This document shows, piece after piece, positions 1 to 64,000 of a stretch of 64,000 bases of DNA. The first letter of the stretch is position 1. Every line of letters begins with the position of its first letter. The position numbers and the translations under genes are program-made. A model generated the notes under the pieces. That model was not told where the DNA came from and made no database searches. It saw only the letters and a list, made by a program, of their open reading frames with translations. The stretch comes from Actinomycetota bacterium (GTDB taxonomy: Bacteria > Actinomycetota > Thermoleophilia > RBG-16-64-13), in assembly GCA_016278725.1 (NCBI GenBank), contig JADQBG010000005.1, positions 1 through 64,000 on the forward strand. The letters are read 5' to 3'.

Positions 1-30
1 ATATCTACGACAGTTGAGAGGCTCATCGGG

Positions 31-54
31 GCTGCTTTTTCAACAGCCTGCTAG
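31..54. repeat. Possible insertion-element end
   Basis: Read on the minus strand this holds the motif AGGCTGTTGAAAAAG. It resembles sequence often found at the ends of insertion elements in environmental genomes (from memory, not searched). The neighbouring substrate-binding lipoprotein gene loses its reading frame exactly here. The other end and any transposase lie outside the window. Confidence 0.35.
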
Positions 55-396
55 CGGGGGGATCTGGAACACGCTGCCAACGGCCACCACGGGCTGATCA
101 TCCTCGAGGAACTGTTGCTGCTCGGCGAAAGAAGAGATGGCGAAATCGGCCGAACCGTCGAGCACGGTGAGCCGGGCCGGTTTCCCGGAACCGCCCTCGA
201 CCACGGTGACGTCGAGTCCCTGCTCCTCGTAGAAGCCCATGTCCTTGGCCACGTAGTAGCCCACGAATTCAGCTTCGTGCGACCAATTGAGTTGCAGCGT
301 GACCGGCTCCAGTTCGGGCTCGGAAGAAGCGCATGCCGAGAAGAGCAGCGGCAGGAAGACCGCGGCCAGAAACGCGATGATTCTTCTTACGGTCAC
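40..396 (-). pseudogene. Truncated NMT1/THI5-like ABC transporter substrate-binding lipoprotein
   Basis: The GTG start at 396 follows a purine-rich AGGGGG site. The first 22 or so residues form a lipoprotein signal peptide with a FSAC lipobox. The mature part (VTLQLNWSHEAEFVGYYVAKDMGFYEEQGLDV, written here as VTLQLNW..., then GYYVAKDMGFY) is typical of NMT1/THI5-type proteins, which bind thiamine-precursor-like or other small organic ligands outside the membrane for import. The family usually has more than 300 residues. This copy stops at 118, in foreign-looking sequence beginning about position 54, with a final Leu-Ala-Gly-Cys tail that comes from the junction. I read it as a broken gene rather than a short natural protein. 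No permease or ATPase partner is visible on this side. Confidence 0.7.
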
Positions 397-641
397 GAGC
401 CCCCTCGCCGGTTTATCTGCTATCGCGAAGCCCGGAGGAATTTGGTTGAATGCGGGATGTATCTACCTGCATGGAGCCACCTGCCCTCAGTTTGGGCAAA
501 ACTGCCGGGCTGTGTCAAGCCAAGTGGCTAGGCTACCTTGATGGCTGCGTGAGCATGCCCCCTTTGCTTGCCGAGCAATGTGACCTCTCCTAGAATCGGG
601 GCTAAGCGCCTGCGCGCGTTCTTGTCCGTCTCCGATTTGAG

Positions 642-3398
642 GTGATCCCGGTCGCTCTTCAGAACCAAGTGCAGATCCTGAACCTGCGGCCGGATTTGGC
701 CGAGAGCGCCCGCGTGCGGGAGCATCTGCGGGCGGTTGCCGGGAGAATGGGTTTTTCCGAGGAACGCGTCTTCGACATCCAGGTCGCGGTCGGTGAGGCG
801 GTGGCAAACGCCATCGAGCACACCGGAGGAATCGGGGACGTGAGGGTCGAGCTGAAGTCGTTTGCCAATCGCCTCGAAGTCTCAGTCAGCGGACCGGGTG
901 ACTTTCACCTGCCGGAGCGAGGCAGCGGGCGCGAGCATCGCGGCCTCGGCCTGCCCCTGATGGCCACCCTCTGCGATCACCTTGCGCTCTTCTCGGCGGC
1001 GGACGGGGGCACCCTCGTCACACTGTCCTTCCATCTACCCCAGGGCGCTCGCGTCCGGTCTGATGTCCCGCCCTGGGAGAGCGAGGAGCGCTTCAGAGCA
1101 CTGCTGAAGTCGAGTTCGGAGGTGCTCTACAGAATGAGCCCCGACTGGGGGGAGTTGCGCCAACTGGACAGCGAGGGCTTTCTCGCGGCCACGGACTCCC
1201 CCAGCGGTTCGTGGCTCCAAGAATACATCCATCCTCAGGATCGGCCTCGGGTGAATACGGCCATCAAGGAAGCCATTCGCACGAAGAGCGTCTTCGAACT
1301 GGAACATCGCGTCCGGCGGGCCGACGGCACCCTGGGCTGGACCTTCTCTCGCGCGGTGCCCGTGCTGGATGCTCACGGCGAGATCGTGGAATGGTTCGGC
1401 TCGGCCACCGATGTGACCGAACGCAGGCAGACGGAAAAGGATTTGAGAGAGAGCGAGGAACGCTATCGCACTCTATTTGACCACATGACCGAGGGATTCG
1501 CCCTGGGCGAGGTCATGGTCGACGAGGAGGGCGAACCGTACGACTTCCGCTTCGTTGAGGTCAACGCGGCCTTCGAGCGGCAGACGGGGCTCGGCCGCGA
1601 GGTGCTGGGGCAGCCGATAACCAGGGTTCTCACCGAGTTGGAGAGCGATTGGATCGATGCTTACACCACGGTGGCTCTGACCGGGGAGTCCACCCGGTTC
1701 ACGCGATACAACCGGGATACCGACCGCCACTACGAAGTCTTCTGTTACAGCCCGGCCCTGGGTCGCTTCGCCATCATCTTCAGCGACGTGTCCGAGCGCA
1801 TGCGCTCGGAGCATGAAGTGAGCCGTTTCTTCGCGCTCTCTCCCGACATTCTCGCCATCGCCTCGGTCGACGACGGTAGGTGGAAGCGGGTGAATCGGGC
1901 TTTCACCGAGGTCCTGAGCTGGACAGAAGAAGAGGCGCTCTCCATGCCCCTTTTCGACGTCATTCATCCCGATGACCTTGTCCGTGCCCGTAAGGCCTTC
2001 GCGGAGGTGGCCGAGGGAGCCCGGCTGATCCGCTTCGAGCACCGGCTTAGATGCAAGGACGGCAGTTACCGGTGGCTTGCGTGGGATGCCCACGGCGATG
2101 AGCGGGCGGGACTTCTCTACCTGGCCGGCCGCGACATGACCGAGCGCCGGCGGGTCGAGGAGGAGCGCCGGCGGGTGGCCGCGGAGCTCGCCGGCAAACG
2201 AAGAGAACTGGGTGCGGCGCTCGAGCGCGAAGACCTCCTCGCCACCCTTCTGGACAGCTCTTCACAGCCGTTTGCCGCCGTTACCGAAGAGGGTCGTCTG
2301 ATCCTCTTCAACCTCGCCTTTCAGAGACTCTTGGGTTATAGCGAGGAGCAGTTGTTGGGTGAGGTCAATTGGTCCGCCGGCCTCGTTGCGCCGGAATTGC
2401 GGGAGGAGGAGGCCGCGGTCTTGCGCCGAGTCCGGCGCACGGGCGAACCGCAGCTTCACGAGAAAGAACTGGTGCGCAAGGACGGCACCCGGGTCCCCGT
2501 GGAGATTCTGGTGCACTTGGGCCAGAGAACCGAAGGAGAGCCGTTCTACTACTCCTTCGTCTCGGATATCTCCCGCCGGAGGCGCGCCGAGGCAGAGCGC
2601 GAGCGGCTCATCCGGGAGAACGCCCGTCTGTTCGAAACCCAGAAGAAGATCGCGGATACGCTGCAGGAGGCCCTCCTGCGTCCCGTGGTGAATCTGGCCG
2701 GGCTCGACTCGGACTTCGTCTACCGCTCGGCCACGGAGGCGGCCTTTGTCGGGGGGGATTTCCTCGACGTGTTTCGGATCGACAAAGACCATGTGGGTTT
2801 CGCCATCGGCGACGTCTGCGGGCACGGAGTGGAGGCGGCGACCATGGCCTCTCTGGTCCGAGATACGCTGCGCGCCTACGCCTTCCAGCAACTGCCTCCC
2901 GATCAAGTGCTCGGCCTGGCGAACACCGCGCTAAGGAGGCAGACGGCGTTGGGGGAGTTCACCACGGTTCTGTTCGCGACGCTCAATTGCAGCAGCGGCC
3001 AAGTTGCCTATTCCTCGGCCGGGCATCCCCCGCCCCTGCTGCGCAGAACCAGCGGCGAGGTGGAGAGGTTGAAAACCGACTTCGGAGCTCCTCTCGGCGC
3101 CTTCAGCGGCTCGGGCTACCGGTCGGCGCAAAAGAAGTTGCATACGGGCGACACCATCCTGCTCTACACCGATGGGGTGATCGAGGCCCGCAGGAACGGC
3201 TCGCTCTTTGGGGAAGAGCGTCTGGCCGAGGCCTTCCGGCTGGCGGATAACCAACTGGAGGGTCTCGCCGAGGGACTTCTCGAGTCCGTGATCGAGTTCA
3301 GCGGAGGCCGGTTGGGAGATGACCTGGCCATGCTCGCGGTGCGGAGGAAGGCGGGCAAGAAGCGGAGCCGCCTCCCTCGCGTCAGAGACTGGGGCTAG
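642..3398 (+). CDS. Anti-sigma-type kinase / multi-PAS / SpoIIE phosphatase regulator
   Basis: This 918-residue cytoplasmic signalling protein has an RsbW-like GHKL ATPase domain at about residues 10-145, with the N-box VGEAVANAIEH. It is followed by four PAS/PAC modules (about 150-265, 275-385, 390-510 and 530-655) and a PP2C-type SpoIIE phosphatase domain (about 670-905) with VGGDFLDV, IGDVCGHG and LLYTDGV metal-site motifs. RsbU/RsbP-type phosphatases dephosphorylate a STAS anti-anti-sigma factor, and RsbW-type kinases phosphorylate it, so both activities sit in one chain. A STAS protein is encoded at 41206-41547. The start is uncertain: GTG 642 has a GAGG too close to it, and GTG 669 in the same frame is an alternative. 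There is no obvious transmembrane segment. Confidence 0.85.
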   Translation: MIPVALQNQVQILNLRPDLAESARVREHLRAVAGRMGFSEERVFDIQVAVGEAVANAIEHTGGIGDVRVELKSFANRLEVSVSGPGDFHLPERGSGREHRGLGLPLMATLCDHLALFSAADGGTLVTLSFHLPQGARVRSDVPPWESEERFRALLKSSSEVLYRMSPDWGELRQLDSEGFLAATDSPSGSWLQEYIHPQDRPRVNTAIKEAIRTKSVFELEHRVRRADGTLGWTFSRAVPVLDAHGEIVEWFGSATDVTERRQTEKDLRESEERYRTLFDHMTEGFALGEVMVDEEGEPYDFRFVEVNAAFERQTGLGREVLGQPITRVLTELESDWIDAYTTVALTGESTRFTRYNRDTDRHYEVFCYSPALGRFAIIFSDVSERMRSEHEVSRFFALSPDILAIASVDDGRWKRVNRAFTEVLSWTEEEALSMPLFDVIHPDDLVRARKAFAEVAEGARLIRFEHRLRCKDGSYRWLAWDAHGDERAGLLYLAGRDMTERRRVEEERRRVAAELAGKRRELGAALEREDLLATLLDSSSQPFAAVTEEGRLILFNLAFQRLLGYSEEQLLGEVNWSAGLVAPELREEEAAVLRRVRRTGEPQLHEKELVRKDGTRVPVEILVHLGQRTEGEPFYYSFVSDISRRRRAEAERERLIRENARLFETQKKIADTLQEALLRPVVNLAGLDSDFVYRSATEAAFVGGDFLDVFRIDKDHVGFAIGDVCGHGVEAATMASLVRDTLRAYAFQQLPPDQVLGLANTALRRQTALGEFTTVLFATLNCSSGQVAYSSAGHPPPLLRRTSGEVERLKTDFGAPLGAFSGSGYRSAQKKLHTGDTILLYTDGVIEARRNGSLFGEERLAEAFRLADNQLEGLAEGLLESVIEFSGGRLGDDLAMLAVRRKAGKKRSRLPRVRDWG

Positions 3399-3439
3399 AG
3401 CCCTGGAGTAGGGCGATCCGTCGGGCCTCGGCAAAGAGA

Positions 3440-3466
3440 AAGGCCTCGATGGTCGGTCGAGGCCTT
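3440..3466. terminator. Rho-independent-like hairpin
   Basis: A perfect 10-bp stem (AAGGCCTCGA with TCGAGGCCTT) encloses a 7-nt loop. It lies between the convergent regulator gene and the oxidoreductase gene, so it may serve both strands. The T-tract is weak on both sides. Confidence 0.7.
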
Positions 3467-3561
3467 CTGGGGAGGGAGAGCTTACGTCGGTCAGGTTTTC
3501 GGGCCTCGGCCGACGGTGTTGTTTTCATGCTCCACTTTGCCGGCGAGTTGTGGCGGTGCGG

Positions 3562-4527
3562 TTAGGAATCTATGGTGATTTTGTGAAGATCGGCGATCAC
3601 GATAATCGTCTTGCCGTGGAGGTGGCCGCTCGTGCTCTCGGCCAAGGCTGTGAGCCCGTCGGTCAGGGAGAGAGTCCTCTCGAGGGGCACGCGGATCTCA
3701 CCTGCCGCCACCATTTCTCCCAGGCGCTCCAACATCTGCGCGGTGGGTTGGCGTTTGTAGCGGCCGCCGGTGAGACCCTGTTTTTCCAGGGTGGCTTGCT
3801 CGATGCCCTTCGCTGGGGAGATGACCGAGCCGCCTCGGGGAAGCAGACCAAGGAGGGGAGCCAGGACCCCGGGATCGCCGACGAGGTCGGCCAGCGCGTC
3901 GACGCCTCGAGGTCGAATCGAGCGCACCAGATCGGCCAGGGGCTCTGGGGAATGATGATTCACCGTGTGGGCGGCGCCCAGGTCCCGCATCCGCTGGGCA
4001 AATTCCGGGGCCGCGGTGGCAATCACTTCCACGCCCCTGCGCGCCGCCAGTTGGGTGAGGAAGCTGCCCACGCCGCCGGTGGCGCCCACAACCAGAAGGA
4101 CGCCGCCCTCGCTTAGGTTCAAGTCCTCGAGCACGCCCATGGCGGTGACGCCGGCCACCGGCAGGGCGGCGGCCGTGACGAAGTCGATTCCGGCAGGGAT
4201 GCGGGCCACGGTTCCGGCGGCGGGCGCGAGCGTGTACTCGGCGTAGGTGCCTCGGCCCATCGCCACCGTCAGGCGGCCGAAGACCGGATCCCCCTGGGCG
4301 AACTTCGTGACCCCGTCACCGACCGCGTCCACCGTGCCGGCTCCATCCGTACCGGGGACGAAGGGGTACTGCAACTCTCCCAAGAGCCCCGAGGCGGCCT
4401 TGCCGTCGACCGGGTTGACCCCCGCCGCCGCCAGTCGAACCCGAATTTCGCCCGCTCCGGGGTTGGGCGTGGATAGCTCTGTCACTCGAGCCGGAACCCC
4501 CGTCTCGGTCAGCGCCACTGCTTTCAT
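3562..4527 (-). CDS. Zinc-independent NADPH:quinone oxidoreductase-like enzyme (MDR family)
   Basis: This 321-residue protein belongs to the medium-chain dehydrogenase/reductase superfamily. The N-terminal GroES-like half (about 1-125) includes PFVPGTDGAGTV, and the Rossmann half has GATGGVGSFLTQLAARRG at about 145-165 for NADPH. The cysteines that bind structural zinc in alcohol dehydrogenases are absent, as in quinone oxidoreductases and crotonyl-reductase-like members. The likely role is NAD(P)H-dependent reduction of quinones or unsaturated carbonyls; the substrate cannot be read from sequence. The ATG at 4527 has a GGGAGAC purine tract upstream. It is transcribed divergently from the MarR regulator gene, 110 bp away, and may be one of its targets. 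Confidence 0.85.
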   Translation of the reverse strand: MKAVALTETGVPARVTELSTPNPGAGEIRVRLAAAGVNPVDGKAASGLLGELQYPFVPGTDGAGTVDAVGDGVTKFAQGDPVFGRLTVAMGRGTYAEYTLAPAAGTVARIPAGIDFVTAAALPVAGVTAMGVLEDLNLSEGGVLLVVGATGGVGSFLTQLAARRGVEVIATAAPEFAQRMRDLGAAHTVNHHSPEPLADLVRSIRPRGVDALADLVGDPGVLAPLLGLLPRGGSVISPAKGIEQATLEKQGLTGGRYKRQPTAQMLERLGEMVAAGEIRVPLERTLSLTDGLTALAESTSGHLHGKTIIVIADLHKITIDS

Positions 4528-4615
4528 CTGTCCGTCTCCCTGGTCGCTCTTCGCCTCGGTTACCCGACGCCTCTTCAGGCCAAGCCGAAGCGTGTTAGCA
4601 TCTGAGCGATTTGAA

Positions 4616-4635
4616 TGTTCTCAACTAAGCGAACA
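4616..4635. promoter_or_regulatory. Candidate MarR-type operator
   Basis: The inverted repeat TGTTC-N10-GAACA ends three bases before the GTG of the MarR-family gene, in the divergent promoter region shared with the oxidoreductase. Half-sites one helical turn apart suit a winged-helix dimer. The short 5-bp arms make this tentative. Confidence 0.35.
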
Positions 4636-4637
4636 CT

Positions 4638-5243
4638 GTGAAATCTGACGCCGATATGGGCAGCGATCCCCGTGCGGATGCCGACTCGCATGCCGGTGCC
4701 GACTCCCCTGCCGGCGACGATTCCCCCTCCAGCGCTTCCGGCGGCGATTCCCCCTCTGGCGCTTCCGGCGACGAGATCCGGGTGCTGGTGGAGGAGTACG
4801 GGTCGCTCATGGAGCGGCTGGGACATTCCCGCGCGGAAGGCCGGCTTCTCGGGTGGCTGCTGCTCTGCGAGCCCCCCGAGCAGTCCATGATGGATATCTC
4901 GCGCGCGCTCAACATCAGCAAGGGGGCGCTCAGCGTGAGCCTGCGCCGCTTGGTCGATCACGGCCTGGTGGAGCGGCGGCGAAACCCCGGGGAGCGCCAT
5001 GATTTCTTCCGCTTCGATTCCGCCTCCATCGGCAGGCTTATGGAGAACGTCTTTGCCGGGATGGCCTTGATGGAGCGCCTTCTGGCCCGCTCCCGAGAAC
5101 TGCCGGGCCAGCAGAAAAACGAGCGGCTCCTCACCATGCACGCGCTCTACGCGCGCCTCACAGAAGAAATGCCTGTTCTACTCGAGCGCTGGCGCACCGA
5201 CGTCCGGCGTGAAATCCAAGCCGAACTCAAACAGGAGGACTAG
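4638..5243 (+). CDS. MarR/GbsR-like winged-helix transcriptional regulator
   Basis: A low-complexity N-terminus of about 45 Asp/Ser/Gly/Ala residues precedes a winged-helix domain. The helix-turn-helix region is MDISRALNISKGALSVSLRRLVDHGLVERR (quoted in part: ALNISKGALSVSLRRL), and the wing includes GERHDFF. The C-terminal helices would form the dimer interface. This layout matches GbsR/MarR-like repressors that sense small molecules. The stop codon is followed with no gap by the GTG of an RND pump, so it most likely controls that pump and perhaps the divergent oxidoreductase. GTG 4638 has no good ribosome site. A later start after the acidic low-complexity stretch is possible, but no strong alternative is visible. 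Confidence 0.8.
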   Translation: MKSDADMGSDPRADADSHAGADSPAGDDSPSSASGGDSPSGASGDEIRVLVEEYGSLMERLGHSRAEGRLLGWLLLCEPPEQSMMDISRALNISKGALSVSLRRLVDHGLVERRRNPGERHDFFRFDSASIGRLMENVFAGMALMERLLARSRELPGQQKNERLLTMHALYARLTEEMPVLLERWRTDVRREIQAELKQED

Positions 5244-8200
5244 GTGAGCTGGTTCACCCGAATGGCCCTTGCCAACCGCTCCGTCGTGGCCCTAGCGGTC
5301 GTGGCGATCATCCTACTAAGCATCTTCGCGGTGCCGCGCATTCAGCAGGAACTCATTCCCGAGATCGAGTTTCCGGTCATAACGGTCTTCACCCGGCTGC
5401 CGGACGCCTCTCCGGAAGAGGTCGAACAGACCCTGACGATTCCATTGGAAACCGCGATACAGGGAACCCAGGGCCTGGATCAGCTTGACTCCTATTCGAC
5501 CGAGGGCACGAGCGTCATCATCGCCCAGTTCGGATTCGGCGCCGACCTCGATCAGGCGCTCGTCGACATGGAAGAGGCCGTGAGCCGAGCGCAGGCGCGG
5601 CTGCCGCAGGGATCTCAACCCCAGGTCCAGGCGATCAACGTCGATCAATTCCCGGTCATGCAGCTGGCGGTGACCACCGAGGGCGACGGAGTGGCTGAAC
5701 TCGGCGCTCAGGTGGCGCGCACCGTCGCGCCTGAATTCGAGAGCATCGACGGCGTGGCCGCGGTGACCCTGACCGGCGTGGAGAGCCGCGAGCTCCGCGT
5801 GGCCGTCAGGCCGCAGGCCCTGGCCCAGGTGCCCCAGGTCAATCCCACAGCCCTGTTCAGCGCGATCCAGACGGCAAACGTCAGCCTCCCGGCGGGTTCC
5901 ATCACCCAGGATGGCTTGGTGCTCCCGGTGACGGTGACTAGTGCGGCAGACTCGCTCGCGGCCCTGCGCGGACTGCCCCTGGCTCAGACCGACGCCGGGA
6001 CGGTGACCCTGGGCGACGTGGCCGAGCTCTCGGTCGAGCCCTCATCCGCCCAGACGATCACCCGGACCAACGGCCGAGACTCCATCGGGATCTCGATCGC
6101 CAAGACCCGCGACGGCAATGTGGTGGACATCGCCACCGAAGTCGAGGCCCTCCTGCCCCAACTCGAGGAACGCCTCGGCGGGGACGCCCAGATCGTCACC
6201 GTCTCCAATCAGGCGGAATTCGTCGAGCAGAGCATCAGTTCGATGTGGGAAGAGGGCATCATCGGTGCCTTCTTTGCCGTAGTCGTCATCTTCTTGTTCC
6301 TGCGCCACTTCCGCTCCACGATCGTCGCCGGTATCTCGATACCGTTGAGCGTCATCGGCGCCCTGCTGATCATCTGGGGCGGGGGCACCTCGCTCAACAT
6401 CCTCACCCTGGGCGGATTGACCATTGCCATCGGCCGGGTCATCGACGATTCCATCGTGGTGCTGGAGAACATCTACCGCCACCTGCAAGAAGGAGAGAAT
6501 GTCGAGACCGCAGCGTACGAGGGCACCAAAGAGGTATCCGCCGCCATCACCGCTTCGACTCTGACCACAGTCGCGGTATTCCTGCCCCTGGGCCTGGTGG
6601 GCGGGATCTCGGCCGAGTTCTTCCGCCCCTTCGCCTTCACCGTCACCTACGCCTTGGTGGCCAGCCTCTTCGTCGCGCTGATCGTGGTTCCGGTGGTCGC
6701 CACCTGGCTCCTCAGCAAGCGAAGCGTCGGTTCGCGCGATCCCCACAAACCGGGGGGCCTGCAGCGGGCGTATCTACCCGCCCTCAACTGGGCGCTCGAG
6801 CACCGCGCGATCACGGCGTTTGGTGCCATTGCCGTCTTTGTCGGGGCCGTCGCCCTGGCGCCTTTCCTCAGCACCAACCTGCTGGACCAGTCCGGCGAGA
6901 ACGTGCTCACCGTCACCCAGGAACTCCCTGTGGGAACCGGTACCGCCGAGACCCTCAAAGCCGCCGAAGCGGTGGAGTCGGAGCTCGCGTCGGTCGATGC
7001 GGTGGAGACCTATCAGATGACGGTCGGCTCTTCCGATCAACTGTTTGGCCCGGGAGGCGGCTTCGGCGGATCGTCCTCGCAGGCTCAGTTCGTCGTGGTT
7101 CTCGATAAGGAGGTCGAGTTGGCGGAAGCCGAGCATGAGGTCCGCGAGACTCTCGCCTCCCTGGACGGCGTGGGGGACATCAGCGTCCAGCCCGGTTCGG
7201 GCGGCGGGGATCTGTCCCAACTCGAGGTGCGCATCTTTGCCGATGACCCGGCGGTTCTGCGGGAGGCCAATCAGGCGGCGCTTGCCGCGGTTTCGTCGGT
7301 CCCGGACGCGGGCAACGTCTCCTCCAACCTCAACCAGACCCGCCCCCAGCTTCAGGTATCCGTGCGCCCCGCCGACGCCGTGGCTGCCGGAACCGACCCC
7401 AGTCAGATCGCCAGCACCGTCAGATTGCTGCTGGGGGGAATGATCGTCGGACAGGTTCAACTGGAAGAGGGAGACCTCCCCGTCCGGCTGACCGCCGATA
7501 TCCCCGGGGTTCCCGAGCCCACGCCTGAACTCCTCAGCCAGGTGCCTCTGCCCGGCGCGGCCGGCCAGGTCAGCCTGGGCCAGGTGGCCGACATCGCGGT
7601 GGTGGACGGCCCAGTGCAAATCACGCACACGGGCGGCCGCCGCACCGCGACCGTGACCGCCGAAGCGGAGGGGCAGGACCTGGGCGCCCTCTCCAGCGAG
7701 ATAGAGACGGCGATGGCGGCGGCCGACCTTCCCGAGGGCGCCCGCTGGGAACTGGGCGGCGCCAGCGAGATGCTCAATGAGGTGTTCGTCTCTCTGGGCA
7801 TCGCCATGTCGATGGCCGTTCTGATCGTCTACATCATCATGGTGGGAACCTTCCGGCAATTACTCGGTCCGTTGGTGCTCCTGGTCAGCATTCCCTTCGC
7901 CGCGATCGGCGCGGTACCCATGCTGCTCGTCACCAGGACCAGTCTCGGTATGCCCAGTCTGATCGGTCTCTTGATGCTGATCGGCATCGTGGTCACCAAT
8001 GCCATCGTGCTGCTCGACCTGGTGACACAGTTCCGGGAGCAGGGGATGGAACTGTTGGAGGCGGTGCGCGAGGGAGCGCGCAGACGGCTGCGTCCTATCC
8101 TGATGACTGCGGTCGCCACGATTCTCGCGCTCACGCCCATGGCTCTGGGATTGAGCGAAGGAGCGTTTGTATCGCGGCCTCTGGCGGTGGTCGTCATCGG

Positions 8201-8318
8201 CGGGCTCTTCAGCTCGACCGCCCTGACCTTGATCATAGTGCCCGTGCTCTACACCAGCGCGGAACGGATGAAGCAGCGGGTCTTCGGGCGCTCGGCTCGG
8301 GTCGAGGAGTCTGCGTAG
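5244..8318 (+). CDS. RND-family efflux transporter permease (HAE-type)
   Basis: This 1024-residue inner-membrane pump has the standard RND layout: TM1, a large outer loop (about 35-330), TM2-6 (about 335-480), TM7, a second large loop (about 540-830) and TM8-12. TM4 carries GRVIDDSIVVLEN with the Asp-Asp pair that relays protons in AcrB-type pumps. The second half has the matching TM10 segment GIVVTNAIVLLDL. The GTG start directly abuts the MarR-family stop and is preceded by AGGAGG. There is no membrane-fusion-protein or outer-membrane-channel gene beside it, which is common in Gram-positive SwrC-like pumps. The substrate is unknown; drugs, surfactant-like compounds or metals are all possible. 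Confidence 0.92.
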   Translation: MSWFTRMALANRSVVALAVVAIILLSIFAVPRIQQELIPEIEFPVITVFTRLPDASPEEVEQTLTIPLETAIQGTQGLDQLDSYSTEGTSVIIAQFGFGADLDQALVDMEEAVSRAQARLPQGSQPQVQAINVDQFPVMQLAVTTEGDGVAELGAQVARTVAPEFESIDGVAAVTLTGVESRELRVAVRPQALAQVPQVNPTALFSAIQTANVSLPAGSITQDGLVLPVTVTSAADSLAALRGLPLAQTDAGTVTLGDVAELSVEPSSAQTITRTNGRDSIGISIAKTRDGNVVDIATEVEALLPQLEERLGGDAQIVTVSNQAEFVEQSISSMWEEGIIGAFFAVVVIFLFLRHFRSTIVAGISIPLSVIGALLIIWGGGTSLNILTLGGLTIAIGRVIDDSIVVLENIYRHLQEGENVETAAYEGTKEVSAAITASTLTTVAVFLPLGLVGGISAEFFRPFAFTVTYALVASLFVALIVVPVVATWLLSKRSVGSRDPHKPGGLQRAYLPALNWALEHRAITAFGAIAVFVGAVALAPFLSTNLLDQSGENVLTVTQELPVGTGTAETLKAAEAVESELASVDAVETYQMTVGSSDQLFGPGGGFGGSSSQAQFVVVLDKEVELAEAEHEVRETLASLDGVGDISVQPGSGGGDLSQLEVRIFADDPAVLREANQAALAAVSSVPDAGNVSSNLNQTRPQLQVSVRPADAVAAGTDPSQIASTVRLLLGGMIVGQVQLEEGDLPVRLTADIPGVPEPTPELLSQVPLPGAAGQVSLGQVADIAVVDGPVQITHTGGRRTATVTAEAEGQDLGALSSEIETAMAAADLPEGARWELGGASEMLNEVFVSLGIAMSMAVLIVYIIMVGTFRQLLGPLVLLVSIPFAAIGAVPMLLVTRTSLGMPSLIGLLMLIGIVVTNAIVLLDLVTQFREQGMELLEAVREGARRRLRPILMTAVATILALTPMALGLSEGAFVSRPLAVVVIGGLFSSTALTLIIVPVLYTSAERMKQRVFGRSARVEESA

Positions 8319-8338
8319 GGGAGTGGGCCTAGGGGAGC

Positions 8339-8369
8339 GGGCGGGCGCGGGCCTTACCCGCACCCGCCC
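8339..8369 (+). terminator. Strong GC hairpin after the RND pump gene
   Basis: A 13-bp stem (8339-8351 with 8357-8369, one mismatch) and a CCTTA loop lie just after the pump stop codon. A second small hairpin (CCGGC-TTCGG-GCCGG) follows. There is no T-tract, so efficiency is uncertain. Confidence 0.6.
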
Positions 8370-8498
8370 GGCTTCGGGCCGGCCACCAGTGAGAACTTTC
8401 TCAGGATTTCTTCACCCCAACCTTAGAATAACTCCGTAGGCTGAGGTCTAGGTTCACGCACTGCAAACGCGGGCGCTTTGCCCAAGGAGGGAAGAGAC

Positions 8499-9242
8499 TT
8501 GAAGAAAAGGATAGGACTGATGGCCTTGGCCGCGGTGGCTCTGACACTGCTGCTTTCGACGACGGTGTGGGCGTACGACGGCTCCCCCGGAGTCCACGAC
8601 CCCGGAACCGGTATGACGGTTGACCAAACCGGAACCGGTACGACGGGCGACCCCATGACCCAGCCGGGGACCCACGATCCCGAGCACATGTTCGCAGACG
8701 CCGCGGGACACTGGTATGAAGGCTACGCCGAGAACATGGCTCAGCACGGCTTCATGAACGGCTACACCAACGGCGAATTCGGCGGCGAGGACTCCCTCAC
8801 CCGAGCGCAGTTCGCGGCCGTTCTTTGCCGGATGCTGGGTGTCGACCCTGAAGCGGGCGCTCCCTTCGAGGACACCGTCGGCCACTGGGCCGAAGGCCAC
8901 ATAGGCGCCATGGCGCAGCTTGGCATCATCAACGGACATGACGACGACACTTTCGGTCCCCAGGAACCCATCACCCGGGCGCAAATGGCGACCATGATGG
9001 ACCGGGCCCTCGACTACATGGGTCGCGGTCTCACTGACGATGAGCGTGCGGCGCTGATGGAGCAGGTCGGTCAGCATCTGGACGACGTGGCCGGCCACTG
9101 GGCCGAAGGCCACATCGCCCACATGTACGAGCGGGGTATCACGATGGGTGACGACGCCGGCCACTTCCGGCCGGACGAGCACACCAACCGGGCCCAGGCA
9201 TCGGCGATGCTGTGGCGCTTCTTCGAAGGGGAACTTCAGTAG
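8499..9242 (+). CDS. Secreted S-layer-homology (SLH) domain protein
   Basis: TTG 8499 is the likely start: AAGGAGG lies 8 nt upstream and the product opens with Met-Lys-Lys-Arg and a hydrophobic signal peptide ending near VWA. The 247-residue product has a Gly/Thr/Pro/Asp-rich linker and then three SLH repeats with the FADAAGHWYEGYAENM, DTVGHWAEGHIGAMAQLGI and DVAGHWAEGHIAHMYERGI signatures. Each is followed by a G-F-rich and TRAQ-type segment. SLH triplets bind pyruvylated secondary cell-wall polymer, so the protein should coat the cell surface. It has no other domain and may be a minimal S-layer or envelope-spacing protein. A good terminator follows. Confidence 0.88.
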   Translation: MKKRIGLMALAAVALTLLLSTTVWAYDGSPGVHDPGTGMTVDQTGTGTTGDPMTQPGTHDPEHMFADAAGHWYEGYAENMAQHGFMNGYTNGEFGGEDSLTRAQFAAVLCRMLGVDPEAGAPFEDTVGHWAEGHIGAMAQLGIINGHDDDTFGPQEPITRAQMATMMDRALDYMGRGLTDDERAALMEQVGQHLDDVAGHWAEGHIAHMYERGITMGDDAGHFRPDEHTNRAQASAMLWRFFEGELQ

Positions 9243-9295
9243 CAGTCAGAAAAGGATTGGCCCGGTAGTCCGGGCGGATTCGAGTTCACAATACT

Positions 9296-9335
9296 GGCGG
9301 GTGTCGTCTTCGGGCGGCACCCGCCTTTTCTTTTT
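9296..9335 (+). terminator. Rho-independent terminator
   Basis: The stem GGCGGGTG (9296-9303) with CACCCGCC (9318-9325) is followed by TTTTCTTTTT. It ends the SLH gene. Confidence 0.88.
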
Positions 9336-9348
9336 CGTCGCCCGCGCT

Positions 9349-10089
9349 CTAGTAGTGGGGAGGCAACTGAATGGTGGTGTCGATGCCGTGCAGCACAGAA
9401 GCGACGTGCATGGCAACGTGGCCCAGGGCGGAGGCCAGGGGGTTCGCGCTCACAAGGTAGGCAAGGCTGAGAACGCCGTTGCCGATTACAGGCCCGCTGA
9501 TCTCGGTCCCCTGATACTCGGCGAATCCCCAGTGGTAGAGCACGGTGACGAAGAGACTCCCCGACAGGGCCAACATGGCCACGACTATCCGGTCGTAGCG
9601 TCCTCTGGTGAAGCCGAGATCCTTCGCGGCTAGCCAAATCATGGCTATGGGGAGTATGGAGAGGAACATGGCATCGAGGAGTCCATAGACGACGCCCAGC
9701 CACAGGAGATTTCCCACCAATGCGAGACTCTCCGGACGGCTGCTCGCCTCCTGCCCCAGTACGTTCGCGACCACGAAGGCGCCGGCCAACAGCGCGCCCA
9801 GCAATCCCCATTTCCAGTGACGCGCTATCGGAGCACGCACGTCTATCCCCGCCGTCCAGAGGTAGCCGGCAATGAGCGGAGAGGCCACGGCCAGGTAGAC
9901 GAGGACGAATAGCGAGCGTTCTAAGTCGAGAAGACCGGAGAAGATTCCAGAAAGGGCAAAGCCCGCCGCCCCGAAGACGATCAACCAGGTGAGGTGTCCC
10001 AGCCAGGTGAGGCCCTCCACCGGCCTTGTCTTGGGAAAGGCTCTTGATTGCCGAGCGACGCGGGGTGAGCGGTAAGTGGCCTGACTCAT
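9349..10089 (-). CDS. Polytopic membrane protein of unknown function
   Basis: The frame is open to 10311, but the ATG at 10089 has GAGGAGG 8 nt upstream and gives a 246-residue protein. About 30 polar residues are followed by six or more hydrophobic segments (roughly at 35-55, 62-85, 98-118, 132-158, 172-195 and 205-230). A YHWGF motif and a final segment with ANPLASALGHVAMH resemble the histidine-bearing helices of CPBP-type intramembrane proteases, but the full motif set of that family is not clear. I make no functional claim. It is convergent with the SLH gene and divergent from the ABC transporter genes. Confidence 0.75.
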   Translation of the reverse strand: MSQATYRSPRVARQSRAFPKTRPVEGLTWLGHLTWLIVFGAAGFALSGIFSGLLDLERSLFVLVYLAVASPLIAGYLWTAGIDVRAPIARHWKWGLLGALLAGAFVVANVLGQEASSRPESLALVGNLLWLGVVYGLLDAMFLSILPIAMIWLAAKDLGFTRGRYDRIVVAMLALSGSLFVTVLYHWGFAEYQGTEISGPVIGNGVLSLAYLVSANPLASALGHVAMHVASVLHGIDTTIQLPPHY

Positions 10090-10415
10090 TTGTCTGCCCT
10101 CCTCAGGCGGTCGAGTATCTTCACCGTAGCGACCGGCGCCGCCACACGTAACCGCCCTTCGGCGGGGGTGGGACTGGACGACGGAGGAGTCGGCAACCGG
10201 GTCGAAGGAACAGGCCAGGGCCCTCTTGCACGCCGGCTGGGAATGAGCAGCGGGACGATCGGCATTGGCCGTCCAAGACGAGGACAGGCCCTGCAGTTGG
10301 CCAGGAGCCAAGCCCTGCGTCCGCCCAGCGAAGAACCGTCCGAAGGACCGACGCCGACTGCCTCTGCCCGGCCTAAGCTGAACAGGCTGAAGTAATGCCG
10401 TTCAGGAGGCTCGAT
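10090..10415. other. Divergent intergenic region, no convincing gene
   Basis: These 326 bp separate the membrane protein from the ABC transporter. A 101-codon open frame at 10090-10395 has no ribosome site, is Arg/Pro/Ser-rich and looks random. A small hairpin (ACCGCC-CTTC-GGCGGGGGT) lies near 10150. Both promoters must be here, but I see no clear hexamers. Confidence 0.5.
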
Positions 10416-11417
10416 ATGGCTGGATCATCGGACCACTCTCACGATTGCGAATTCGTCCTGCAAACCTCGGGGCTCAGCAAGCGTTTCGGCCAGGTGAAGG
10501 CGATAAGCGACCTCGACCTGGCGGTTCGCCGGGGGGAGGTGTACGGCTTCATTGGCCCTAACGGCTCCGGCAAGACGACCACCATCGGGATGTGCCTCGG
10601 ACTGATGCATCCGACCTCGGGATCGGTCCGTGTCTTCGGGCAGAAGGTGACCCCCCGGGATACCCGGGCGCTTCGGGGTGTGGGCTCTTTGATGGGCACG
10701 CCGGGGATGGTGCCCTCGATGAGCGGCCGTAAGAACCTGAGGCTGCTCGCCCGGATGCGGCCCGAGATCGACGCCGAGCGGGTGGAGGAGGTGCTCGATT
10801 TCGTCGGACTGACGCAGGCCGCGGGCCGGCGGGTCAAAGGCTACTCCCTGGGGATGCGACAGCGCCTCGGATTGGGCGCCGCCCTGCTGCATCGACCCGA
10901 ACTGCTCATCCTGGACGAACCCACCAATGGCCTGGACCCTGCAGGCATGCGGGAGATCCGGGAGCTCTTACGCCGCTTGGCGGACGACGGAGTGACCGTC
11001 TTTCTCAGCACTCACCTGCTCCACGAGGTCGAACAGGTATGCGACCGGGTGACCATGCTCGCCAAGGGCCGGCAGGTGGCGCAGGGGCCGGTGGCTAACC
11101 TGCTGAGCGGCGGCGAGACCGTGCGCGTCCGGCTGGCCGAGATTGCCCTCGCCGCTAACTCTCTGAATTCGCTGTCCGGCGTGACTGCGGTCCGGCCCAA
11201 GGGCCAGTGGCTGGAAATCGAGGGCGTGTCGAGCAAGACCGTCGTGGTCCATCTGGTCCGGCACGGTTTGGTACCGGAGGAAGTGACCAACGGCCGCGCC
11301 GACCTGGAGAGCGTTTTTCTCAACCTGACCGGCGAAGGCGAAGGCGCGGACATCGGGGACGGCGGAGGAGCCCAGCTTTTCCCCGACACTCCGGTGCTCG
11401 TCGATTCGGCTGCCTAA
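10416..11417 (+). CDS. ABC-2 type exporter ATP-binding protein (BcrA/NatA-like)
   Basis: ATG 10416 is preferred over the upstream in-frame ATG 10395 because AGGAGG lies 6 nt before it. The 333-residue product has Walker A GPNGSGKTT, signature YSLGMRQRLGLG, Walker B LLILDEPTNGLDP and the switch histidine in STHLLHEVEQ. A C-terminal extension of about 95 residues is typical of drug/bacteriocin-type and NatA-like ATPases. It would power the permease encoded 27 bp downstream, acting at the inner face of the membrane. The exported substrate cannot be told; bacitracin-like peptides or sodium are family precedents. Confidence 0.9.
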   Translation: MAGSSDHSHDCEFVLQTSGLSKRFGQVKAISDLDLAVRRGEVYGFIGPNGSGKTTTIGMCLGLMHPTSGSVRVFGQKVTPRDTRALRGVGSLMGTPGMVPSMSGRKNLRLLARMRPEIDAERVEEVLDFVGLTQAAGRRVKGYSLGMRQRLGLGAALLHRPELLILDEPTNGLDPAGMREIRELLRRLADDGVTVFLSTHLLHEVEQVCDRVTMLAKGRQVAQGPVANLLSGGETVRVRLAEIALAANSLNSLSGVTAVRPKGQWLEIEGVSSKTVVVHLVRHGLVPEEVTNGRADLESVFLNLTGEGEGADIGDGGGAQLFPDTPVLVDSAA

Positions 11418-11444
11418 CCCCGCTATTTGCTGAAGGGAGATCAG

Positions 11445-12239
11445 ATGTTCGTAAACGTACTTCGCGCTCAACAGACCAAGACACTGGCCAGCGGAGTTCT
11501 CTGGGTCGAGCTTGCCGCGCTGGCGGCCATCACCGCTCTGCTCGTCACATTGACCAACACCATGACCGAACTCAAGGCCGACGCGCCCGTGACCCTGGCC
11601 GGCCAGATGAACGAAATGCTGCAACACGCCGGTACCTCCACCATGGGACACGTTCTGGCCGTGGTTCTCGCGGGAGCCGTCATGGCCCAAGAGTACAACT
11701 GGCGGAGCCTCCACCTGTGGCTGAGCCAAGGCGTCTCCCGCACCACCCTGCTCTGGACGAAATTAGTGTCCCTGATCGTGCCGGTTGCGCTCTTCTTCGT
11801 GGTCACTGCAGCCGTCACGGCGGCGGTCGCCGGAGGATTCCTCTACGTGGAGCACGGCAGTATCGGTCCGGTGGCGGGCGAACTCGTCGACCTGCTCAGG
11901 ACGGCCGGGTTGGGGGCGTACGGTGTGCTTCCTTTCGCCGCCCTTGCCCTGCTGCTCGCGGTCACCGGCCGCTCGATGCTGGTCGCGGTCGGGGGCGGGC
12001 TGGCCCTCACCATGATGGGCGAGATGCTCTTCGTGCAGATCATGGGCATGATCGGCGGGCGCGCCCTGGACCTGGTCGCCTATCTCCCAGGCTCTCTGGT
12101 GCCCGGATTGCTGGGGATGGAAATCGAGGCCTACCAGCCCCTCGAGCCGGGAGCCGCCGCCGCCGTCATCGCCATGTACACCGGCTTGTTCATGGTGGCG
12201 GCGACACTCATCTTTCGGAGGCAGGATCTGCACGACTGA
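11445..12239 (+). CDS. ABC-2 type transporter permease
   Basis: ATG 11445 follows AAGGGAGA by 4 nt; an in-frame TTG 11427 is less likely. The 264-residue protein has six predicted membrane helices. The pattern is N-terminal cytoplasmic segment, TM1 (LWVELAALAAITALLVTL), a periplasmic loop, TM2 around MGHVLAVVLAGAVMAQEY, then four more helices, as in the BcrB/NatB class of exporters. It pairs with the upstream ATPase as a likely two-gene efflux system. The stop at 12239 is followed by a convergent small membrane protein gene. Confidence 0.85.
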   Translation: MFVNVLRAQQTKTLASGVLWVELAALAAITALLVTLTNTMTELKADAPVTLAGQMNEMLQHAGTSTMGHVLAVVLAGAVMAQEYNWRSLHLWLSQGVSRTTLLWTKLVSLIVPVALFFVVTAAVTAAVAGGFLYVEHGSIGPVAGELVDLLRTAGLGAYGVLPFAALALLLAVTGRSMLVAVGGGLALTMMGEMLFVQIMGMIGGRALDLVAYLPGSLVPGLLGMEIEAYQPLEPGAAAAVIAMYTGLFMVAATLIFRRQDLHD

Positions 12240-12299
12240 GCCGTGATCGCCACGACCGAAACGTGACCGGCACGGCCGAGTAAGTAGTTGTGGGCGCCG

Positions 12300-12635
12300 C
12301 TATCCTCGCGGCGCCCACATTATGATCGCCACACCCACCAGACAGATACCGGCGCCAATCCAGTCGTATGCGTCGGGCTGCTTGCGGTCGACGAACCAGC
12401 CCCAAAAAGTCGAGAGGATGATGAACACCCCGCCGTAGGCCGCGTATATCCGCCCGAAGCGGTCCTCAGGCTGAAGCGTCGGCACGATTCCATAGAGGAA
12501 CAGGATGAAGCCGCCAATGGCTCCGGCCGTCCAGGCCCAATCCTCCCGCAACCAAAGCCAGACCAGATAGCCTCCGCCTATCTCGGCGAGACCGGCCACC
12601 GCGAAGAGGGCCAAGGAGTAGAGGATGGTTGTCAT
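12300..12635 (-). CDS. YnfA/UPF0060-family small membrane protein
   Basis: The product is 111 residues, the normal length for the family, with four hydrophobic helices. Its signatures include [13 protein letters not shown] in TM1, the middle [14 protein letters not shown], and [19 protein letters not shown] before the last helix. The family is related to small multidrug resistance exporters and some members have been linked to efflux, but the physiological substrate is not settled. It is transcribed alone, convergent with the ABC permease gene and divergent from the foldase gene. Confidence 0.9.
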
Positions 12636-12784
12636 CCGGCGATTCTAGCCGGAAGCTGGGAGGTCTTCTAGCACAGCTTCCAACACATGGGACTGGTACA
12701 ATTCCTCTCGTTTACGGCTACGAACGGCCCGTCCCCCTGGGGCCGAACTCTCCAGCGGTGCCTAATCTAATGGAAGGGGCTTCC

Positions 12785-13873
12785 TTGAAGTTTCAGTTGC
12801 GAAAGTCGTTGTGGGGCTTTCTGATGATTCTGGCGTTCTCCCCGATAGTCCTCGGTTGTGGTGGCGAGAGCCTCGCAGAAGACGTCGCCGCCGAGGTAGG
12901 TGGTGTACAGATCACGCAGGCGCAGCTGGACGAGCAGGTGCAGAAGATCCAGCAGCAAATGGGAGAGCAGGTGCCGAGCGAGGAGAGCGATCCTGAGGGC
13001 TACGACACGTTCCGCCGGCAAGTCCTGGATTATCTGGTTACCCTGGAAATCGTCACGCAGAAGGCCGATGAAGCCGGCGTCGAGGTCACCGAAGCGGAGG
13101 TCGATGAGCAGCTGGCAAAGCTCAAAGAACCCTACGGCGGCGACCAGGCAAAGTTCGAACAGGCGATCGCCCAACAGAACCTGTCCCTGGAGCAGTTGAG
13201 AGAGAACCTGCGCCAACAGGGTCTGATCACCAAGATGATCGAAGAGGTCAGCAAGGACATCGAGGTATCGGACGAAGAGGTGGCCACCTTCTACGAAGAG
13301 CAGAAAGCAGAGCTGAGCGTCGACGAGACCCGCAGAGTGAGCCACATCCTTTTCTCGCCGGAGAATACGCAGGATGACGAGGCGGAAGTCACCGAGGCCG
13401 ACTGGCAGGCCGCTCTCGAGGAAGCACAGCAGGTTCGCCGGCAGATCGTGGACGGAGCCGCCTTCGCGGAGCTGGCGAAGCAGCTATCCGACGACCCGGG
13501 TTCCAAGGATGAGGGGGGCGAAGTGGGCGTGATCGAGCGGGGTGCCCTGCTCCCCGAATTCGAAGACGCGGTCTTCGGCCTGCCAGAGGGCGAGCTCTCC
13601 GAGCCCGTCCGCACCCCGTACGGCTATCACCTGATTCGGGTGGAGGAGATCATCCCCAAGCACGTTCCCACCCTCGAGGAGGCGCGGGAAGGACTGCGGG
13701 CCCAAATCGCGGCCGAAGACCGGCGGGCGCTCTGGGAAGAGTGGCTGAAGCAGGCCAAGGAAGAGCTCGACGTGTCCGTCCAGGAAGACCTCGAGTATCA
13801 GCCGACCACCACCGAGGCGGCTGCGGAGCCCGGCGAGAGTAGCGGCGGGGAGACCACTGAGACAACCGAGTAG
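12785..13873 (+). CDS. prsA: Peptidyl-prolyl isomerase lipoprotein (PrsA/SurA-like foldase)
   Basis: TTG 12785 has GGAAGGGG just upstream and gives a 362-residue protein starting Met-Lys-Phe-Gln. Residues 1-25 form a lipoprotein signal with Cys25 in IVLGCGG. A SurA-N-like chaperone region covers about 40-165. A parvulin domain at about 180-300 has VSHILFSPEN, SDDPGSKDEGGEVG and PVRTPYGYHLIRV, all typical of active rotamases. A Thr/Glu-rich tail ends the chain. It should sit on the outer face of the membrane and help fold exported proteins, which are abundant here. The prolipoprotein diacylglyceryl transferase needed to lipidate it is encoded 0.85 kb downstream. Confidence 0.9.
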   Translation: MKFQLRKSLWGFLMILAFSPIVLGCGGESLAEDVAAEVGGVQITQAQLDEQVQKIQQQMGEQVPSEESDPEGYDTFRRQVLDYLVTLEIVTQKADEAGVEVTEAEVDEQLAKLKEPYGGDQAKFEQAIAQQNLSLEQLRENLRQQGLITKMIEEVSKDIEVSDEEVATFYEEQKAELSVDETRRVSHILFSPENTQDDEAEVTEADWQAALEEAQQVRRQIVDGAAFAELAKQLSDDPGSKDEGGEVGVIERGALLPEFEDAVFGLPEGELSEPVRTPYGYHLIRVEEIIPKHVPTLEEAREGLRAQIAAEDRRALWEEWLKQAKEELDVSVQEDLEYQPTTTEAAAEPGESSGGETTETTE

Positions 13874-13958
13874 GCAGGATCACCCGAGCGGGGACGGCGA
13901 AATTCAAGGGAGTGCTTCTTCCCTGAACGCCGGCCCCTTTTCCCTTTGGCTGGAGCAG

Positions 13959-14555
13959 GTGCTGCCGGCGATCTGCGGTCAGGGCGTGTCCGAGGTGCCC
14001 TGCGGCGACTGCACCGCCTGTTGCACTTCGTCTCAGTTCGTCCATATTGCCCCGGACGAGAACGAGACGCTGTCGCACGTCCCTCCGGAGCTCAGGTTTC
14101 CCGCACCGCGGATGCCCCGTGGCCACGTGGTCCTGGGTTATGACCAGAGCGGACACTGCCCCCTGCTGGGCGGGGCCGGGTGCTCGATCTACGCTCACCG
14201 TCCCCGCACCTGTCGTACCTACGACTGCCGTGTCTTTGTCGCGACCGGTCTCGAGATCACCGAGGAGAGCCAAGTCTCGATCGCGCGGCGGGCGAAGCGG
14301 TGGCGGTTCAGCTTCCCCGAGGAACTCGATCGGGTGCGCCACGAAGCAGTGCGTGCGGCTGCGGCCTTCCTAAAGGAACATCAGGGTTTGCTCCCAGAAG
14401 ACCTTGCTCCCAGAACAGTGACTCAGGTTGCCGTGCTTGCGGTCGGAATCCACGATCTCTTCCTCGACAGAGATGCTGAGACCACCCGTCTCCGGCCGGT
14501 TGCGCCGACGGCCCAGGCGGTGCGCAGCGAGGTGATTCGGCGCCGCCGTCCCTGA
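13959..14555 (+). CDS. YkgJ-like cysteine-cluster protein
   Basis: The product, 198 residues from GTG 13959, has the cluster CGDCTACCTSSQFVHI near its N-terminus, then CPLLGGAGCSIYAHRPRTCRTYDCRVF. This is the YkgJ-type metal-chelating cluster; members are thought to bind zinc or an iron-sulfur centre, and their role is not established. The homologous-looking N-terminus extends upstream in the same frame (SLWLEQVLPAICG), where no ATG, GTG or TTG exists. CTG 13923, with AAGGGAG 10 nt before it, is therefore a possible true start. It follows the foldase gene by less than 100 bp on the same strand. Confidence 0.8.
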   Translation: MLPAICGQGVSEVPCGDCTACCTSSQFVHIAPDENETLSHVPPELRFPAPRMPRGHVVLGYDQSGHCPLLGGAGCSIYAHRPRTCRTYDCRVFVATGLEITEESQVSIARRAKRWRFSFPEELDRVRHEAVRAAAAFLKEHQGLLPEDLAPRTVTQVAVLAVGIHDLFLDRDAETTRLRPVAPTAQAVRSEVIRRRRP

Positions 14556-14718
14556 CCCGGATGGGCGCTTCTCCCGGGTCGCCCCTGTCTGCTGGATATC
14601 ACCGGTAAGCACCTTTCTCTGCGCGCAGATCCTCCTCTGTGAAGTCCTTACAACCGCTTAACAAAATGAATCTACCCTTTACTTAGAGCTGCGGTGAGAA
14701 TTTTGAAGCGAGGTAGCG

Positions 14719-15510
14719 GTGCCGTTTGAAACTATCGATATCCTGCATCTGGGGCCCCTCCATCTGAGGACGTGGGGTCTCATGGTTGGACTCGGTTTGT
14801 TCGCCGGCGCCGCCATTTCCGCGCGACTTGCTCCTCGACGCGGCGTCGGAGCGGACCGGATTTGGTCGCTCACTCTGGTGACGGCACTCTCGGGCCTTTT
14901 GGGTGCGCGCGTGCTTTGGGCCCTGCAGCCGGCGTTGATCGAGCGGACCCTGGAAAACCCGCTGATCGCCCTTCAGGTCTGGGATGGGGGACTGACCTTC
15001 GTCGGCGGTCTCATAGGCGCGACCATCGGCGGGGCCGTGTATCTCCGCCGGGCCGGCGTACCGCTGTTTCGGACGCTCGATGTGGTGGCCCCGGGCTTCG
15101 GCGTCGGCCTCGCCATCGGCCGGATCGGCTGCTACCTAACCGGTTTGCATCCAGGAAAGCCAACCTCGTTGCCCTGGGGAATCGATTACTTGGGGGCGAT
15201 TCGTCATCCCATTCCCCTCTACGAAGCCGCGCTTGGCCTGGCGCTCGCCGGACTTGCCTTCTGGCTGTTGCGGCGGGTGGAGTCCCACGGCCTGGTGGGG
15301 CTGCTGACGGCGGCGGCGTATCTGGGTTCACGCGCGCTGCTCGACCTCTTGCGGGCGACGAACGGCACCGAGGGAGCGGATCCCCGTCTCGTGGCAGATC
15401 TGACGCTCACGCAAGGCGTGGCTCTAGTGATGGTCCCACTGCTCGTCGTGCTGATCGTGCTCGAATCGACGCTCTCACGAGTGCCGGTGCGCGCCGAGTA
15501 CGAGGGGTGA
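14719..15510 (+). CDS. lgt: Prolipoprotein diacylglyceryl transferase
   Basis: The product is 263 residues, the usual Lgt length, with about seven membrane helices. It starts with FETIDILHLGPLHLRTWGLMV, whose GPLHLRTWGLM segment matches the Lgt N-terminus. DGGLTFVGGLIGA corresponds to the GG-x-S-F-H-GGL active-site region. GRIGCYLTGLHPGKPTSLPWG corresponds to the signature usually read GRIGNFINGE-x-x-G-x-x-T. The enzyme moves diacylglycerol from phosphatidylglycerol to the lipobox cysteine at the outer membrane leaflet. Lipoproteins in this window that would be substrates include the foldase, the DUF192 protein and the truncated binding protein. The Asn-to-Cys and Glu-to-Leu changes in the signature are worth noting and suggest a divergent Lgt. 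Confidence 0.85.
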   Translation: MPFETIDILHLGPLHLRTWGLMVGLGLFAGAAISARLAPRRGVGADRIWSLTLVTALSGLLGARVLWALQPALIERTLENPLIALQVWDGGLTFVGGLIGATIGGAVYLRRAGVPLFRTLDVVAPGFGVGLAIGRIGCYLTGLHPGKPTSLPWGIDYLGAIRHPIPLYEAALGLALAGLAFWLLRRVESHGLVGLLTAAAYLGSRALLDLLRATNGTEGADPRLVADLTLTQGVALVMVPLLVVLIVLESTLSRVPVRAEYEG

Positions 15511-15567
15511 AGGCAACTTGGAAGACGTTGCCGCAATGAAAGACAATCTCGAGAAAAGGAGAACGGT

Positions 15568-15990
15568 ATGAAGATGACGATGAGAGAACGGCTGGCTTCG
15601 CGGAAACTGCAGGGTTTGCTGGGTTTCCTGCTGATAACCGGCGGCGTGCTTGGCGTGCTGAGCCTGGGTGCCACGGGCGGCGGGCTGGTGGACAATGCCC
15701 TGGCGGGCGAATCGACCAGTTCCGGCAGCTACGTGGACGGCGTTCGCAGCATGATCGAGGAACACATGGGCGCCGAGTTCGCCGGGCAGGAGGGACTCGC
15801 CGAATCGATGGCTGAGCACATGCAGGAGGTTCACGGCGAAGACGCTCAGGCGATGCTCGAGGCCTGCGATGGCGCCGATGGGGAATCCCATATGAGTGGC
15901 GCCGATGGGGAATTCGACATGGGCGGCGGCATGATGGGCGGCGGCGAAGGTATGATGGGAGCAGGCAGCGGGGGGATGATGGGCCTCTAA
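15568..15990 (+). CDS. Small exported Met/Gly/His-rich protein
   Basis: ATG 15568 follows AAAGGAGAACGGT. The 140-residue product has a basic N-terminus, a single hydrophobic segment (about 17-45) that is either a long signal peptide or an anchor, and a mature part rich in Met, Glu, His and Gly. A GADGE-(S/F)-(H/D)-M unit is repeated twice. The C-terminus is a run of Gly-Gly-Met-Met units. Such Met/His-rich secreted proteins often bind copper(I) or other soft metals, but this is only inference from composition. A terminator follows at once, so it is monocistronic or the last gene after lgt. Confidence 0.75.
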   Translation: MKMTMRERLASRKLQGLLGFLLITGGVLGVLSLGATGGGLVDNALAGESTSSGSYVDGVRSMIEEHMGAEFAGQEGLAESMAEHMQEVHGEDAQAMLEACDGADGESHMSGADGEFDMGGGMMGGGEGMMGAGSGGMMGL

Positions 15991-16017
15991 GCTCCGACAA
16001 GCTTACGGGATGATTTA

Positions 16018-16050
16018 GGGGCCGGCCGCCAAGCCGGCCCCTTCTATTTT
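16018..16050 (+). terminator. Rho-independent terminator
   Basis: The stem GGGGCCGGC with GCCGGCCCC encloses a 6-nt loop and is followed by TTCTATTTT. It separates the Met-rich protein gene from the two-component system. Confidence 0.88.
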
Positions 16051-16064
16051 GGAGATGTACTCTC

Positions 16065-16784
16065 TTGGCCGAAACACAGGAGCAGATTCGGATTCTGGTC
16101 GTCGACGATGATGACAACGTGCGGTTCCTGGTTTCCGCGTACCTGGAGCGCGAGGGCTACCTGGTCGCCTCGGCGGCGGATGGGACCGAGGCGCTTCGTC
16201 AATTTGCCGCCTTTCAGCCGCAGATTCTGATACTCGACCTGATGCTTCCCGGGATAGGGGGACTCGAGGTCGCCAAGAAGGTGCGGGCTTCTCGCGAGAT
16301 CCCCATCCTGATGTTGACCGCCCGCGGCGAGGAAGAAGATGTACTGGCCGGCTTTGACGCCGGCGCCGACGACTATCTCACCAAGCCGTTCAGTCCCAAG
16401 GTGCTGGTCGCCAGGGTGGAAGCCATCCTGCGCCGTGTCGGGGTGACCCCGGAGGATGGGGACGGGCCGATCGTCCACGATGGACTGGTGCTGGACGCGC
16501 GCAGCCGGGAGGTCACCGTCGACGGCCGGCCGGTGGAACTGACTACCCTCGAGTTCGACCTGCTCCAGGTTCTGGCCGCGCATCCGGGTTGGGTCTATTC
16601 GCGGGAGCAGCTCCTCGAGCGGGTATGGGGATACGATTATCTTGGCGACTCGCGTGTGGTGGACGTGCACGTGGCCAACCTGCGCAAGAAGATCGGAGAC
16701 GACTCTTCCTCCCCGCGCTTCATCGCCACTATCCGCGGGGTGGGCTACAAGTTCCGCAAGGGCGACTCGGAGTCCCCCAGGTGA
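16065..16784 (+). CDS. OmpR-family response regulator
   Basis: The product, 239 residues from TTG 16065, has a receiver domain (1-120) with acidic pocket VVDDDD, phospho-acceptor Asp58 in ILDLMLPG, the switch Thr in LMLTARGEEED and Lys in YLTKPFSP. An OmpR/PhoB winged-helix DNA-binding domain covers about 145-232 (LTTLEFDLLQVLAAHPGWVYSREQLLERVWGYDY in part, then VDVHVANLRKKI). Its stop overlaps the GTG start of the kinase gene by GTGA, showing translational coupling. Targets are unknown; the neighbouring secreted and cytochrome-maturation genes are candidates. Confidence 0.93.
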   Translation: MAETQEQIRILVVDDDDNVRFLVSAYLEREGYLVASAADGTEALRQFAAFQPQILILDLMLPGIGGLEVAKKVRASREIPILMLTARGEEEDVLAGFDAGADDYLTKPFSPKVLVARVEAILRRVGVTPEDGDGPIVHDGLVLDARSREVTVDGRPVELTTLEFDLLQVLAAHPGWVYSREQLLERVWGYDYLGDSRVVDVHVANLRKKIGDDSSSPRFIATIRGVGYKFRKGDSESPR

Positions 16785-17869
16785 GTCTCCGCTGGCGCCT
16801 CTTCTTGCTCTACCTGCTTCCTCTGGCCGCCATGACCCTGGTTCTGCTCGTGTCCTTGCGCAACATCGCCATCGGTGCGGCGAACGCCCATATGGCCGAC
16901 ATGGCTTCAATGATGCCGGGTCTGGTGACCGACATCGAAGAAGCCATCGCCGCCGGCATCACCCAGGCGGTCTTCATCGGGCTGGGCCTGGGCATCGTGG
17001 TCGCCATCACGGCCAGTTTCCTCGTCTCCGACCGGCTATCCAGCACTTTCGTCCGGCTCTCCCGGGCGTCACGCATCATCGCCGCGGGCCGCTACGACGA
17101 ACGCATCGATTACACCAGCGGCGACGAGATTGGCGAGATGGTCGGAGCGTTCAACGAGATGGCCGAGCGCCTGGAGGAAACCGAGAGCCTCCGCCGCGAA
17201 CTGCTGGCGACCATCTCTCATGAGCTGCGCACCCCTTTGAGCAACATCCAGGGCTACATGGAAGGGTTGATGGATGGGGTGGTTCCGGAGGATCCGGCCA
17301 CGTATCAGCTGGTCTACCGCGAAGCGGGAAGGCTGGCGCGGCTGGTTCAGGACGTCGAGCGGCTCTCCCGCGTAGAGGCCGGAGTGGAGCCGCCCAGGCC
17401 CAGTCTGCTCCCCGCCGGCCCTCTGGTGTCCGAGGTCATCGAGCGCATCCGCCCGCTCTTTCAGGAGCGGGAAGTCGCCCTCGAGAAGCGGGAAGCGGAG
17501 GGCAACCTCATGGTTTGGGCAGATGAGGACAAGCTGGTACAGGTGCTTCTCAGCATGCTGGACAACGCGGTCAAACACACGCCCAAAAGCGGCCGGGTGA
17601 CGGTCACGGTGGAGGAGGGAGCCGGTGTCAAGACCGGGCTGCGGATCACCGACACCGGAGTCGGTATTCCCGCAGAGGACCTGCCCCACGTGTTCGAGCG
17701 TTTCTACCGGGTGGACAAGTCCCGCTCGCAGGAGGGGGGCGGCACGGGGATCGGTCTGGCGGTCGCGCGCAGCCTGGTCGAGCAGATGGGCGGCACGATA
17801 AGCGCTACGAGCACGATCGGTGAGGGCGCCACCTTCTTGGTGGAGTTGCCGGGCGGCCCACCGAAGTAG
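16781..17869 (+). CDS. HAMP sensor histidine kinase
   Basis: GTG 16781 overlaps the regulator stop codon and opens a 362-residue protein. TM1 covers about 7-28 and TM2 about 62-85, with only a short outside loop of about 35 residues rich in Met, Ala and Asp. HAMP is at about 86-138. HisKA follows with His147 in ATISHELRTPLSN. HATPase has N-box MLDNAVKHTPK, G1 ITDTGVGIP and G2 GGGTGIGLAVARS. The small sensing loop suggests membrane or envelope-stress sensing rather than binding of a large ligand. It should phosphorylate the regulator encoded just upstream. Confidence 0.92.
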   Translation: MSLRWRLFLLYLLPLAAMTLVLLVSLRNIAIGAANAHMADMASMMPGLVTDIEEAIAAGITQAVFIGLGLGIVVAITASFLVSDRLSSTFVRLSRASRIIAAGRYDERIDYTSGDEIGEMVGAFNEMAERLEETESLRRELLATISHELRTPLSNIQGYMEGLMDGVVPEDPATYQLVYREAGRLARLVQDVERLSRVEAGVEPPRPSLLPAGPLVSEVIERIRPLFQEREVALEKREAEGNLMVWADEDKLVQVLLSMLDNAVKHTPKSGRVTVTVEEGAGVKTGLRITDTGVGIPAEDLPHVFERFYRVDKSRSQEGGGTGIGLAVARSLVEQMGGTISATSTIGEGATFLVELPGGPPK

Positions 17870-17931
17870 GCCGCCCGGATTGCCGCCCGGATTGTTGCCT
17901 GCCCGGTTTGTCGCGGGCGGCGGCCGGGCCA

Positions 17932-17952
17932 GGCCGGGGCGATGCCCCGGCC
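17932..17952. terminator. Hairpin between convergent genes
   Basis: A perfect 9-bp stem GGCCGGGGC/GCCCCGGCC encloses a GAT loop. It lies between the kinase and the DUF2318 gene, which converge. There is no T-tract. Confidence 0.5.
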
Positions 17953-17967
17953 GGACCACTGGCCGAC

Positions 17968-18669
17968 CTACATGTCGTCTACCTCGACATCCTGGTAGGC
18001 CCGTGGCTCCCAGGCCTCCAGGTCCGCCGCCGGAATCAACACCTGATCACCGGAGATGGTGGCTGCGACCTCCTCGGGAGGGTAATCGAAGCAACCGCCG
18101 CTCACCCCCAGGAGGGTCGACACGTCCCACCGGGTGAAGCAGACGTCGCATACCAGCAGGTTGCCGTCCAGGTGGAAATCGGTCGAACGGCACGGCTCGC
18201 AGAATGAAGTGGCCGTGACCATGCGCCCTTTGGGAGTGATGTACGCCAGCACCGGCAGCACGTTTCCGCCGGCCGCGAGTTGGTAGTCCTCGGGAAGAGG
18301 GTTCGTCCTTTGATAGTCGAGACCCACGATCAGGTTGTCCTTCAACGCCGACAGCGGGAAGCTCACTCCGGCCTCGGTCTGCTCGACTCCGTCCGACAGG
18401 CGATTGATTTCGGCTCCCTCGGCCGGATAGCTGACGCTTTCCATCACCTGGGGACCCCCCACCTCCTCAGGAGCGAAGAGCAGCTTGTATGCGGTGAGGC
18501 CGCCGCCGAGGAATCCGAAGAGCAGCACCGCCGCCACGATCAGCTTCTTGACGGGGAACTGACCCGCGCTCTCGAAGCGATCGCGGCTTTCGGCCACCCG
18601 CCCTCCGGGCGGCTCGAAACCCAAAGCCGGTTCCTCGAGATCATCCTTCAATTGATCGTTCGGACCCAC
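17968..18669 (-). CDS. DUF2318-like membrane-anchored cysteine protein
   Basis: The product is 233 residues. A cytoplasmic N-terminus of about 40 residues, one membrane helix (about 42-63), then an outside domain that holds ATSFCEPCRSTDFHL and LVCDVCFTRWDVSTL, with a further Cys in GGCFDYPP. The paired CxxC motifs match DUF2318, a family annotated as Fe-S or metal-binding membrane proteins and often found with iron and cytochrome genes. It is the last gene of a three-gene minus-strand set (zinc-ribbon protein, CcmH, this), with 10 bp between it and ccmH. A role in handling metal or thiols during cytochrome c assembly is inference. Confidence 0.72.
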   Translation of the reverse strand: MGPNDQLKDDLEEPALGFEPPGGRVAESRDRFESAGQFPVKKLIVAAVLLFGFLGGGLTAYKLLFAPEEVGGPQVMESVSYPAEGAEINRLSDGVEQTEAGVSFPLSALKDNLIVGLDYQRTNPLPEDYQLAAGGNVLPVLAYITPKGRMVTATSFCEPCRSTDFHLDGNLLVCDVCFTRWDVSTLLGVSGGCFDYPPEEVAATISGDQVLIPAADLEAWEPRAYQDVEVDDM

Positions 18670-18679
18670 GTTTCTCCCA

Positions 18680-19165
18680 TCAATCGAATTTCTTCAGTTC
18701 CTCGTCCAGGCGGTCGGATTTGTCCTTGGGCAGCGCCGGTGCTTCGGGGAGCGGCATGGCTGCTTCCGCACGGTCCCGAACCCACAGCCGCACCATGGAG
18801 TAGATGGCGATCGCCGTGGCGATGATGACCGCGAACGGGGTCAACCAGGCACCCAGGCCGAAGCCCTCTTTCTTGGGCGCCGCGAGGATTTGCTCGCCGT
18901 TCTGGGAGACGTAGTACGCGATAAGTTCTTCCGGAGTCTTGCCCGCCTCGAGTTGCTCTCTGATGAAGTTCTTCGCGGGGATGCCCCAGCCGCACTCGGT
19001 ATGGGGGCAGTTCTCGAGAACTGCCCCGCAACCGCATTGACACATGATCTTTTGAGTCACCGAGCCCTGGTTGACCGCCGCCTGGGCCGGTGCTGCCGCC
19101 AGAAGCAGCAGCACCACGAGCCCGAGGAGCAGTGAGCCGGACCGGAGCGGAAAGCTAGTGGCCAT
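18680..19165 (-). CDS. ccmH: CcmH-like cytochrome c maturation protein
   Basis: ATG 19165 lies just after the stop of the upstream zinc-ribbon gene; GTG 19198 would overlap it. The 161-residue product has a signal peptide ending AQA-AV, then IMCQCGCGAVLENC, PHTECGWG, and the helical segment FIREQLEAGKTPEELIAYYVSQNGEQILAAPKKEG that is the CcmH hallmark (quoted in part: ELIAYYVSQNGEQIL). One membrane helix (about 110-133) and a charged tail follow. CcmH proteins keep apocytochrome CxxCH cysteines reduced before haem attachment. At least three multihaem cytochromes in this window would need that service. The other Ccm genes are not in view. Confidence 0.85.
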   Translation of the reverse strand: MATSFPLRSGSLLLGLVVLLLLAAAPAQAAVNQGSVTQKIMCQCGCGAVLENCPHTECGWGIPAKNFIREQLEAGKTPEELIAYYVSQNGEQILAAPKKEGFGLGAWLTPFAVIIATAIAIYSMVRLWVRDRAEAAMPLPEAPALPKDKSDRLDEELKKFD

Positions 19166-19173
19166 CAGGTGCC

Positions 19174-20202
19174 CTAGCCGTCTCTCTCGGAGCCGCACTC
19201 GGAGCAGAACCTGGCCTGAGCCGGGATCTGGCTTCCGCAGTGAATGCAGAAGGCGCCTCGGGAGCTGCGGTCCTTCCCGGACTTGCGGCCGCCTTGCTGC
19301 TTGACCGGGGACGTGCGGACTACGTTCTGATTGCGCCCACGTCCGGCACGGCGCGAACCGCCGCCGGCGGGTTGCGGACGGAAGGTGCGGTACCCGAGGA
19401 AGAAGAGCGCGCCGAAAACGATCACGGCAGCGATGGTGATCAGCGAGTTGCGGGAGGTGGCGCTCGTCGCCGCTCCGCCCAGCGAGCCGCCGTCGGTTTG
19501 GGTGGAAGCCTTGACGGAAGGCTCTGCGTCGGGCTTGGAATAGGAGATCTTGACCGGCAGGACCTCATCGACGACAGGGGAGCTGACCTGCTTGTTGAAG
19601 TACTGCAGGCCGTTGGAGTCGGTCTCGCCGGGGGCGAAGTCGGGTTCGACCGTGAAGCCCGTGCTGCGCGCAGGTTCCTGCACTTCGATTTGGAGGTTAG
19701 CCGACGGGAAGCCGGGGCGGTAGTCCACCTGGAATTGCCGCTCACCGGGGGTCGCCGGGAAAGCCTCGTAGTAGTACTCGACGAAAAGCTTCTTCTGGGT
19801 TTCGACCTGATAAGTCAGGGTCTGATAGTCGCCTTTGTCTTCCAGTTTGTAAGCCTTGCAGGCGTGGCCGCCGCCGCTGTCCACCTCGCAGGCCATGCCG
19901 ATCTCCGCTCCTTTCGGAATGTTGAAGGAGGCGGTGGCGGGCAACTCGGTCTCTTCGGTGAGGTCCGCTTCCATGATCACCAGGACCCGGGGATCGTCGT
20001 ACTCCGGCCAAATTGCTAGCCGGGAACTGCTCGCCTCCAAGGTACCGGCACTCGCCACTGCGGGGAGGAGCAGGAGAACGACTAGGGCGAATAGCGAAGC
20101 CAGGAGGGCCACAGGGCCCCGCCTGCCCGCAAAAGCGCCTTCGTCCTGGTGCTTCGCGGCGGCCGGTCGTTTCTCGGCCAACCTCATTCGGGCTGACGGC
20201 AT
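19174..20202 (-). CDS. Exported zinc-ribbon protein of a ccmH cluster
   Basis: This 342-residue protein opens at ATG 20202, with GGAAGGGGAAGAC just upstream. It has a hydrophobic signal (about 30-52, ending VASA), a beta-rich outside domain of about 200 residues, one membrane helix (about 255-275) and a basic linker. The tail is a short zinc ribbon, FCIHCGSQIPAQARFCSECG, with two CxxC pairs on the cytoplasmic side. I do not recognise the outer domain. Co-transcription with ccmH suggests a part in cytochrome assembly or in sensing, and the CsoR-like operator upstream hints at metal or sulfur control. Confidence 0.72.
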   Translation of the reverse strand: MPSARMRLAEKRPAAAKHQDEGAFAGRRGPVALLASLFALVVLLLLPAVASAGTLEASSSRLAIWPEYDDPRVLVIMEADLTEETELPATASFNIPKGAEIGMACEVDSGGGHACKAYKLEDKGDYQTLTYQVETQKKLFVEYYYEAFPATPGERQFQVDYRPGFPSANLQIEVQEPARSTGFTVEPDFAPGETDSNGLQYFNKQVSSPVVDEVLPVKISYSKPDAEPSVKASTQTDGGSLGGAATSATSRNSLITIAAVIVFGALFFLGYRTFRPQPAGGGSRRAGRGRNQNVVRTSPVKQQGGRKSGKDRSSRGAFCIHCGSQIPAQARFCSECGSERDG

Positions 20203-20260
20203 GTCTTCCCCTTCCTTCTGGTAACCGTCTCAATACTACGGAGCATAGTTGCCGACCAAC

Positions 20261-20300
20261 CTACTATCATCAATAGTAGTTGACCATACCCCGGGGGTAT
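20261..20300. promoter_or_regulatory. CsoR/CstR-like operator with adjacent inverted repeat
   Basis: At 20286-20300 there is a perfect palindrome ATACCCC-G-GGGGTAT, the G-tract pattern used by copper-sensing CsoR, persulfide-sensing CstR and related regulators. At 20261-20279 a second inverted repeat, CTACTAT-N5-ATAGTAG, lies closer to the gene. Both are 59-98 bp upstream of the zinc-ribbon/ccmH/DUF2318 operon on the minus strand. Confidence 0.55.
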
Positions 20301-20344
20301 CTGGGGAGAGATTGGTGGAGGGTTTTTTGCTAGGCGGACAAAGA

Positions 20345-20374
20345 AAGAGCCTCGGCCGGTTGGCCGAGGCTCTT
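20345..20374 (-). terminator. Rho-independent terminator
   Basis: A perfect 13-bp stem AAGAGCCTCGGCC/GGCCGAGGCTCTT with a GGTT loop, followed on the minus strand by CTTTG. It ends the small Met-rich protein gene at 20397. Confidence 0.85.
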
Positions 20375-20396
20375 CGGAAGCCGGTATCGCGGGGGC

Positions 20397-20660
20397 TTAG
20401 GCGGCGGGCATGGGGGTCATGGGCATGCACGGCATCATGTCGCCCATCTCTCCCATGGGCCAGCCGGTGATCCCCTGATGGTTTCCGGGGTTACACTCCT
20501 GGCCGAGACATCCCTTCTGGGCCATCATGGACACGTGTTGGCCGAATGCGGCGCCGTCGGCAGCGGGTGGGGCGGCCATGGCGGCGGGCGCGAGCAGCGC
20601 CGCGAGGGCGAGCGCCAGCACCACCACGAGAAGGACGGTCTTGGGCTGAATCCTGGTCAT
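20397..20660 (-). CDS. Small exported Met/Cys-rich protein
   Basis: ATG 20660 has CAACAGGAGG seven bases upstream. The 87-residue product begins with a signal peptide (MTRIQPKTVLLVVVLALAL, ending near AMA-AP). The mature part of about 55 residues contains GQHVSMMAQKGCLGQEC and then a tail rich in Met and Pro with one more Cys. Several Met, His and Cys residues could bind copper or another soft metal, as with the protein at 15568. The gene lies inside a longer spurious frame, so automatic calling can miss it. It is followed by a strong terminator and lies downstream of the BenE-like gene on the same strand. Confidence 0.72.
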   Translation of the reverse strand: MTRIQPKTVLLVVVLALALAALLAPAAMAAPPAADGAAFGQHVSMMAQKGCLGQECNPGNHQGITGWPMGEMGDMMPCMPMTPMPAA

Positions 20661-20770
20661 GTAAAGGCCTCCTGTTGAGCTTTCCGTCGGGTGACGGTGA
20701 CGTTCGAGCGGATCGATTCCGCGTCCGGGCCATCTTCGCCCGGGAGGACTTAGGTGGGGTGAAGCGGGGG

Positions 20771-21979
20771 TTAAGTTTCGGTAAGGGCGCGGAGCTCTCT
20801 CCACCCGTCCCTTTCGAGCAGGAACGAGGCCGTGAGTCCCAGAACCAGCGCCCAGAAGAAAGCTCCCAAGCCAAGCAGGGAGAGGCCGGATTGCGAAATG
20901 GCGAAGGCAAACATCGGGCCGAAGACGAGCGGCCCGCGGGTCGCCTCCTTGAGCGCGTTGACCAAGACTCCGATCACGGCGAGTCCCACCACGGCGTCGA
21001 GCAGGGCCTGCGGCGCCCCGGCGGCGAAAGCGGCGGCCAATCCGGCAAGCAAACCGATCGCCACGTGGGCGGCGGCGGCCACGTAGCCCGCCCGGTAGCG
21101 GGCTCCGTGTTGCCCCGCATCGGGACCGGCAACCAGGGCCGACGCGGGGAGAGATAGCGAAACACCGACCGGGCCCAACAGAGAGCCCAAAAGAGTCCCC
21201 GTGCCGCTGATGCCGGTGATCAGCCTCGCCGGGGGCTGGTATGCGTGCCTCCTCAAGAACACCATGGCCGGAACGTTGGCCTGCAGGGTGATGAGCACCA
21301 CCATGACCGGCGTCGCGGTGAGTATCGCGTCGAACGAAAAGCGAGGGAGCGTGAGCGAGGGAGCGGGCAAGGACAGAGTCTCCGCGGATAGGTTCAGTCC
21401 TCCCTCGAGCGCGGCCACCACCAGACCCGCGATCAGTGCGGGCAGGATGGCCGGCAGTTGCCCCCGGAAGACGAACGCCCCGCCCATGTATGCCGCGATG
21501 ATCACGGCCACAGATACCGGGTCTCGGTCCAAGGCGACGAACAGGTCGATGAAGAAGGGAACGACTGCCCCGGCCAGAAGCCCGAAGACTATCGGCGGCG
21601 GAAGCCAGACGGCCAGCCGGTCGGTGAGCCCGAGACCGCCGATGATCAATACCAGAGCGCCCGCGGCCACCGCGGCCCCGATCAACTCCGGCCAACTGAG
21701 GTCGGTGCCCAGCGAGGCAACGAAAATCATGATGAAGACGTTGCCCGTTACCAACAAGGGCTGGCGGTAGCGCCATACCAGAAGCAGGCTGAGAGCGCCG
21801 GGCAACCCATAGAGTCCCAATATCCAACTGGTGGTCTCCGCCTGGGACAGCCCCAATTGGGAGGCTGCCGCGAGGGGCACGCTCAGCACCGAAAGCGCCA
21901 GGATGGACACCGAAATGCCTGCGCCGAGCGGCGAAAGGATCGAGTTGGCGCCTAGCCTTGGGTGGTTCTGTTCGCTCAT
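20771..21979 (-). CDS. benE: BenE-family (benzoate/H+ symporter-like) transporter
   Basis: ATG 21979 has a GAGAGG site upstream, giving 402 residues with about 12 membrane helices. The family look is clear in SQAETTSWILGLYG, TPVMVVLITLQANVPAMVFLR and ATRGPLVFGPMFAFAISQSGLSLLGLG (in part). BenE proteins take up benzoate with protons, but the family is broad and no aromatic-degradation genes are in this window except a carboxymuconolactone-decarboxylase-like gene 14 kb away. The natural substrate is therefore open. It is transcribed divergently from the CorA-like gene. Confidence 0.85.
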   Translation of the reverse strand: MSEQNHPRLGANSILSPLGAGISVSILALSVLSVPLAAASQLGLSQAETTSWILGLYGLPGALSLLLVWRYRQPLLVTGNVFIMIFVASLGTDLSWPELIGAAVAAGALVLIIGGLGLTDRLAVWLPPPIVFGLLAGAVVPFFIDLFVALDRDPVSVAVIIAAYMGGAFVFRGQLPAILPALIAGLVVAALEGGLNLSAETLSLPAPSLTLPRFSFDAILTATPVMVVLITLQANVPAMVFLRRHAYQPPARLITGISGTGTLLGSLLGPVGVSLSLPASALVAGPDAGQHGARYRAGYVAAAAHVAIGLLAGLAAAFAAGAPQALLDAVVGLAVIGVLVNALKEATRGPLVFGPMFAFAISQSGLSLLGLGAFFWALVLGLTASFLLERDGWRELRALTET

Positions 21980-22187
21980 CTTGCGGCCTCTCGGGAGGGA
22001 GCACAGGCCCGCTTTCTCACAGCCGGCTTCTTGCTCGGAGCGCAATCGGGCCCGAGGGTCTGAACCCTAACACTGATGCCTGAAGCAACGGAAGCCGGGA
22101 ATCGGCCGCCGGCTAACTGGGTAGCTGGGAGGGGGCGCCGGCGTCACCGCCGTCACCACCGCGCCCTCTTTGCCGAAGGGAGGCTGG

Positions 22188-23162
22188 TTGGAAACTCAGG
22201 TGTGGCAATGGACTGCGGGTGAGGAGGCCTTCTCGCCGAGCGATGCCTCCCATCTGGGGCGTCTGCTGACGGACGACGGTCCGGTGCGCTGGGTTCACCT
22301 GGCGCTCGAGGACGACCTCGTCGAATACGTGCGGCAGGCTTCGCTCCCCGAGACAGTTGTTACCGACATCGCCACAGTGCGCCGGACTCGCTCGTATGAG
22401 GTTCCCGGTTATGTTGCCCTCACCCTGGTTCGTCCGGGTGCTCGGGCGGCACAGTCTCTGGAAGCCGGTACCTTGATCGACCAACTGGAACGGCTGTACG
22501 TCCTGATCGCCCGGGGATGGGTCCTGACGGTGGGAGAGCTGAGCGAGGAAGAACGGGAGGAACTCGCGCGGCGGGTCGCCCAGCACCATGCCCAGACGGA
22601 CGGGATGCGGGGGGAGCTGGTGCTGTCGGTTCTGGTGGCCTGGTGCGTGGACGAATACGAGCGTCTATCTGACGCGATCGACCTGCGTTTCGACGGTCTG
22701 GAGGACGAGATCATCTCTCAGGACCACAGCGAGACCATGCGCGGTCTCTTCCGTCTCAAGCGGAGCCTGGTCGCCCTCCGTCGGCAACTAAACGCCTTCC
22801 GCGAAACTCTGGGTCAGTTGGCCGCGGACGAGGCTTCCCTGCTCGACCCTCCGGTCGAGCGGCAGTTGCGAATTTCGCACAGCGAAGTGATTTACTCGCT
22901 CGAGCACCTCGACGCCTACCGGGACATCCTCACCGCCGCCCTGGAGCTCAATCAGTCGGTCGTTTCCAACCGGCTCAATGAGGTCATGCGCCGGTTGACT
23001 CTGATCGCCACCATCTTCATGCCCATCACCTTCATCACCGGCTTCTTCGGCATGAACTTCGAGCAGATCCCCTTCGCCAGTGCGGTTTGGTTTGCACTGG
23101 CAATTGTCAGCATGCCCGCCTCTTTGGCCCTCCTCTGGATGGTGCTGCGGAACTGGGAGTAA
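22188..23162 (+). CDS. corA: CorA-family divalent metal ion channel
   Basis: TTG 22188, with GAAGGGAGG upstream, gives 324 residues. The N-terminal cytoplasmic alpha/beta domain (about 1-150) and long stalk helices (about 150-260, with FRLKRSLVALRRQLNAFRETL) lead to two C-terminal membrane helices. TM1 ends with the diagnostic selectivity loop FGMNFE (GMN motif) in ITGFFGMNFEQIPF. Members form pentamers that conduct Mg2+ or, in some subgroups, Co2+, Ni2+ or Zn2+. The gene stands alone. Confidence 0.92.
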   Translation: METQVWQWTAGEEAFSPSDASHLGRLLTDDGPVRWVHLALEDDLVEYVRQASLPETVVTDIATVRRTRSYEVPGYVALTLVRPGARAAQSLEAGTLIDQLERLYVLIARGWVLTVGELSEEEREELARRVAQHHAQTDGMRGELVLSVLVAWCVDEYERLSDAIDLRFDGLEDEIISQDHSETMRGLFRLKRSLVALRRQLNAFRETLGQLAADEASLLDPPVERQLRISHSEVIYSLEHLDAYRDILTAALELNQSVVSNRLNEVMRRLTLIATIFMPITFITGFFGMNFEQIPFASAVWFALAIVSMPASLALLWMVLRNWE

Positions 23163-23302
23163 GAGCCTTCGCGCCGAGTCACCCCCCTCCCGGGAAACCT
23201 CCCGGTGGACAGGTGCCCAACCAGGCCATTTGGCGGGTGTTCTCTGTTGAGCGCGACTCTAGAATCGAAGCGACCCATCGGTGAGAGGGAAAGGAGTCCG
23301 AG

Positions 23303-24244
23303 ATGGAGGCGCTCACCACCGAGATCGAGCAGGTTCGCGAGGGGCGCGCCGCCGCCCCGCGCAAGGCGAGATCGTGGAGGCGACGGGGTCTGTTGGCCTC
23401 AGCCGTCTTGGCGGGAGTGGTGGCGCTGGGCTGGTTGGGGCTGCGCATGCCCCCGGGTTCTCCGGCAGCCCCCGCTGCGGGCTCGGCCGATCGGGGCACG
23501 GTTGCCGTTCCCCAGGATCTTCCGGCCCCCGTCCTGCGCTTCGTCGCAGCCGTCAGTGCGGGCAGCACGCCACCGGATGCCCCCGCCCCTCAGACCACGC
23601 CCCTCTATGAGACCGCGATCCAGCAGGGTCACGGAACCATGAAGCTCGGCCCCTTGTCGCTCCCCTTCCGCGTCACCATCGCCAGCCGCCTCGGCGAGGA
23701 GCGCCACAGCGACATGGAGCTCACCTGGTTCGGCCTGGGGGTCGTCAGCGGGGTGGACGATTACATCGGCAAACGGGGCCGCACGCAAATGGCCGGCCGT
23801 GATCTGGCCGAGGCCGGGGACTACCTTAACCAGGGAGCCTATCTCGCGATGAAGGCCGAGCAGATCGGATTTCCCAGTTCCTGGATACTCGATCCAAAGG
23901 TACGCTGGGAGCCAGGCGCCGACGATCATCACGCCCGACTGGTCCTGACCCGGGAACGCCTTGACGGCACGACCGCGGAGGAATACTTCGATGCCGGCTT
24001 TGATCCCGCCAACGGTTTCCTGATGACGCTGGACACGATGCGCCATCGAAGCGAGGACAGCGGCAAGCGTCCCTGGCACGTGGACCTCGGCGACTGGCGC
24101 AATCTCGCGGGTCCCGGCGAACGGCCTCTCTACGGCGCGGGCACCATCGAAGTCACCTGGATGGATCAGGGCGAGCCCTGGCTCGAGCAGACCGCGGAGC
24201 GCATCGTCACCAACGTTCCCGTCGATGAGCAGCTGGTCTGGTAG
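23303..24244 (+). CDS. Membrane-anchored protein, DUF6544-like
   Basis: ATG 23303 follows AAAGGAGTCCGAG. The 313-residue product has a basic N-terminus, one membrane helix (about 31-50) and an outside domain of 250 residues. The start of that domain, DLPAPVLRFV, and the later GTMKLGPLSLPFRVT resemble the DUF6544 pattern, but I am only moderately sure. Acidic and aromatic residues are evenly spread and no catalytic motif is obvious. The end overlaps the start of the methyltransferase gene by 20 bp if that gene starts at 24225, so the two are probably co-expressed. Confidence 0.6.
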   Translation: MEALTTEIEQVREGRAAAPRKARSWRRRGLLASAVLAGVVALGWLGLRMPPGSPAAPAAGSADRGTVAVPQDLPAPVLRFVAAVSAGSTPPDAPAPQTTPLYETAIQQGHGTMKLGPLSLPFRVTIASRLGEERHSDMELTWFGLGVVSGVDDYIGKRGRTQMAGRDLAEAGDYLNQGAYLAMKAEQIGFPSSWILDPKVRWEPGADDHHARLVLTRERLDGTTAEEYFDAGFDPANGFLMTLDTMRHRSEDSGKRPWHVDLGDWRNLAGPGERPLYGAGTIEVTWMDQGEPWLEQTAERIVTNVPVDEQLVW

Positions 24245-24854
24245 TCCAGCGGTGCCGCACCCCGGCAGCACGGACGTGCTCAGCACGCGCTTACTTGGGG
24301 CCACCCTGCTTCGCCCCTTTTGGCGAGGTTGGTTGGAGCGCCTGGAGCTCGAGGGCGGGGAGCGCGTGCTGGACTTCGGCTCGGGTTCGGGCCAACTCTC
24401 GCGCAGAATTGCGCTGGCGGTGGGAGGGGCCGGCCGCCTCTCCTGCCTCGATATCTCACCGCGTTGGCTGGAGCTTGCCCGTGTAGAGATGGCCGACCTT
24501 CCCTGGGTGGACTTCCACCTGGGGGTGCTCTCGCAGATGCCGCGCGGGGAGTACGACTTGGTTCACGCGCACTACGTGCTGCACGAGATCCGCCCGGGAA
24601 TGCGCGGCCAAGTGGCGGAAGAGCTGACGGCCAGGCTCAAACCCGCGGGGCGCCTGGGAATCCGTGAACCGCTCTACTACAACATGCTGGACTGGAAGGA
24701 GCTGCTCGAGATCTTCGGGCGCACGGGACTCGCGCTCGTCCGCCCGCCTGAGCGCCATTGGTGGCTGGCAGGTCCGGTGATCGAGCTCATATTGCAGCAC
24801 CGTGTTAGTCCTCGCCCGCCGCCGCCGCGCCGGACGGTGACGGAGGCGGATTAG
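24225..24854 (+). CDS. Class I SAM-dependent methyltransferase
   Basis: The product is 209 residues with a standard Rossmann-like methyltransferase core. Motif I is VLDFGSGSGQLSRRI (about 49-63), the acidic residue ending strand 2 is in LSCLDIS, motif post-II is near DFHLGVLSQMP, and motif IV is YDLVHAHYVLHEI. The histidine-rich VHAHYVLHE segment is typical of small-molecule or phospholipid methyltransferases. The start may instead be GTG 24252, which avoids overlap with the upstream gene. The C-terminus is short and basic. The substrate is unknown. Confidence 0.82.
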   Translation: MSSWSGSPAVPHPGSTDVLSTRLLGATLLRPFWRGWLERLELEGGERVLDFGSGSGQLSRRIALAVGGAGRLSCLDISPRWLELARVEMADLPWVDFHLGVLSQMPRGEYDLVHAHYVLHEIRPGMRGQVAEELTARLKPAGRLGIREPLYYNMLDWKELLEIFGRTGLALVRPPERHWWLAGPVIELILQHRVSPRPPPPRRTVTEAD

Positions 24855-24889
24855 CCTGGAAAGCTCAGTTCGAGACAAAGGAGCGCGAG

Positions 24890-25816
24890 ATGGCCGGTTT
24901 CGTTTTTCAATGGGAAGAGGCGGCACAAAGGGTAATCGATCGGGCCCCTTACCAGGCCATCTGGGACGACCTCGGACGTAGCGGTGGCTCGCTGACCACC
25001 GGCCTCCGTCGGGTAAGAGTAGCCCCGGGTAACCGCTCCACTCCGCCTCACCGTCATCTCAGTGAGGAAGAGATCTTCTACGTGCTCGCCGGCTCGGGCC
25101 TGGTCTGGGCGGACGGCCGGGTCTACGAGATAAGGGCGGGCGACGGCGTCGTCTTTCTGCCCGGCACGGTGGCGCACACGCTGATTGCCGGGGAGGTGGG
25201 GTTGGACCTCCTGGCCTACGGCTGCCGGGGTAACACCGAGGCCTGCGTCCTGCCGCGCTCGGGGGTGGCCTGGCTGGGCAGCGCTTGGGTCAAGGTGGGC
25301 GAGGGAGGCCATCCCTGGGCTCAGGAGGCCGCGGTGGGTGAACTCGAGATCGGAGAACCTGAAGACCGGCCGGACTTCATCAAGAACATCGACGAGGTGC
25401 GCGTGGGCGAAGGGGGGAACGGCCCCTATTGGCAGACCTCCCGCGATATTGGCCGCGGCGCCGGCTCGAAGTCCCTGGGGATGCGTCACGTCAGCCTCGC
25501 CGAGGGCAAGTCCTCTTTTCCACCGCACTGCCACTCCGCTGAAGAGGAGATCTTCGTGGTCCTGGGGGGGCGGGGCATGTGCACTCTGGGCGAGGAGGAA
25601 CACGAACTCCGGCCCGGAACCGTGGTCGTTCGGCCTGCGGGGACCGGGGTGGCGCACGGCATCACCGGAGGACCCGGGGGACTGGTCTATCTCAGCCTGG
25701 GCGAGCGCAAGAGTAGCGATATCTCCTACATGCCGCGCTCGGGCAAGATATTCATCCGCGGCCTCGGAGTGATGGGACGGATCGAGCCGGCCGGATACTG
25801 GGACGGTGAGGTCTAA
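24890..25816 (+). CDS. Bicupin protein
   Basis: ATG 24890 follows CAAAGGAG. The 308-residue product has two cupin barrels. The first has PHRHLSEEEIFYVLAGSG at about 55-72 and the second PHCHSAEEEIFVVLGGRG at about 210-227. Both keep the HxH...E metal ligands and a second histidine (TVAHTL; GVAHGI). Duplicated cupins include oxalate decarboxylases, gentisate dioxygenase-like enzymes and sugar-binding proteins; the particular function is not readable. The two halves are unequal in spacing. It is convergent with the hemerythrin gene. Confidence 0.82.
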   Translation: MAGFVFQWEEAAQRVIDRAPYQAIWDDLGRSGGSLTTGLRRVRVAPGNRSTPPHRHLSEEEIFYVLAGSGLVWADGRVYEIRAGDGVVFLPGTVAHTLIAGEVGLDLLAYGCRGNTEACVLPRSGVAWLGSAWVKVGEGGHPWAQEAAVGELEIGEPEDRPDFIKNIDEVRVGEGGNGPYWQTSRDIGRGAGSKSLGMRHVSLAEGKSSFPPHCHSAEEEIFVVLGGRGMCTLGEEEHELRPGTVVVRPAGTGVAHGITGGPGGLVYLSLGERKSSDISYMPRSGKIFIRGLGVMGRIEPAGYWDGEV

Positions 25817-25833
25817 AGCGCCTCCGCCGTCAT

Positions 25834-26370
25834 CTACTCCTCGCTGAGCGTCTCCACCAGGCGCCGGTACTTCTCGTGGATGACTTTGCGGTCGAACTCG
25901 GCGAACTCGGTCTCCATCGCCGTCAGCTCGTGCTCCGAGAAGTATTCCAGGCAGGGGTTGAAGAAGCGGCTTTCTTCCTTGGTGATGTGGCCGGGGTAGA
26001 AGGATTGGATCTGGTGCAGCAGCCTCAGCCCCAGCGCCAGTTGATCGGTGTCTCCTTCGGCATAGGCCCGATTGGCCTCGGCCAGGCGTTTGGTGGTCGC
26101 CCGCGCCCAATCGTGCTCCAGCACCAGATCTTTCATCAAACGGGCGAGAGGCGGTTCGAGCTCCTTCCCTTCGAGCGCGCGAAAGAGGATCCCCTCCTCC
26201 TTGCCGTGATGGCAGAAATCGGCATAGGTGCGGATGAAGTCGATGGCGGTGTCCACGTAGGCAGTGTCCACGTGGTCCTGCTCCCGGAAAGATTTGAGCC
26301 TACGTTCTATGTCCAGCCCCATCCTCAGGATGACCACATGCTCTTGCTTGAGCTGGTCGATCGGGTTCAA
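25834..26370 (-). CDS. Hemerythrin-like (HHE) domain protein
   Basis: The frame stays open far upstream, but TTG 26370 with GAGGAGG 6 nt before it is the likely start and gives 178 residues. The four-helix bundle carries di-iron ligand motifs: QLKQEHVVIL in helix 1, FCHHGKEEGILF in helix 2, LVLEHDWARATT in helix 3 and YPGHITKEESRFF in helix 4. Such proteins bind oxygen, nitric oxide or act as iron stores or repair factors. It is divergent from the aldehyde dehydrogenase gene, with 186 bp between them. Confidence 0.85.
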   Translation of the reverse strand: MNPIDQLKQEHVVILRMGLDIERRLKSFREQDHVDTAYVDTAIDFIRTYADFCHHGKEEGILFRALEGKELEPPLARLMKDLVLEHDWARATTKRLAEANRAYAEGDTDQLALGLRLLHQIQSFYPGHITKEESRFFNPCLEYFSEHELTAMETEFAEFDRKVIHEKYRRLVETLSEE

Positions 26371-26556
26371 GACTAGCCTCCTCGGGTCTCGGGTGAGCGC
26401 TTCTTGCCTGCCCTCTACCCCGATCCTGGCCAGGAACCTCAGTTTCCGTCGGATTGCCTTCGGGGCCCTGGGGCGCCTGGATGCCGCGGCGACCCGATTG
26501 GCCGAGCGTGGGGTGGGGGAGAATCCCGCCGGCAAAGCCCGGTTTGGAGGAAAGCT

Positions 26557-28053
26557 ATGGCGGTTTCGGCAAAGCAGGATCTGCTGATGGTAATAGGCGG
26601 GGAAGATGTCTCGGCGGCGTCGGGCGAGACGGTCGAGGTGATCAACCCGGCGACCGAGGAAACGGTGGGAACCGTCCCCAAGGGTGGTTCCGAGGATGTC
26701 GACCGGGCCGTGGAAGCGGCCAAACAGGCTTTCAAGGCGTGGTCGCACCTGGCTCCGGCCGAGCGCAGCGCCCTTTTGTTCAAGCTTGCGGACGCTCTCG
26801 CTGAGCGGACGCAGGAGCTGTCCGAGCTCGAGGTGGCGCACACCGGCAAGGCCATCAAGATGGTGGTCAACACCGATGTGCCTTTTGCCCACGACAATCT
26901 GCGCTTCATGGCGGGTCAGGCCCGGGCGTTGGAGGGTACGGCAACGGGTGAGTATCTCGAGGGCTACACCAGCATGCTGCGCCGCGAGCCGCTGGGAGTC
27001 GTGGGCTCGATCGCTCCCTGGAACTATCCCTACATGATGATGGCCTGGAAGGTGGGTCCCGCGCTTGCGGCCGGCAACACCGTGGTCTTCAAGCCTGCCT
27101 CGAACACGCCGCTGACCGCCATCGAGGTGGCCCGGGCCGCCCGGGAGGCCGGCTTTCCTCCGGGCGTACTCAATGTGGTCACGGGACCGGGAGAAACCGT
27201 GGGCGCCGCCATCGCCGAGCATGCCCAGGTGGCGATGGTTTCACTGACGGGCAACGTGGCAACCGGCTCGCGCATCATGATGCAGGCCGCTCCCAGCCTG
27301 AAGCGGGTTCATCTGGAACTCGGCGGCAAGGCGCCCTTCATCGTCTTCGACGATGCCGATCTGGAGGCTGCCGTCCAGGGGGCCGTGGTCGGGGGATACA
27401 TCAACACCGGCCAGGACTGCACCGCGGCCACGCGCGTGTACGTCCAGCAGCCGCGCTACGAGGAGTTCCTCGAGCGTTTCAAGGACGCGGTCGAGAAGAT
27501 CCGCACCGGCGACCCCACCCAGATGACCACGGACATGGGACCCTTGATTTCCGCGTCGCAGCGGGACACCGTGGACGGATTCGTCCGGGGGGCCCACGCC
27601 CGGGGCGTGGAAGTCGTGACCGGGGGATCGGGCCTCGACGGCAAGGGCTTCTACTATCAACCCACCATCCTTGCGGGAGCGGCGGACGACGACGAGGTCG
27701 TGCAGAAGGAGATCTTCGGCCCGGTGGTGGTCGTCCTGCCTTTCTCCGACGAGGACGAAGTGGTTGCCCGGGCAAACGGAGTGGAATACGGCCTGGCCTC
27801 TTCGGTCTGGACCCGCGACGTGTTTCGCGCTCTGCGGGTATCGAAAGAGCTGGCTTTTGGCGAGGTTTGGATCAACGACCATCTGCCCCTGGTCTCGGAG
27901 ATGCCGCATGGAGGCGTGAAGAAGTCAGGCTTCGGCTCGGACCTCTCCCGCTACTCCTTCGACGAATACACCGCCCTCAAGCACGTGATGGCCGATCTGT
28001 CCGGCAAGGCCCGCAAGGACTGGCATTTCACCCTTTACGGCGACCAGGAATAG
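26557..28053 (+). CDS. NAD(P)+-dependent aldehyde dehydrogenase (aminobutyraldehyde/betaine-aldehyde type)
   Basis: ATG 26557 follows TGGAGGAAAG. The 498-residue product is full length. The catalytic cysteine is Cys288 in NTGQDCTAATRV and the general base is Glu254 in LELGGKAPF. Cofactor-site segments APWNYPYMMMAWKVGPALAAGN (in part WNYPYMM) and SLTGNVATG are present. The C-terminal SEMPHGGVKKSGFGSDLS is typical of 4-aminobutyraldehyde and betaine-aldehyde dehydrogenases of the PatD/BetB type. It probably oxidises an amino-aldehyde or similar compound. No amine oxidase or aminotransferase partner is nearby. Confidence 0.9.
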   Translation: MAVSAKQDLLMVIGGEDVSAASGETVEVINPATEETVGTVPKGGSEDVDRAVEAAKQAFKAWSHLAPAERSALLFKLADALAERTQELSELEVAHTGKAIKMVVNTDVPFAHDNLRFMAGQARALEGTATGEYLEGYTSMLRREPLGVVGSIAPWNYPYMMMAWKVGPALAAGNTVVFKPASNTPLTAIEVARAAREAGFPPGVLNVVTGPGETVGAAIAEHAQVAMVSLTGNVATGSRIMMQAAPSLKRVHLELGGKAPFIVFDDADLEAAVQGAVVGGYINTGQDCTAATRVYVQQPRYEEFLERFKDAVEKIRTGDPTQMTTDMGPLISASQRDTVDGFVRGAHARGVEVVTGGSGLDGKGFYYQPTILAGAADDDEVVQKEIFGPVVVVLPFSDEDEVVARANGVEYGLASSVWTRDVFRALRVSKELAFGEVWINDHLPLVSEMPHGGVKKSGFGSDLSRYSFDEYTALKHVMADLSGKARKDWHFTLYGDQE

Positions 28054-28128
28054 AGGTGGGGGCCCACGGCCGGAGTTCACGGCCATAACAAGAAGACCCA
28101 ACCGTTTCGGGCTCCCAAGCATTTTGGC

Positions 28129-28156
28129 TTGCCGAGCCCGTGCTGATTGATAGAGT
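28129..28156 (+). promoter_or_regulatory. Candidate promoter of the quinol oxidoreductase operon
   Basis: TTGCCG (28129-28134) and TAGAGT (28151-28156) lie 16 bp apart, upstream of the five-gene cytochrome operon. Each matches the vegetative consensus at four of six positions. Confidence 0.4.
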
Positions 28157-28203
28157 AAAGGTCAGGCCAAACCGCGCACGCGCGAAAATTAGGAGGGGGA
28201 TTC

Positions 28204-29463
28204 TTGGGTAGGCATCGCGGTCTGCTGCTAATCCAGGCGGTATTGCTCCTCGCCCTGATCGCCGGCGGCGCCTACTTCCTCGACTACACCTCCGAGCCGT
28301 CCTTCTGCTCGTCCTGTCACCCGATCGAACCCTTCGCGGAAACCTGGGAGGACTCGACCCACGCAAAGGCCGACGTCACCTGCGTCGAGTGCCACTTCGA
28401 GCCGGGCGCAGTCGGCTACGTCAAGGGCAAGATCTACTCGGTCATGAAGCTCGTGCAGTGGGCGGCGGGGCGCACCGAGATCGAGCCTGAAGCCACGCGC
28501 ACCGTGGTCGGGGGAGCCTGCCGGCAATGCCACGAGCAGGAATCGGTCAGCTTCATCCCGCACAATTTCCACGTGGAAGTGGCCAACCTGGCCTGCACCG
28601 AGTGTCATAGCGCGGTGGTGCACGGCGCCGAACTGGTGGGCGAGGACCGGCCGCACGCCGCCGCGGACGCCGCCTTCTGCAACAATTGCCACACCGGGGA
28701 CATCGCCCCCATCCTCTTCGGCGAGATCGAAAAAGCCGGCCGGGAGCACCCCGGGGTTCCTAAAATCGACGTGAACGTCTGGCGGAACATCCACTGGCGG
28801 GTCGCCGAGCGCCCGGCGGTCATCGACGGATTTCCGTTCCAGCAGATCGAGCGCGATACCTGTCTGGCCTGCCATGATGAGCCCTCCCAATCCCGGGCCT
28901 GCCGCAGCTGCCACGCCGCGCGGGTACCCCAGTTCCGGACTTCGACAGCGGCTCAGCGGGCCAGCGGGCTTCCTCTGGGCATTCTTGCCGTGATGGGAGC
29001 CCTCCTCGCCGCCACTGTGGTTCTGCGGCCGGAGAACAAGGCCAGGGTCTTCGGTTCGCGCTGGATGCAGGTGGTTTCGGTGGTACTGGCGGCATCCGAC
29101 GTCGTCATTCTCTACCTGATCGTGCGCGATACGCTGATCAAGGAGACCGGCTCCCTGGAGATCGGGCCGACCACCGTTTGGATCACCTATCTCCTGGTGA
29201 GCGCCGCCATCATCCTGCTCGTCCTCTACGAAGGAGTGGTCAAGCCGGGAAGTCTAAGGTTGCTGCTGTTGCCCAAGACGGAGGAAGACGAGATCTACGT
29301 GCCCGACCCGCGCAAACGCACCATTGGACCCAAGATACCCGAGCCCGGGGAGGCGGATATGGCGGTGCCGGCCAAACCCGAAGCAGAGACCGCCGCGCCG
29401 CCCGAGCGCGGTCCCGTGACCGAAGCGGATGATCGATCCCCGGACGAGGAGGAGGATTCCTGA
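28204..29463 (+). CDS. Seven-haem membrane cytochrome c of the quinol oxidoreductase operon
   Basis: TTG 28204 has AGGAGGGGG five bases upstream. The 419-residue product has an N-terminal anchor helix (about 6-26) as in NapC/NirT proteins. Seven CxxCH haem sites follow (CSSCH, CVECH, CRQCH, CTECH, CNNCH, CLACH, CRSCH), all before residue 245. Three more membrane helices lie at about 258-275, 290-310 and 322-345, and the tail is Glu/Pro-rich and cytoplasmic. The stop overlaps the Rieske start (TGATG). It should receive electrons from the quinol-oxidising core outside the membrane and pass them on, possibly replacing cytochrome c1. Confidence 0.88.
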   Translation: MGRHRGLLLIQAVLLLALIAGGAYFLDYTSEPSFCSSCHPIEPFAETWEDSTHAKADVTCVECHFEPGAVGYVKGKIYSVMKLVQWAAGRTEIEPEATRTVVGGACRQCHEQESVSFIPHNFHVEVANLACTECHSAVVHGAELVGEDRPHAAADAAFCNNCHTGDIAPILFGEIEKAGREHPGVPKIDVNVWRNIHWRVAERPAVIDGFPFQQIERDTCLACHDEPSQSRACRSCHAARVPQFRTSTAAQRASGLPLGILAVMGALLAATVVLRPENKARVFGSRWMQVVSVVLAASDVVILYLIVRDTLIKETGSLEIGPTTVWITYLLVSAAIILLVLYEGVVKPGSLRLLLLPKTEEDEIYVPDPRKRTIGPKIPEPGEADMAVPAKPEAETAAPPERGPVTEADDRSPDEEEDS

Positions 29464-29903
29464 TGGCGGAAGCACCGATCACCCGCCGGAGATTCCTCAC
29501 CTACCTCCTGGGTGTGACCGGAGCCGTTGGTCTGGGCGGTCTGGCCGCGCCGATCGTGCGTTACGCTTACCCCGTGGCGCATACGCAGGTGGAGCCGCGT
29601 CAGTTCGTGGCCAACCTTTCAGAACTTACTCCGCTGGGGGAGGCGGTTGAATTCGACTATCTGGAGAGGCCGGCCGGTTTGATCCTGTTGGAGGACGGCA
29701 CTCCGAAGGCTCTCTCCCGCGTATGCACCCATTTTGGCTGCATCGTGGGTTGGCAGCCGGAAGACCTGATCTGGTTCTGCCCCTGCCACGCGGGCATGTT
29801 CTCTCCCACCGGGGAGGTGGTCGGCGGGCCTCCGCCGGCGCCGCTCCCCGAGTTCAACGTGATTGTCGAGGGGGACAAGATCTACGTCGAGGGACTGGTT
29901 TAG
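29463..29903 (+). CDS. qcrA: Rieske iron-sulfur protein
   Basis: The product is 146 residues, short for the family. A twin-arginine-type N-terminus (TRRRFLTYLLGVTGAVGLGG) provides export and the membrane anchor. The [2Fe-2S] ligands are in CTHFGC and CPCHAG, and the Pro loop is near GGPPPAPLPEF. It takes the first electron from quinol in bc1/b6f complexes. It is translationally coupled to the seven-haem cytochrome by a TGATG overlap and followed within 3 bp by the cytochrome b gene. Confidence 0.93.
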   Translation: MAEAPITRRRFLTYLLGVTGAVGLGGLAAPIVRYAYPVAHTQVEPRQFVANLSELTPLGEAVEFDYLERPAGLILLEDGTPKALSRVCTHFGCIVGWQPEDLIWFCPCHAGMFSPTGEVVGGPPPAPLPEFNVIVEGDKIYVEGLV

Positions 29904-29905
29904 TC

Positions 29906-30562
29906 ATGGATATCGCCCGTCGCTCCTTCCACTACCTCGACCAGCGTTACCGGCTGCGCGAGCCGCTCGAGTATCAGTTGAACAAGCGGATTCCCTCGCA
30001 CCTCAACTGGACCAACTGCTTCGGCGGCATGACGTTCGTGATGTTCGGCATACAGCTGCTCACCGGGGTGCTGCTGGCCTTCTATTACCGGCCCACCATG
30101 GACGAGGCGTATCCCAGTGTCCTGCGCATCATGCAGGAGATCCCCTTCGGCGGGTTCGTGCGGGGACTGCACGCCTGGACGGCCAACGCCATGATCGCCA
30201 TGGCCATCCTGCACATGCTCAAGGTCTTCTCTATCGGCGCCTTTCGCCCGCCCCGGGAATTCACCTGGGTCTCGGGCGTACTGCTCTTCTTCGTCACAGT
30301 GACCTTCGGCTTCAGCGGTTACCTGCTGCCCATGAACCAGCTCGCTTATTGGGCCACCACGGTGGGCACCCAGATCGCCGGAGCCCTGCCCTTCGTCGGG
30401 GGCTATGCCCAGATCTTTCTCCTGGGCGGATCGCAGATCACGGGGGAGACTCTCACCCGCTTCTTTGCGCTTCACGTCCTCGTGCTGCCGGGAGTGATCC
30501 TGGTGCTCTTGGCCGCCCACTTCACCATGATCCGCCGCCAGGGGATCAGCGACCCGTTGTAG
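29906..30562 (+). CDS. qcrB: Cytochrome b6-like subunit
   Basis: ATG 29906 begins a 218-residue protein with four membrane helices, so this is a split-type (b6) cytochrome b. Haem b ligands are the histidine pairs in LHAWTANAMIAMAILHML (helix 2) and in LHVLVLPGVILVLLAAHF (helix 4). Cys38 in NWTNCFGG occupies the place of the cysteine that binds the extra c-type haem in b6 and in Bacillus-type cytochrome b, so such a haem is possible here. It forms the quinol-oxidising core with the next gene product and the Rieske protein. Confidence 0.93.
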   Translation: MDIARRSFHYLDQRYRLREPLEYQLNKRIPSHLNWTNCFGGMTFVMFGIQLLTGVLLAFYYRPTMDEAYPSVLRIMQEIPFGGFVRGLHAWTANAMIAMAILHMLKVFSIGAFRPPREFTWVSGVLLFFVTVTFGFSGYLLPMNQLAYWATTVGTQIAGALPFVGGYAQIFLLGGSQITGETLTRFFALHVLVLPGVILVLLAAHFTMIRRQGISDPL

Positions 30563-30574
30563 GGGGGAGGTAAC

Positions 30575-31069
30575 GTGGCCGAGCAGGAACACGCACATCA
30601 CTCGACGATATCCACCGTGCGTCACGAGCACACCGAGGAAGAAAGCGCCCTGCGCACGGTCTATTACCCGATAACCCCGGGCTACGAGGAAGAGGAGACC
30701 GAGCTCTTCTTCCCGCACGAGTTGCTCAAGTTCGGGATCATCATCCTGCTGATCGTGGGCATCCTGACCTTCTTTGCCAGCATGGTGCCCCTGCCGGTCG
30801 GCGATCCGGCCGATCCTTTGAGGACCCCTCCCGGCATCGAGCCGGAATGGTATTTCCTGTCCGTGTATCAGCTGCTCAAGTACGTGCCCCGCTGGCTGGG
30901 GGTCGGCTTCAGCTTCATCGTCTTCCCCGCGCTGCTCTTCGCGGTCCCCTTCTTTTGGGGTCCTGTCCGCCGGGTCTCCTGGGGTTGGCCGGCGCTGAAG
31001 GTCATCGTGGCCATCGGCGTGTTCGTCTCCGCCCTGCTCAGCATCATGGGGCTGTTGGGCTTTGAGTAG
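30575..31069 (+). CDS. Cytochrome b C-terminal / subunit IV-like protein
   Basis: GTG 30575 follows GGGGGAGG. The 164-residue product has a cytoplasmic His/Glu-rich N-terminus of about 50 residues and three membrane helices. The quinol-oxidation-site motif is in GIEPEWYFLSVYQLLKYVP (PEWY). It completes the split cytochrome b with the b6-like subunit. Its end overlaps the likely TTG start of the next gene by 8 bp. The His-rich start (EHAHHSTISTVRHEHTEEE) is unusual and could bind metal. Confidence 0.9.
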   Translation: MAEQEHAHHSTISTVRHEHTEEESALRTVYYPITPGYEEEETELFFPHELLKFGIIILLIVGILTFFASMVPLPVGDPADPLRTPPGIEPEWYFLSVYQLLKYVPRWLGVGFSFIVFPALLFAVPFFWGPVRRVSWGWPALKVIVAIGVFVSALLSIMGLLGFE

Positions 31070-31619
31070 CGCGGGGCACAGGGGCGTCCGCCTGATCCGC
31101 ATCCCCGCAGTCGGCGTGCTGGCCGGCCTGGTTCTCTTGTTTCTCGCGGGAACCGCGTGGGCCCAGACTGCGGAAGAAGTCTCGCCCAAGGTTTGCACCG
31201 AATGTCATGCGTTCGTCAGCCAGGATGTGGTCAACAGTTGGCAGGCTCAGAATCACGGGCAGAACGGCGTGGGGTGCCCCGTGTGTCACGCCACCCACGA
31301 GCAGGATTTTCGCCCCTCGCCGACCGTGGCGATTTGCATGGAGTGCCACGACGTCCCCGCGGTACACCCCGGTTACGCAGCGGACGACTCCGCGGGAGTC
31401 TGCATGGAGTGTCACTCCTCCAACATCCACGTCCTGCCCGGGGAGGGTTCCTGGTTCCTCGCCGGACTGCCCCCGGAACAACTCGAAGCGACGCCTCAGC
31501 CGGAGTCGGTGTTCAGTCTGGGCGAGGCGCGAACCGTCGCAATCGTCGTCGTTTTGGTGGGCGCCGTTTCAGGCGTCCTCTTCGGGCTTGTGCTCGACCG
31601 GTTTATTCGAAATCTGTAG
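31062..31619 (+). CDS. Four-haem membrane cytochrome c
   Basis: TTG 31062 opens a 185-residue protein with a signal peptide or anchor (about 12-34, ending AWA-QT). Four CxxCH sites follow (CTECH, CPVCH, CMECH, CMECH) within about 75 residues, with extra histidines (NHGQNG, ATHEQDF, AVHPGY, NIHVLPG) suited to bis-His ligation. A C-terminal helix (about 157-178) anchors it. It is the last gene of the operon and probably carries electrons from the complex to an extracellular or soluble acceptor. It converges on the membrane protein gene at 31603. Confidence 0.85.
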   Translation: MSSAGHRGVRLIRIPAVGVLAGLVLLFLAGTAWAQTAEEVSPKVCTECHAFVSQDVVNSWQAQNHGQNGVGCPVCHATHEQDFRPSPTVAICMECHDVPAVHPGYAADDSAGVCMECHSSNIHVLPGEGSWFLAGLPPEQLEATPQPESVFSLGEARTVAIVVVLVGAVSGVLFGLVLDRFIRNL

Positions 31620-32235
31620 GGTCTTGCCCCGAGAAGTAGACGGTGCGTGCGACGCTCCCCGAGAGTTGGGGCGGGAACTCTAGGTCTGGGATCCCGGGCA
31701 AGCCGTGACTGCGGTTGGAGAGGGGGATCTGCCCCGACGCCGAGGAGGTTTTCTCCCGGGCCGCCGCCCCCGCAACGGTCGCGCCCGCAACGGTTTCGCC
31801 CCAGGGCAAAGGCCCCACTGCCGCGTTCTCCCAAAGCGACTTCGCCAGCCAACTCCGCATCCCGCCCACTGCGAATCCGGTGGCTACCGGGATCGCGAGA
31901 GTGAGTACGAAGAGGATGAGCGTCGGGCCCGAGCTGAGGTCGCCTCGAGCGATGCCCCCGCCGGTCGGGGACGCGCTGATGCTAAAGAGCACCACCGCGA
32001 GAGCGCCCGTTCCGTACCATAGGCCGGCGAGCACTCCCGAACGCATTCCGCATAACAGCACGAAGGCCGCACAGCCCGCGATCAGGGCGCCGGCGAAGAC
32101 CAGCGAGAGGGTGGAGGCGCCTCCCCAGAGGCCCAGAGGCAGCAGGATGAACCCGGCTGCGAACGATACAATGCCGGCGAGCAGTCCGGCTCCGAGTATC
32201 TGTGCCAGCGGACGGATCATTCTTTGGCCCGGCAT
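31603..32235 (-). CDS. Small polytopic membrane protein of unknown function
   Basis: ATG 32235, with GGAGGTGGGGGG upstream, gives 210 residues. Four hydrophobic segments lie at about 8-30, 36-58, 64-84 and 97-120, rich in Gly and Ala. A polar tail of about 80 residues follows. No family signature is recognised. Its 3' end overlaps the end of the four-haem cytochrome gene by 17 bp on the opposite strand, so the last residues of one or both are constrained by the other. Confidence 0.6.
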   Translation of the reverse strand: MPGQRMIRPLAQILGAGLLAGIVSFAAGFILLPLGLWGGASTLSLVFAGALIAGCAAFVLLCGMRSGVLAGLWYGTGALAVVLFSISASPTGGGIARGDLSSGPTLILFVLTLAIPVATGFAVGGMRSWLAKSLWENAAVGPLPWGETVAGATVAGAAAREKTSSASGQIPLSNRSHGLPGIPDLEFPPQLSGSVARTVYFSGQDPTDFE

Positions 32236-32306
32236 TTCCCCCCACCTCCGGGTCGTTTGACACAAACGATACTAGCGAAACCCCAATGCTTTGTCGAGGG
32301 TGAGTT

Positions 32307-35045
32307 TTGCCTCCAAAGGACGGGAAGAAGGCCGAAGCGGGGCAGTTGGCAGCTTTCCGAGATAGATTTGCGGAGACGGAGATAGAGAGGGTAATGGCGC
32401 TCGAGGCCTATCGCAAGAAGAGGGATTTCGCGAAGACTTCCGAACCGCGGGGCGCGAAGGCCGCGGGCGAGGGCCGCCTATACCTGATCCAAAAACATGC
32501 GGCCTCCCGCCTGCATTACGATTTTCGCCTGGAGCACGACGGCGTTTTGCTGTCCTGGGCGGTGCCCAAAGGCCCTTCGCTGAACCCTCGCGAGCCCCAT
32601 CTTGCCGTGCATGTGGAGGATCACCCCGTCGAGTACGGCAGCTTCGAGGGGACCATCCCCGAGAACGAATACGGCGGCGGAACCGTGCTGTTGTGGGACC
32701 GGGGAAGTTGGGAGCCCGAAGAAGATCCCGGCGAGGGCATGAGCAAAGGGGAGCTGCGCTTCACCCTGCACGGGGAGAAACTCAAGGGCGGTTGGCTCCT
32801 GACCCGCAAAGGCCACGCCAACGAGGACAAGCAGGAGTGGCTGCTGATCAAACGGCGCGATGAGCATGCCGTCGACAGTGAAGGACAAGCCGTGCTGACC
32901 GAAAGCCCGCTCTCGGTGGCGAGCGGACGCACTTTGGCCCAGATCGCCGCCGAGCAGGCCGGCAGCGTCTGGCACAGCAACCAACCCGCCGACCGGCAGA
33001 CCGAGGTAAGGCCGGCTGAGGATTTCCGTTTGGACCCGGGCCGTCTGCCCGGAGCGAGGAAGGCCTCCCGCAAGCCTGGTTTCGTCAGGCCGGAACTCGC
33101 CAAGCTGATGTCCGCTCCGCCCGAGGGGCCGGGTTGGCTGCATGAGATCAAGCTGGACGGCTACCGCGCGATAGTCACCATCGACGGGGGCCGGGTCAGA
33201 ATGTTTTCGCGCAACGAGAAGGATTGGACGGCCCGGTACCGCCCCATTGCCGAGGAACTCGCTCGCCTACCGGTCGCGGAGTCGATCCTGGACGGGGAGG
33301 TGGTCGTGCAACTGGCGGACGGCAGTAGCAGCTTCCAGGCGCTCCAGGGTGACCTCGGGGCAGGCCGCACCGACCGTCTGCTCTACTACGCCTTCGACCT
33401 GCTCCGGCTGGATGGGTACGACCTGAGTGGCGTCCCCATCGAGGAACGGAAAGAGACCCTGGAACGATTGTTGGCGCGTTCCGGCCTCGAGCGGGTGCGC
33501 TACAACGCGCACGTTCTGGGGGAGGGCGAGTTGTTCTACGAGCAGGCCTGCAGTTTTGGGCTCGAGGGAGTGATCAGCAAGAAGCGCTCGAGCTTCTATC
33601 GCGCCGGCTCGCGCGGAGGCGAATGGCAAAAGATCAAATGCCTCAACGAGCAGGAGTTCGTGATCGGGGGTTACACGCCCATGGAGGGGCGCTCCTCGGT
33701 GCTCGGCGCGCTCCTGGTCGGGGTCTATGAGGACGGGCGCCTGCGCTACGTGGGCAAGGTGGGGACCGGCTTCACCGACCAGATGCGCCGGGAGTTGGCC
33801 GAGCGGCTGGAGCGCATGAGGGTGGAGAGCTCGCCTTTCTCGGCCCAAGCCGGGCGGGCGCCGAAAAGCGCCCGTTGGGTGCGTCCCGAGTGGGTGGCCG
33901 AGGTCGCCTTTCTCGAATGGACTCGAGGCGGGGAAATTCGCCATCCCAGTTTCAAGGGACTGCGCGAGGACCGGGACCCTCGGGGAGTGATCGCCGAGAG
34001 CCCGGCCGAGGTGGAAGCCGAGGCGGACGCGGAGGCTTCGCCCGGTTCCACGGCAGACGCTGATGCCGACGGCGCGCGGCAAGATGAGGAGCGTGAACGG
34101 ATGAAAGCCCAGACCGAGGTTCTCGGCGTGAGAGTCACCAACCCCGACCGGGTCTTCTGGCCGGCGGACCAGGTGACCAAGATGGACCTCATCGATTACT
34201 ACCAAGGCATCTCCGGCCGGATCATGCCCCATATCCTGCATCGGCCGATGTCGATGGTGAGGTGCCCGCAGGGGGTTGCCGGGGTGGCCGCGGATTTTCA
34301 CGAGGAGAAAGGCGGTCCCTGCTTCTTTCACAAACACGCCGGCCCCGATTTCCCCGGCCCCTTCGAACGCGTCGAAATCGTGGAGTCGAAGGGACCGGAG
34401 ACCTACCTCACCGTCACGGATCCGGCCGGTTTGGTCGCGCTGGCCCAGATGGGCGTCCTCGAGATCCATGTCTGGGGGTCGCGCTGGCCGGACATCGAAC
34501 GTCCCGACATGATGGTTTTCGACCTCGATCCCGACCCGGAGGCCGGCCTGAGCGGCGCGGTGGAGGGCGCCCGGCTGCTCAGAGTGCTGCTCGCCAATCT
34601 GGGACTGGAGAGCTTCGTGAAGACCACCGGGGGCAAGGGGCTGCACGTGGTCGTTCCGATAAAGCCCGGCGAGGACTGGGAGGGGATCAAGCTGTTCGCC
34701 CGTCGGGTCGCGGAGACCATCGTGGCGGCGGAACCCCATCGCTACACCGCGACCATGTCCAAGGCCAAGCGCAAGGGCAAGACTTTCGTCGACTATCTGC
34801 GCAACGGGCGGACGGCCACCGCCATTGCCCCTTTTTCCACGCGGGCCAAACCTCATCCCACCGTTGCCGTCCCCTTGCGTTGGGAGGAGTTGGCCCGGTT
34901 GGACCGGGCCGACGGCTACACCGTGCAGAACCTCGCCCGGCGGTTGGCCCAGTTGAAGGGCGACCCCTGGGAGGCCTACTTCGAGTTACAGGAGTCGCAG
35001 GAGATCACCGCCAAGATGAAGCGCAGCCTGGGGATAGACACCTAG
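32307..35045 (+). CDS. ligD: Multidomain ATP-dependent DNA ligase LigD
   Basis: The product is 912 residues from TTG 32307, with three domains in the order phosphoesterase, ligase, polymerase. The 3'-phosphoesterase (about 55-210) has LHYDFRLEHDGVL and GTIPENEYGGGTV. The ligase (about 255-560) has adenylation Lys282 in EIKLDGYR, then SILDGEVVV and EGVISKK. A low-complexity Glu/Ala linker leads to the primase-polymerase (about 605-900), with metal-binding FDLDPDPE (Asp739, Asp741) and VKTTGGKGLHVVVPI. LigD joins double-strand breaks together with Ku. No ku gene is in this window. The order matches Pseudomonas-type LigD rather than the polymerase-first form of mycobacteria. Confidence 0.95.
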   Translation: MPPKDGKKAEAGQLAAFRDRFAETEIERVMALEAYRKKRDFAKTSEPRGAKAAGEGRLYLIQKHAASRLHYDFRLEHDGVLLSWAVPKGPSLNPREPHLAVHVEDHPVEYGSFEGTIPENEYGGGTVLLWDRGSWEPEEDPGEGMSKGELRFTLHGEKLKGGWLLTRKGHANEDKQEWLLIKRRDEHAVDSEGQAVLTESPLSVASGRTLAQIAAEQAGSVWHSNQPADRQTEVRPAEDFRLDPGRLPGARKASRKPGFVRPELAKLMSAPPEGPGWLHEIKLDGYRAIVTIDGGRVRMFSRNEKDWTARYRPIAEELARLPVAESILDGEVVVQLADGSSSFQALQGDLGAGRTDRLLYYAFDLLRLDGYDLSGVPIEERKETLERLLARSGLERVRYNAHVLGEGELFYEQACSFGLEGVISKKRSSFYRAGSRGGEWQKIKCLNEQEFVIGGYTPMEGRSSVLGALLVGVYEDGRLRYVGKVGTGFTDQMRRELAERLERMRVESSPFSAQAGRAPKSARWVRPEWVAEVAFLEWTRGGEIRHPSFKGLREDRDPRGVIAESPAEVEAEADAEASPGSTADADADGARQDEERERMKAQTEVLGVRVTNPDRVFWPADQVTKMDLIDYYQGISGRIMPHILHRPMSMVRCPQGVAGVAADFHEEKGGPCFFHKHAGPDFPGPFERVEIVESKGPETYLTVTDPAGLVALAQMGVLEIHVWGSRWPDIERPDMMVFDLDPDPEAGLSGAVEGARLLRVLLANLGLESFVKTTGGKGLHVVVPIKPGEDWEGIKLFARRVAETIVAAEPHRYTATMSKAKRKGKTFVDYLRNGRTATAIAPFSTRAKPHPTVAVPLRWEELARLDRADGYTVQNLARRLAQLKGDPWEAYFELQESQEITAKMKRSLGIDT

Positions 35046-35053
35046 CGAAGCGC

Positions 35054-35614
35054 CTAGGGTTTTGGCGAAGGAGAGAAGTCGACTCGGTCCCCGATCTCGA
35101 CTTGGTGTTCTTCCGCCCAGCCGCCGTTGACCTCTAGGATGTACCGGCTGGGAACGCCGACCCTGCGGGGTTCGGTGGTGTGCGGCTGGGCGCTTTCCAC
35201 GATGCCCACGACCCGCCGCGCTTTGTCGATGAAGATCATGTCGAGCGGGATCAACGTGTTCTTCATCCAGAATGCGTAGTTGCCCTCCAGTTCGTAGACG
35301 AAGAGCATTCCCCGGTCTCGCGGCAGGTTCTCCCGATGCATCAGGCCTTGGGACCGTTCCGCCCGGTCATCTGCGATTTCGGCCACGACCTCTGACGGCT
35401 TGCCGCCGGACGCGTGGACCCGCACCCGGGTCTCACCCGGTTGCAGCGGGGAAGCCGTGGTGGTGGAGCGCTCCTGCTGTTGGCTCGCGCCGGTGGAGGC
35501 CGGAGACTGAGAGCTCAGGCTTTCGCCGCCTGCGCAGGACCAGCCTGCCATGCCCAGGGTGATGAAGATGACCAGCGCCACCAGGAGCGCCGGCCGCTTT
35601 CTTAGCGCCGACAT
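35054..35614 (-). CDS. DUF192-family lipoprotein
   Basis: The product is 186 residues. The lipoprotein signal peptide ends at a Gly-Trp-Ser-Cys lipobox near residue 27, followed by a Ser/Thr/Gln-rich linker. The DUF192 domain at about 65-180 shows RSQGLMHRENLPRDRGMLFVY, FWMKNTLIPLDMIFID and the C-terminal ILEVNGGWAEEHQVEIGDRV, each quoted in part (MHRENLP, MKNTLIPLDMIF, ILEVNGG). DUF192 proteins are small beta-barrels of unknown role, often exported. It converges on ligD, with 8 bp between the stop codons. Confidence 0.88.
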   Translation of the reverse strand: MSALRKRPALLVALVIFITLGMAGWSCAGGESLSSQSPASTGASQQQERSTTTASPLQPGETRVRVHASGGKPSEVVAEIADDRAERSQGLMHRENLPRDRGMLFVYELEGNYAFWMKNTLIPLDMIFIDKARRVVGIVESAQPHTTEPRRVGVPSRYILEVNGGWAEEHQVEIGDRVDFSPSPKP

Positions 35615-35799
35615 ATCCGCCCTTAGCCCCCCACTGCGTTCGGCTGCCCAGACCTCCGGAGTTCCTCTGACCGCCTCATAGTGTGAGCGATATCTCCGTC
35701 GGCCGCAATGGTCATAGACGCTTCTTCTCCCTGCGGGGCGGATTTTGGGCCTGCATCGGATAGGCTTTGTTACTGAATCAGTCGATCGAGGAGGAAGCG

Positions 35800-36189
35800 A
35801 TGAGCGAGCGGGCCAAACAGGGCGAGCAGGTGCGCAGGGAAGTGCTGGGCGATTTCTACGTCGATCGGGCGCGGAGCAACAGCACCGAGTTCAGCGAGCC
35901 GCTGCAGGAGTTCCTCAACGAGAACGTATGGGGACTCATCTGGACCCGGGGCATCCTGGAGCGCAAGACCCGCAGCCTGGTCAATCTGGCCATCCTCACC
36001 GCAACCGGCAAGACCAAGGAGGTCGAGGTGCACACCCTGGGTGCGCTTCGTAACGGCTGCAGTCCCGAGGAGATCAGAGAGGTGTTCCTGCAGGCCGCAG
36101 TATATGCCGGAGTTCCCAATGCTCTCGAGGCCTTCAAAGTGGCCGCGCCGGTCGTGGAGAAATTTCTCGAGGAGAAAGCCGCCGATTAG
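35800..36189 (+). CDS. Carboxymuconolactone decarboxylase-family protein
   Basis: ATG 35800 has GAGGAGGAAG upstream; the open frame extends to 35767. The 129-residue product matches PcaC-type proteins: FSEPLQEFLNENVWGLIWTRGILERKTRSLVN (in part WTRGILERKTRSL), then EVHTLGALRNGCSPEEIREVFLQAAVYAGVP. The CxxC pair of AhpD-type peroxidase members is missing, so a decarboxylase or isomerase-like role is more likely than peroxide reduction. No other protocatechuate-pathway genes are nearby. A terminator follows. Confidence 0.87.
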   Translation: MSERAKQGEQVRREVLGDFYVDRARSNSTEFSEPLQEFLNENVWGLIWTRGILERKTRSLVNLAILTATGKTKEVEVHTLGALRNGCSPEEIREVFLQAAVYAGVPNALEAFKVAAPVVEKFLEEKAAD

Positions 36190-36211
36190 AGCGAGCCTAA
36201 CGTCAAATGAT

Positions 36212-36239
36212 AAAAGCCCCGCCGAAGGCCGGGGCTTTT
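36212..36239. terminator. Rho-independent terminator
   Basis: AAAAGCCCCG pairs with CGGGGCTTTT around an 8-nt loop. It has A-tract and T-tract flanks, so it can work in both directions between the decarboxylase-like gene and the converging tiny peptide gene. Confidence 0.88.
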
Positions 36240-36277
36240 GGGCTCATCTTGTACGCTGGGACCAAGCCAGATCGAGA

Positions 36278-36343
36278 TCAGAGCAGCCAGATGAGTAGGA
36301 TTATGATGATGATCAACAGGAGCAAGCCACCACCGATGTACAT
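36278..36343 (-). CDS. 21-residue hydrophobic membrane peptide
   Basis: ATG 36343 is preceded by a perfect AAAGGAGG with a 5-nt spacer, and the frame closes with TGA after 21 codons. The peptide starts Met-Tyr-Ile-Gly-Gly-Gly. It is then an unbroken run of Leu and Ile, with Trp as its only non-aliphatic residue, and ends Ile-Trp-Leu-Leu. It would span the membrane once. It ends in front of a bidirectional terminator and has a candidate stress-type promoter upstream. Very short Leu/Ile-rich peptides of this kind occur in many bacteria and are often stress-induced. It is too short for normal gene calling. Confidence 0.7.
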   Translation of the reverse strand: MYIGGGLLLLIIIIILLIWLL

Positions 36344-36381
36344 CTGAGCCTCCTTTTGCTGACAGTCACTTGTCTTTTAGA

Positions 36382-36406
36382 TAGCCCATACTCGTCTTAG
36401 ATAAAC
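36382..36406 (-). promoter_or_regulatory. Candidate SigB-like promoter
   Basis: Read on the minus strand, GTTTAT and GGGCTA lie 13 bp apart. This is close to the general-stress consensus GTTTAA-N12-15-GGGTAT and points toward the tiny membrane peptide, 38 bp downstream. Confidence 0.35.
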
Positions 36407-36432
36407 CGCGCGTACGCGGACGGGACGGACCG

Positions 36433-37425
36433 CTAGGACGAAACCGAAACCTTTCCCTGCCCGGAAGTGGTGGTGGGAGCGGGCGAGACCATGTGGCCTT
36501 CGCTTCGATTCTTCCGCCAGTCACGCAGGGCGGCAACGGTGGCTCCGAAGCCGGCCAGCCAGACCAGTCCCAGGAGCAGGGCTCCGAGTATGGGCACCAG
36601 CGCCAGCATTTCGAATACGACGACCCCCACCATGGTCGTCGCGATCAGTCCCGGCTCGGCGCTGCCCGCCGCGCGGAGCAGCCGCTTCCCGGCGATGCTT
36701 GCTGCGGCCAGGTATCCCCCCAGGAAGAGAATCGGCATGATGAACAGAGCAAGAGGCACCGCCGCAAAAATGCCGACCACGGTGATCACCAGCAGGAGCG
36801 TTATCAGCGGAAAGATGATCAGCGCTTCGAGCGCCCCCCAGCCCAGGCTCGGCAGAGGCCGCCGATTGAGCTGCTTGCTGACCGCCTCCACCTGCCGGGG
36901 AGCCAGGCGGGCGGCGAGGAAGGCGACCAATAGCCAGAACGCCAAGCCGATCGCCCATCCGGTGGCCGAGCCCCCGCGGAAGGGAGCACCCAGAGCCTCT
37001 CCGGCTCCCTCGACCCAGTCCAGGCTCCCGAGGTCCACCGTCTTGCCCACCACGTTCGCGCCGGGAGCCTCTGAGACGGTGCCCCCGAAGGACATGACCG
37101 CAAAGTCCTCGGCCGTCATGCCGTCGCCGACCACGGCGCCGTCGCGAACTTCGATGTCGCCGCCGAAGGCGATGACGTTGCTGCGCACCTTGCCTTCCAC
37201 GATGATGTTTCCGCCAAAGGCGACCACATTTTCCACGGAATCGGTGGGCGCCACCCGCACATCCTCGCCCAGGCGGATGATATTGGCGTCAAGCGAGTCG
37301 GGGTTGCCGGTCCCCACCGCCAGGGCGGCCGGGGGAGAAAGCAGGAGCAACAGCGTTAGCACCAGGGCGAGACCGCTCAGGCGGAGGAGGTGCCCCTTTG
37401 CGATTGCCGGTCTGTTCAGAATCAT
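36433..37425 (-). CDS. Exported bactofilin-like/polytopic membrane protein
   Basis: ATG 37425 has AAAAGGAG upstream, giving 330 residues. After a signal peptide (ending ALA-VG) there is a right-handed beta-helix-like stretch of about 110 residues with repeats such as VVAFGGNIIVEGKV, NVIAFGGDIEVRDG and VMSFGGTV, as in polymer-forming or bactofilin-like proteins. Four membrane helices follow at about 145-165, 195-225, 230-250 and 275-300. A short tail rich in Thr and Ser ends the chain. Similar proteins with an 'adhesin-like' repeat plus membrane helices are common in Gram-positive genomes; their role is not known. Confidence 0.75.
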   Translation of the reverse strand: MILNRPAIAKGHLLRLSGLALVLTLLLLLSPPAALAVGTGNPDSLDANIIRLGEDVRVAPTDSVENVVAFGGNIIVEGKVRSNVIAFGGDIEVRDGAVVGDGMTAEDFAVMSFGGTVSEAPGANVVGKTVDLGSLDWVEGAGEALGAPFRGGSATGWAIGLAFWLLVAFLAARLAPRQVEAVSKQLNRRPLPSLGWGALEALIIFPLITLLLVITVVGIFAAVPLALFIMPILFLGGYLAAASIAGKRLLRAAGSAEPGLIATTMVGVVVFEMLALVPILGALLLGLVWLAGFGATVAALRDWRKNRSEGHMVSPAPTTTSGQGKVSVSS

Positions 37426-37603
37426 GATCGGCTCCTTTTGCCGTTTGTCCTTTAGTATGATTCTGGACCGCGCCCCGTCGTTTATCGCCCTGCGACCGCA
37501 GGGTTGGCCTGCCCGCCGCGAGGGTAGCCGCGTCCCCTCCCTTGGACCAGGAAGAACGGCAAGAATCGGCAAGCATGCGCTGCGCTGCGAGGGGATGGCA
37601 AAA

Positions 37604-37637
37604 AGGCGAAGGAGGCCCCGCAGGGCCTCCTTCGCCT
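37604..37637 (-). terminator. Rho-independent terminator
   Basis: A perfect 15-bp stem with a 4-nt loop, followed on the minus strand by a TTTTT run. It ends the SLH-rhodanese-cytochrome gene, whose stop is 56 bp upstream. Confidence 0.9.
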
Positions 37638-37692
37638 CCTTATCTTTGGGGCGGCCGGGCCGCCGTTGTATCTCGTGTCCTAGCGCTCCCCC

Positions 37693-40600
37693 TTAGGGAA
37701 TGTAGGATATGGGCGCGTCCATGGTGACGTCGGCGTTGGCCGCAGCCTCGTTCGCCTCGTCATCCGCCGCTACCCAGCCAAGCGAATTGGCCACCGGGTC
37801 GGTCAACCAGAACTTGGAGTAGTTCGCCCCGTGGCAGTTGGCGCAGGCCGTGGTGATGGCGGTGTTTCGCTGGATGCTGTGCGGGGTCGCATACTTCCAG
37901 GTCGGCAGTGCCCGGACCATCGCGCTGGTTATCAGTTCGTCGATCGCATTCGCACCCGTGTAGGTGAACGCGTCCTCGTCGATGGGCACGTGGCGCAGCA
38001 CCGAGTACTGTTTTTGCCCCGGATCACCGAACTTGGGATTGATACCCACGCGGAACGTAATCAGGGAGTCGGGAGCCACCGTCGCCGGGTCGCTCGCAGC
38101 AGCCTTGCGATCGGCGAGAGTCGGGTCGCTCTCGTTGTTCCTGAAGAACGGGACTCCGGCCTCGGTCACGTCCGTGTGGCAGCCGTAGCAGTTCTTGTAC
38201 GGCTGAGCGTGGCAGACGTAGCAGTCGATTTCCGACTGGTGTCCGCCCCGGTGCAGCGAGGTGACGGCTTCGAAGGCGGCGTCGATGGGGTGACAATCGA
38301 CGCACGCCGGGGCGGAGGTCACGTCATAGCGATCTCCATCCGCCGGGTGGCCCTCCCCGTGCATCTCGGCCATCTCGTGGCAGTCCATGCAGGTCAGCCC
38401 GGCACTCTTGTGCACGTCGGGCTTCAGGTTGTAGGCGGTATCCCCGTAAGGATGACCCGCGGGATAGGCGGCGGTGTTGCGGTCGAGGAGGGCATTGTTT
38501 AGCCCGTAGTACTCGTCCTTGACCCGCGAGCCGTGGCAGGCGGTGCAGTTGTTGTCCATGGAGGGCACGCCTTGGAAGGCGTGGCCGTTCAGGAAGCCGC
38601 CACCTGCCTGGGTCGGTACGCTCACGTGGCAGAAGCCGCACGCGGTCTGGTCGAACTCGTTGGCCGTGTGGCACTTGGTGCACTGCTCTTCGTAGCGCTC
38701 CATGGCCGCGGCCTGGTCGCTCGCGCCGGTGGGGAATCCCCGGTCACCCAGGATGCTGAGGTAACCGTTCAGAGTGGTGTGCAGACCGTCCGCTGCGGTG
38801 TCGACCACACCGTCGTGGCATCCGTCCGCGCAGTTGGGTCCGCCGGGAATGGCTTGGAAGTCGCCCGTGTGGGCGTCCATCCGGGTGTTTGCGGCGTCGT
38901 CGCCGCCGTGGCAATCGACGCAGTCACGAGCCTGGAAGTGAACACTGCCGAGAACGCTGGGATACTGCTCGACTCCGCCGTCGAATACCCAGACTTTCTT
39001 TGGCACCGGAACCGGTGCCACAGAACCGCCTCAGCCTTCACCTTCAGATGGAGCCACCGCCGGGGCCGGAGGCGGATCCATGACCTCGCGGTCGACGAAG
39101 ATCCCGGTCAGTTCCGTGTGGCAGCCCTCGCAACCACTGGGAGGTTCGTAGGCGGCCAGAGAATCGAGGTCGCCGTCATCCCCGTCGTTGAGCGGGAAGT
39201 CCCAGGTGCGCATCTGGTCGAAATTGAGCAACTGGCCTGAGCCGGGGGCTGCTGAGTTCCACCCGTTCATGCCGTAGAGCACGTTGCGCGCGTTCTCGTA
39301 GCCCATGATGCCGAAGGCCATGGTCGCCACCCCGCCGGTGTGGCCGGTGTAGCAGTAGGCCGCGATCATGCCGGCCGTTGGGTCCAGGTACTTGGTGTAC
39401 TGCTCCACGTTGGCGGACTGCAGCCAGGGAACCAGGATGGCTCCGGGGATGTGCCCTGCTTCGAAGTGAGCCAGGCTGCGGACGCTCACGACCTGAGGAT
39501 CGTTGGCCGGGTCGGCGTCGTCGAGAAGGGCCTGCAGCTGGGAAGGATAGATATGCAGGTCGGTCTGGTTGGGCACCGAGTTCAGGTAGCGGTGAGCGCG
39601 GATCACGATTTGCGTGATCGGGTCGGTTACGTCGAACGCGCTGAAGTCGGGGTATGGCCCGGCCTCTGGATAACTGACCGCTCCCGCTTCCAGTTCGCCC
39701 TTGATGACGATGCCCGCGGCCTGCGCATCCTCAAAGCGCGTGTCCTCGGGCACCAGTTCCCGATCGAACGACCAGGAGGTCATCCCCTGGAAGAGCACTT
39801 GGGCGATCGGGTAGGGGAGCGGCTCCTTTGCCGCCGCGGCTGTCGCCTGGGCGGCCGGGTCCGTGATGCGAAGGGCATTCAGCAGCACCATCGCAAAGTC
39901 GCCGTCATCGCCCCAATAGGAGGCCACCACGATGTGACGGTCCATGGGAATGCGCGGATCTTCTTTGAGAAGAGCCATGGCCAGATCCTGAAGCGGAATG
40001 TTGACCGCTCCCGGGATGTGCCCGTCGGCGAAGTCGGCCGGTTCCCGGGTGTCCAGGATGAACGGGTCGTTGGCCGAATTGTCGTCGAACAGCATCTTGG
40101 CAACGGCGTCGGTGCCGATAGTGTTGTAGCCGAGTCCGATCACGCCGTTCAGGTGGGCGGCGATGGCTTCAAAGTCCGCCCCGGCTGCCGCCGCGGTTCC
40201 CGTCAGGGCGCCGCCGAGTTTGGCCATCATGGCCAGGTCCATCATGTGGTCGACCATCTTTGCCACGTGGCCGCGGGTGGCGTTTTCGTACGGGCGGAAG
40301 GTGCCGTCGGGGAAGCCGTCGAGAATGCCGTTGTATTTGGCCTTGATGATCGCGGCTTCGGCGAAGTCCGGCAGGTCGGTCAGACCGTGGTCCCAGTCGG
40401 CCGGAGGCTCTTCCAGGGCATCCCCGCCGGCCCGCACGATCACGAGCGCCAGTTGGGCGCGGGTGATGTTCGCGTAGGGATTGAACATGCCCAGGTCATC
40501 GCCCTCGAAGTAGCCGGCCGAAGCGGCTTCTTCCACATAGTCAAAGGGGTAGGGCGTTCCCGTTGCCGGAAGGCAGTCCGGGAAGGTGGGATTTGACGCA

Positions 40601-40866
40601 TTGTCTGTGGCCGCGGTGTGCATCTCGGTGGCCAAGACGAGGATTTTTGCCATTTGCATTCGCTTGACGAATTCGTCCGGACGGAACGTCCCGTCCGCAA
40701 AACCTTCGACGATGCCTGCGTTTGCGAGCGACATGATTTCTGAATGGAAATCGTGGCCCGCCGGCACGTCATCGAAGGAGTCCACTGCGAAGGCCGCTCC
40801 TGCCATGGTCAGGACCAAAGCCCCGAACAGAACGAGGAGCAAACCTCCCTTCCTTCTCAATGACAC
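37693..40866 (-). CDS. Candidate selenoprotein: SLH, double rhodanese, multihaem cytochrome c (in-frame TGA)
   Basis: This is a 1057-residue reading frame with one TGA at 39031-39033, read here as Sec612. GTG 40866 has GGAGG six bases upstream and opens a signal peptide ending AFA. Three SLH repeats (about 27-215) are followed by two rhodanese domains. The first lacks the active cysteine (VVASYWGDDGD); the second keeps it (AAYCYTGHTGG). Near the end of the first part is CEGCH, then a Pro/Ala/Gly linker, the TGA, and a Gly/Pro linker. The second part has nine more CxxCH sites plus one CADGCH (CxxxCH), so 10 or 11 haems. The second part has no signal peptide or good ribosome site of its own, so as a haem protein it needs the first part for export. 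A terminator ends the gene. Pseudogenisation by one mutation is the main alternative. Confidence 0.7.
39002..39033 (-). promoter_or_regulatory. Candidate SECIS hairpin at the in-frame TGA
   Basis: On the minus strand the TGA is followed by 11 nt, then GGCACCG-GTTC-CGGTGCC, a perfect 7-bp stem with a 4-nt loop. The loop begins with G-U and lies 18 nt after the TGA, inside the 16-37 nt range expected of bacterial SECIS elements. Confidence 0.6.
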
Positions 40867-41205
40867 TTGGTACCTCCAGCAGTTTGGGCGTGGGCTTGCT
40901 GCAGGATCGGTTGGCGGCATCACCTCCCATGGCCGGTTTGTCTACCGATTCCTCAACTAATTGCGAAATTGTTCACAATCACCCCTAGAGTAATACGCGA
41001 AGGCGTCGAAGAGGGAGTTTCTGGGGCGCCCGGTCGGTGGCTTTGGCTATAGGGGTATAAGCAACTCCTATAACCGCTTACCCGGGCGCCCAACCCGGCC
41101 GACATTGCCTCCACGCGCCGGATCATGCCGGGATCCGGCGCGTAACGGCCGGATCGTCTTCCTCACGGGCCGTCGAGGGGCGGGCTGTGGGCCCGCCCGG
41201 ATCTC
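40867..41205. other. Regulatory region without a gene
   Basis: These 339 bp lie between the cytochrome gene start and the STAS gene stop, both on the minus strand. They hold the Rex-like site described separately and an AT-rich patch near 41045-41075 with imperfect repeats (TATAGG and CCTATA arms). I see no coding frame with a ribosome site. Confidence 0.5.
40961..40978. promoter_or_regulatory. Rex-like operator
   Basis: TTGCGAA-ATTG-TTCACAA differs from the Rex consensus TTGTGAA-N4-TTCACAA by one base. It lies 95 bp upstream of the SLH-rhodanese-cytochrome start. Rex represses respiratory genes when NADH is low relative to NAD+ and releases DNA when NADH is high. Confidence 0.6.
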
Positions 41206-41547
41206 TCAGCCGGTGAGGGCCGCGCGCGCCGCGTCCTGGTCTGGAAATACCCGCAGTTTGGGGTGGCGGCGCAGGCCGGACAATTCGAGCACCCAGAGCA
41301 CTTCCTGCGGCGGCTTGATCAGCCCGACCCAGCCCTCCTGATGCAGGTGGTGGAGTGTCCTCACCAGCACCGAGAGTCCCCCGCTGTCGATATAGGGAAC
41401 CTGCTGCAAGTCGAGCAGGACGATTTGGGCTTGCTCGTCCAGAGCTTCGCGGATCAGCGGATAGACCATGTCGCCGGAAGCGTGGTCCATCTCGCCTTCC
41501 AGGACAAAAAGCGGCATCGAAGCGAGTTCTGTCTGCGTGATCTTCAT
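41206..41547 (-). CDS. STAS-domain anti-sigma factor antagonist
   Basis: The product is 113 residues from ATG 41547; the frame is open further up, to 41766, but with no signal or domain. The STAS fold shows FVLEGEMDHASGDMVYPLI, IVLLDLQQVPYIDSGGLSVLV and a final helix. Ser in YIDSGGLS corresponds to the phosphorylated serine of SpoIIAA/RsbV-type proteins (usually DSSGL). Dephosphorylated, such proteins bind anti-sigma kinases and free a sigma factor. A possible partner is the kinase/phosphatase protein at 642-3398. The gene is alone on the minus strand. Confidence 0.82.
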   Translation of the reverse strand: MKITQTELASMPLFVLEGEMDHASGDMVYPLIREALDEQAQIVLLDLQQVPYIDSGGLSVLVRTLHHLHQEGWVGLIKPPQEVLWVLELSGLRRHPKLRVFPDQDAARAALTG

Positions 41548-41789
41548 GCTCAGGCAGCCGACTACCCTAGGCTGGTGATGCCAAACCCTCAGACGGGTAG
41601 GAGTTTCCGCATGTCTTGGGCTTGTAGATCGACGGGAACTCTGACTTTGCTCCTGCCGAAACCGCCGGCAGACAGCCCGGTGGAGGTGGAGGTACGGAGC
41701 TACGAACGCGGCTAGCTGATCGAGGAGGCGCAAGTGTTCGTGCAAACCGTGCCCACTGATGGACACTCCCCGCCGGGGCGGACACGGGC

Positions 41790-43481
41790 ATGCTGAGACG
41801 GGGCTTTCGGATCGAGGCGGTCCTCTTTGACTTCGACGGCACCCTGACCGAGCCCGGGGCCCTCGATTTCCCTGCGATCAAGCGCAGTCTGGGGTTGCCC
41901 CTGGAAAGGCCCATTCTCGAGGCGATCGAGGAGGGGGGCGAGGACCGGGACAAAGCCGAACTCTACCGACAACTGGAGGAGCTCGAACTGGAGGCTTCCG
42001 CGCGGTCCCGCCCCAACCGAGGGGCGGAGTCGATGCTGGGGCGGCTCAGAGAACTCGGTCTGGCGTTGGGAGTGGTTACCCGAAACGGCCGCGCCTCGGT
42101 TGCCCGCGCCCTGCAGAACTTCGAGTCGGTAACCGCGGAGGATTTCGGAGTTCTGGTTACCAGGGACGTCCCCGTCGCCCCCAAACCGGCTCCCGACCCC
42201 GTCCTCTACGCGCTGGGGAAGCTGGGAGTAGCGCCGGGACGGGCGCTCTTCGTGGGCGACCACTGGTTGGATGTGGAGGCCGGCAAGGCCGCAGGCGCCG
42301 TGACCGTGCTGCTCGAGAACCGCGGCGCCCCGGAAGAAGCGCGGAGGGGCGCCACGCCCGGGGAGGAAGGCCGGGCGCAGCCGGATTTTCGCATCGCCGG
42401 TCTGGATCAACTGGAAGGTGTCCTCCGTTTGGGCCGGGCTCTTCCCGCCGGAAAGTTCCCCGAGGATCTATTGGCCGGCTTTCTCTCGAGTCTGCCCGTT
42501 GGTCCGAAGGCATCGGCGCAACTGCTTGCCGGTCCGGGTGTTGGTGAAGACGTAGCCGTGGTGGATCCCGCACCGCGGGGCGAAGGGGCAGCAGGTGGCG
42601 AAACCGCTCTTATTGCCTTGAAGAGCGATCCCATCACTTTCGTGGAGGCTGCGGCGGGAAGCTATGCCGTCACCGTCAATGCAAACGACGTCGTTACCTG
42701 TGGAGCGGATCCCCGCTGGTTTCTGGCCACCGTGCTGGCTCCTGTCGGCTCCACGCCCTCGGAAGTGCTCGCCGTTCTCGAGGACCTGCGGGCCGCGTGC
42801 GGCGAACTGGGACTGATGCTGGTGGGAGGTCACACCGAGGTGACCGACGCGGTCAAACGGACGGTCGTAAGCGGCACCATCGCCGGTACAGTCCGGCGCG
42901 AAGCTCTGCTGCTCAAGAAGAACGTGCAACCCGGCGATCGCCTGCTGCTGACCAAGGGGATCGCCATCGAAGGAACCGCCATCCTCGCGCGGGAGTTTCG
43001 AGACTTGTTGCTCGATCGCGGACTGACCCAGGAGGATTTGGCGCAGGCCGCAGGCTGGCTGAGCCGCCTGTCCGTGTTGCCCGAAGCCCGCCTCGCTTTG
43101 GCTCACGGAGGAGTGCGCGCGATGCACGACGTCACCGAAGGCGGGCTTGCCACTGCCGTCCGCGAGTTGAGCATCGCCACGCAGCGGCGGGTCGAGGTCT
43201 CCGGGGTCTTGCCGGTGTATCCTCTGACCCGACGAATAGCGGCGCTGCTCGGAATCGATCCGCTGGGCCTGATAGGCTCCGGCAGTCTCCTCGTCTGCGT
43301 GGCTCCGGAGGCGGCTGCGTCGCTGCTCCAGGCGCTCAGGGCCGAGGGTCACGAGGCGGCCGATATCGGACGCTTTGCCCCGGGCGAGCCGGAGGTGGAG
43401 TGGCGCGGAGAATTGGGGCGCAGGTGGCCCCGATTCGAGGTGGACGAGCTTGCACGAACACTGGAGGGTGGGGGATCATGA
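41790..43481 (+). CDS. HAD phosphatase fused to an AIR-synthase/HypE-like domain
   Basis: The product is 563 residues. The N-terminal HAD domain (about 8-195) has DFDGTLTEPG, VVTRNG, Lys in VAPKPAPDP and FVGDHWLDVEAG, as in phosphoglycolate-phosphatase-like enzymes. The C-terminal domain (about 220-555) has GEDVAVVD, NANDVVTCGADPRWFL, GGHTEVTDA and MHDVTEGGLATAV, the signatures of the PurM/HypE/SelD/ThiL ATP-binding superfamily. It lacks the glycine-rich Cys/Sec loop of SelD and the C-terminal PRxC of HypE, so I do not call it either. It ends by overlapping (ATGA) a small coiled-coil gene. The substrate is unknown. Confidence 0.78.
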   Translation: MLRRGFRIEAVLFDFDGTLTEPGALDFPAIKRSLGLPLERPILEAIEEGGEDRDKAELYRQLEELELEASARSRPNRGAESMLGRLRELGLALGVVTRNGRASVARALQNFESVTAEDFGVLVTRDVPVAPKPAPDPVLYALGKLGVAPGRALFVGDHWLDVEAGKAAGAVTVLLENRGAPEEARRGATPGEEGRAQPDFRIAGLDQLEGVLRLGRALPAGKFPEDLLAGFLSSLPVGPKASAQLLAGPGVGEDVAVVDPAPRGEGAAGGETALIALKSDPITFVEAAAGSYAVTVNANDVVTCGADPRWFLATVLAPVGSTPSEVLAVLEDLRAACGELGLMLVGGHTEVTDAVKRTVVSGTIAGTVRREALLLKKNVQPGDRLLLTKGIAIEGTAILAREFRDLLLDRGLTQEDLAQAAGWLSRLSVLPEARLALAHGGVRAMHDVTEGGLATAVRELSIATQRRVEVSGVLPVYPLTRRIAALLGIDPLGLIGSGSLLVCVAPEAAASLLQALRAEGHEAADIGRFAPGEPEVEWRGELGRRWPRFEVDELARTLEGGGS

Positions 43482-43675
43482 CGGCTTCTTCGGAGCGCAG
43501 AAGAGAACTGGCGGACCTGATCGAAGCCAGAAAGAGCGAGCTCGCCGACCTGCGGGCCGCTCTGCCCGCCCACTCGGCCCGGCCGCATCAGATAATCGAG
43601 GTCGAAGAACTCGAGGAGCAGATCGAGCTCATGCAGAACGAACTGCGAGATCTCGAGGCCGAAACCGAGGGCTGA
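43478..43675 (+). CDS. Small coiled-coil protein
   Basis: ATG 43478 overlaps the stop of the HAD/AIR-synthase gene (ATGA) and has GGAGGGTGGGGG upstream. The 65-residue product is charged and helical: RRRELADLIEARKSELADL, then a Pro/His break (ALPAHSARPHQ), then EVEELEEQIELMQNEL. It would form two short helices or a coiled coil. Its coupling suggests it works with the fusion enzyme. It is not recognised from any family. Confidence 0.6.
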   Translation: MTASSERRRELADLIEARKSELADLRAALPAHSARPHQIIEVEELEEQIELMQNELRDLEAETEG

Positions 43676-43727
43676 TCATATCCAACCAGGGCCGTCGGGA
43701 CGGCCCGACGCAGATGGAGGCTGGTTA

Positions 43728-44081
43728 GTGGCAAAGGCAGAGAAGAAGCAACGCCGCAAAGAAGAGCGGCTACGCGCTCAGGAGAAGATGCAGGAATACC
43801 AGCAGGGCGCGGTGCGCCGCAACCTGGTCTACGCGGCCTTCATCCTGTGGATGTCGGGAGTAGCGCTCAGTCTGGTCGGCGACGCATCGATGCGTTTCGT
43901 CGCGGCGACGCTGCTGGTCCTGGGCGACGGGGTCTTTGCCTACGTCAGCTGGGTGTTCGCGGGCGAGCACGGCTTTCCGAGGGCCATAGGCGGCCTTCTC
44001 GGTCTGCTTCTGGGCCCGATTGGCTATCTGATCACCAGATTCGTGGCCATCGACCCGAAGCAGTCGCGTTCAAATACCTGA
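43728..44081 (+). CDS. Small membrane protein with basic coiled N-terminus
   Basis: GTG 43728 opens 117 residues. About 25 Lys/Arg/Glu/Gln-rich residues are followed by three hydrophobic helices (about 33-52, 57-76 and 87-105). The order is cytoplasmic basic head, then membrane. It lies 52 bp after the coiled-coil protein and may be in the same operon. No family signature. Confidence 0.65.
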   Translation: MAKAEKKQRRKEERLRAQEKMQEYQQGAVRRNLVYAAFILWMSGVALSLVGDASMRFVAATLLVLGDGVFAYVSWVFAGEHGFPRAIGGLLGLLLGPIGYLITRFVAIDPKQSRSNT

Positions 44082-44095
44082 CCTCTGGCCGGGCT

Positions 44096-44440
44096 TCAGC
44101 CTCCTGAGGGAAAGTCCTCCCGGCTGATCTCCTCGACCTTGAGAATCACGCCGGCATTCACGATGTGGACCTCCTCGTAAGGGGAGCCTCCCTTGTTGGG
44201 CACCTCCATCGTTTCCCGCCGGTACAGCACCGGCCGGCCGGTCTGGACTCGGTTTTCACTCTTGCTCGAGTCGACCACCAGTTCGAGCAGCAGCGTGCGG
44301 GGCGGGGCATCCTCGGCCGAGGTAGGCACCAACTGGACCACATGGCCGGAGTCGGAAACGGTGCACTGGCCGGTGACCTCGAGCCTCTGCAGTTCACGAA
44401 TGTATACGGCGGCCCAGTCGCCGCAGTTGTCTATCGCCAT
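44096..44440 (-). CDS. Hypothetical protein, 114 residues
   Basis: ATG 44440 has GGAGG upstream on the minus strand (GAGGTCCCCA region). The product has alternating hydrophobic residues typical of a beta-rich fold (TLLLELVVDSSKS, GRPVLYRRETMEVP, EEVHIVNAGVILKVEEI). There is no signal peptide, membrane helix or catalytic motif. It may be a small beta-barrel, but this is not supported further. It converges on the membrane protein gene at 43728. Confidence 0.6.
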   Translation of the reverse strand: MAIDNCGDWAAVYIRELQRLEVTGQCTVSDSGHVVQLVPTSAEDAPPRTLLLELVVDSSKSENRVQTGRPVLYRRETMEVPNKGGSPYEEVHIVNAGVILKVEEISREDFPSGG

Positions 44441-44501
44441 TGGGGACCTCCTCTAAGGTTCGCCCATCCTGTCCGCGGAAAGCGGCAGAACTAAGAATCG
44501 C

Positions 44502-45527
44502 CTATATGGTCTCGGGTTCGGCGACGGGCTCTACGTGGCTCGCCTCACGAACCGCCCGCCGGGCCGCCATCCACTCCACCGCGTGAAAAGCGCCGACAGC
44601 GTAGACGATCCCGGCGAACGCGTCGATGACGTAGTGATGCCCCAGGTAGACGATGGCGAACCAGACGGACGCCGGGTAGAGGAGGAACGCCGCGGCCTTA
44701 CGCCCCCAGATGCGGACCGCGAAGAGGAAGACCAGCATGGGGTAGGCCGCATGCAGCGAGGGCATCGCCGCGACCGGATTCGAGCGCACGAAACCCACCG
44801 CCCGGGGCACTGCCGGCCCCTCTCCAAAGGTGGACAAGGTCTGCTCGAAGATGTTGCTGATCGCGGGTATGTATCCGTGCTGCGACGCCATCCAGGGAGG
44901 CATGGCCGGGTAGAGCACGTACGTGGTGAAGGCAAGGTACGAGAGCACGATCAGCGCCACGGCAAATGAACGGAAGTGCTCGCGACGGTTTAGATAAAGC
45001 AGGAAGGCGAACAGCAATGGGACCACGAAGTGCAACAGGTACAGCAAGGTGGCGCCGTAATCCAGCCAGCCGGGAGAGCCCAGGTTGTAGAACATGCGCT
45101 GCAGGGTCACAGTGGGCAGCTCTCCGAAGATCAGACGATCCGCCCGGATCATCGGAAAGATGTTGACGTCCATACCCAGGCTGGGTGCGAGCCCTCGCAG
45201 GAATTCATAGCCCAAGAGCAGCATGCCGAAAGGCGCCCAGTCGCGCACGATCGACAACGAACGGGTGAGGAGAATGGCGAGCGCTATGCCGACGACGATG
45301 AATTGATCGGAGGATAGCCAAGAGCGGGTGGCGATGGTCGCCGCCCCGATGATCACGAAGTAGGCCAGTATGAAACTGGTCAACAGGTGATTCTCGATGG
45401 TACCGAGGACTGTTTTGAACACCCACCGCCAACGCGACGAGGCATCCGCGGCCGGAGTCTCGCTGGAGGAGTGGGGTTTTGTCAACGTGTCCATGGCATC
45501 CGCGCTGTTCGTCTGGCGAAGAAGCAT
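44502..45527 (-). CDS. PAP2-like membrane phosphatase/phosphotransferase (inositolphosphotransferase-like)
   Basis: The product is 341 residues with about six membrane helices. The PAP2 signatures are present near the end: RSNPVAAMPSLHAAYP, then YLGHHYVIDAFAGI, in which His residues are the nucleophile and its partner. Long N-terminal helices and the order of motifs match the Aur1/Ipt1-type PAP2_3 group, which acts on lipid phosphates at the outer leaflet. ATG 45527 lies six bases after a TAACAT -10-like hexamer, so the mRNA may be leaderless; ATG 45494 is a later choice. It is divergent from the AEC transporter gene. Confidence 0.82.
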   Translation of the reverse strand: MLLRQTNSADAMDTLTKPHSSSETPAADASSRWRWVFKTVLGTIENHLLTSFILAYFVIIGAATIATRSWLSSDQFIVVGIALAILLTRSLSIVRDWAPFGMLLLGYEFLRGLAPSLGMDVNIFPMIRADRLIFGELPTVTLQRMFYNLGSPGWLDYGATLLYLLHFVVPLLFAFLLYLNRREHFRSFAVALIVLSYLAFTTYVLYPAMPPWMASQHGYIPAISNIFEQTLSTFGEGPAVPRAVGFVRSNPVAAMPSLHAAYPMLVFLFAVRIWGRKAAAFLLYPASVWFAIVYLGHHYVIDAFAGIVYAVGAFHAVEWMAARRAVREASHVEPVAEPETI

Positions 45528-45533
45528 CGCGCT

Positions 45534-45626
45534 ATGTTACCCCAACCCGGCGGATAGTTAACGACCAAACTCGAAGCCGTTTAACCGCCCGGTTCCTGGC
45601 TTGCGCGTGCCCGCGGCAGCTACAAT
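45534..45626. promoter_or_regulatory. Divergent promoters that look leaderless
   Basis: On the minus strand, TAACAT (45539-45534) ends six bases before the PAP2 gene ATG. On the plus strand, TACAAT (45621-45626) ends six bases before the AEC gene ATG. A start site about six bases after each hexamer would fall on the start codon. No ribosome site precedes either ATG. Confidence 0.45.
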
Positions 45627-45632
45627 ACGGCG

Positions 45633-46565
45633 ATGCAAGTTCTAGAAATCGTCACGCCGGTTTTTGGCCTCATCCTTCTGGGGTTCGTTCTCCGGCAGGT
45701 CAAGTTTCTCACCGAACGCGAGGTCGCGGCTCTGGTCCGCATCGTCTACTACCTCGCCCTGCCCATGACGATCTTCGCTGCGATCACCTCCGTGGAGTTC
45801 AGCAGCGTGGTCAACGGGTTGTCTCTTGCCGGACTGGCCGGGGCGCTGGCCAGTTTCGCCGTCGTCATGTTCCTGGTGCTCACGCTGTTCGGGATGTCCC
45901 TGGCTCTGCGCTCGATCACCGTGATCAGCTCCATCCGGGGAAACATGGCCTTCGTCGCGCTGCCGATCATCTTCAATGCCTGGGGTCAGTTGGCCCTGGC
46001 CAAAGGCGGGCTGATCCTGGGCGTTCTGATTGCACCCATCTCGGTTGCGACCGTGATTCTGTTCCGCGTGGCCGGCACCGGTGAGCGCACGAGTATCCGA
46101 GCGGTGGCGCGCGCCTTCACCGACCCGATCGTGGTGGCGGCCTTCCTGGGCATCCTCGTCAGCTGGCGTCAGTTGACGATGCCCGGTCCCCTGGAAGAAG
46201 CGGTCGGGATGCTGGCGGACATGGCCCTGCCCGCCGCTCTGTTGGGCATCGGGGCTTCCTTCACTCCCGAGATCCTGACCCGGGCGGCGGGGGTCACCGC
46301 GCTATCCTTGGCGGGAAAGCTGCTGCTGCTTCCTCTCTGGGGCTTTTTCGTTCTCCATTTTGTCCTCGGGCTACCGCTGGATTCCCTGGATCTGCAGGTG
46401 GCGGTAATGATTCTGACGTCACCCGCGTCCATCTCGATCTACGTGGTGAGCCGCGAGCATTTGGCTGCCGAGGCGCCTCTGGTGGGCACCACCATTGCCC
46501 TGAGCACCGCCTTCGCCACCGTGACCATGACCGGGTGGCTTGCGCTGCTGGTGGCGTTGGCCTAA
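45633..46565 (+). CDS. Auxin efflux carrier (AEC)-family permease
   Basis: The product is 310 residues with ten membrane helices in two halves of five, the normal family layout. The first half has PVFGLILLGFVLRQVKFLT and LVRIVYYLALPMTIF, and the second half has PAALLGIGASFTPEI. AEC proteins move small organic acids or amphipathic compounds such as malate. No metabolic genes next to it reveal the substrate. The ATG is probably at the 5' end of the mRNA. Confidence 0.85.
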   Translation: MQVLEIVTPVFGLILLGFVLRQVKFLTEREVAALVRIVYYLALPMTIFAAITSVEFSSVVNGLSLAGLAGALASFAVVMFLVLTLFGMSLALRSITVISSIRGNMAFVALPIIFNAWGQLALAKGGLILGVLIAPISVATVILFRVAGTGERTSIRAVARAFTDPIVVAAFLGILVSWRQLTMPGPLEEAVGMLADMALPAALLGIGASFTPEILTRAAGVTALSLAGKLLLLPLWGFFVLHFVLGLPLDSLDLQVAVMILTSPASISIYVVSREHLAAEAPLVGTTIALSTAFATVTMTGWLALLVALA

Positions 46566-46649
46566 AGGCGCTGGGGGCCGGCAGGCCGTTCGGGCCTACC
46601 GCTGCGGGAGTGCAGCCGCCCGCGCAGAGTTGCCCGGCTTGCAGCACAG

Positions 46650-46678
46650 TTGCTTATATCCGGCTATGCGGTTATATT
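46650..46678 (+). promoter_or_regulatory. Promoter and ArsR operator of the ars-type operon
   Basis: TTGCTT (46650-46655), a 17-bp spacer and TATATT (46673-46678) make a good vegetative promoter. An imperfect inverted repeat, TTATATCCG and CGGTTATAT, fills the spacer. A repressor bound there would block polymerase. Transcription would start about at the ATG of arsR (46685), which has no ribosome site, so the message looks leaderless. Confidence 0.65.
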
Positions 46679-46684
46679 GATGTC

Positions 46685-47128
46685 ATGACCGTGCGACCTC
46701 AGCTCAATCTTCGGGCGCTGAGCCAAGCCTATAAGGCCCTCGGCGACGAAACCCGCCTGCAGATGCTGGCGCTCTTGCTGGCCGGCGGAGAGCTGTGCGT
46801 CTGTCGCTTCGAGGCCGCACTCTCGATCGGCCAATCCAAAGCCTCGCGACACCTGCGCTACCTCTTGAACGCGGGGCTGCTGCAGGATCGCCGCGAGGGA
46901 GTGTGGGTGCACTACCGCATCGCCGCGGAGCTATCGCCGGAACTGTCGGCCGTGGTCGCTTCAGTCGAGGAGGCGTTTGGCGAGGAGGAGCTTGCCTTGC
47001 TTCGCGCCGACCTGGAAGCGAGCGCTCCCGCCGATGGGCAAGAGGGCGGCGCGGGCGTGAGCGGTTCGACGGGGGCGGGCGCGACGGTCGCGGGCGCCCA
47101 GGGTTGCGACGCAAGTTGTGGGTCCTAA
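46685..47128 (+). CDS. arsR: ArsR/SmtB-family metalloregulator
   Basis: The product, 147 residues from ATG 46685, is a winged-helix repressor. It has LSQAYKALGDETRLQMLALL, the metal box GGELCVCRFEAAL (ELCVC, as in arsenic-sensing ArsR) and the recognition helix in SIGQSKASRHLRYL. A Gly/Ala-rich tail ends with QGCDASCGS, adding two more cysteines. It should repress its own operon until As(III), Sb(III) or a related thiophile binds. The downstream genes follow with short gaps to 54110, so it probably controls all of them. Confidence 0.9.
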   Translation: MTVRPQLNLRALSQAYKALGDETRLQMLALLLAGGELCVCRFEAALSIGQSKASRHLRYLLNAGLLQDRREGVWVHYRIAAELSPELSAVVASVEEAFGEEELALLRADLEASAPADGQEGGAGVSGSTGAGATVAGAQGCDASCGS

Positions 47129-47141
47129 CGGAGGAGATGTG

Positions 47142-47390
47142 GTGGAGATCAAGGTGCTCGGTACGGGATGCAAGAAGTGCAACGAGCTCTATGAGACTGC
47201 GCTCAAGGCGGTCGAGCAGAGCGGCGTCGACGCGAGCGTCCAGAAAGTGGAAGACATCGACGCCATTCTGGCCCACGGAGTGATGATGACGCCGGGGCTG
47301 ATGGTGGGAGACGAAGTCAAATCCACCGGCCGCGTGCCCGAGGTCCGGCAGATCGTTTCGTGGATCATGACAGAGGTGGGCCGGTCTTAG
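47142..47390 (+). CDS. Small thioredoxin-like redox-active protein (CxxC)
   Basis: GTG 47142, with CGGAGGA upstream, gives 82 residues. The active site is GTGCKKCNELYE, followed by GVMMTPGLMVGDEVKSTGRVP with the cis-Pro (MTPG) of thioredoxin folds. This is the small 'redox-active disulfide' type that often lies beside arsenic permease genes. It could reduce a metal-bound or oxidised partner such as the permease or the selenoprotein of the same operon. It begins after ArsR with 13 bp between. Confidence 0.88.
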   Translation: MEIKVLGTGCKKCNELYETALKAVEQSGVDASVQKVEDIDAILAHGVMMTPGLMVGDEVKSTGRVPEVRQIVSWIMTEVGRS

Positions 47391-47417
47391 CATGACCATT
47401 TTCTGCACACTAGCGAG

Positions 47418-48605
47418 ATGACCATTCCTGCGGATAGCGATGTGGCCGTGGCCCGGCATGCCGATGACCCAGTGACCGTCGCTCCGAGCTCTGCCTGCTG
47501 CTCATCCGCCTCCGTGGAGCCCTCTTCGGTACTCCCGGAGTCAGGCGACGGCGGTTTGGCTTCTTCCCGCTCCTCGCGCCTCCGCCGCTACGTGCCCGCT
47601 CTGGCCGTGGGATTGGTCGCCTGGTTTTTGATTTACCGGGAGCTGCTCCCCTTTGCCGAATGGTTGGCCTTCGACGTGCTCGGCCTCACCGCCGGCACCG
47701 CTCTCGGGGAGGCCGTGGCCTTCTTCGCCTACGACGGGCCCAAAGTGCTCATGCTGCTGATCCTCGTGGTCTTTTTCGTAGGGATCATCAATACTTTCTT
47801 CACCCCCGAGCGGACCCGGGCGTTGCTCGCGGGTCGGCGGGAGGCGGGGGGCAACGTCATGGCCGCCGGGCTGGGGATCGTGACGCCCTTTTGTTCCTGT
47901 TCTGCGGTCCCCCTCTTCATAGGCTTCTTGACGGCGGGCGTTCCCCTGGGGGTGACCCTTTCCTTCCTGATTGCCGCGCCCATGGTGAACGAGGTGGCGC
48001 TGGTCTTGCTCTTCGGGCTCTTTGGCTGGCAGGTAGCCGCGCTTTACCTGGTTACCGGGCTCTCCATTGCGATTCTCGCGGGGTGGGTGATCGGCCGTCT
48101 GCATCTCGAAGGCTGGGTCGAGTCCTGGGTTTACGATATGCGCGCCGCCGAAGTGGGCGAGCAGGGACTCAGCTGGGCGCAGAGGCTGGAAGAAGGCGCG
48201 CGCTCGGTCAAAGATATCGTGGGGCGGGTCTGGCCGTTTGTCCTGGCCGGCATTGCCATCGGCGCCTTTATCCACGGCTACGTGCCCGAGGACTATCTGG
48301 CCTCGGTCATGGGTCAAGGCGCGTGGTGGAGCGTGCCCCTGGCCGTGATTCTCGGGGTCCCGCTCTACACCAACGCGGCCGGCATCATTCCCATCGTCGA
48401 GGCGCTTTTGGCCAAGGGGGCCGCGCTGGGAACGGCCCTCGCCTTCATGATGGCCGTGATCGCCCTCTCCTTACCCGAATTCGTGATTCTGCGGAAGGTG
48501 CTGCGGCCACGCATGATCGCGACCGTGGTCGGCATCGTCGCCACGGGGATCCTTTTGGTGGGGTACCTCTTCAACGCGCTCGGCATCGGCAGCCTCGTCA
48601 CTTAG
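47418..48605 (+). CDS. arsP: ArsP-type permease (DUF318 family)
   Basis: The product is 395 residues. A Ser/Ala-rich cytoplasmic N-terminus includes a Cys-Cys pair (SSACCSSAS). Eight membrane helices carry [26 protein letters not shown], quoted in part, with the TPFCSCS motif that marks the family, and [24 protein letters not shown] in the second half. ArsP exports trivalent organoarsenicals such as methylarsenite and roxarsone(III). Its place between the redox protein and ACR3 supports a detoxification role covering inorganic and organic forms. Confidence 0.87.
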
Positions 48606-48627
48606 TCGCTTTCGAGGAGGAGAAGCA

Positions 48628-49821
48628 TTGGCCCGTCTTTCATTTCTCGACCGCTTCCTCACGCTCTGGATCTTCCTGGCCATGGCGATCGGCGTCGCCA
48701 CCGGCTATTTCCGACCCGAGGTGGGGGAGGCCATCACCGAGCTCTCCTGGGGCACCACTTCCATGCCCATCGCGGTGGGGCTCATCGTCATGATGTATCC
48801 GCCGCTTGCCAAGGTGCGCTACGAGGAACTCGGCGAGGTCTTTCGTAACTACCGCATCCTCGGGCTCTCGCTCGTGCAGAACTGGGTGATCGGACCCGTG
48901 CTCATGTTCGTGCTCGCTGTGCTTCTCCTAAACGACATGCCCGAGTACATGCAGGGCCTCATCCTCATCGGCCTTGCCCGCTGCATCGCCATGGTCATCG
49001 TCTGGAATGAACTCGCCAAGGGAGACACTGAGTACGCCGCCGGGCTCGTGGCCTTTAACTCGGTCTTTCAGGTGCTCTTCTTCAGCGTCTACGCCTTCGT
49101 CTTCCTTACCGTGCTTCCGGGTTGGCTGGGGCTTGAGAGCGTGGTGGTGGACATCACCATCGGCGAGATCGCCAAGAGCGTCCTCATCTACCTAGGCATC
49201 CCCTTTGCCGGCGGCATCCTGACCCGGATCGTACTCGTCAACTTGAAGGGCAAGACCTGGTACCACGCGGAGTTCATCCCCCGGATCAGCCCGCTCACCC
49301 TGATCGCTCTGCTCTTTACCATCCTCGTTATGTTCTCGCTAAAAGGCGACGTCATCGTGGAGCTGCCCTTTGACGTGGTGCGGATCGCCATCCCGCTGCT
49401 CTTTTACTTCGTCATCATGTTCTTCGTCAGCTTCTATTTGGGGAAGCGCATCGGCGCGGACTACTCAAAGAGCGCCACGCTTTCCTTCACCGCCGCCTCG
49501 AACAACTTCGAGCTGGCCATCGCTGTGGCCATAGCTGTCTTTGGCATCGGCTCGGGTCAGGCCTTTGCCGCCGTCATCGGGCCGCTGGTCGAGGTGCCGG
49601 TGCTCATCAGCCTGGTGAATGTGGCCTTCATCCTGCAACGGCGGTGGTATGCGGATGAGGCATTGCAGCCTGCGGTGGTGGGCCGGGGGGCCGAGGGTGT
49701 CCACTACGACCCGGCGGCTGCGGCCGAGCGAGACCTGGGCTGTCCGACGGTGATCGATTCGCACGCCGGAATTCGTCCCCCCGAGAAGGGCGGGGGCGGC
49801 GAGCGCGGGGCGATCGACTAG
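48628..49821 (+). CDS. acr3: ACR3-family arsenite efflux permease
   Basis: TTG 48628 has GAGGAGGAG upstream. The 397-residue product has ten membrane helices. The essential cysteine of Acr3 lies in [21 protein letters not shown] (RCIAMV), and [17 protein letters not shown] is the conserved segment of helix 9. It expels arsenite using the proton gradient. A C-terminal tail of about 55 residues (Gly/Pro/Asp-rich, one Cys) is longer than usual and has no assigned role. It follows arsP by 22 bp. Confidence 0.93.
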
Positions 49822-49854
49822 GAGATGGCAACTTCTGATCAGGAGAGGATCTAA

Positions 49855-50583
49855 GTGACCGAGAAGCTTGCCATGTTCTCCGACGTCCACGGGAACAGCG
49901 CCGCCCTTGCCGCTGTTCTGGCAGACGCTGCCGCGCGTAAAGTGGATCTTCTTTTTTCGCTGGGAGATCTGGTGGGGTACGGTCCCGACCCCAACGGAGT
50001 CATCGAAATGGTGCGCAGCCGCGGAATCCCCTCCCTCGCCGGTAATTACGACGACGGCGTGGGCTTCGAGCGGGGCGAGTGTGGTTGCTATTACGCAGAC
50101 ACCGAGGCGCGCCGCATCGGCGATGCCAGCTACGACTTCACCGTTCGCGCCGTCACCGACGAGAACAAGGCGTGGCTTAGGGAGCTTCCTAGGGAGCATC
50201 GGCTGGAACTCGCCGGTCATCGACTGCACCTGGTTCACGGCAGTCCCCGCCGGATCAATGAGTACTTGGCGGCAGACCGTGACGAGCGCACCTATCGCCG
50301 ACTGGCCCGGGAAGAACAGGCCGACCTGCTGGTCTTTGGTCACACCCACGTTCCCTGGGAGCGTTGTTTCGATAAAGTGCATTTCGTGAACGTCGGGTCG
50401 GCCGGCCGACCCAAGGACGGCGACACCCGGGCGATGTACGCACTGATCGAATTGGCCGAGGCACCGGCTGGAACCCGCATCGAGTTCATCCGGGTGCCCT
50501 ACGACGTCGAGACCACCGCTCGGGCGGTGCTCGCTGCGGGCCTGCCGCCCGAACTCGCCCAAAGCTTCAGGGAAGGACGCTGA
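49855..50583 (+). CDS. Metallophosphoesterase (YfcE/DevR-like)
   Basis: GTG 49855 has CAGGAGAGG upstream. The 242-residue product has the calcineurin-type motifs: FSDVHGN, LGDLVGYGPDPN, AGNYDDG, HLVHGSPR and FGHTHVPW. It should hydrolyse a phosphodiester or phosphomonoester with two metal ions. Two extra cysteines (GECGCYYAD) lie near the metal site loop. Such an enzyme followed by two SMC-like ATPases recalls the SbcD/SbcC (Mre11/Rad50) order, but it is short and lacks SbcD's extra domains. It abuts the first ATPase gene, 1 bp away if that begins at CTG 50585. Confidence 0.85.
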   Translation: MTEKLAMFSDVHGNSAALAAVLADAAARKVDLLFSLGDLVGYGPDPNGVIEMVRSRGIPSLAGNYDDGVGFERGECGCYYADTEARRIGDASYDFTVRAVTDENKAWLRELPREHRLELAGHRLHLVHGSPRRINEYLAADRDERTYRRLAREEQADLLVFGHTHVPWERCFDKVHFVNVGSAGRPKDGDTRAMYALIELAEAPAGTRIEFIRVPYDVETTARAVLAAGLPPELAQSFREGR

Positions 50584-50584
50584 A

Positions 50585-52303
50585 CTGAGTTATATCCGTT
50601 ATCTGGTGCTCTCAGGATTCAAGAGCTTCCGCGACTGGAATTTGGTCGAGCTCTCGCCCCAGGTCACCGTGATCGTGGGGGGCAACGGGACCGGCAAGAG
50701 CAGCCTGGTAGAAGCTCTGCTCTGGACACTGGGTGAAGACGACGGGGGTAGCCTTCGCGTCAACGAGCCGCGCGAACTGCTCTTTCGCCCACCCGCGGCG
50801 CGGCTACTTGGACCGGCGCGCACTGAGACCGAGCAGCATCTGCTCTTCACCCACCGGGTCGCGGAGCGGGAAGCCGAGGAAGCCGCGCGCCGCCAGGAGT
50901 TGGAGGCGCGGGTGCAGGAGGCCGTGGCCTACATGGTGCTGGGAGACGAATCCGCGCCTGATTGCGACGAGGACGCCGACGGCGAAGGTTGCTGCTGCAA
51001 GCCCTCGAGCCAGGAATCCGGGGAGGTGCCCGAGGGGCTGATCACGGTGAAGCGGCATCTCGACCGAGAGGGCGCAGCTACTTACGAGCTCGATGGAGTG
51101 GCGGCGGTCTCGGCCCAGGTCCAAGCCGCTCTGTCGGAGCACGGAATCAGCCGAGAGCTGGTCTCGGTCATCCGCCAGGGCGAGTTGGAGCGCTTATTGC
51201 TGGCCGACCCCGAGCTCCGCGCGCGGATCCTGGCGCAGGCCGGCGGAGTCGAGGATCCCGAGAGGTCCGACGAGATCCCTCTGCTCGAGCTGGAGGCCGG
51301 GAGGCTGGCCGCCTACCGGCAGGAACTCGACCGCCGGCAGGCCGAACTGCGGCCGGCTCAAGCCCGCCCGAGCGACGAGGACGGATCGAGCAGTGCCCTG
51401 CGTATGCGTCTGCTCGACCAGGTGCTGACCGCCTGGGAGGACGAGGGTCCGCTGCCCCTAGGGCGCCCGGAAATTCACGAGCTGCTCGGGCTGGACGGGG
51501 CGACCCCGACGCAGGGTTTGAGCGGCGACCGCCGTTCCATCGATGAACTCGTTGCCGAGATTGGGCGAAGGCGGGCGGCCGCGGAAGCCGACGCCGAGCT
51601 ACGGGCTAGACATGCCGCCCTGGAAGAGGAAAAGGCGGCCATCGATTTGCGGCTCGCCGAGGCTCAGAGCCGGTTGGCGGAGTTGCGGGCACAGGGGGCC
51701 GAGCGGACCGCCGCTTCCCGCGATGCTCTGCGCGCGGCCCACGAGCGCGTGCAGACCCGCTTTTCCCGCTTCTTCCAGATGCTGGTCCCCGGAGGCGATG
51801 TCAGGCTGGTGCTGCGACTCCCAGCGGGCAACGGCCCCGCTGCCGCCGACCTGGCCGTCACCTTCCCCGATTGCGCCCCGGAGAGGGTCGAGGCATTGTC
51901 CGGCGGCCAGCGGGCACTGGTGGCCTTCTCCCTGGGTCTCGCCTTCTTCCTGGAGGCCCCTTCGCGACTGTTGGTCCTCGACGAGGTGGAGCCCGCGCTC
52001 GACGAGAGCAATCTGCGGCGCTTCAACGACCTGCTCCACGAAGTGGCGCAGTCGCGGCAGGTGGTTGTTGTCAGCCACCAGAGGCGAACCAAGGACGTGG
52101 GAGACGTGGTCTTTGGCGTGGACATGGCGGGCGAAGGGGCCTCGATGATCCACTACCGCTTCGAGCCGGCCACCAAGCGGCTGATCCTCTTTGGCCGGGT
52201 TCGCGGCAACTGGCTGGAACGCTCCGCCGCCCACGAGGCCGAGGAGGAACGGGCGCTCGGCGTCTCTTCTCCGGGGGCCGAAGGAGGGGCGGGCTGTTGT
52301 TGA
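50585..52303 (+). CDS. Short hinge-less SMC-like ATPase A with Cys cluster and Cys-Cys C-terminus
   Basis: The best N-terminus, Ser-Tyr-Ile-Arg-Tyr-Leu then LSGFKSF, needs a CTG start at 50585, with GGAAGG 8 nt upstream; GTG 50606 would cut into the first strand of the ATPase. The 572-residue product has Walker A GGNGTGKSS (32-40), a Q-loop-like VIRQGELERLL, the signature LSGGQRAL (438-445) and Walker B LLVLDEVEPALDE (Asp466, Glu467). Only about 200 residues separate the N- and C-terminal ATPase halves, so there is no long coiled coil or hinge. An insert holds Cys127 and Cys136-138 (GEGCCCKP). The last two residues are Cys-Cys. The pattern suggests metal or redox sensing by an SMC/RecF-like ATPase. 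Confidence 0.75.
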   Translation: MSYIRYLVLSGFKSFRDWNLVELSPQVTVIVGGNGTGKSSLVEALLWTLGEDDGGSLRVNEPRELLFRPPAARLLGPARTETEQHLLFTHRVAEREAEEAARRQELEARVQEAVAYMVLGDESAPDCDEDADGEGCCCKPSSQESGEVPEGLITVKRHLDREGAATYELDGVAAVSAQVQAALSEHGISRELVSVIRQGELERLLLADPELRARILAQAGGVEDPERSDEIPLLELEAGRLAAYRQELDRRQAELRPAQARPSDEDGSSSALRMRLLDQVLTAWEDEGPLPLGRPEIHELLGLDGATPTQGLSGDRRSIDELVAEIGRRRAAAEADAELRARHAALEEEKAAIDLRLAEAQSRLAELRAQGAERTAASRDALRAAHERVQTRFSRFFQMLVPGGDVRLVLRLPAGNGPAAADLAVTFPDCAPERVEALSGGQRALVAFSLGLAFFLEAPSRLLVLDEVEPALDESNLRRFNDLLHEVAQSRQVVVVSHQRRTKDVGDVVFGVDMAGEGASMIHYRFEPATKRLILFGRVRGNWLERSAAHEAEEERALGVSSPGAEGGAGCC

Positions 52304-53742
52304 CGATAAAGCGGTTATTGCTCGAGGATTTCAAGAGCTTCGCCGGAAGGGTGCCGGTGGAGTTGACCCCCGGGGTTTCGGTGGTCGTCGGCCGGAACGG
52401 ATCGGGCAAGAGCAATTTGACGGACGCGTTGCGCTGGGTCTTCGGCGAAGAGGATCTGGAATCCCTGCGGGCTCGGGATTGGACCGATCTCGCTCATCGC
52501 CCCCTGGACGGCCCCCGAGCCGGCGCCTCGGGGCTGATCCCGGGGCCCATCCGGGTGACCGCGGTGCTGGACGAAGACAACGGGGGGCGCGACGATAACG
52601 GGCTCTTCGAGGTGGCGCGGGAGGTGGACCGGGACGGCCGCGAACGCTTCTTGGTGGACGGCCTTGCCTGCGGCCGGGAGCAGTTTCTCGAGCGGCTCGC
52701 GGCCCGGGGCATTGAAGCACCCCTGCGAACGGTCATCCGTCAGGGGGATGTGTCCCGGCTGCTCTGGCTTCATCCGGACGAGCGCACTCGTTTCGTCGTG
52801 TCGCTCCTGCCGGAGTTTCCGGGACATGAGGCAAGCGCTGCCGGGGGGAGCGCTGCCAAGGGACCAGGAGGTCTGGGAGAGCGCGACGGCGGGCTGGAAG
52901 AGGCCCGCCTGGCCCTCGAGGAGCGCCGGCGCGAGTTCGCCTGGCTGGAAGCCCGCTGCCGGGAACTCGACGCGGAGCGGCTTCTGCTTGAGCGGGACGG
53001 GGCCCGCAGCCGCGAACTCCGCGAGGCGCGCGCCCGGGCCGTCGCCGACCTTGCGCCTCGCCCCGATGATCCGCTTTTGGGCCCGCTGCTCGAGGGGCTG
53101 GGGCTGGCCGATGCGGCTCCCCCCGTTCGCACGGCTCCTCAGCGCCTCAGGCTCTGCGAGGAGTCGTTGTCCCAGCTGCGCCAGGAGCTTGAATCGCTAA
53201 AGGTCCGGGAGCGCGGCGCGCTTCGGGTGCACGAGCAGTTGGAGAGCCGGCGCCTGCACAATTTCGAAAGCCTGCACGCGCGCGTCGAGGAACGCTTTCG
53301 CGCTTTTTTCACGACCCTGGTGCCGGGCGGAGAGGTGGGTCTGCCGCTCACGCCACCCTCGCATGCGGCAGTCCTTCCGGGGTTCGAGGTTCAGGTGCGC
53401 TTTCCGCAGAAGCCCGTGGTCCCACTCGACGCCTTGTCGGGGGGGCAACTCGCGGTCCTGGGGCTCTGTCTTGCGCTGGCCTCGTTCCTGGAAGTGGCGT
53501 TTCCCGCCCTGGTCCTCGACGAAGTCGAACCTGCCCTAGACGATGCCATGGTGCGGCGCCTGACCAGACTGCTCGAGGAGGTGGGCCGGGAGCGGCAGGT
53601 GATCGCCGTGAGCCACCAGCGTCTCATGCGCTACGCCGCCCATCACGTGCTTCAGGTGGAGCGCAAGGAGGGCGGAAGCCGGATTGGTATTCGCTACGAT
53701 CCCCGCCTCTTGCGGGGTCCAGGAGCAGGCAGAGCGCGATGA
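52297..53742 (+). CDS. Short hinge-less SMC-like ATPase B
   Basis: TTG 52297 has AAGGAGGGG upstream and overlaps the end of ATPase A by 7 bp. The 481-residue product starts with LTIKRLLLEDFKSFAGR, Walker A GRNGSGKSN at about 32-40, and has VIRQGDVSRLLWL, signature LSGGQ (380-384) and Walker B LVLDEVEPALDD (Asp408, Glu409). The middle has about 150 charged, Arg/Glu-rich helical residues and no hinge. It resembles ATPase A in layout and spacing but lacks its cysteines, so the two probably form a heterodimer. The stop overlaps an in-frame ATG at 53739 and precedes the selenoprotein gene by 14 bp. Confidence 0.78.
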   Translation: MLTIKRLLLEDFKSFAGRVPVELTPGVSVVVGRNGSGKSNLTDALRWVFGEEDLESLRARDWTDLAHRPLDGPRAGASGLIPGPIRVTAVLDEDNGGRDDNGLFEVAREVDRDGRERFLVDGLACGREQFLERLAARGIEAPLRTVIRQGDVSRLLWLHPDERTRFVVSLLPEFPGHEASAAGGSAAKGPGGLGERDGGLEEARLALEERRREFAWLEARCRELDAERLLLERDGARSRELREARARAVADLAPRPDDPLLGPLLEGLGLADAAPPVRTAPQRLRLCEESLSQLRQELESLKVRERGALRVHEQLESRRLHNFESLHARVEERFRAFFTTLVPGGEVGLPLTPPSHAAVLPGFEVQVRFPQKPVVPLDALSGGQLAVLGLCLALASFLEVAFPALVLDEVEPALDDAMVRRLTRLLEEVGRERQVIAVSHQRLMRYAAHHVLQVERKEGGSRIGIRYDPRLLRGPGAGRAR

Positions 53743-53756
53743 AGGAGGACGGCCGG

Positions 53757-54110
53757 ATGCCTGAGACTCGAGCAGCAGGAACTCCCCGGGTGCTGGTGCT
53801 TTACACTCCGGGCTGAAACAACTGGCAGGCGGCCTTCGCGGAAGCGGCCGCTGCCCTCCAGGCCGTTGGACTGGAAACCGAGCCCGAACCAATCTCCATC
53901 CTCACGCAGCTGCGCGCACTGGAGTACGGGTTTCGCGGTTCGCCCACGGTTACCGTCGCCGGCCGCGACGTGGACCCTCGGGCGACGAGCAGACCGGGAT
54001 TGGAGCACGGCTGAAGACGTTACGCCTCCCCGGAGGGGAGTCGGGGCTATCCTTCCCGCACTTTGGTCGAGGCGGCCCTGCGGGAAATTCTCGCAGCGGC
54101 GAGGAGTTAA
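53757..54110 (+). CDS. Thioredoxin-like selenoprotein with two selenocysteines (SaoT-like)
   Basis: ATG 53757, with AAGGAGG eight bases upstream, opens a frame that runs to TAA 54110 through two TGA codons, read as Sec20 and Sec86. The 117-residue product has RVLVLYTPGU-NNWQAAF, then FRGSPTVTVAGRDVDP and RPGLEHGU-RRYASPEGSRGYPS. In related thioredoxin-like proteins, as I recall them, these positions read GCPN and GLxCRxY, so both Sec replace cysteines. This layout resembles SaoT of the proposed selenocysteine-assisted organometal systems (NCBI family name, from memory). The TAA overlaps the MscS stop on the other strand. It ends the ars-type operon. It should act as a thiol/selenol redox or metal-transfer protein. 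Confidence 0.82.
53814..53855 (+). promoter_or_regulatory. Candidate SECIS for Sec20
   Basis: The TGA at 53814-53816 is followed by a hairpin at 53824-53855 with paired blocks GGCAG/CTGCC, CGGCC/GGCCG and TTC/GAA, a bulged G on the left and GC on the right. The loop is GCG, starting 21 nt after the TGA. Confidence 0.55.
54012..54040 (+). promoter_or_regulatory. Candidate SECIS for Sec86
   Basis: After the TGA at 54012-54014, a perfect 6-bp hairpin CTCCCC-GGA-GGGGAG occupies 54026-54040. The loop begins 17 nt after the TGA and starts with GG. Confidence 0.55.
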
Positions 54111-55255
54111 GACGCTTCTGGGTCTGGGGTCGGCCGGGAACCCGGGGGAGTCGAAGGGAAGGGCTCGGGAGCCGGGGGAGTCGAAGGGAAGGGCTCGGGA
54201 GCCGAGGCCGCCTCGCCCAATGCGGGCGGCGTGAACTCCACCGTGCGGATGGGGAAGGGGATGGTTATCCCTTCCCGGCGGTACCGCTCGTGCAGCCGGA
54301 TGATGAATTCGTGTCGGATGAAGATCTGGTCGAGGTATTCGCGCACGAAGATCATCACGCTGAAATTGATGCTGAAGTCCTTGAAGGCCTGGAACCGGAG
54401 GTAGGGATCGGTCACGGCCATCCGCTTGGGGTAGAGGTCGCGCAGTTCCCGGACAACCTCCAGCGTCACCCGCTCTACCTGGCGCAGGTCGCTGTCGTAG
54501 CTGACCCCCACCTCTACGGCCAGGCCGGTCTCGCGCGCGGGCAGGTGAAAGTTGATCACCCGGGCCGCCGCCAGTTGGGCGTTGGGGATGATCAGGGAGT
54601 TCCGGGGAATCTGGCGCACGGTCGTGTTTCGCCAGGTGACGTCGGTGACGTAACCCTCCTCGCCAGTGTCCAGGCGGATGAAGTCGCCCGGGCGGATCTT
54701 TCGCGAAGCGATCAGATGAAACCCGGCGAAGAGGTTCGAGAGCGTGTCCTGGAGGGCAAGGGCGACCGCCAGGCCGGCGACGCCAAGCGCGGTGAGCATG
54801 GGCGTGATGGCGATGCCCAGGAACTGCAGCACCACCAGGACTCCCACGATCAGGACCAATACCTGGGTGATGGTGGTGAAGATCGAGATCGAAGGGAGCT
54901 GAGTCTCCGAACGGGTGGCGAAGCGCGCCACCAGAAGACCAACCACGCGCACGAACACCAGCGTGACCGCCAGGATGAGCAGCACCACGGTGAGCTCCCG
55001 CACCAGATCGAGCGCCGCCGGGGTCAGCGGGAGAATGCGGGCGACGGCGTCCAGGCTCAGCAGCGGGAGCCAGAAATACGCCATTCCCCGGAGGGCGCCC
55101 AGCAGCAACAGCGGGGCGCGGAAGCGGCTGCCTGCGGCGCGGCGGAGGATGTGCCGCCCAAGGAACCGCTCGAACAGATAAGCCAGGGCGAAGCCGGCCA
55201 CCAGAAAGGCGGCGGCCAGAGCCACCTCGGCAGGGGTGGGATCCCGGGTGAACAC
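54107..55255 (-). CDS. mscS: MscS-family small-conductance mechanosensitive channel
   Basis: The product is 382 residues with five N-terminal helices, more than the three of E. coli MscS, and then the pore helix with MLTALGVAGLAVALALQDTLSNLFAG, quoted in part (ALGVAGLAVALALQDTLSN). The cytoplasmic beta domain has PGDFIRLDTGEEGYVTDVTWRNTTVR, in part GYVTDVTWRNT, and the C-terminal alpha/beta part follows. It releases solutes under hypo-osmotic stress. The tail holds a doubled Pro/Ser/Glu unit. GTG 55255 lies 6 bp after the aldo/keto reductase stop, suggesting co-transcription. Confidence 0.92.
   Translation of the reverse strand: MFTRDPTPAEVALAAAFLVAGFALAYLFERFLGRHILRRAAGSRFRAPLLLLGALRGMAYFWLPLLSLDAVARILPLTPAALDLVRELTVVLLILAVTLVFVRVVGLLVARFATRSETQLPSISIFTTITQVLVLIVGVLVVLQFLGIAITPMLTALGVAGLAVALALQDTLSNLFAGFHLIASRKIRPGDFIRLDTGEEGYVTDVTWRNTTVRQIPRNSLIIPNAQLAAARVINFHLPARETGLAVEVGVSYDSDLRQVERVTLEVVRELRDLYPKRMAVTDPYLRFQAFKDFSINFSVMIFVREYLDQIFIRHEFIIRLHERYRREGITIPFPIRTVEFTPPALGEAASAPEPFPSTPPAPEPFPSTPPGSRPTPDPEAS
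54144..54203. repeat. Two-copy 30-bp tandem repeat in the mscS tail
   Basis: Positions 54144-54173 and 54174-54203 are identical. They encode a repeated Pro-Glu-Pro-Phe-Pro-Ser-Thr-Pro-Pro unit in the C-terminal tail of the channel protein, probably from slippage or unequal exchange. Confidence 0.9.
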
Positions 55256-55261
55256 CAGACC

Positions 55262-56191
55262 CTAGCCCGGGAGCTGTTCCATGGGGGGAAAGCCGTGCAC
55301 TTCGCGCCCCGGATCGTCTTCGTGCTTCATGCTCGTCTTGTAGAGCTCGTAGCGGCCGCCGCCGGAGATCTCGGCCGGCGCCGTCTTCTCGAGAATGGCG
55401 TCTACCCGCTGCTCGCTCAGGCCTTTGAAGTTCCGGGCCGCCTCGACGGCGAAGTGCAGTTCCTCCTGGCTCTCAAAGCCTTTGACCAGGGTCGACACCG
55501 GAAGATTCAGCACGTAGTCGAGGGCCTCATGGGCGTCGACCACTCCACTTTCGACGATCACCCGATCGCCGAAGGACTTCATCCCGACGACGCCGAGGTC
55601 GCGTTCGAGGAGGACGGGCAGGACCTCACGCTCGAAGCTTCGGAAGTGGTGGTCCATCACGTTCAGGGGCAGCTGCATGGCGTCGAAATCGAAGAGGTCG
55701 AGGGTCTCGAGGTGAAGCTCGGGGTCCTTGTGGCCGGTGAAGCCAAGAAAACGGGTCTTTCCCGCCTGCCGCGCCTCGTCCAGGGCTTCGAGTGCTCCTC
55801 CCGGTGCGCTCAACAGCTCGGGATCGTTGTAATAGGCGACTTCGTGGATCTGCCACAGGTCGAGGTGATCGGTCTGCAGGCGGCGCAGGCTTTCGTCCAG
55901 TTGGCGGAGCGCCCCCCGCTTGTCCCGGGCATCGAACTTGGTCATCAGGAAGGCCCGCTCCCGCCAGCCGCCGGCCAGTGCGCGGCCCATGCGCTCCTCG
56001 CTGCGCCCGCGATGGTATCCCCAGCTGTTGTCCATAAAAGTGACGCCCTCGTCGATGGCGGTCCGCACGAGCGCGGACGCCTGGGCTTCGGTCAGTTTTT
56101 CCATTCCCAGGTGAAAGCCGCCCAGACCGATCACCGAGACCTCTTCTCCGGTGCGCCCTAGTCGGCGCGTCGGCACTGTTCCGTTCGACAT
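55262..56191 (-). CDS. Aldo/keto reductase
   Basis: The product is 309 residues. ATG 56191 follows GGAGGGAG. The N-terminus RRLGRTGEEVSVIGLGGFHLG is typical of class 11/12-type reductases. The catalytic set is visible: Asp and Tyr in FMDNSWGYHRGRSEE, Lys in FLMTKFDARD and His in HLDLWQIHEV. The C-terminal third carries the NADPH-phosphate region. The substrate is unknown. It is divergent from the glyoxylate carboligase gene, which raises the possibility of a role in small-aldehyde metabolism, and it probably shares a message with mscS. Confidence 0.88.
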   Translation of the reverse strand: MSNGTVPTRRLGRTGEEVSVIGLGGFHLGMEKLTEAQASALVRTAIDEGVTFMDNSWGYHRGRSEERMGRALAGGWRERAFLMTKFDARDKRGALRQLDESLRRLQTDHLDLWQIHEVAYYNDPELLSAPGGALEALDEARQAGKTRFLGFTGHKDPELHLETLDLFDFDAMQLPLNVMDHHFRSFEREVLPVLLERDLGVVGMKSFGDRVIVESGVVDAHEALDYVLNLPVSTLVKGFESQEELHFAVEAARNFKGLSEQRVDAILEKTAPAEISGGGRYELYKTSMKHEDDPGREVHGFPPMEQLPG

Positions 56192-56364
56192 CGTTGCTCC
56201 CTCCGTCGCCGCTATTCCGTGGCGGGCCCAGCCGCCACGGCTGTAGTCAGGATCTTGCCGGAGAATCGCTGGGAGAAACTGGCGAGGGTGGCACCCCCTG
56301 CGTAAACCCTCCGCGAAAAGGGAAACCGTGAACTCCGGAACCCACCGGAGGAGGAGAGTGCGCG

Positions 56365-58098
56365 ATGCCGAGGATGACGGCGATGGAGGCGGCGATCCAC
56401 GTGCTTCGCGAGGAGGGGGTGGAGGTGGTTTTCGGGATCCCCGGAGCCGCCATCCTGCCTTTCTACGAAGCCTTGAAGGAAAGCGGCATCGGCCACGTGC
56501 TCATGCGGCACGAGGAGGCGGCCACCCACGCCGCCGACGGTTACTCCCGTGCCGGGGGGAAGATCGGCGTGGCCGTGGGCACCTCGGGCCCGGCCGGGAC
56601 CAACATGGTGACCGGTCTCTATACGGCCCAGGCGGACAGCGTCCCCATTCTCTGCCTGACCGGACAGGCGCCTCGGGCCAAGCTGCACAAGGAGGACTTT
56701 CAGGCGGTCGATGTCGCTGCGACCGCGCGCCCGGTCTCCAAGTGGGCCACGACGGTGATGGAAGGCGGCCAGGTGCCCGGCGCCTTCCGCCAAGCCTTCC
56801 ATCTGATGCGCTCGGGCCGTCCCGGCCCGGTGCTGCTCGACCTCCCCATCGACGTGCAGCTCGAGCAGATCGACTACGATCCGGCCGCGGACGCTCCCCT
56901 CGGCACCTGGAAGCCGACTCCGCATCAGCCGGCCTTCGCCCGAGCTCTCGAGTTGATGGCCGAGGCGGAACGTCCGCTGATCGTGGCCGGGGGCGGGGTG
57001 ATTCTCGCCGAAGCCTCGGCTGTGCTGCTGGAGCTTGCCGAAATGCTACAGGTGCCCGTGGTGCCGACGCTGATGGGCTGGGGCGCGATTCCCGACGACC
57101 ACCCGCTGCATGCGGGCATGGTCGGCCTGCAGACGCAGCACCGCTACGGTAACGACAGCTTCTTGCGCAGCGACTTCGTGCTGGGAGTGGGCAACCGCTG
57201 GGCGAGCCGCCATACCGGCACGGATGACGTCTACCGGAAGGGCCGCCGCTTCGTGCACGTGGACATCGATCCCCTGCAGATCGGCCGGGTCTTTGCCCCG
57301 GACCTGGGCATCGTGGCCGACGCCCGCGCAGCGCTCGAAGGGATCCTGGAAGAGGCGGGGCGGCTGAAGCAGGATGGCGGACTGCCCCACTGGAGCGGGT
57401 GGGCGCGCGAGGTGCGGGAGCGCAAAGAGGCGGGCGACCGGCGCACCGACTTCACTCAGACGCCGATCAGGCCGCAGCGCGTCTTTCGGGAACTGGCCGA
57501 GGTGTTTGACCGGGATACCCGCTACGTCACCGCCATCGGGCTCTACCAGATAGCCTCGGGTCAGTACCAGCGGGTCTATTGGCCCCGGCAGTATCTGGTT
57601 TGCGGGCAGGCGGGACCTCTGGGTTGGGAGATCCCGGCCGCCATTGGCGCCAAATTGGCCGATCCCGCGCGCCAGGTGGTCGCCGTGGCCGGGGATTTCT
57701 CGACTCAGTTCCTTATCGAGGAACTGGCAGTGGCCGCCCAGCACCGGATCCCCTTTGTCACGGTGGTGCTGAACAACGCCTACTTGGGCCTCATCCGCCA
57801 AAGTGAGCTCAAGTACGGCATGAATTACGAGGTGGCGCTGGGCTTCGAGAATGCCAACGCGCCGGAAGGAGATCCCACCCGCTCGGGCGGATACGGGGTC
57901 GATCACGCCGCGGCGGCCCGCGCTCTGGGCGCCCTGGGCTACCGGGTCACCGACCCGGAGGAATTGGCGGGCGTTCTGGAAAAGGCCCGGCGGGAATCAG
58001 GCGAGCAGTCGCTTCCCGCGCTGGTCGAGGTGTTCACCGAGCGCGAGACCAACATCGCCATGGGGCCCGAGATCGACCAGATTCGCGAGTTCGATTGA
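56365..58098 (+). CDS. gcl: Glyoxylate carboligase (tartronate-semialdehyde synthase)
   Basis: The product is 577 residues, of full length, with GGAGGAGGAG before the start. It matches glyoxylate carboligase along its length: FGIPGAAILPFYEAL, TSGPAGTNMVTGLY, TGQAPRAKLHKEDFQAVD, PTLMGWGAIPDDH, VGLQTQHRYGN, QAGPLGWEIPAAIGAKL, NNAYLGLIRQSELKY and a C-terminal TNIAMGPEIDQIREFD. It joins two glyoxylates into tartronate semialdehyde with loss of CO2, using ThDP and FAD-fold domains. In RHEEAATHAADGY a Glu occupies the place where E. coli Gcl has Val51. The next gene encodes the reductase for its product. Confidence 0.9.
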   Translation: MPRMTAMEAAIHVLREEGVEVVFGIPGAAILPFYEALKESGIGHVLMRHEEAATHAADGYSRAGGKIGVAVGTSGPAGTNMVTGLYTAQADSVPILCLTGQAPRAKLHKEDFQAVDVAATARPVSKWATTVMEGGQVPGAFRQAFHLMRSGRPGPVLLDLPIDVQLEQIDYDPAADAPLGTWKPTPHQPAFARALELMAEAERPLIVAGGGVILAEASAVLLELAEMLQVPVVPTLMGWGAIPDDHPLHAGMVGLQTQHRYGNDSFLRSDFVLGVGNRWASRHTGTDDVYRKGRRFVHVDIDPLQIGRVFAPDLGIVADARAALEGILEEAGRLKQDGGLPHWSGWAREVRERKEAGDRRTDFTQTPIRPQRVFRELAEVFDRDTRYVTAIGLYQIASGQYQRVYWPRQYLVCGQAGPLGWEIPAAIGAKLADPARQVVAVAGDFSTQFLIEELAVAAQHRIPFVTVVLNNAYLGLIRQSELKYGMNYEVALGFENANAPEGDPTRSGGYGVDHAAAARALGALGYRVTDPEELAGVLEKARRESGEQSLPALVEVFTERETNIAMGPEIDQIREFD

Positions 58099-58157
58099 GC
58101 AGAGGCGACGGCAGGCAGGAACGTAACAGGCGAGAAAGCGACAAGAAGGAGTGCAAC

Positions 58158-59057
58158 GTGACCAAGCTCGGCTTCATCGGACTGGGGATCATGGGCATGC
58201 CCATGGCGCAGAACTTGCTCAAAGAGGGCAACGAACTCTACCTGCAGAGCCGGTCGGGGGTTCCGCAGGAACTGCTGGACGCGGGGGGAACCAAGTGCGA
58301 CACCGCCCGCGAAGTGGCCCAGAACGCCGACATCATCTTCACCATGGTGCCCGACACCCCCGACGTGGAGCAGGTTCTCTTCGGCGAGGACGGCGTGGAT
58401 CAGGGCCTGTCGGAGGGCAAGATCGTCGTCGACATGAGCTCCATCTCGCCCATTCAGACCAAGGAATTCGCCGAGAAGATCAACCAGAAGGGCTGCCGCT
58501 ATTTGGACGCCCCGGTCTCCGGCGGCGACGTGGGGGCGCGCGAGGGCACTCTCACGATCATGGTCGGCGGGGACGAGGAGACCTTTGCAAAGGTCAGGCC
58601 GTACTTCGAGATCATGGGCAAGAACATAACCCTGGTCGGCGAGAACGGAGCGGGGCAGACCTGTAAGGTGGCGAATCAGATCATCGTGGCCCTTACCATC
58701 GAGGCCGTGGGAGAAGCGCTGGTGTTCGCCTCCAAGGCAGGTGCTGATCCCGCCCGGGTCCGGGATGCCCTCCTCGGCGGATTTGCCTCCTCGCGCATCT
58801 TGGAGGTCCACGGCAAGCGCATGCTCGAGCGCAACTGGCAGCCCGGTTTCCGTCTGGAACTCCACCAGAAAGACCTCAATCTGGCGCTCGAAGGCGCCCG
58901 GCAGCTGCAGATGGCGCTTCCGACCACAGCGCTGGTCCAGGAGCTCGCCAACTCCTGCGCGGCCTGGGACGGCGGCAAGGAAGACCATTCCTCCTTGGTC
59001 AAGGCGGTCGAATGGCTCGGCCGGCACGAGATCGGCCGCGGTCACATCGAAGGATAG
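58158..59057 (+). CDS. garR: Tartronate semialdehyde reductase (2-hydroxy-3-oxopropionate reductase)
   Basis: GTG 58158 follows AAGGAG with a 6-nt gap; the frame is open to 58095. The 299-residue product is a beta-hydroxyacid dehydrogenase: KLGFIGLGIMGMPMAQNLL for NAD(P)H, DAPVSGGDVGAREGTLTIMVGG for the substrate loop (in part DAPVSGGDVGA), and the catalytic lysine in GAGQTCKVANQIIV. It reduces tartronate semialdehyde from the carboligase to D-glycerate. The two genes are 59 bp apart on one strand and form a glyoxylate-salvage unit. Confidence 0.92.
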   Translation: MTKLGFIGLGIMGMPMAQNLLKEGNELYLQSRSGVPQELLDAGGTKCDTAREVAQNADIIFTMVPDTPDVEQVLFGEDGVDQGLSEGKIVVDMSSISPIQTKEFAEKINQKGCRYLDAPVSGGDVGAREGTLTIMVGGDEETFAKVRPYFEIMGKNITLVGENGAGQTCKVANQIIVALTIEAVGEALVFASKAGADPARVRDALLGGFASSRILEVHGKRMLERNWQPGFRLELHQKDLNLALEGARQLQMALPTTALVQELANSCAAWDGGKEDHSSLVKAVEWLGRHEIGRGHIEG

Positions 59058-59094
59058 AAAGAGCGAGGCCTAAAAAGAGCGGCGGTCGCAGAGC

Positions 59095-60060
59095 ATGGAA
59101 CGAATTGCCACGTTGACGATGAACCCCTCCATCGACCTGCACACCGCGGTGGAGCGGGTGATGCCCACGGCCAAGGTCCGGTGCACGCCCGCCTGCCGCG
59201 AGCCGGGAGGGGGAGGGATCAACGTAGCTCGGGCCGTCCGCAAGCTGGACGGCTGGGCGCTGGCGATCTACCCTTCCGGCGGAGAGACCGGCCAGCTGCT
59301 GCACAGCCTGCTGCAGGAAGAGGGTGTCCCGGATCAGCGGGTGAGCATTGAGGGTCTAACCCGGGAGAACGTCACGATCTTCGAGAGGAGCACCGGGGAG
59401 CAGTACCGTTTCGTGATGCCGGGACCCAGCATGGAAGACGGCGAGTGGCGGCGGGTGCTCGACCAGGTAGTGCGGCTGGCGGAAGACCTCGACTTCGTGG
59501 TTGCGAGCGGCAGCCTGCCCAGTGGAGTGCCGGTCGAGTTCTATGCGAAGCTGGCCCGCGGATTGCGGGACACCAATACCCAGTTGATCCTGGACACCTC
59601 GGGGGAACCCCTGGAGGCGGCGCTCGAGGAAGGCGTGTATCTGGTCAAACCGAACGTCCGCGAACTCGAGCAACTGACCAGCCGGCAGTTGGCCGCGGCG
59701 CCGGAGCGAGAGGACGCCTGCAGGACGCTGGTCCAAAGCAAAGGCGCCCAGGTCGTGGCTCTGACCTTGGAGCACGAGGGCGCTCTGCTCGTCTGGGACA
59801 ATGGCAGACTCATGGTTCCCGGGCTGGCCGTTCCTGTGGCCAGCACCGTCGGCGCGGGTGACAGCTTCGTGGCGGGCATGGTGCTGGCCATGGCCCGAGG
59901 CGCCTCGCTCGAGGAGGCCTTTCGCAGGGGATGCGCCTCGGGCTCGGCGGCGGTGATGACCGAGGGAAGCGAGCTCTGCCGCCGCTCTGACGCCGAAAGC
60001 CTATACGAGCGAATATGTGCAGAAGGGCGCGGCTATCAATCCCCACCAGGAGAAAACTGA
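59095..60060 (+). CDS. pfkB: PfkB-family sugar or glycerate kinase
   Basis: The product is 321 residues and close to E. coli PfkB: LTMNPSIDLHTAVERVMPTAKVRC, REPGGGGINVARAVRKL, and the anion-hole/base motif TVGAGDSFVAGM with the catalytic Asp. The EPGGGGINVARA segment is the PfkB rather than the generic ribokinase form. On sequence it is a 6-phosphofructokinase-2 or tagatose-phosphate kinase. Because it follows gcl and garR by 37 bp, it could phosphorylate glycerate instead, which would complete the pathway to glycolysis. Sequence cannot decide between them. Confidence 0.82.
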   Translation: MERIATLTMNPSIDLHTAVERVMPTAKVRCTPACREPGGGGINVARAVRKLDGWALAIYPSGGETGQLLHSLLQEEGVPDQRVSIEGLTRENVTIFERSTGEQYRFVMPGPSMEDGEWRRVLDQVVRLAEDLDFVVASGSLPSGVPVEFYAKLARGLRDTNTQLILDTSGEPLEAALEEGVYLVKPNVRELEQLTSRQLAAAPEREDACRTLVQSKGAQVVALTLEHEGALLVWDNGRLMVPGLAVPVASTVGAGDSFVAGMVLAMARGASLEEAFRRGCASGSAAVMTEGSELCRRSDAESLYERICAEGRGYQSPPGEN

Positions 60061-60298
60061 GCCTGGCGGCTCCATCAATCCGATGAGCAACAAGGTAACA
60101 ATACTGTCAATGAGTTGAGATTACGCATTCGCGACGTCTAGACTGCTGCGGCCCAGGGCATTTATTTACCACCTCCGGACAACGGGTTTGTGGCTGAATT
60201 CGAATGGGGTGTCTCGACTTTGTAGCAGTATCCGAGACCGCCTCTCCGAGACCGCCTCTTTGTGAGATTCGACGACATAATGGAGGGAGGGGTTTCGC
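60061..60298. other. Intergenic region with a 14-bp tandem repeat
   Basis: No coding frame is convincing in these 238 bp. CCGAGACCGCCTCT occurs twice in tandem at 60232-60245 and 60246-60259, about 40 bp before the radical SAM gene. A GACATAAT sequence (around 60276-60283) could be part of its -10 region. Confidence 0.5.
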
Positions 60299-61483
60299 TT
60301 GGCCAAGGTCAGGTACGTCACCCATCTCGACTCAGTGACTTCCATCCCGGCAAGAGAGCGGCGGCGTTTGGCCGCGGTCACCGAGAGATTCGCTTTCCGG
60401 GCAAACACGTACTATCTGGGTCTGATCGATTGGGACGATCCGGACGATCCGATTCGCCGGATAATCGTCCCCGATCCCGCGGAACTCGAGGATTGGGGCG
60501 ATCTGGACGCCTCCGACGAGAGCGCGTACAAGGTGGCCCCGGGGCTGGAGCACAAGTATGAATACACCGCGGTCCTCTTGGCCCACGATTTTTGCGGCGG
60601 GTTCTGCCGTTTCTGTTTCCGCAAGCGGCTCTTCCTGGAGGGGAACTCCGAAGTTTCGCGCGACGTGGAGCCGGGGCTCGAGTATCTGCGCAACCATCCG
60701 CGAATCACCAATGTGCTGGTAACCGGTGGCGATCCCCTGCTTCTCTCCAATAAGCGGCTCGACTACATCCTGAGCGAGCTTCGCGCGATCGAGCACATCA
60801 AGGTGATCCGGGTGGGCACCAAGATGGCCGCCTTCAACCCGCACCGTATTCTCGATGATCCCGAACTGGTGGCCACCCTGGGACGGCACAGCCTGCCCGA
60901 GCGCAAGCTCTACGTCATGGTTCATTTCAACCATCCCCGCGAGCTGACCCCCACGGCCGTCGAAGCGCTCAACCGGCTGATGGACGCCGGGGTGGTCGTG
61001 GCAAATCAGACTCCGCTTCTGCGCGGAGTCAACGACGACCCCGAGGTCCTCGGCGAGCTCTTCAACCGGCTCTCCTACATCGGGGCGACTCCCTATTACG
61101 TGTTCCAGGTGCGGCCCACGCAAGGCAACAAGCATCTGGTGGTGCCCATCGAGGAGGCGCTGTCGGTCTTCGAGGAGGCGCGCTCGCACTGCTCCGGGCT
61201 GGCAAAGCGGGCGCGGCTGGTCATGTCGCATGCTTCGGGCAAGATAGAGATCGTGGGGGCCACCGGGGAGCTCATTTTCTTCCGCTACCACCGGGCTGCG
61301 GATACCCACCAGAGGGGCCGCTTCATGGTTTTTGCCCGAAACCCCGAGGCGACCTGGTTCGATGATTATCTGCGCGACGGCGAGGTTGCCGCCATCCCCG
61401 CGTCTATTTTCGGCCCTCGGGCAAAGATCGGGGCGGAGGTTTCGGTCCTGGAGCTCCTCGCCGAAGGCGGCGCGTCAGTCTAG
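60299..61483 (+). CDS. kamA: KamA-family radical SAM aminomutase-like enzyme
   Basis: TTG 60299 follows GGAGGGGTTTCGC. The 394-residue product has the radical SAM cluster motif in CGGFCRFCFRKRLF (CxxxCxxC), then VTGGDPLLLSN (the GGE-like strand), VIRVGTKM and FQVRPTQGN. This matches lysine 2,3-aminomutase and its relatives (KamA/EpmB/EF-P-lysine lysyltransferase partner). The C-terminus, with SHASGKIEIVG, is typical of the family's PLP-binding end. Whether the substrate is lysine, glutamate or EF-P-bound lysine cannot be told. The end overlaps the ClC gene by 80 bp on the opposite strand. Confidence 0.88.
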   Translation: MAKVRYVTHLDSVTSIPARERRRLAAVTERFAFRANTYYLGLIDWDDPDDPIRRIIVPDPAELEDWGDLDASDESAYKVAPGLEHKYEYTAVLLAHDFCGGFCRFCFRKRLFLEGNSEVSRDVEPGLEYLRNHPRITNVLVTGGDPLLLSNKRLDYILSELRAIEHIKVIRVGTKMAAFNPHRILDDPELVATLGRHSLPERKLYVMVHFNHPRELTPTAVEALNRLMDAGVVVANQTPLLRGVNDDPEVLGELFNRLSYIGATPYYVFQVRPTQGNKHLVVPIEEALSVFEEARSHCSGLAKRARLVMSHASGKIEIVGATGELIFFRYHRAADTHQRGRFMVFARNPEATWFDDYLRDGEVAAIPASIFGPRAKIGAEVSVLELLAEGGASV

Positions 61484-63548
61484 CCCCACCGTCGACGGGA
61501 GCCAGAGCCACCAGATGGTCCCCGGCCAGAAGCCGGGTGTTGCCCCGGGGAATCAGGCTGGTTCCCTGCCGGTTGATGGAGACGATCAGCGACTCGGGCG
61601 GCAGGGCGAGCTCCTTGAGCGTCAGCCCGACGGCCCCGTCATGCGGGTTGAGCTCGAATTCGATCAGGCGCGACCCGCTCAAGTGCTCCAGGCGGCGGCG
61701 TTCTATGCGCTGGTAGCGGGCGTCTCGGCGGGAGAGGGCTTCGCCGTAGGCGCGGATGATGTCGCCCCGCCGCAAAATGCCCGCGATCTTGCGGGGATTG
61801 TCCCTTTGGACCACGGGAATCCGGCCGATGTCCAGGCCGCCGGCCCGCTTTATCACCCGCTCCACGCTTTCGTCGGGGAAGGCGGTCATGATGTCGGAGG
61901 TGTAGATGTCGGCAACCGTGGAGGCGGGGTCGGCTGTGAGCAGCGCCTGCTCCAGGTCGCCGATGGTGACCATCCCCACGAGGTCTCCTTCCTCATCGAC
62001 CACGGGCAGCCCGTGATGCCCGGTCTCTTGGAACACCCGCGTCAGCTCGGAGAGCGGCGTGTAGAGAGGGGTGCTGAGGGTGGCCGACTTGGGCGTCATC
62101 ACCTTCCCCACCTGCAGACCGCCCATGGGCCCGAGGCCACCGGGACGTCCCGTGAAGGCGATGCCTCGCTGGGTCAACTTGAGCGTGTAGATGCTCTCCG
62201 GCTCGGCATGGGCCGCCACCACGGTGGCCACCACCGTGGAGACCATCAACGGGAGCATGATGTTGTAATCGAGTGTCATCTCGAACAGGATTATTATCGC
62301 GGTGATCGGCGCACGGGCAGCCGCTGCGAAGAAGGCGGCCATGCCCACCATGGCGTAGGCGCCGCTGGTCGCTGTGAGGGTAGGGAATAGGTCATGTACC
62401 ACCTTGCCGTAGCTGCCTCCCAGCACCGCTCCGATAAAAAGCGCCGGGGCAAAGACGCCGCCCGAGAAGCCTGATCCCAGAGTCAGCGACGTGGCGAGAA
62501 TCTTGGCAAGAACCAGCACCAGCAGGAGCGAAAGCCCCAAGCCGCCGCTCATGGTGTCTTCGATGGCGGGAAACCCGGTTCCCAAGATGTAAGGCACGTA
62601 AAAGCCCAGCAGGCCGAGCAGAAGGCCTCCAACCGCGGGCTTGAGCTGGGGGGGAAAACGCCAGTGGTCAAAGACGTCTTCGGAGAAGTAGAGCACGCGG
62701 ACGAAAAGGCCGGCTCCCAGCGCTGCCACCACGCCGAGCACCAGATAGAGGATGAGTTCCCACGCGCTGACCAGCGAATATTCAGGGACCACGAAGGCCG
62801 GATTTTCTCCGAGGAACATGCGGCTGGTCGTGCTGGCAGAAACGGCGGCAAAGACCATCACGCTGAAGGCCTGGACCGTGTACTCGCCGAGGAGCACCTC
62901 GAGGGCGAACATGACTCCGGCGATGGGGGCGTTGAAGGTTGCGGCGATGCCGGCCGCCGACCCCGACGCCACCAGGGTGAGGATGCGCTGCTGATTGAGA
63001 TGAAAGCGCTGACCCACGGTGGACCCGAACGCCGCGCCGATCTGCACGATGGGCCCCTCGCGGCCGACCGAGCCCCCCGTGGCGATGGTCAGCGCGGAGG
63101 CGACGGTCTTGACCAGGATGACCCGGGGGCGTATGCGTCCTCCCTTGGTTTCCATGGCCTGCATGACTTCCGGGACTCCGTGACCCTTTGCCTCCGGCGC
63201 CAGATAGTAGATGAGCGGTCCCACGAGAAGGCCGCCAAGCACCGGCAAGAGAATCGGGTAGTACGAGCCCAGGAAGAAGAAGAGGTCGGCTCCCGTGATG
63301 GTGAAAAGACCCCTGAATAAATCGATCAGGTAGATGAAGAGCGCTGTTCCCAGCCCGGCCCCGACGCCCACCACCGCGGCCATGGTGAGCATGACCGCAC
63401 TGTCGGAGCTCCAGAATTGGGAGAGGAAGGAGCGAGGGTCGCCGTAGCGTCGGTTACGACCGCGTTCCGCGGTGCCGTCGGGGGAGGTCGCATTCTGGTC
63501 TCTCACGGTTTGGCAGGTTACCACACCGCTCCCTGCTCTCGGAGGCAC
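61404..63548 (-). CDS. ClC-family chloride channel/transporter with CBS and TrkA-C domains
   Basis: The frame is open to GTG 63548 (714 residues), but the first 40 residues look non-native and GTG 63506 is a reasonable start. The ClC core (about 45-440) has GSVGREGPIVQIGAAFG with the gating glutamate and GSGFSGGVFAPALFIGAVLGG, both ion-binding signatures. Two CBS domains (about 465-590) start near MTPKSATL and MTAFPDES, and a TrkA-C domain (about 620-700) ends the protein. Such tails couple transport to nucleotides or other ligands. Proton/chloride exchange versus channel activity is not settled here. The gene converges on kamA. Confidence 0.9.
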   Translation of the reverse strand: MPPRAGSGVVTCQTVRDQNATSPDGTAERGRNRRYGDPRSFLSQFWSSDSAVMLTMAAVVGVGAGLGTALFIYLIDLFRGLFTITGADLFFFLGSYYPILLPVLGGLLVGPLIYYLAPEAKGHGVPEVMQAMETKGGRIRPRVILVKTVASALTIATGGSVGREGPIVQIGAAFGSTVGQRFHLNQQRILTLVASGSAAGIAATFNAPIAGVMFALEVLLGEYTVQAFSVMVFAAVSASTTSRMFLGENPAFVVPEYSLVSAWELILYLVLGVVAALGAGLFVRVLYFSEDVFDHWRFPPQLKPAVGGLLLGLLGFYVPYILGTGFPAIEDTMSGGLGLSLLLVLVLAKILATSLTLGSGFSGGVFAPALFIGAVLGGSYGKVVHDLFPTLTATSGAYAMVGMAAFFAAAARAPITAIIILFEMTLDYNIMLPLMVSTVVATVVAAHAEPESIYTLKLTQRGIAFTGRPGGLGPMGGLQVGKVMTPKSATLSTPLYTPLSELTRVFQETGHHGLPVVDEEGDLVGMVTIGDLEQALLTADPASTVADIYTSDIMTAFPDESVERVIKRAGGLDIGRIPVVQRDNPRKIAGILRRGDIIRAYGEALSRRDARYQRIERRRLEHLSGSRLIEFELNPHDGAVGLTLKELALPPESLIVSINRQGTSLIPRGNTRLLAGDHLVALAPVDGGARLTRRLRRGAPGPKPPPRSLPEGRK

Positions 63549-63681
63549 CCGAAGCCGCGGGGGGTGTTCCTGGCGGCGACAGGGTTGACTTCGGAAGCGG
63601 GCGCGGATATCCCGAGGTAGAGTCGGGTATCAACGCTGCGATATCGCCACGCAGGATGCCACTCGATGGGAAGGTGTGCGT

Positions 63682-64000
63682 TTGACCAGTTGGAGTCTGT
63701 TCACCCGCCGGATGATCGTCCTGCTGTTCCTCGTGACCATCGTCATCGTCTTCTGGATGGTCAGAACCGTCATGACGGCCCTCCTGCTTTCTGCGTTTTT
63801 CGCCTTCCTGATGACACCACCGGTGAACTATCTGCAGAGACGGCTCGGTATGCCGAGGTTCTTGGGCGCCCTTCTCATAATGCTGCTTGTCCTGGGGTTA
63901 TTTGCCCTCATACTGATAATCTTCATCCCTATAATCATCGCTCAGTTCAGCGCGATCCGCTTCAGTTTCACCGATAGTCTCGGGGGAAGCTTCGAGTGGT
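63682..64000 (+). CDS. AI-2E/PerM-family transporter, cut off by the window
   Basis: TTG 63682 follows GGGAAGGTG. At least 106 residues are visible, starting Met-Thr-Ser-Trp-Ser-Leu-Phe-Thr. Three hydrophobic segments, from about residues 9-27, 30-44 and 55-80, surround PPVNYLQRRLGMPRFLGAL, typical of the AI-2E/PerM family in which an early cytoplasmic loop follows the first helix pair. The gene continues past the end of the window; no stop is seen. Members export or import small amphipathic compounds, and the role is unclear. Confidence 0.8.
   Translation, partial: MTSWSLFTRRMIVLLFLVTIVIVFWMVRTVMTALLLSAFFAFLMTPPVNYLQRRLGMPRFLGALLIMLLVLGLFALILIIFIPIIIAQFSAIRFSFTDSLGGSFEW

Follow-up and report, generated by a model that had tools for sequence, protein, structure and literature searches.

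Does the TGA inside a long gene of a thermoleophilian actinobacterium end one protein and leave a second frame behind it, or is it read as selenocysteine (Sec), so that a wall-anchored rhodanese and a multihaem cytochrome are made as a single polypeptide? The gene lies in the first 64,000 nucleotides of contig JADQBG010000005.1 (assembly GCA_016278725.1), the stretch that we analysed and refer to as the window. A previous sequence-only reading had noticed that a frame with SLH and double rhodanese domains joins a haem-rich frame in phase across this TGA; we confirmed the joining, which is on the minus strand (the strand had been left unstated). Comparative sequence evidence leads us to the reading, to which we give a probability of about 0.9, that codon 612 is translated as Sec to yield one long wall-anchored protein. 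Sec insertion at this codon, as previously suggested, is supported by a TGA that is invariant within the motif GEG-U-GG (U is Sec) over three phyla, by a covarying bSECIS hairpin, and by the presence of SelA, SelB, and tRNA-Sec in the genome.

The gene starts with a GTG codon (40866-40864) and, beyond the TGA, stays in the same phase over another 445 codons, up to a TAA at 37693-37695 (Table 1). The PF00395 match scored 98.2 bits, over the cut-off, as expected of an SLH-anchored surface protein; PF00581 matched in two stretches at 79.8 bits, also over the cut-off, and the active-site cysteine (codon 39352-39354) is confined to the second rhodanese domain. The predicted Sec is about 75 residues past the end of this domain. 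The whole protein contains 10 CxxCH and one CxxxCH predicted haem sites behind a signal peptide, which makes it a predicted multihaem c-type cytochrome, and its SLH, rhodanese, and CxxCH content is consistent with the surface-anchored sulfurtransferase-cytochrome envisaged in the sequence-only reading. Full-length homologues (L018 and L019) share about 60% identity with it and have the same single TGA. The AlphaFold model of the cytochrome part (17 sequences) had a pLDDT of 34.

Table 1. Features of the predicted Sec-containing gene and its 5′ flank (window coordinates).
Feature	Position	Strand	Basis
Complete reading frame: SLH + double rhodanese + 11-haem cytochrome, predicted Sec612	37693..40866	minus	Translation with TGA as U; 1057 codons + TAA
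Ribosome-binding site GGAGG	40873..40877	minus	Sequence; 6 nt 5′ of GTG 40866
Signal peptide MSLRRKGGLLLVLFGALVLTMAGAAFA, residues 1-27	40786..40866	minus	Sequence; hydrophobic N-terminus
Three S-layer homology (SLH) domains, limits approximate	40240..40779	minus	PF00395, E 2.5e-28, 3 stretches
Rhodanese domain 1, limits approximate	39724..40131	minus	PF00581; active-site loop ASYWGDDG lacks Cys
Rhodanese domain 2	39253..39543	minus	PF00581, residues 461-557 of P0001; active-site Cys in CYTGHTGG
First haem site CEGCH, 5′ of TGA	39118..39132	minus	Sequence; nearly invariant in family
TGA, predicted selenocysteine 612, motif SEGEG-U-GGSV	39031..39033	minus	TGA in 47/47 distinct family members
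Predicted bSECIS hairpin GGCACCG-GUUC-CGGUGCC	39002..39019	minus	Fold + covariation across family
Ten-haem cytochrome part: 9 CxxCH + 1 CxxxCH	37696..39030	minus	Alignment A1; haem counts

The sequence-only reading had proposed a search for homologues with another residue at the Sec column, and had named close relatives with a sense codon and no Sec machinery as one observation that would count against Sec. Of the homologues whose sequence spans the column, 47 are distinct, and each of them has TGA there; a sense codon, TAA, or TAG occurs in none. These homologues come from Actinomycetota, Dehalococcoidia, and Desulfobacterota-type bacteria, and GEG-U-[GA]G is almost invariant in their alignment. 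For example, a genome of the same genus (94% identity) has SEGEG-TGA-GGSV, as do two other genera of the same family (about 60% identity), one of them on a 4.6 Mb contig; 15 further relatives among Desulfobacterota-type bacteria and Dehalococcoidia, at only 26-36% identity, keep the TGA within GEG-TGA-GG or close variants. In the phylum of genome G018, the cytochrome alignment matched 40 of 297 sampled genomes, with TGA in every match covering the column; the family is rare in the host's own class (4 of 299 sampled genomes) and phylum (3 of 396). Since the TGA is present in every homologue that covers the column, the in-phase join of the two frames is not a matter of chance. No homologue with cysteine at the Sec column was found among the 47 sequences, so the usual argument from Cys/Sec pairs is unavailable for this family. 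Single-base changes to TGA are frequent errors, which might point to an assembly error or to gene decay; but the same TGA in independent assemblies (including the 4.6 Mb contig from another genus) and in all 47 sequences, together with a frame that is otherwise intact, makes the probability of either negligible.

A perfect hairpin with a GUUC loop had also been described downstream of the TGA. It is there, its stem starting 12 nt and its loop 19 nt from the TGA, and it is kept across the family. A perfect stem in this gene alone would be expected in about 3% of recodings, and the proof therefore rests on the family rather than on the lone hairpin. At least five of six stem pairs, together with a G among the first two bases of the loop, were found in 46 of the 47 sequences (both register groups); when the same proteins were recoded synonymously 500 times, the number averaged 6.5 and never exceeded 14 of 47. 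The family has two stem registers, and in the larger group (29 aligned sequences) the loop, GUU or GGU, sits on six pairs. Covariation in this group, scored over eight pairs (the six and two extra at the stem foot), was 0.460 versus 0.187 when shuffled, with 0 of 500 as high, and slid controls gave 0.03-0.24; 94% of the cells are paired, five of the eight pairs have changed on both sides, and one pair is U-A in 15 sequences and G-C in 14. Within the clade of fused genes the stem is GGCACC...GGUGCC in this gene versus GGUGCC...GGCACC in L018 and L019. SelB and tRNA-Sec, directed by this hairpin, would read the UGA as Sec, and the product would begin with its signal peptide, followed by the three SLH and two rhodanese domains (the active-site Cys being in rhodanese domain 2), one haem site, the GEG-Sec-GG loop, and ten haem sites.

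If the TGA were instead a true stop, two proteins would be made from the adjacent in-phase frames, and there is indeed a GTG-initiated frame directly 3′ of the TGA; in this gene, however, the nearby GTG start is placed at the hairpin's foot. The segment beyond the TGA, with its ten haem sites, lacks a signal peptide, as had been remarked for this gene: the hydrophobic leader is absent from it in 48 of 48 loci, and is present on the part before the TGA in nearly all. Moreover, GEG-TGA-GG is kept on both sides of the TGA, in phase, across phyla, and the SECIS covaries. We regard a pair of separate proteins as very improbable.

The host genome has the components for reading UGA as Sec: SelA (464 bits), SelB (344 bits, cut-off 242), and tRNA-Sec (74.9 bits, anticodon tca). 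The selA and selB genes are adjacent on one contig; this pair and the tRNA-Sec gene lie off the contig of the gene described here. Among candidates for SelB, L006 is SelB and L008 was rejected, its sequence reading as TypA/BipA. SelA was found in 44 of 48 family-positive genomes and in 28 of 32 controls; because the controls have it nearly as often, its presence does not discriminate. In genome G010 (contig C1, about 2997371-3006230; L103:2871-11730), a stretch of 9 kb contains selA, selB, the fused gene for the Sec cytochrome, and that for tRNA-Sec; G008 (contig C57; L104:1969-10662) has the first three within 9 kb as well. Each set is a compact island, as though the machinery for Sec had moved together with the Sec-cytochrome gene or were retained next to it. 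The distant Desulfobacterota-type genomes G888 (L136) and G761 (L137) have selA no more than about 3 kb from the gene of the Sec cytochrome, separated from it by an rluD-like gene in G761; no SelB match was found in the 14 kb around these two loci.

We also considered that the TGA might be read through as a residue other than Sec, by general recoding or as a leaky stop, given that Gly or Trp would be tolerable in such glycine-rich surroundings. Against this, TGA is an ordinary stop in the window, where it ends 15 of 47 frames; the column is never TAA, TAG, or a sense codon; 46 of 47 sequences keep a SECIS with G in its loop; and the Sec machinery is present, sometimes adjacent. Such readthrough is therefore, in our view, another very slight chance. 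An in-frame TAG among the SLH matches was followed in one case, where it was an ordinary C-terminal stop. Beside the Sec gene, at 41790-43481 on the plus strand of the window, a HAD-type phosphatase is fused to an AIR-synthase-like domain (related to HypE, ThiL, and SelD); it scored below every SelD, HypE, and ThiL cut-off and was rejected as a SelD candidate.

A multihaem cytochrome with Sec has been predicted before, namely ExtKL of Geobacter (PMC1914089, PMC5877670, PMC6148476). Like the protein described here, ExtKL of Geobacter sulfurreducens (GSU2937-2936; NF040886) is a multihaem c-type cytochrome that is exported and has one predicted Sec, its gene having a single in-frame TGA, so that our protein might simply be a member of that family. 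The two differ in layout: ExtKL, in the genomes sampled, has five haems before Sec and none after it, in the motif IPDG-U-PTPNR, whereas this protein has one before and ten after, in GEG-U-GG; and ExtKL clusters with a separate rhodanese, ExtH, whereas here the rhodanese is fused. NF040886 (cut-off 250 bits) is matched neither by the cytochrome nor by its relatives, the best score in the host genome being 9.9 bits at another place. A profile comparison aligned only a haem patch of 27 residues, and the surroundings of Sec are not homologous. Furthermore, genome G936 has both a GEG-U-GG cytochrome and a true ExtKL, as separate genes (L073, L106). Membership in ExtKL is thus extremely unlikely. 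Some of the NF040886 matches, in G944, G691, and G867, are copies of the ExtKL family without an in-frame stop; ExtKL, unlike the GEG-U-GG family, seems to have non-Sec versions.

Among NCBIfam models, the haem region matched best, and weakly, to ExtN, ExtO, and ExtM of the same Geobacter cluster (NF040967, NF040968, and NF040943), at 45.7, 45.4, and 37.4 bits against cut-offs of 200, 200, and 800; no NCBIfam equivalog scored over its cut-off for the haem part. To our knowledge, Sec has not been reported from these three proteins. The octahaem cytochrome of the tetrathionate reductase family (TIGR04315, cut-off 375) gave 9.4 bits with the whole protein and 17.9 with the part after the TGA. The Ribbon DG selenoprotein model (NF049953, motif GUxG, cut-off 130 bits) did not match at this gene and gave only noise elsewhere.

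The sequence-only reading had said that a selenoprotein of the surface-anchored sulfurtransferase-cytochrome kind was not known to be described. This holds for the GEG-U-GG family, of which literature searches on the motif and on Sec in multihaem cytochromes gave no prior report; it does not hold for the general idea of Sec in a multihaem cytochrome, already predicted for ExtKL. A 2026 table of 119 selenoprotein families includes ExtKL and an octahaem family, and none with the present layout (PMC13188914). The same review describes Sec-containing rhodaneses (forms 1-5, including TsoB), which likewise combine rhodanese and Sec in one protein; their motifs are UxxS, UxxG, CxU, and UxxxxU (PMC13188914), whereas here domain 2 keeps its Cys, and Sec belongs to a glycine loop beside the haems and not to a rhodanese domain. 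Two listed representatives, the 'cytochrome c family protein' WP_013164579.1 of a 2022 selenoprotein review and WP_275805277.1 of the 2026 one, might prove to be members of the GEG-U-GG family under the ExtKL label. These two entries apart, the 11-haem Sec-cytochrome family is apparently absent from current catalogues.

A rhodanese gene is adjacent to, or fused with, the Sec cytochrome in 25 of 36 loci: it lies 3′ of the cytochrome in Desulfobacterota-type genomes, 5′ of it in Dehalococcoidia, and is fused in the actinobacterial clade. Judged from these gene arrangements, the pair looks old. In the operon of Dehalococcoidia a 4Fe-4S protein comes next, and several also have a cytochrome b561-type subunit; in G761, two rhodanese-like proteins follow, with a multihaem protein that has a membrane part. 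A fused version also occurs in the Desulfobacterota-type genome G908 (L089; L118:8754-11687), as a lipoprotein with a chitobiase/Fn3-like domain instead of SLH. All fused forms group as one clade with full support, and on this tree the fusion would need a single origin, with different anchors (a joint alignment, A2, that misaligned the separate rhodaneses was left out of the analysis). Since most relatives have the rhodanese and the Sec cytochrome as separate neighbours, the fusion is probably the derived form. Fused genes were seen in this actinobacterial clade and in one sampled Desulfobacterota-type genome.

What might such a protein do? The constant rhodanese partner points to sulfane sulfur, and the neighbouring genes suggest, at somewhat less than even odds, an enzyme bound to the wall in which sulfane sulfur on the rhodanese either receives or gives up electrons, Sec being placed where the two parts meet. 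The rhodanese Cys would take up sulfane sulfur, whether of polysulfide, thiosulfate, or elemental sulfur; the Sec of the glycine loop, which would be flexible, would exchange with the rhodanese persulfide; and the haems would carry electrons to the persulfide, releasing sulfide, or away from it. The protein would then act as a surface sulfur oxidoreductase supplied by the electron-transfer chain of the cell. A related arrangement is the psr operon of Desulfurivibrio dismutans, in which an exported rhodanese, proposed as the acceptor of sulfur outside the membrane, lies beside polysulfide reductase (PMC12142623); there, as here, a secreted sulfurtransferase adjoins an electron-transfer module, which is polysulfide reductase in that operon and a Sec multihaem cytochrome in ours.

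The main functional rival to sulfur chemistry is the reduction of selenite or tellurite, or else the passing of electrons to minerals, as in Geobacter extHIJKL. In that system the rhodanese ExtH and ExtKL are encoded side by side in a single cluster, and mutants that have lost extI are impaired in reducing selenite and tellurite (PMC5877670, PMC6148476); the cytochrome part of our protein also scores best with ExtN, ExtO, and ExtM, although far under the cut-offs. On the other hand, the rhodanese partner is a constant feature of the family, and the lack of homology to ExtKL over the Sec region weakens the parallel. We give this alternative rather less than an even chance. Returning to sulfane sulfur, we tentatively propose, again as an idea that may well prove wrong, that the apparently uncatalogued family of 11-haem Sec cytochromes with an exported rhodanese provides anaerobes, over a wide range, with a Sec-dependent respiratory enzyme that acts on sulfane sulfur. 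In some lineages it would be linked to quinones through the 4Fe-4S and cytochrome b subunits, and the actinobacterial gene would pack all functions into a single polypeptide anchored in the wall; in a relative, selA, selB, and tRNA-Sec lie alongside this gene.

Automatic annotation would cut these genes in two and drop a catalytic-looking residue. As the family is found in about 13% of the sampled genomes in the phylum of G018, annotation may be wrong for a redox enzyme that is common among anaerobes. The placing of Sec next to a rhodanese and haems would be chemically new, and the protein is a candidate extracellular sulfur redox protein for bacteria with an SLH-anchored wall. Having no Cys version among the sequences seen, the family would also offer a direct test of why anaerobes retain Sec.
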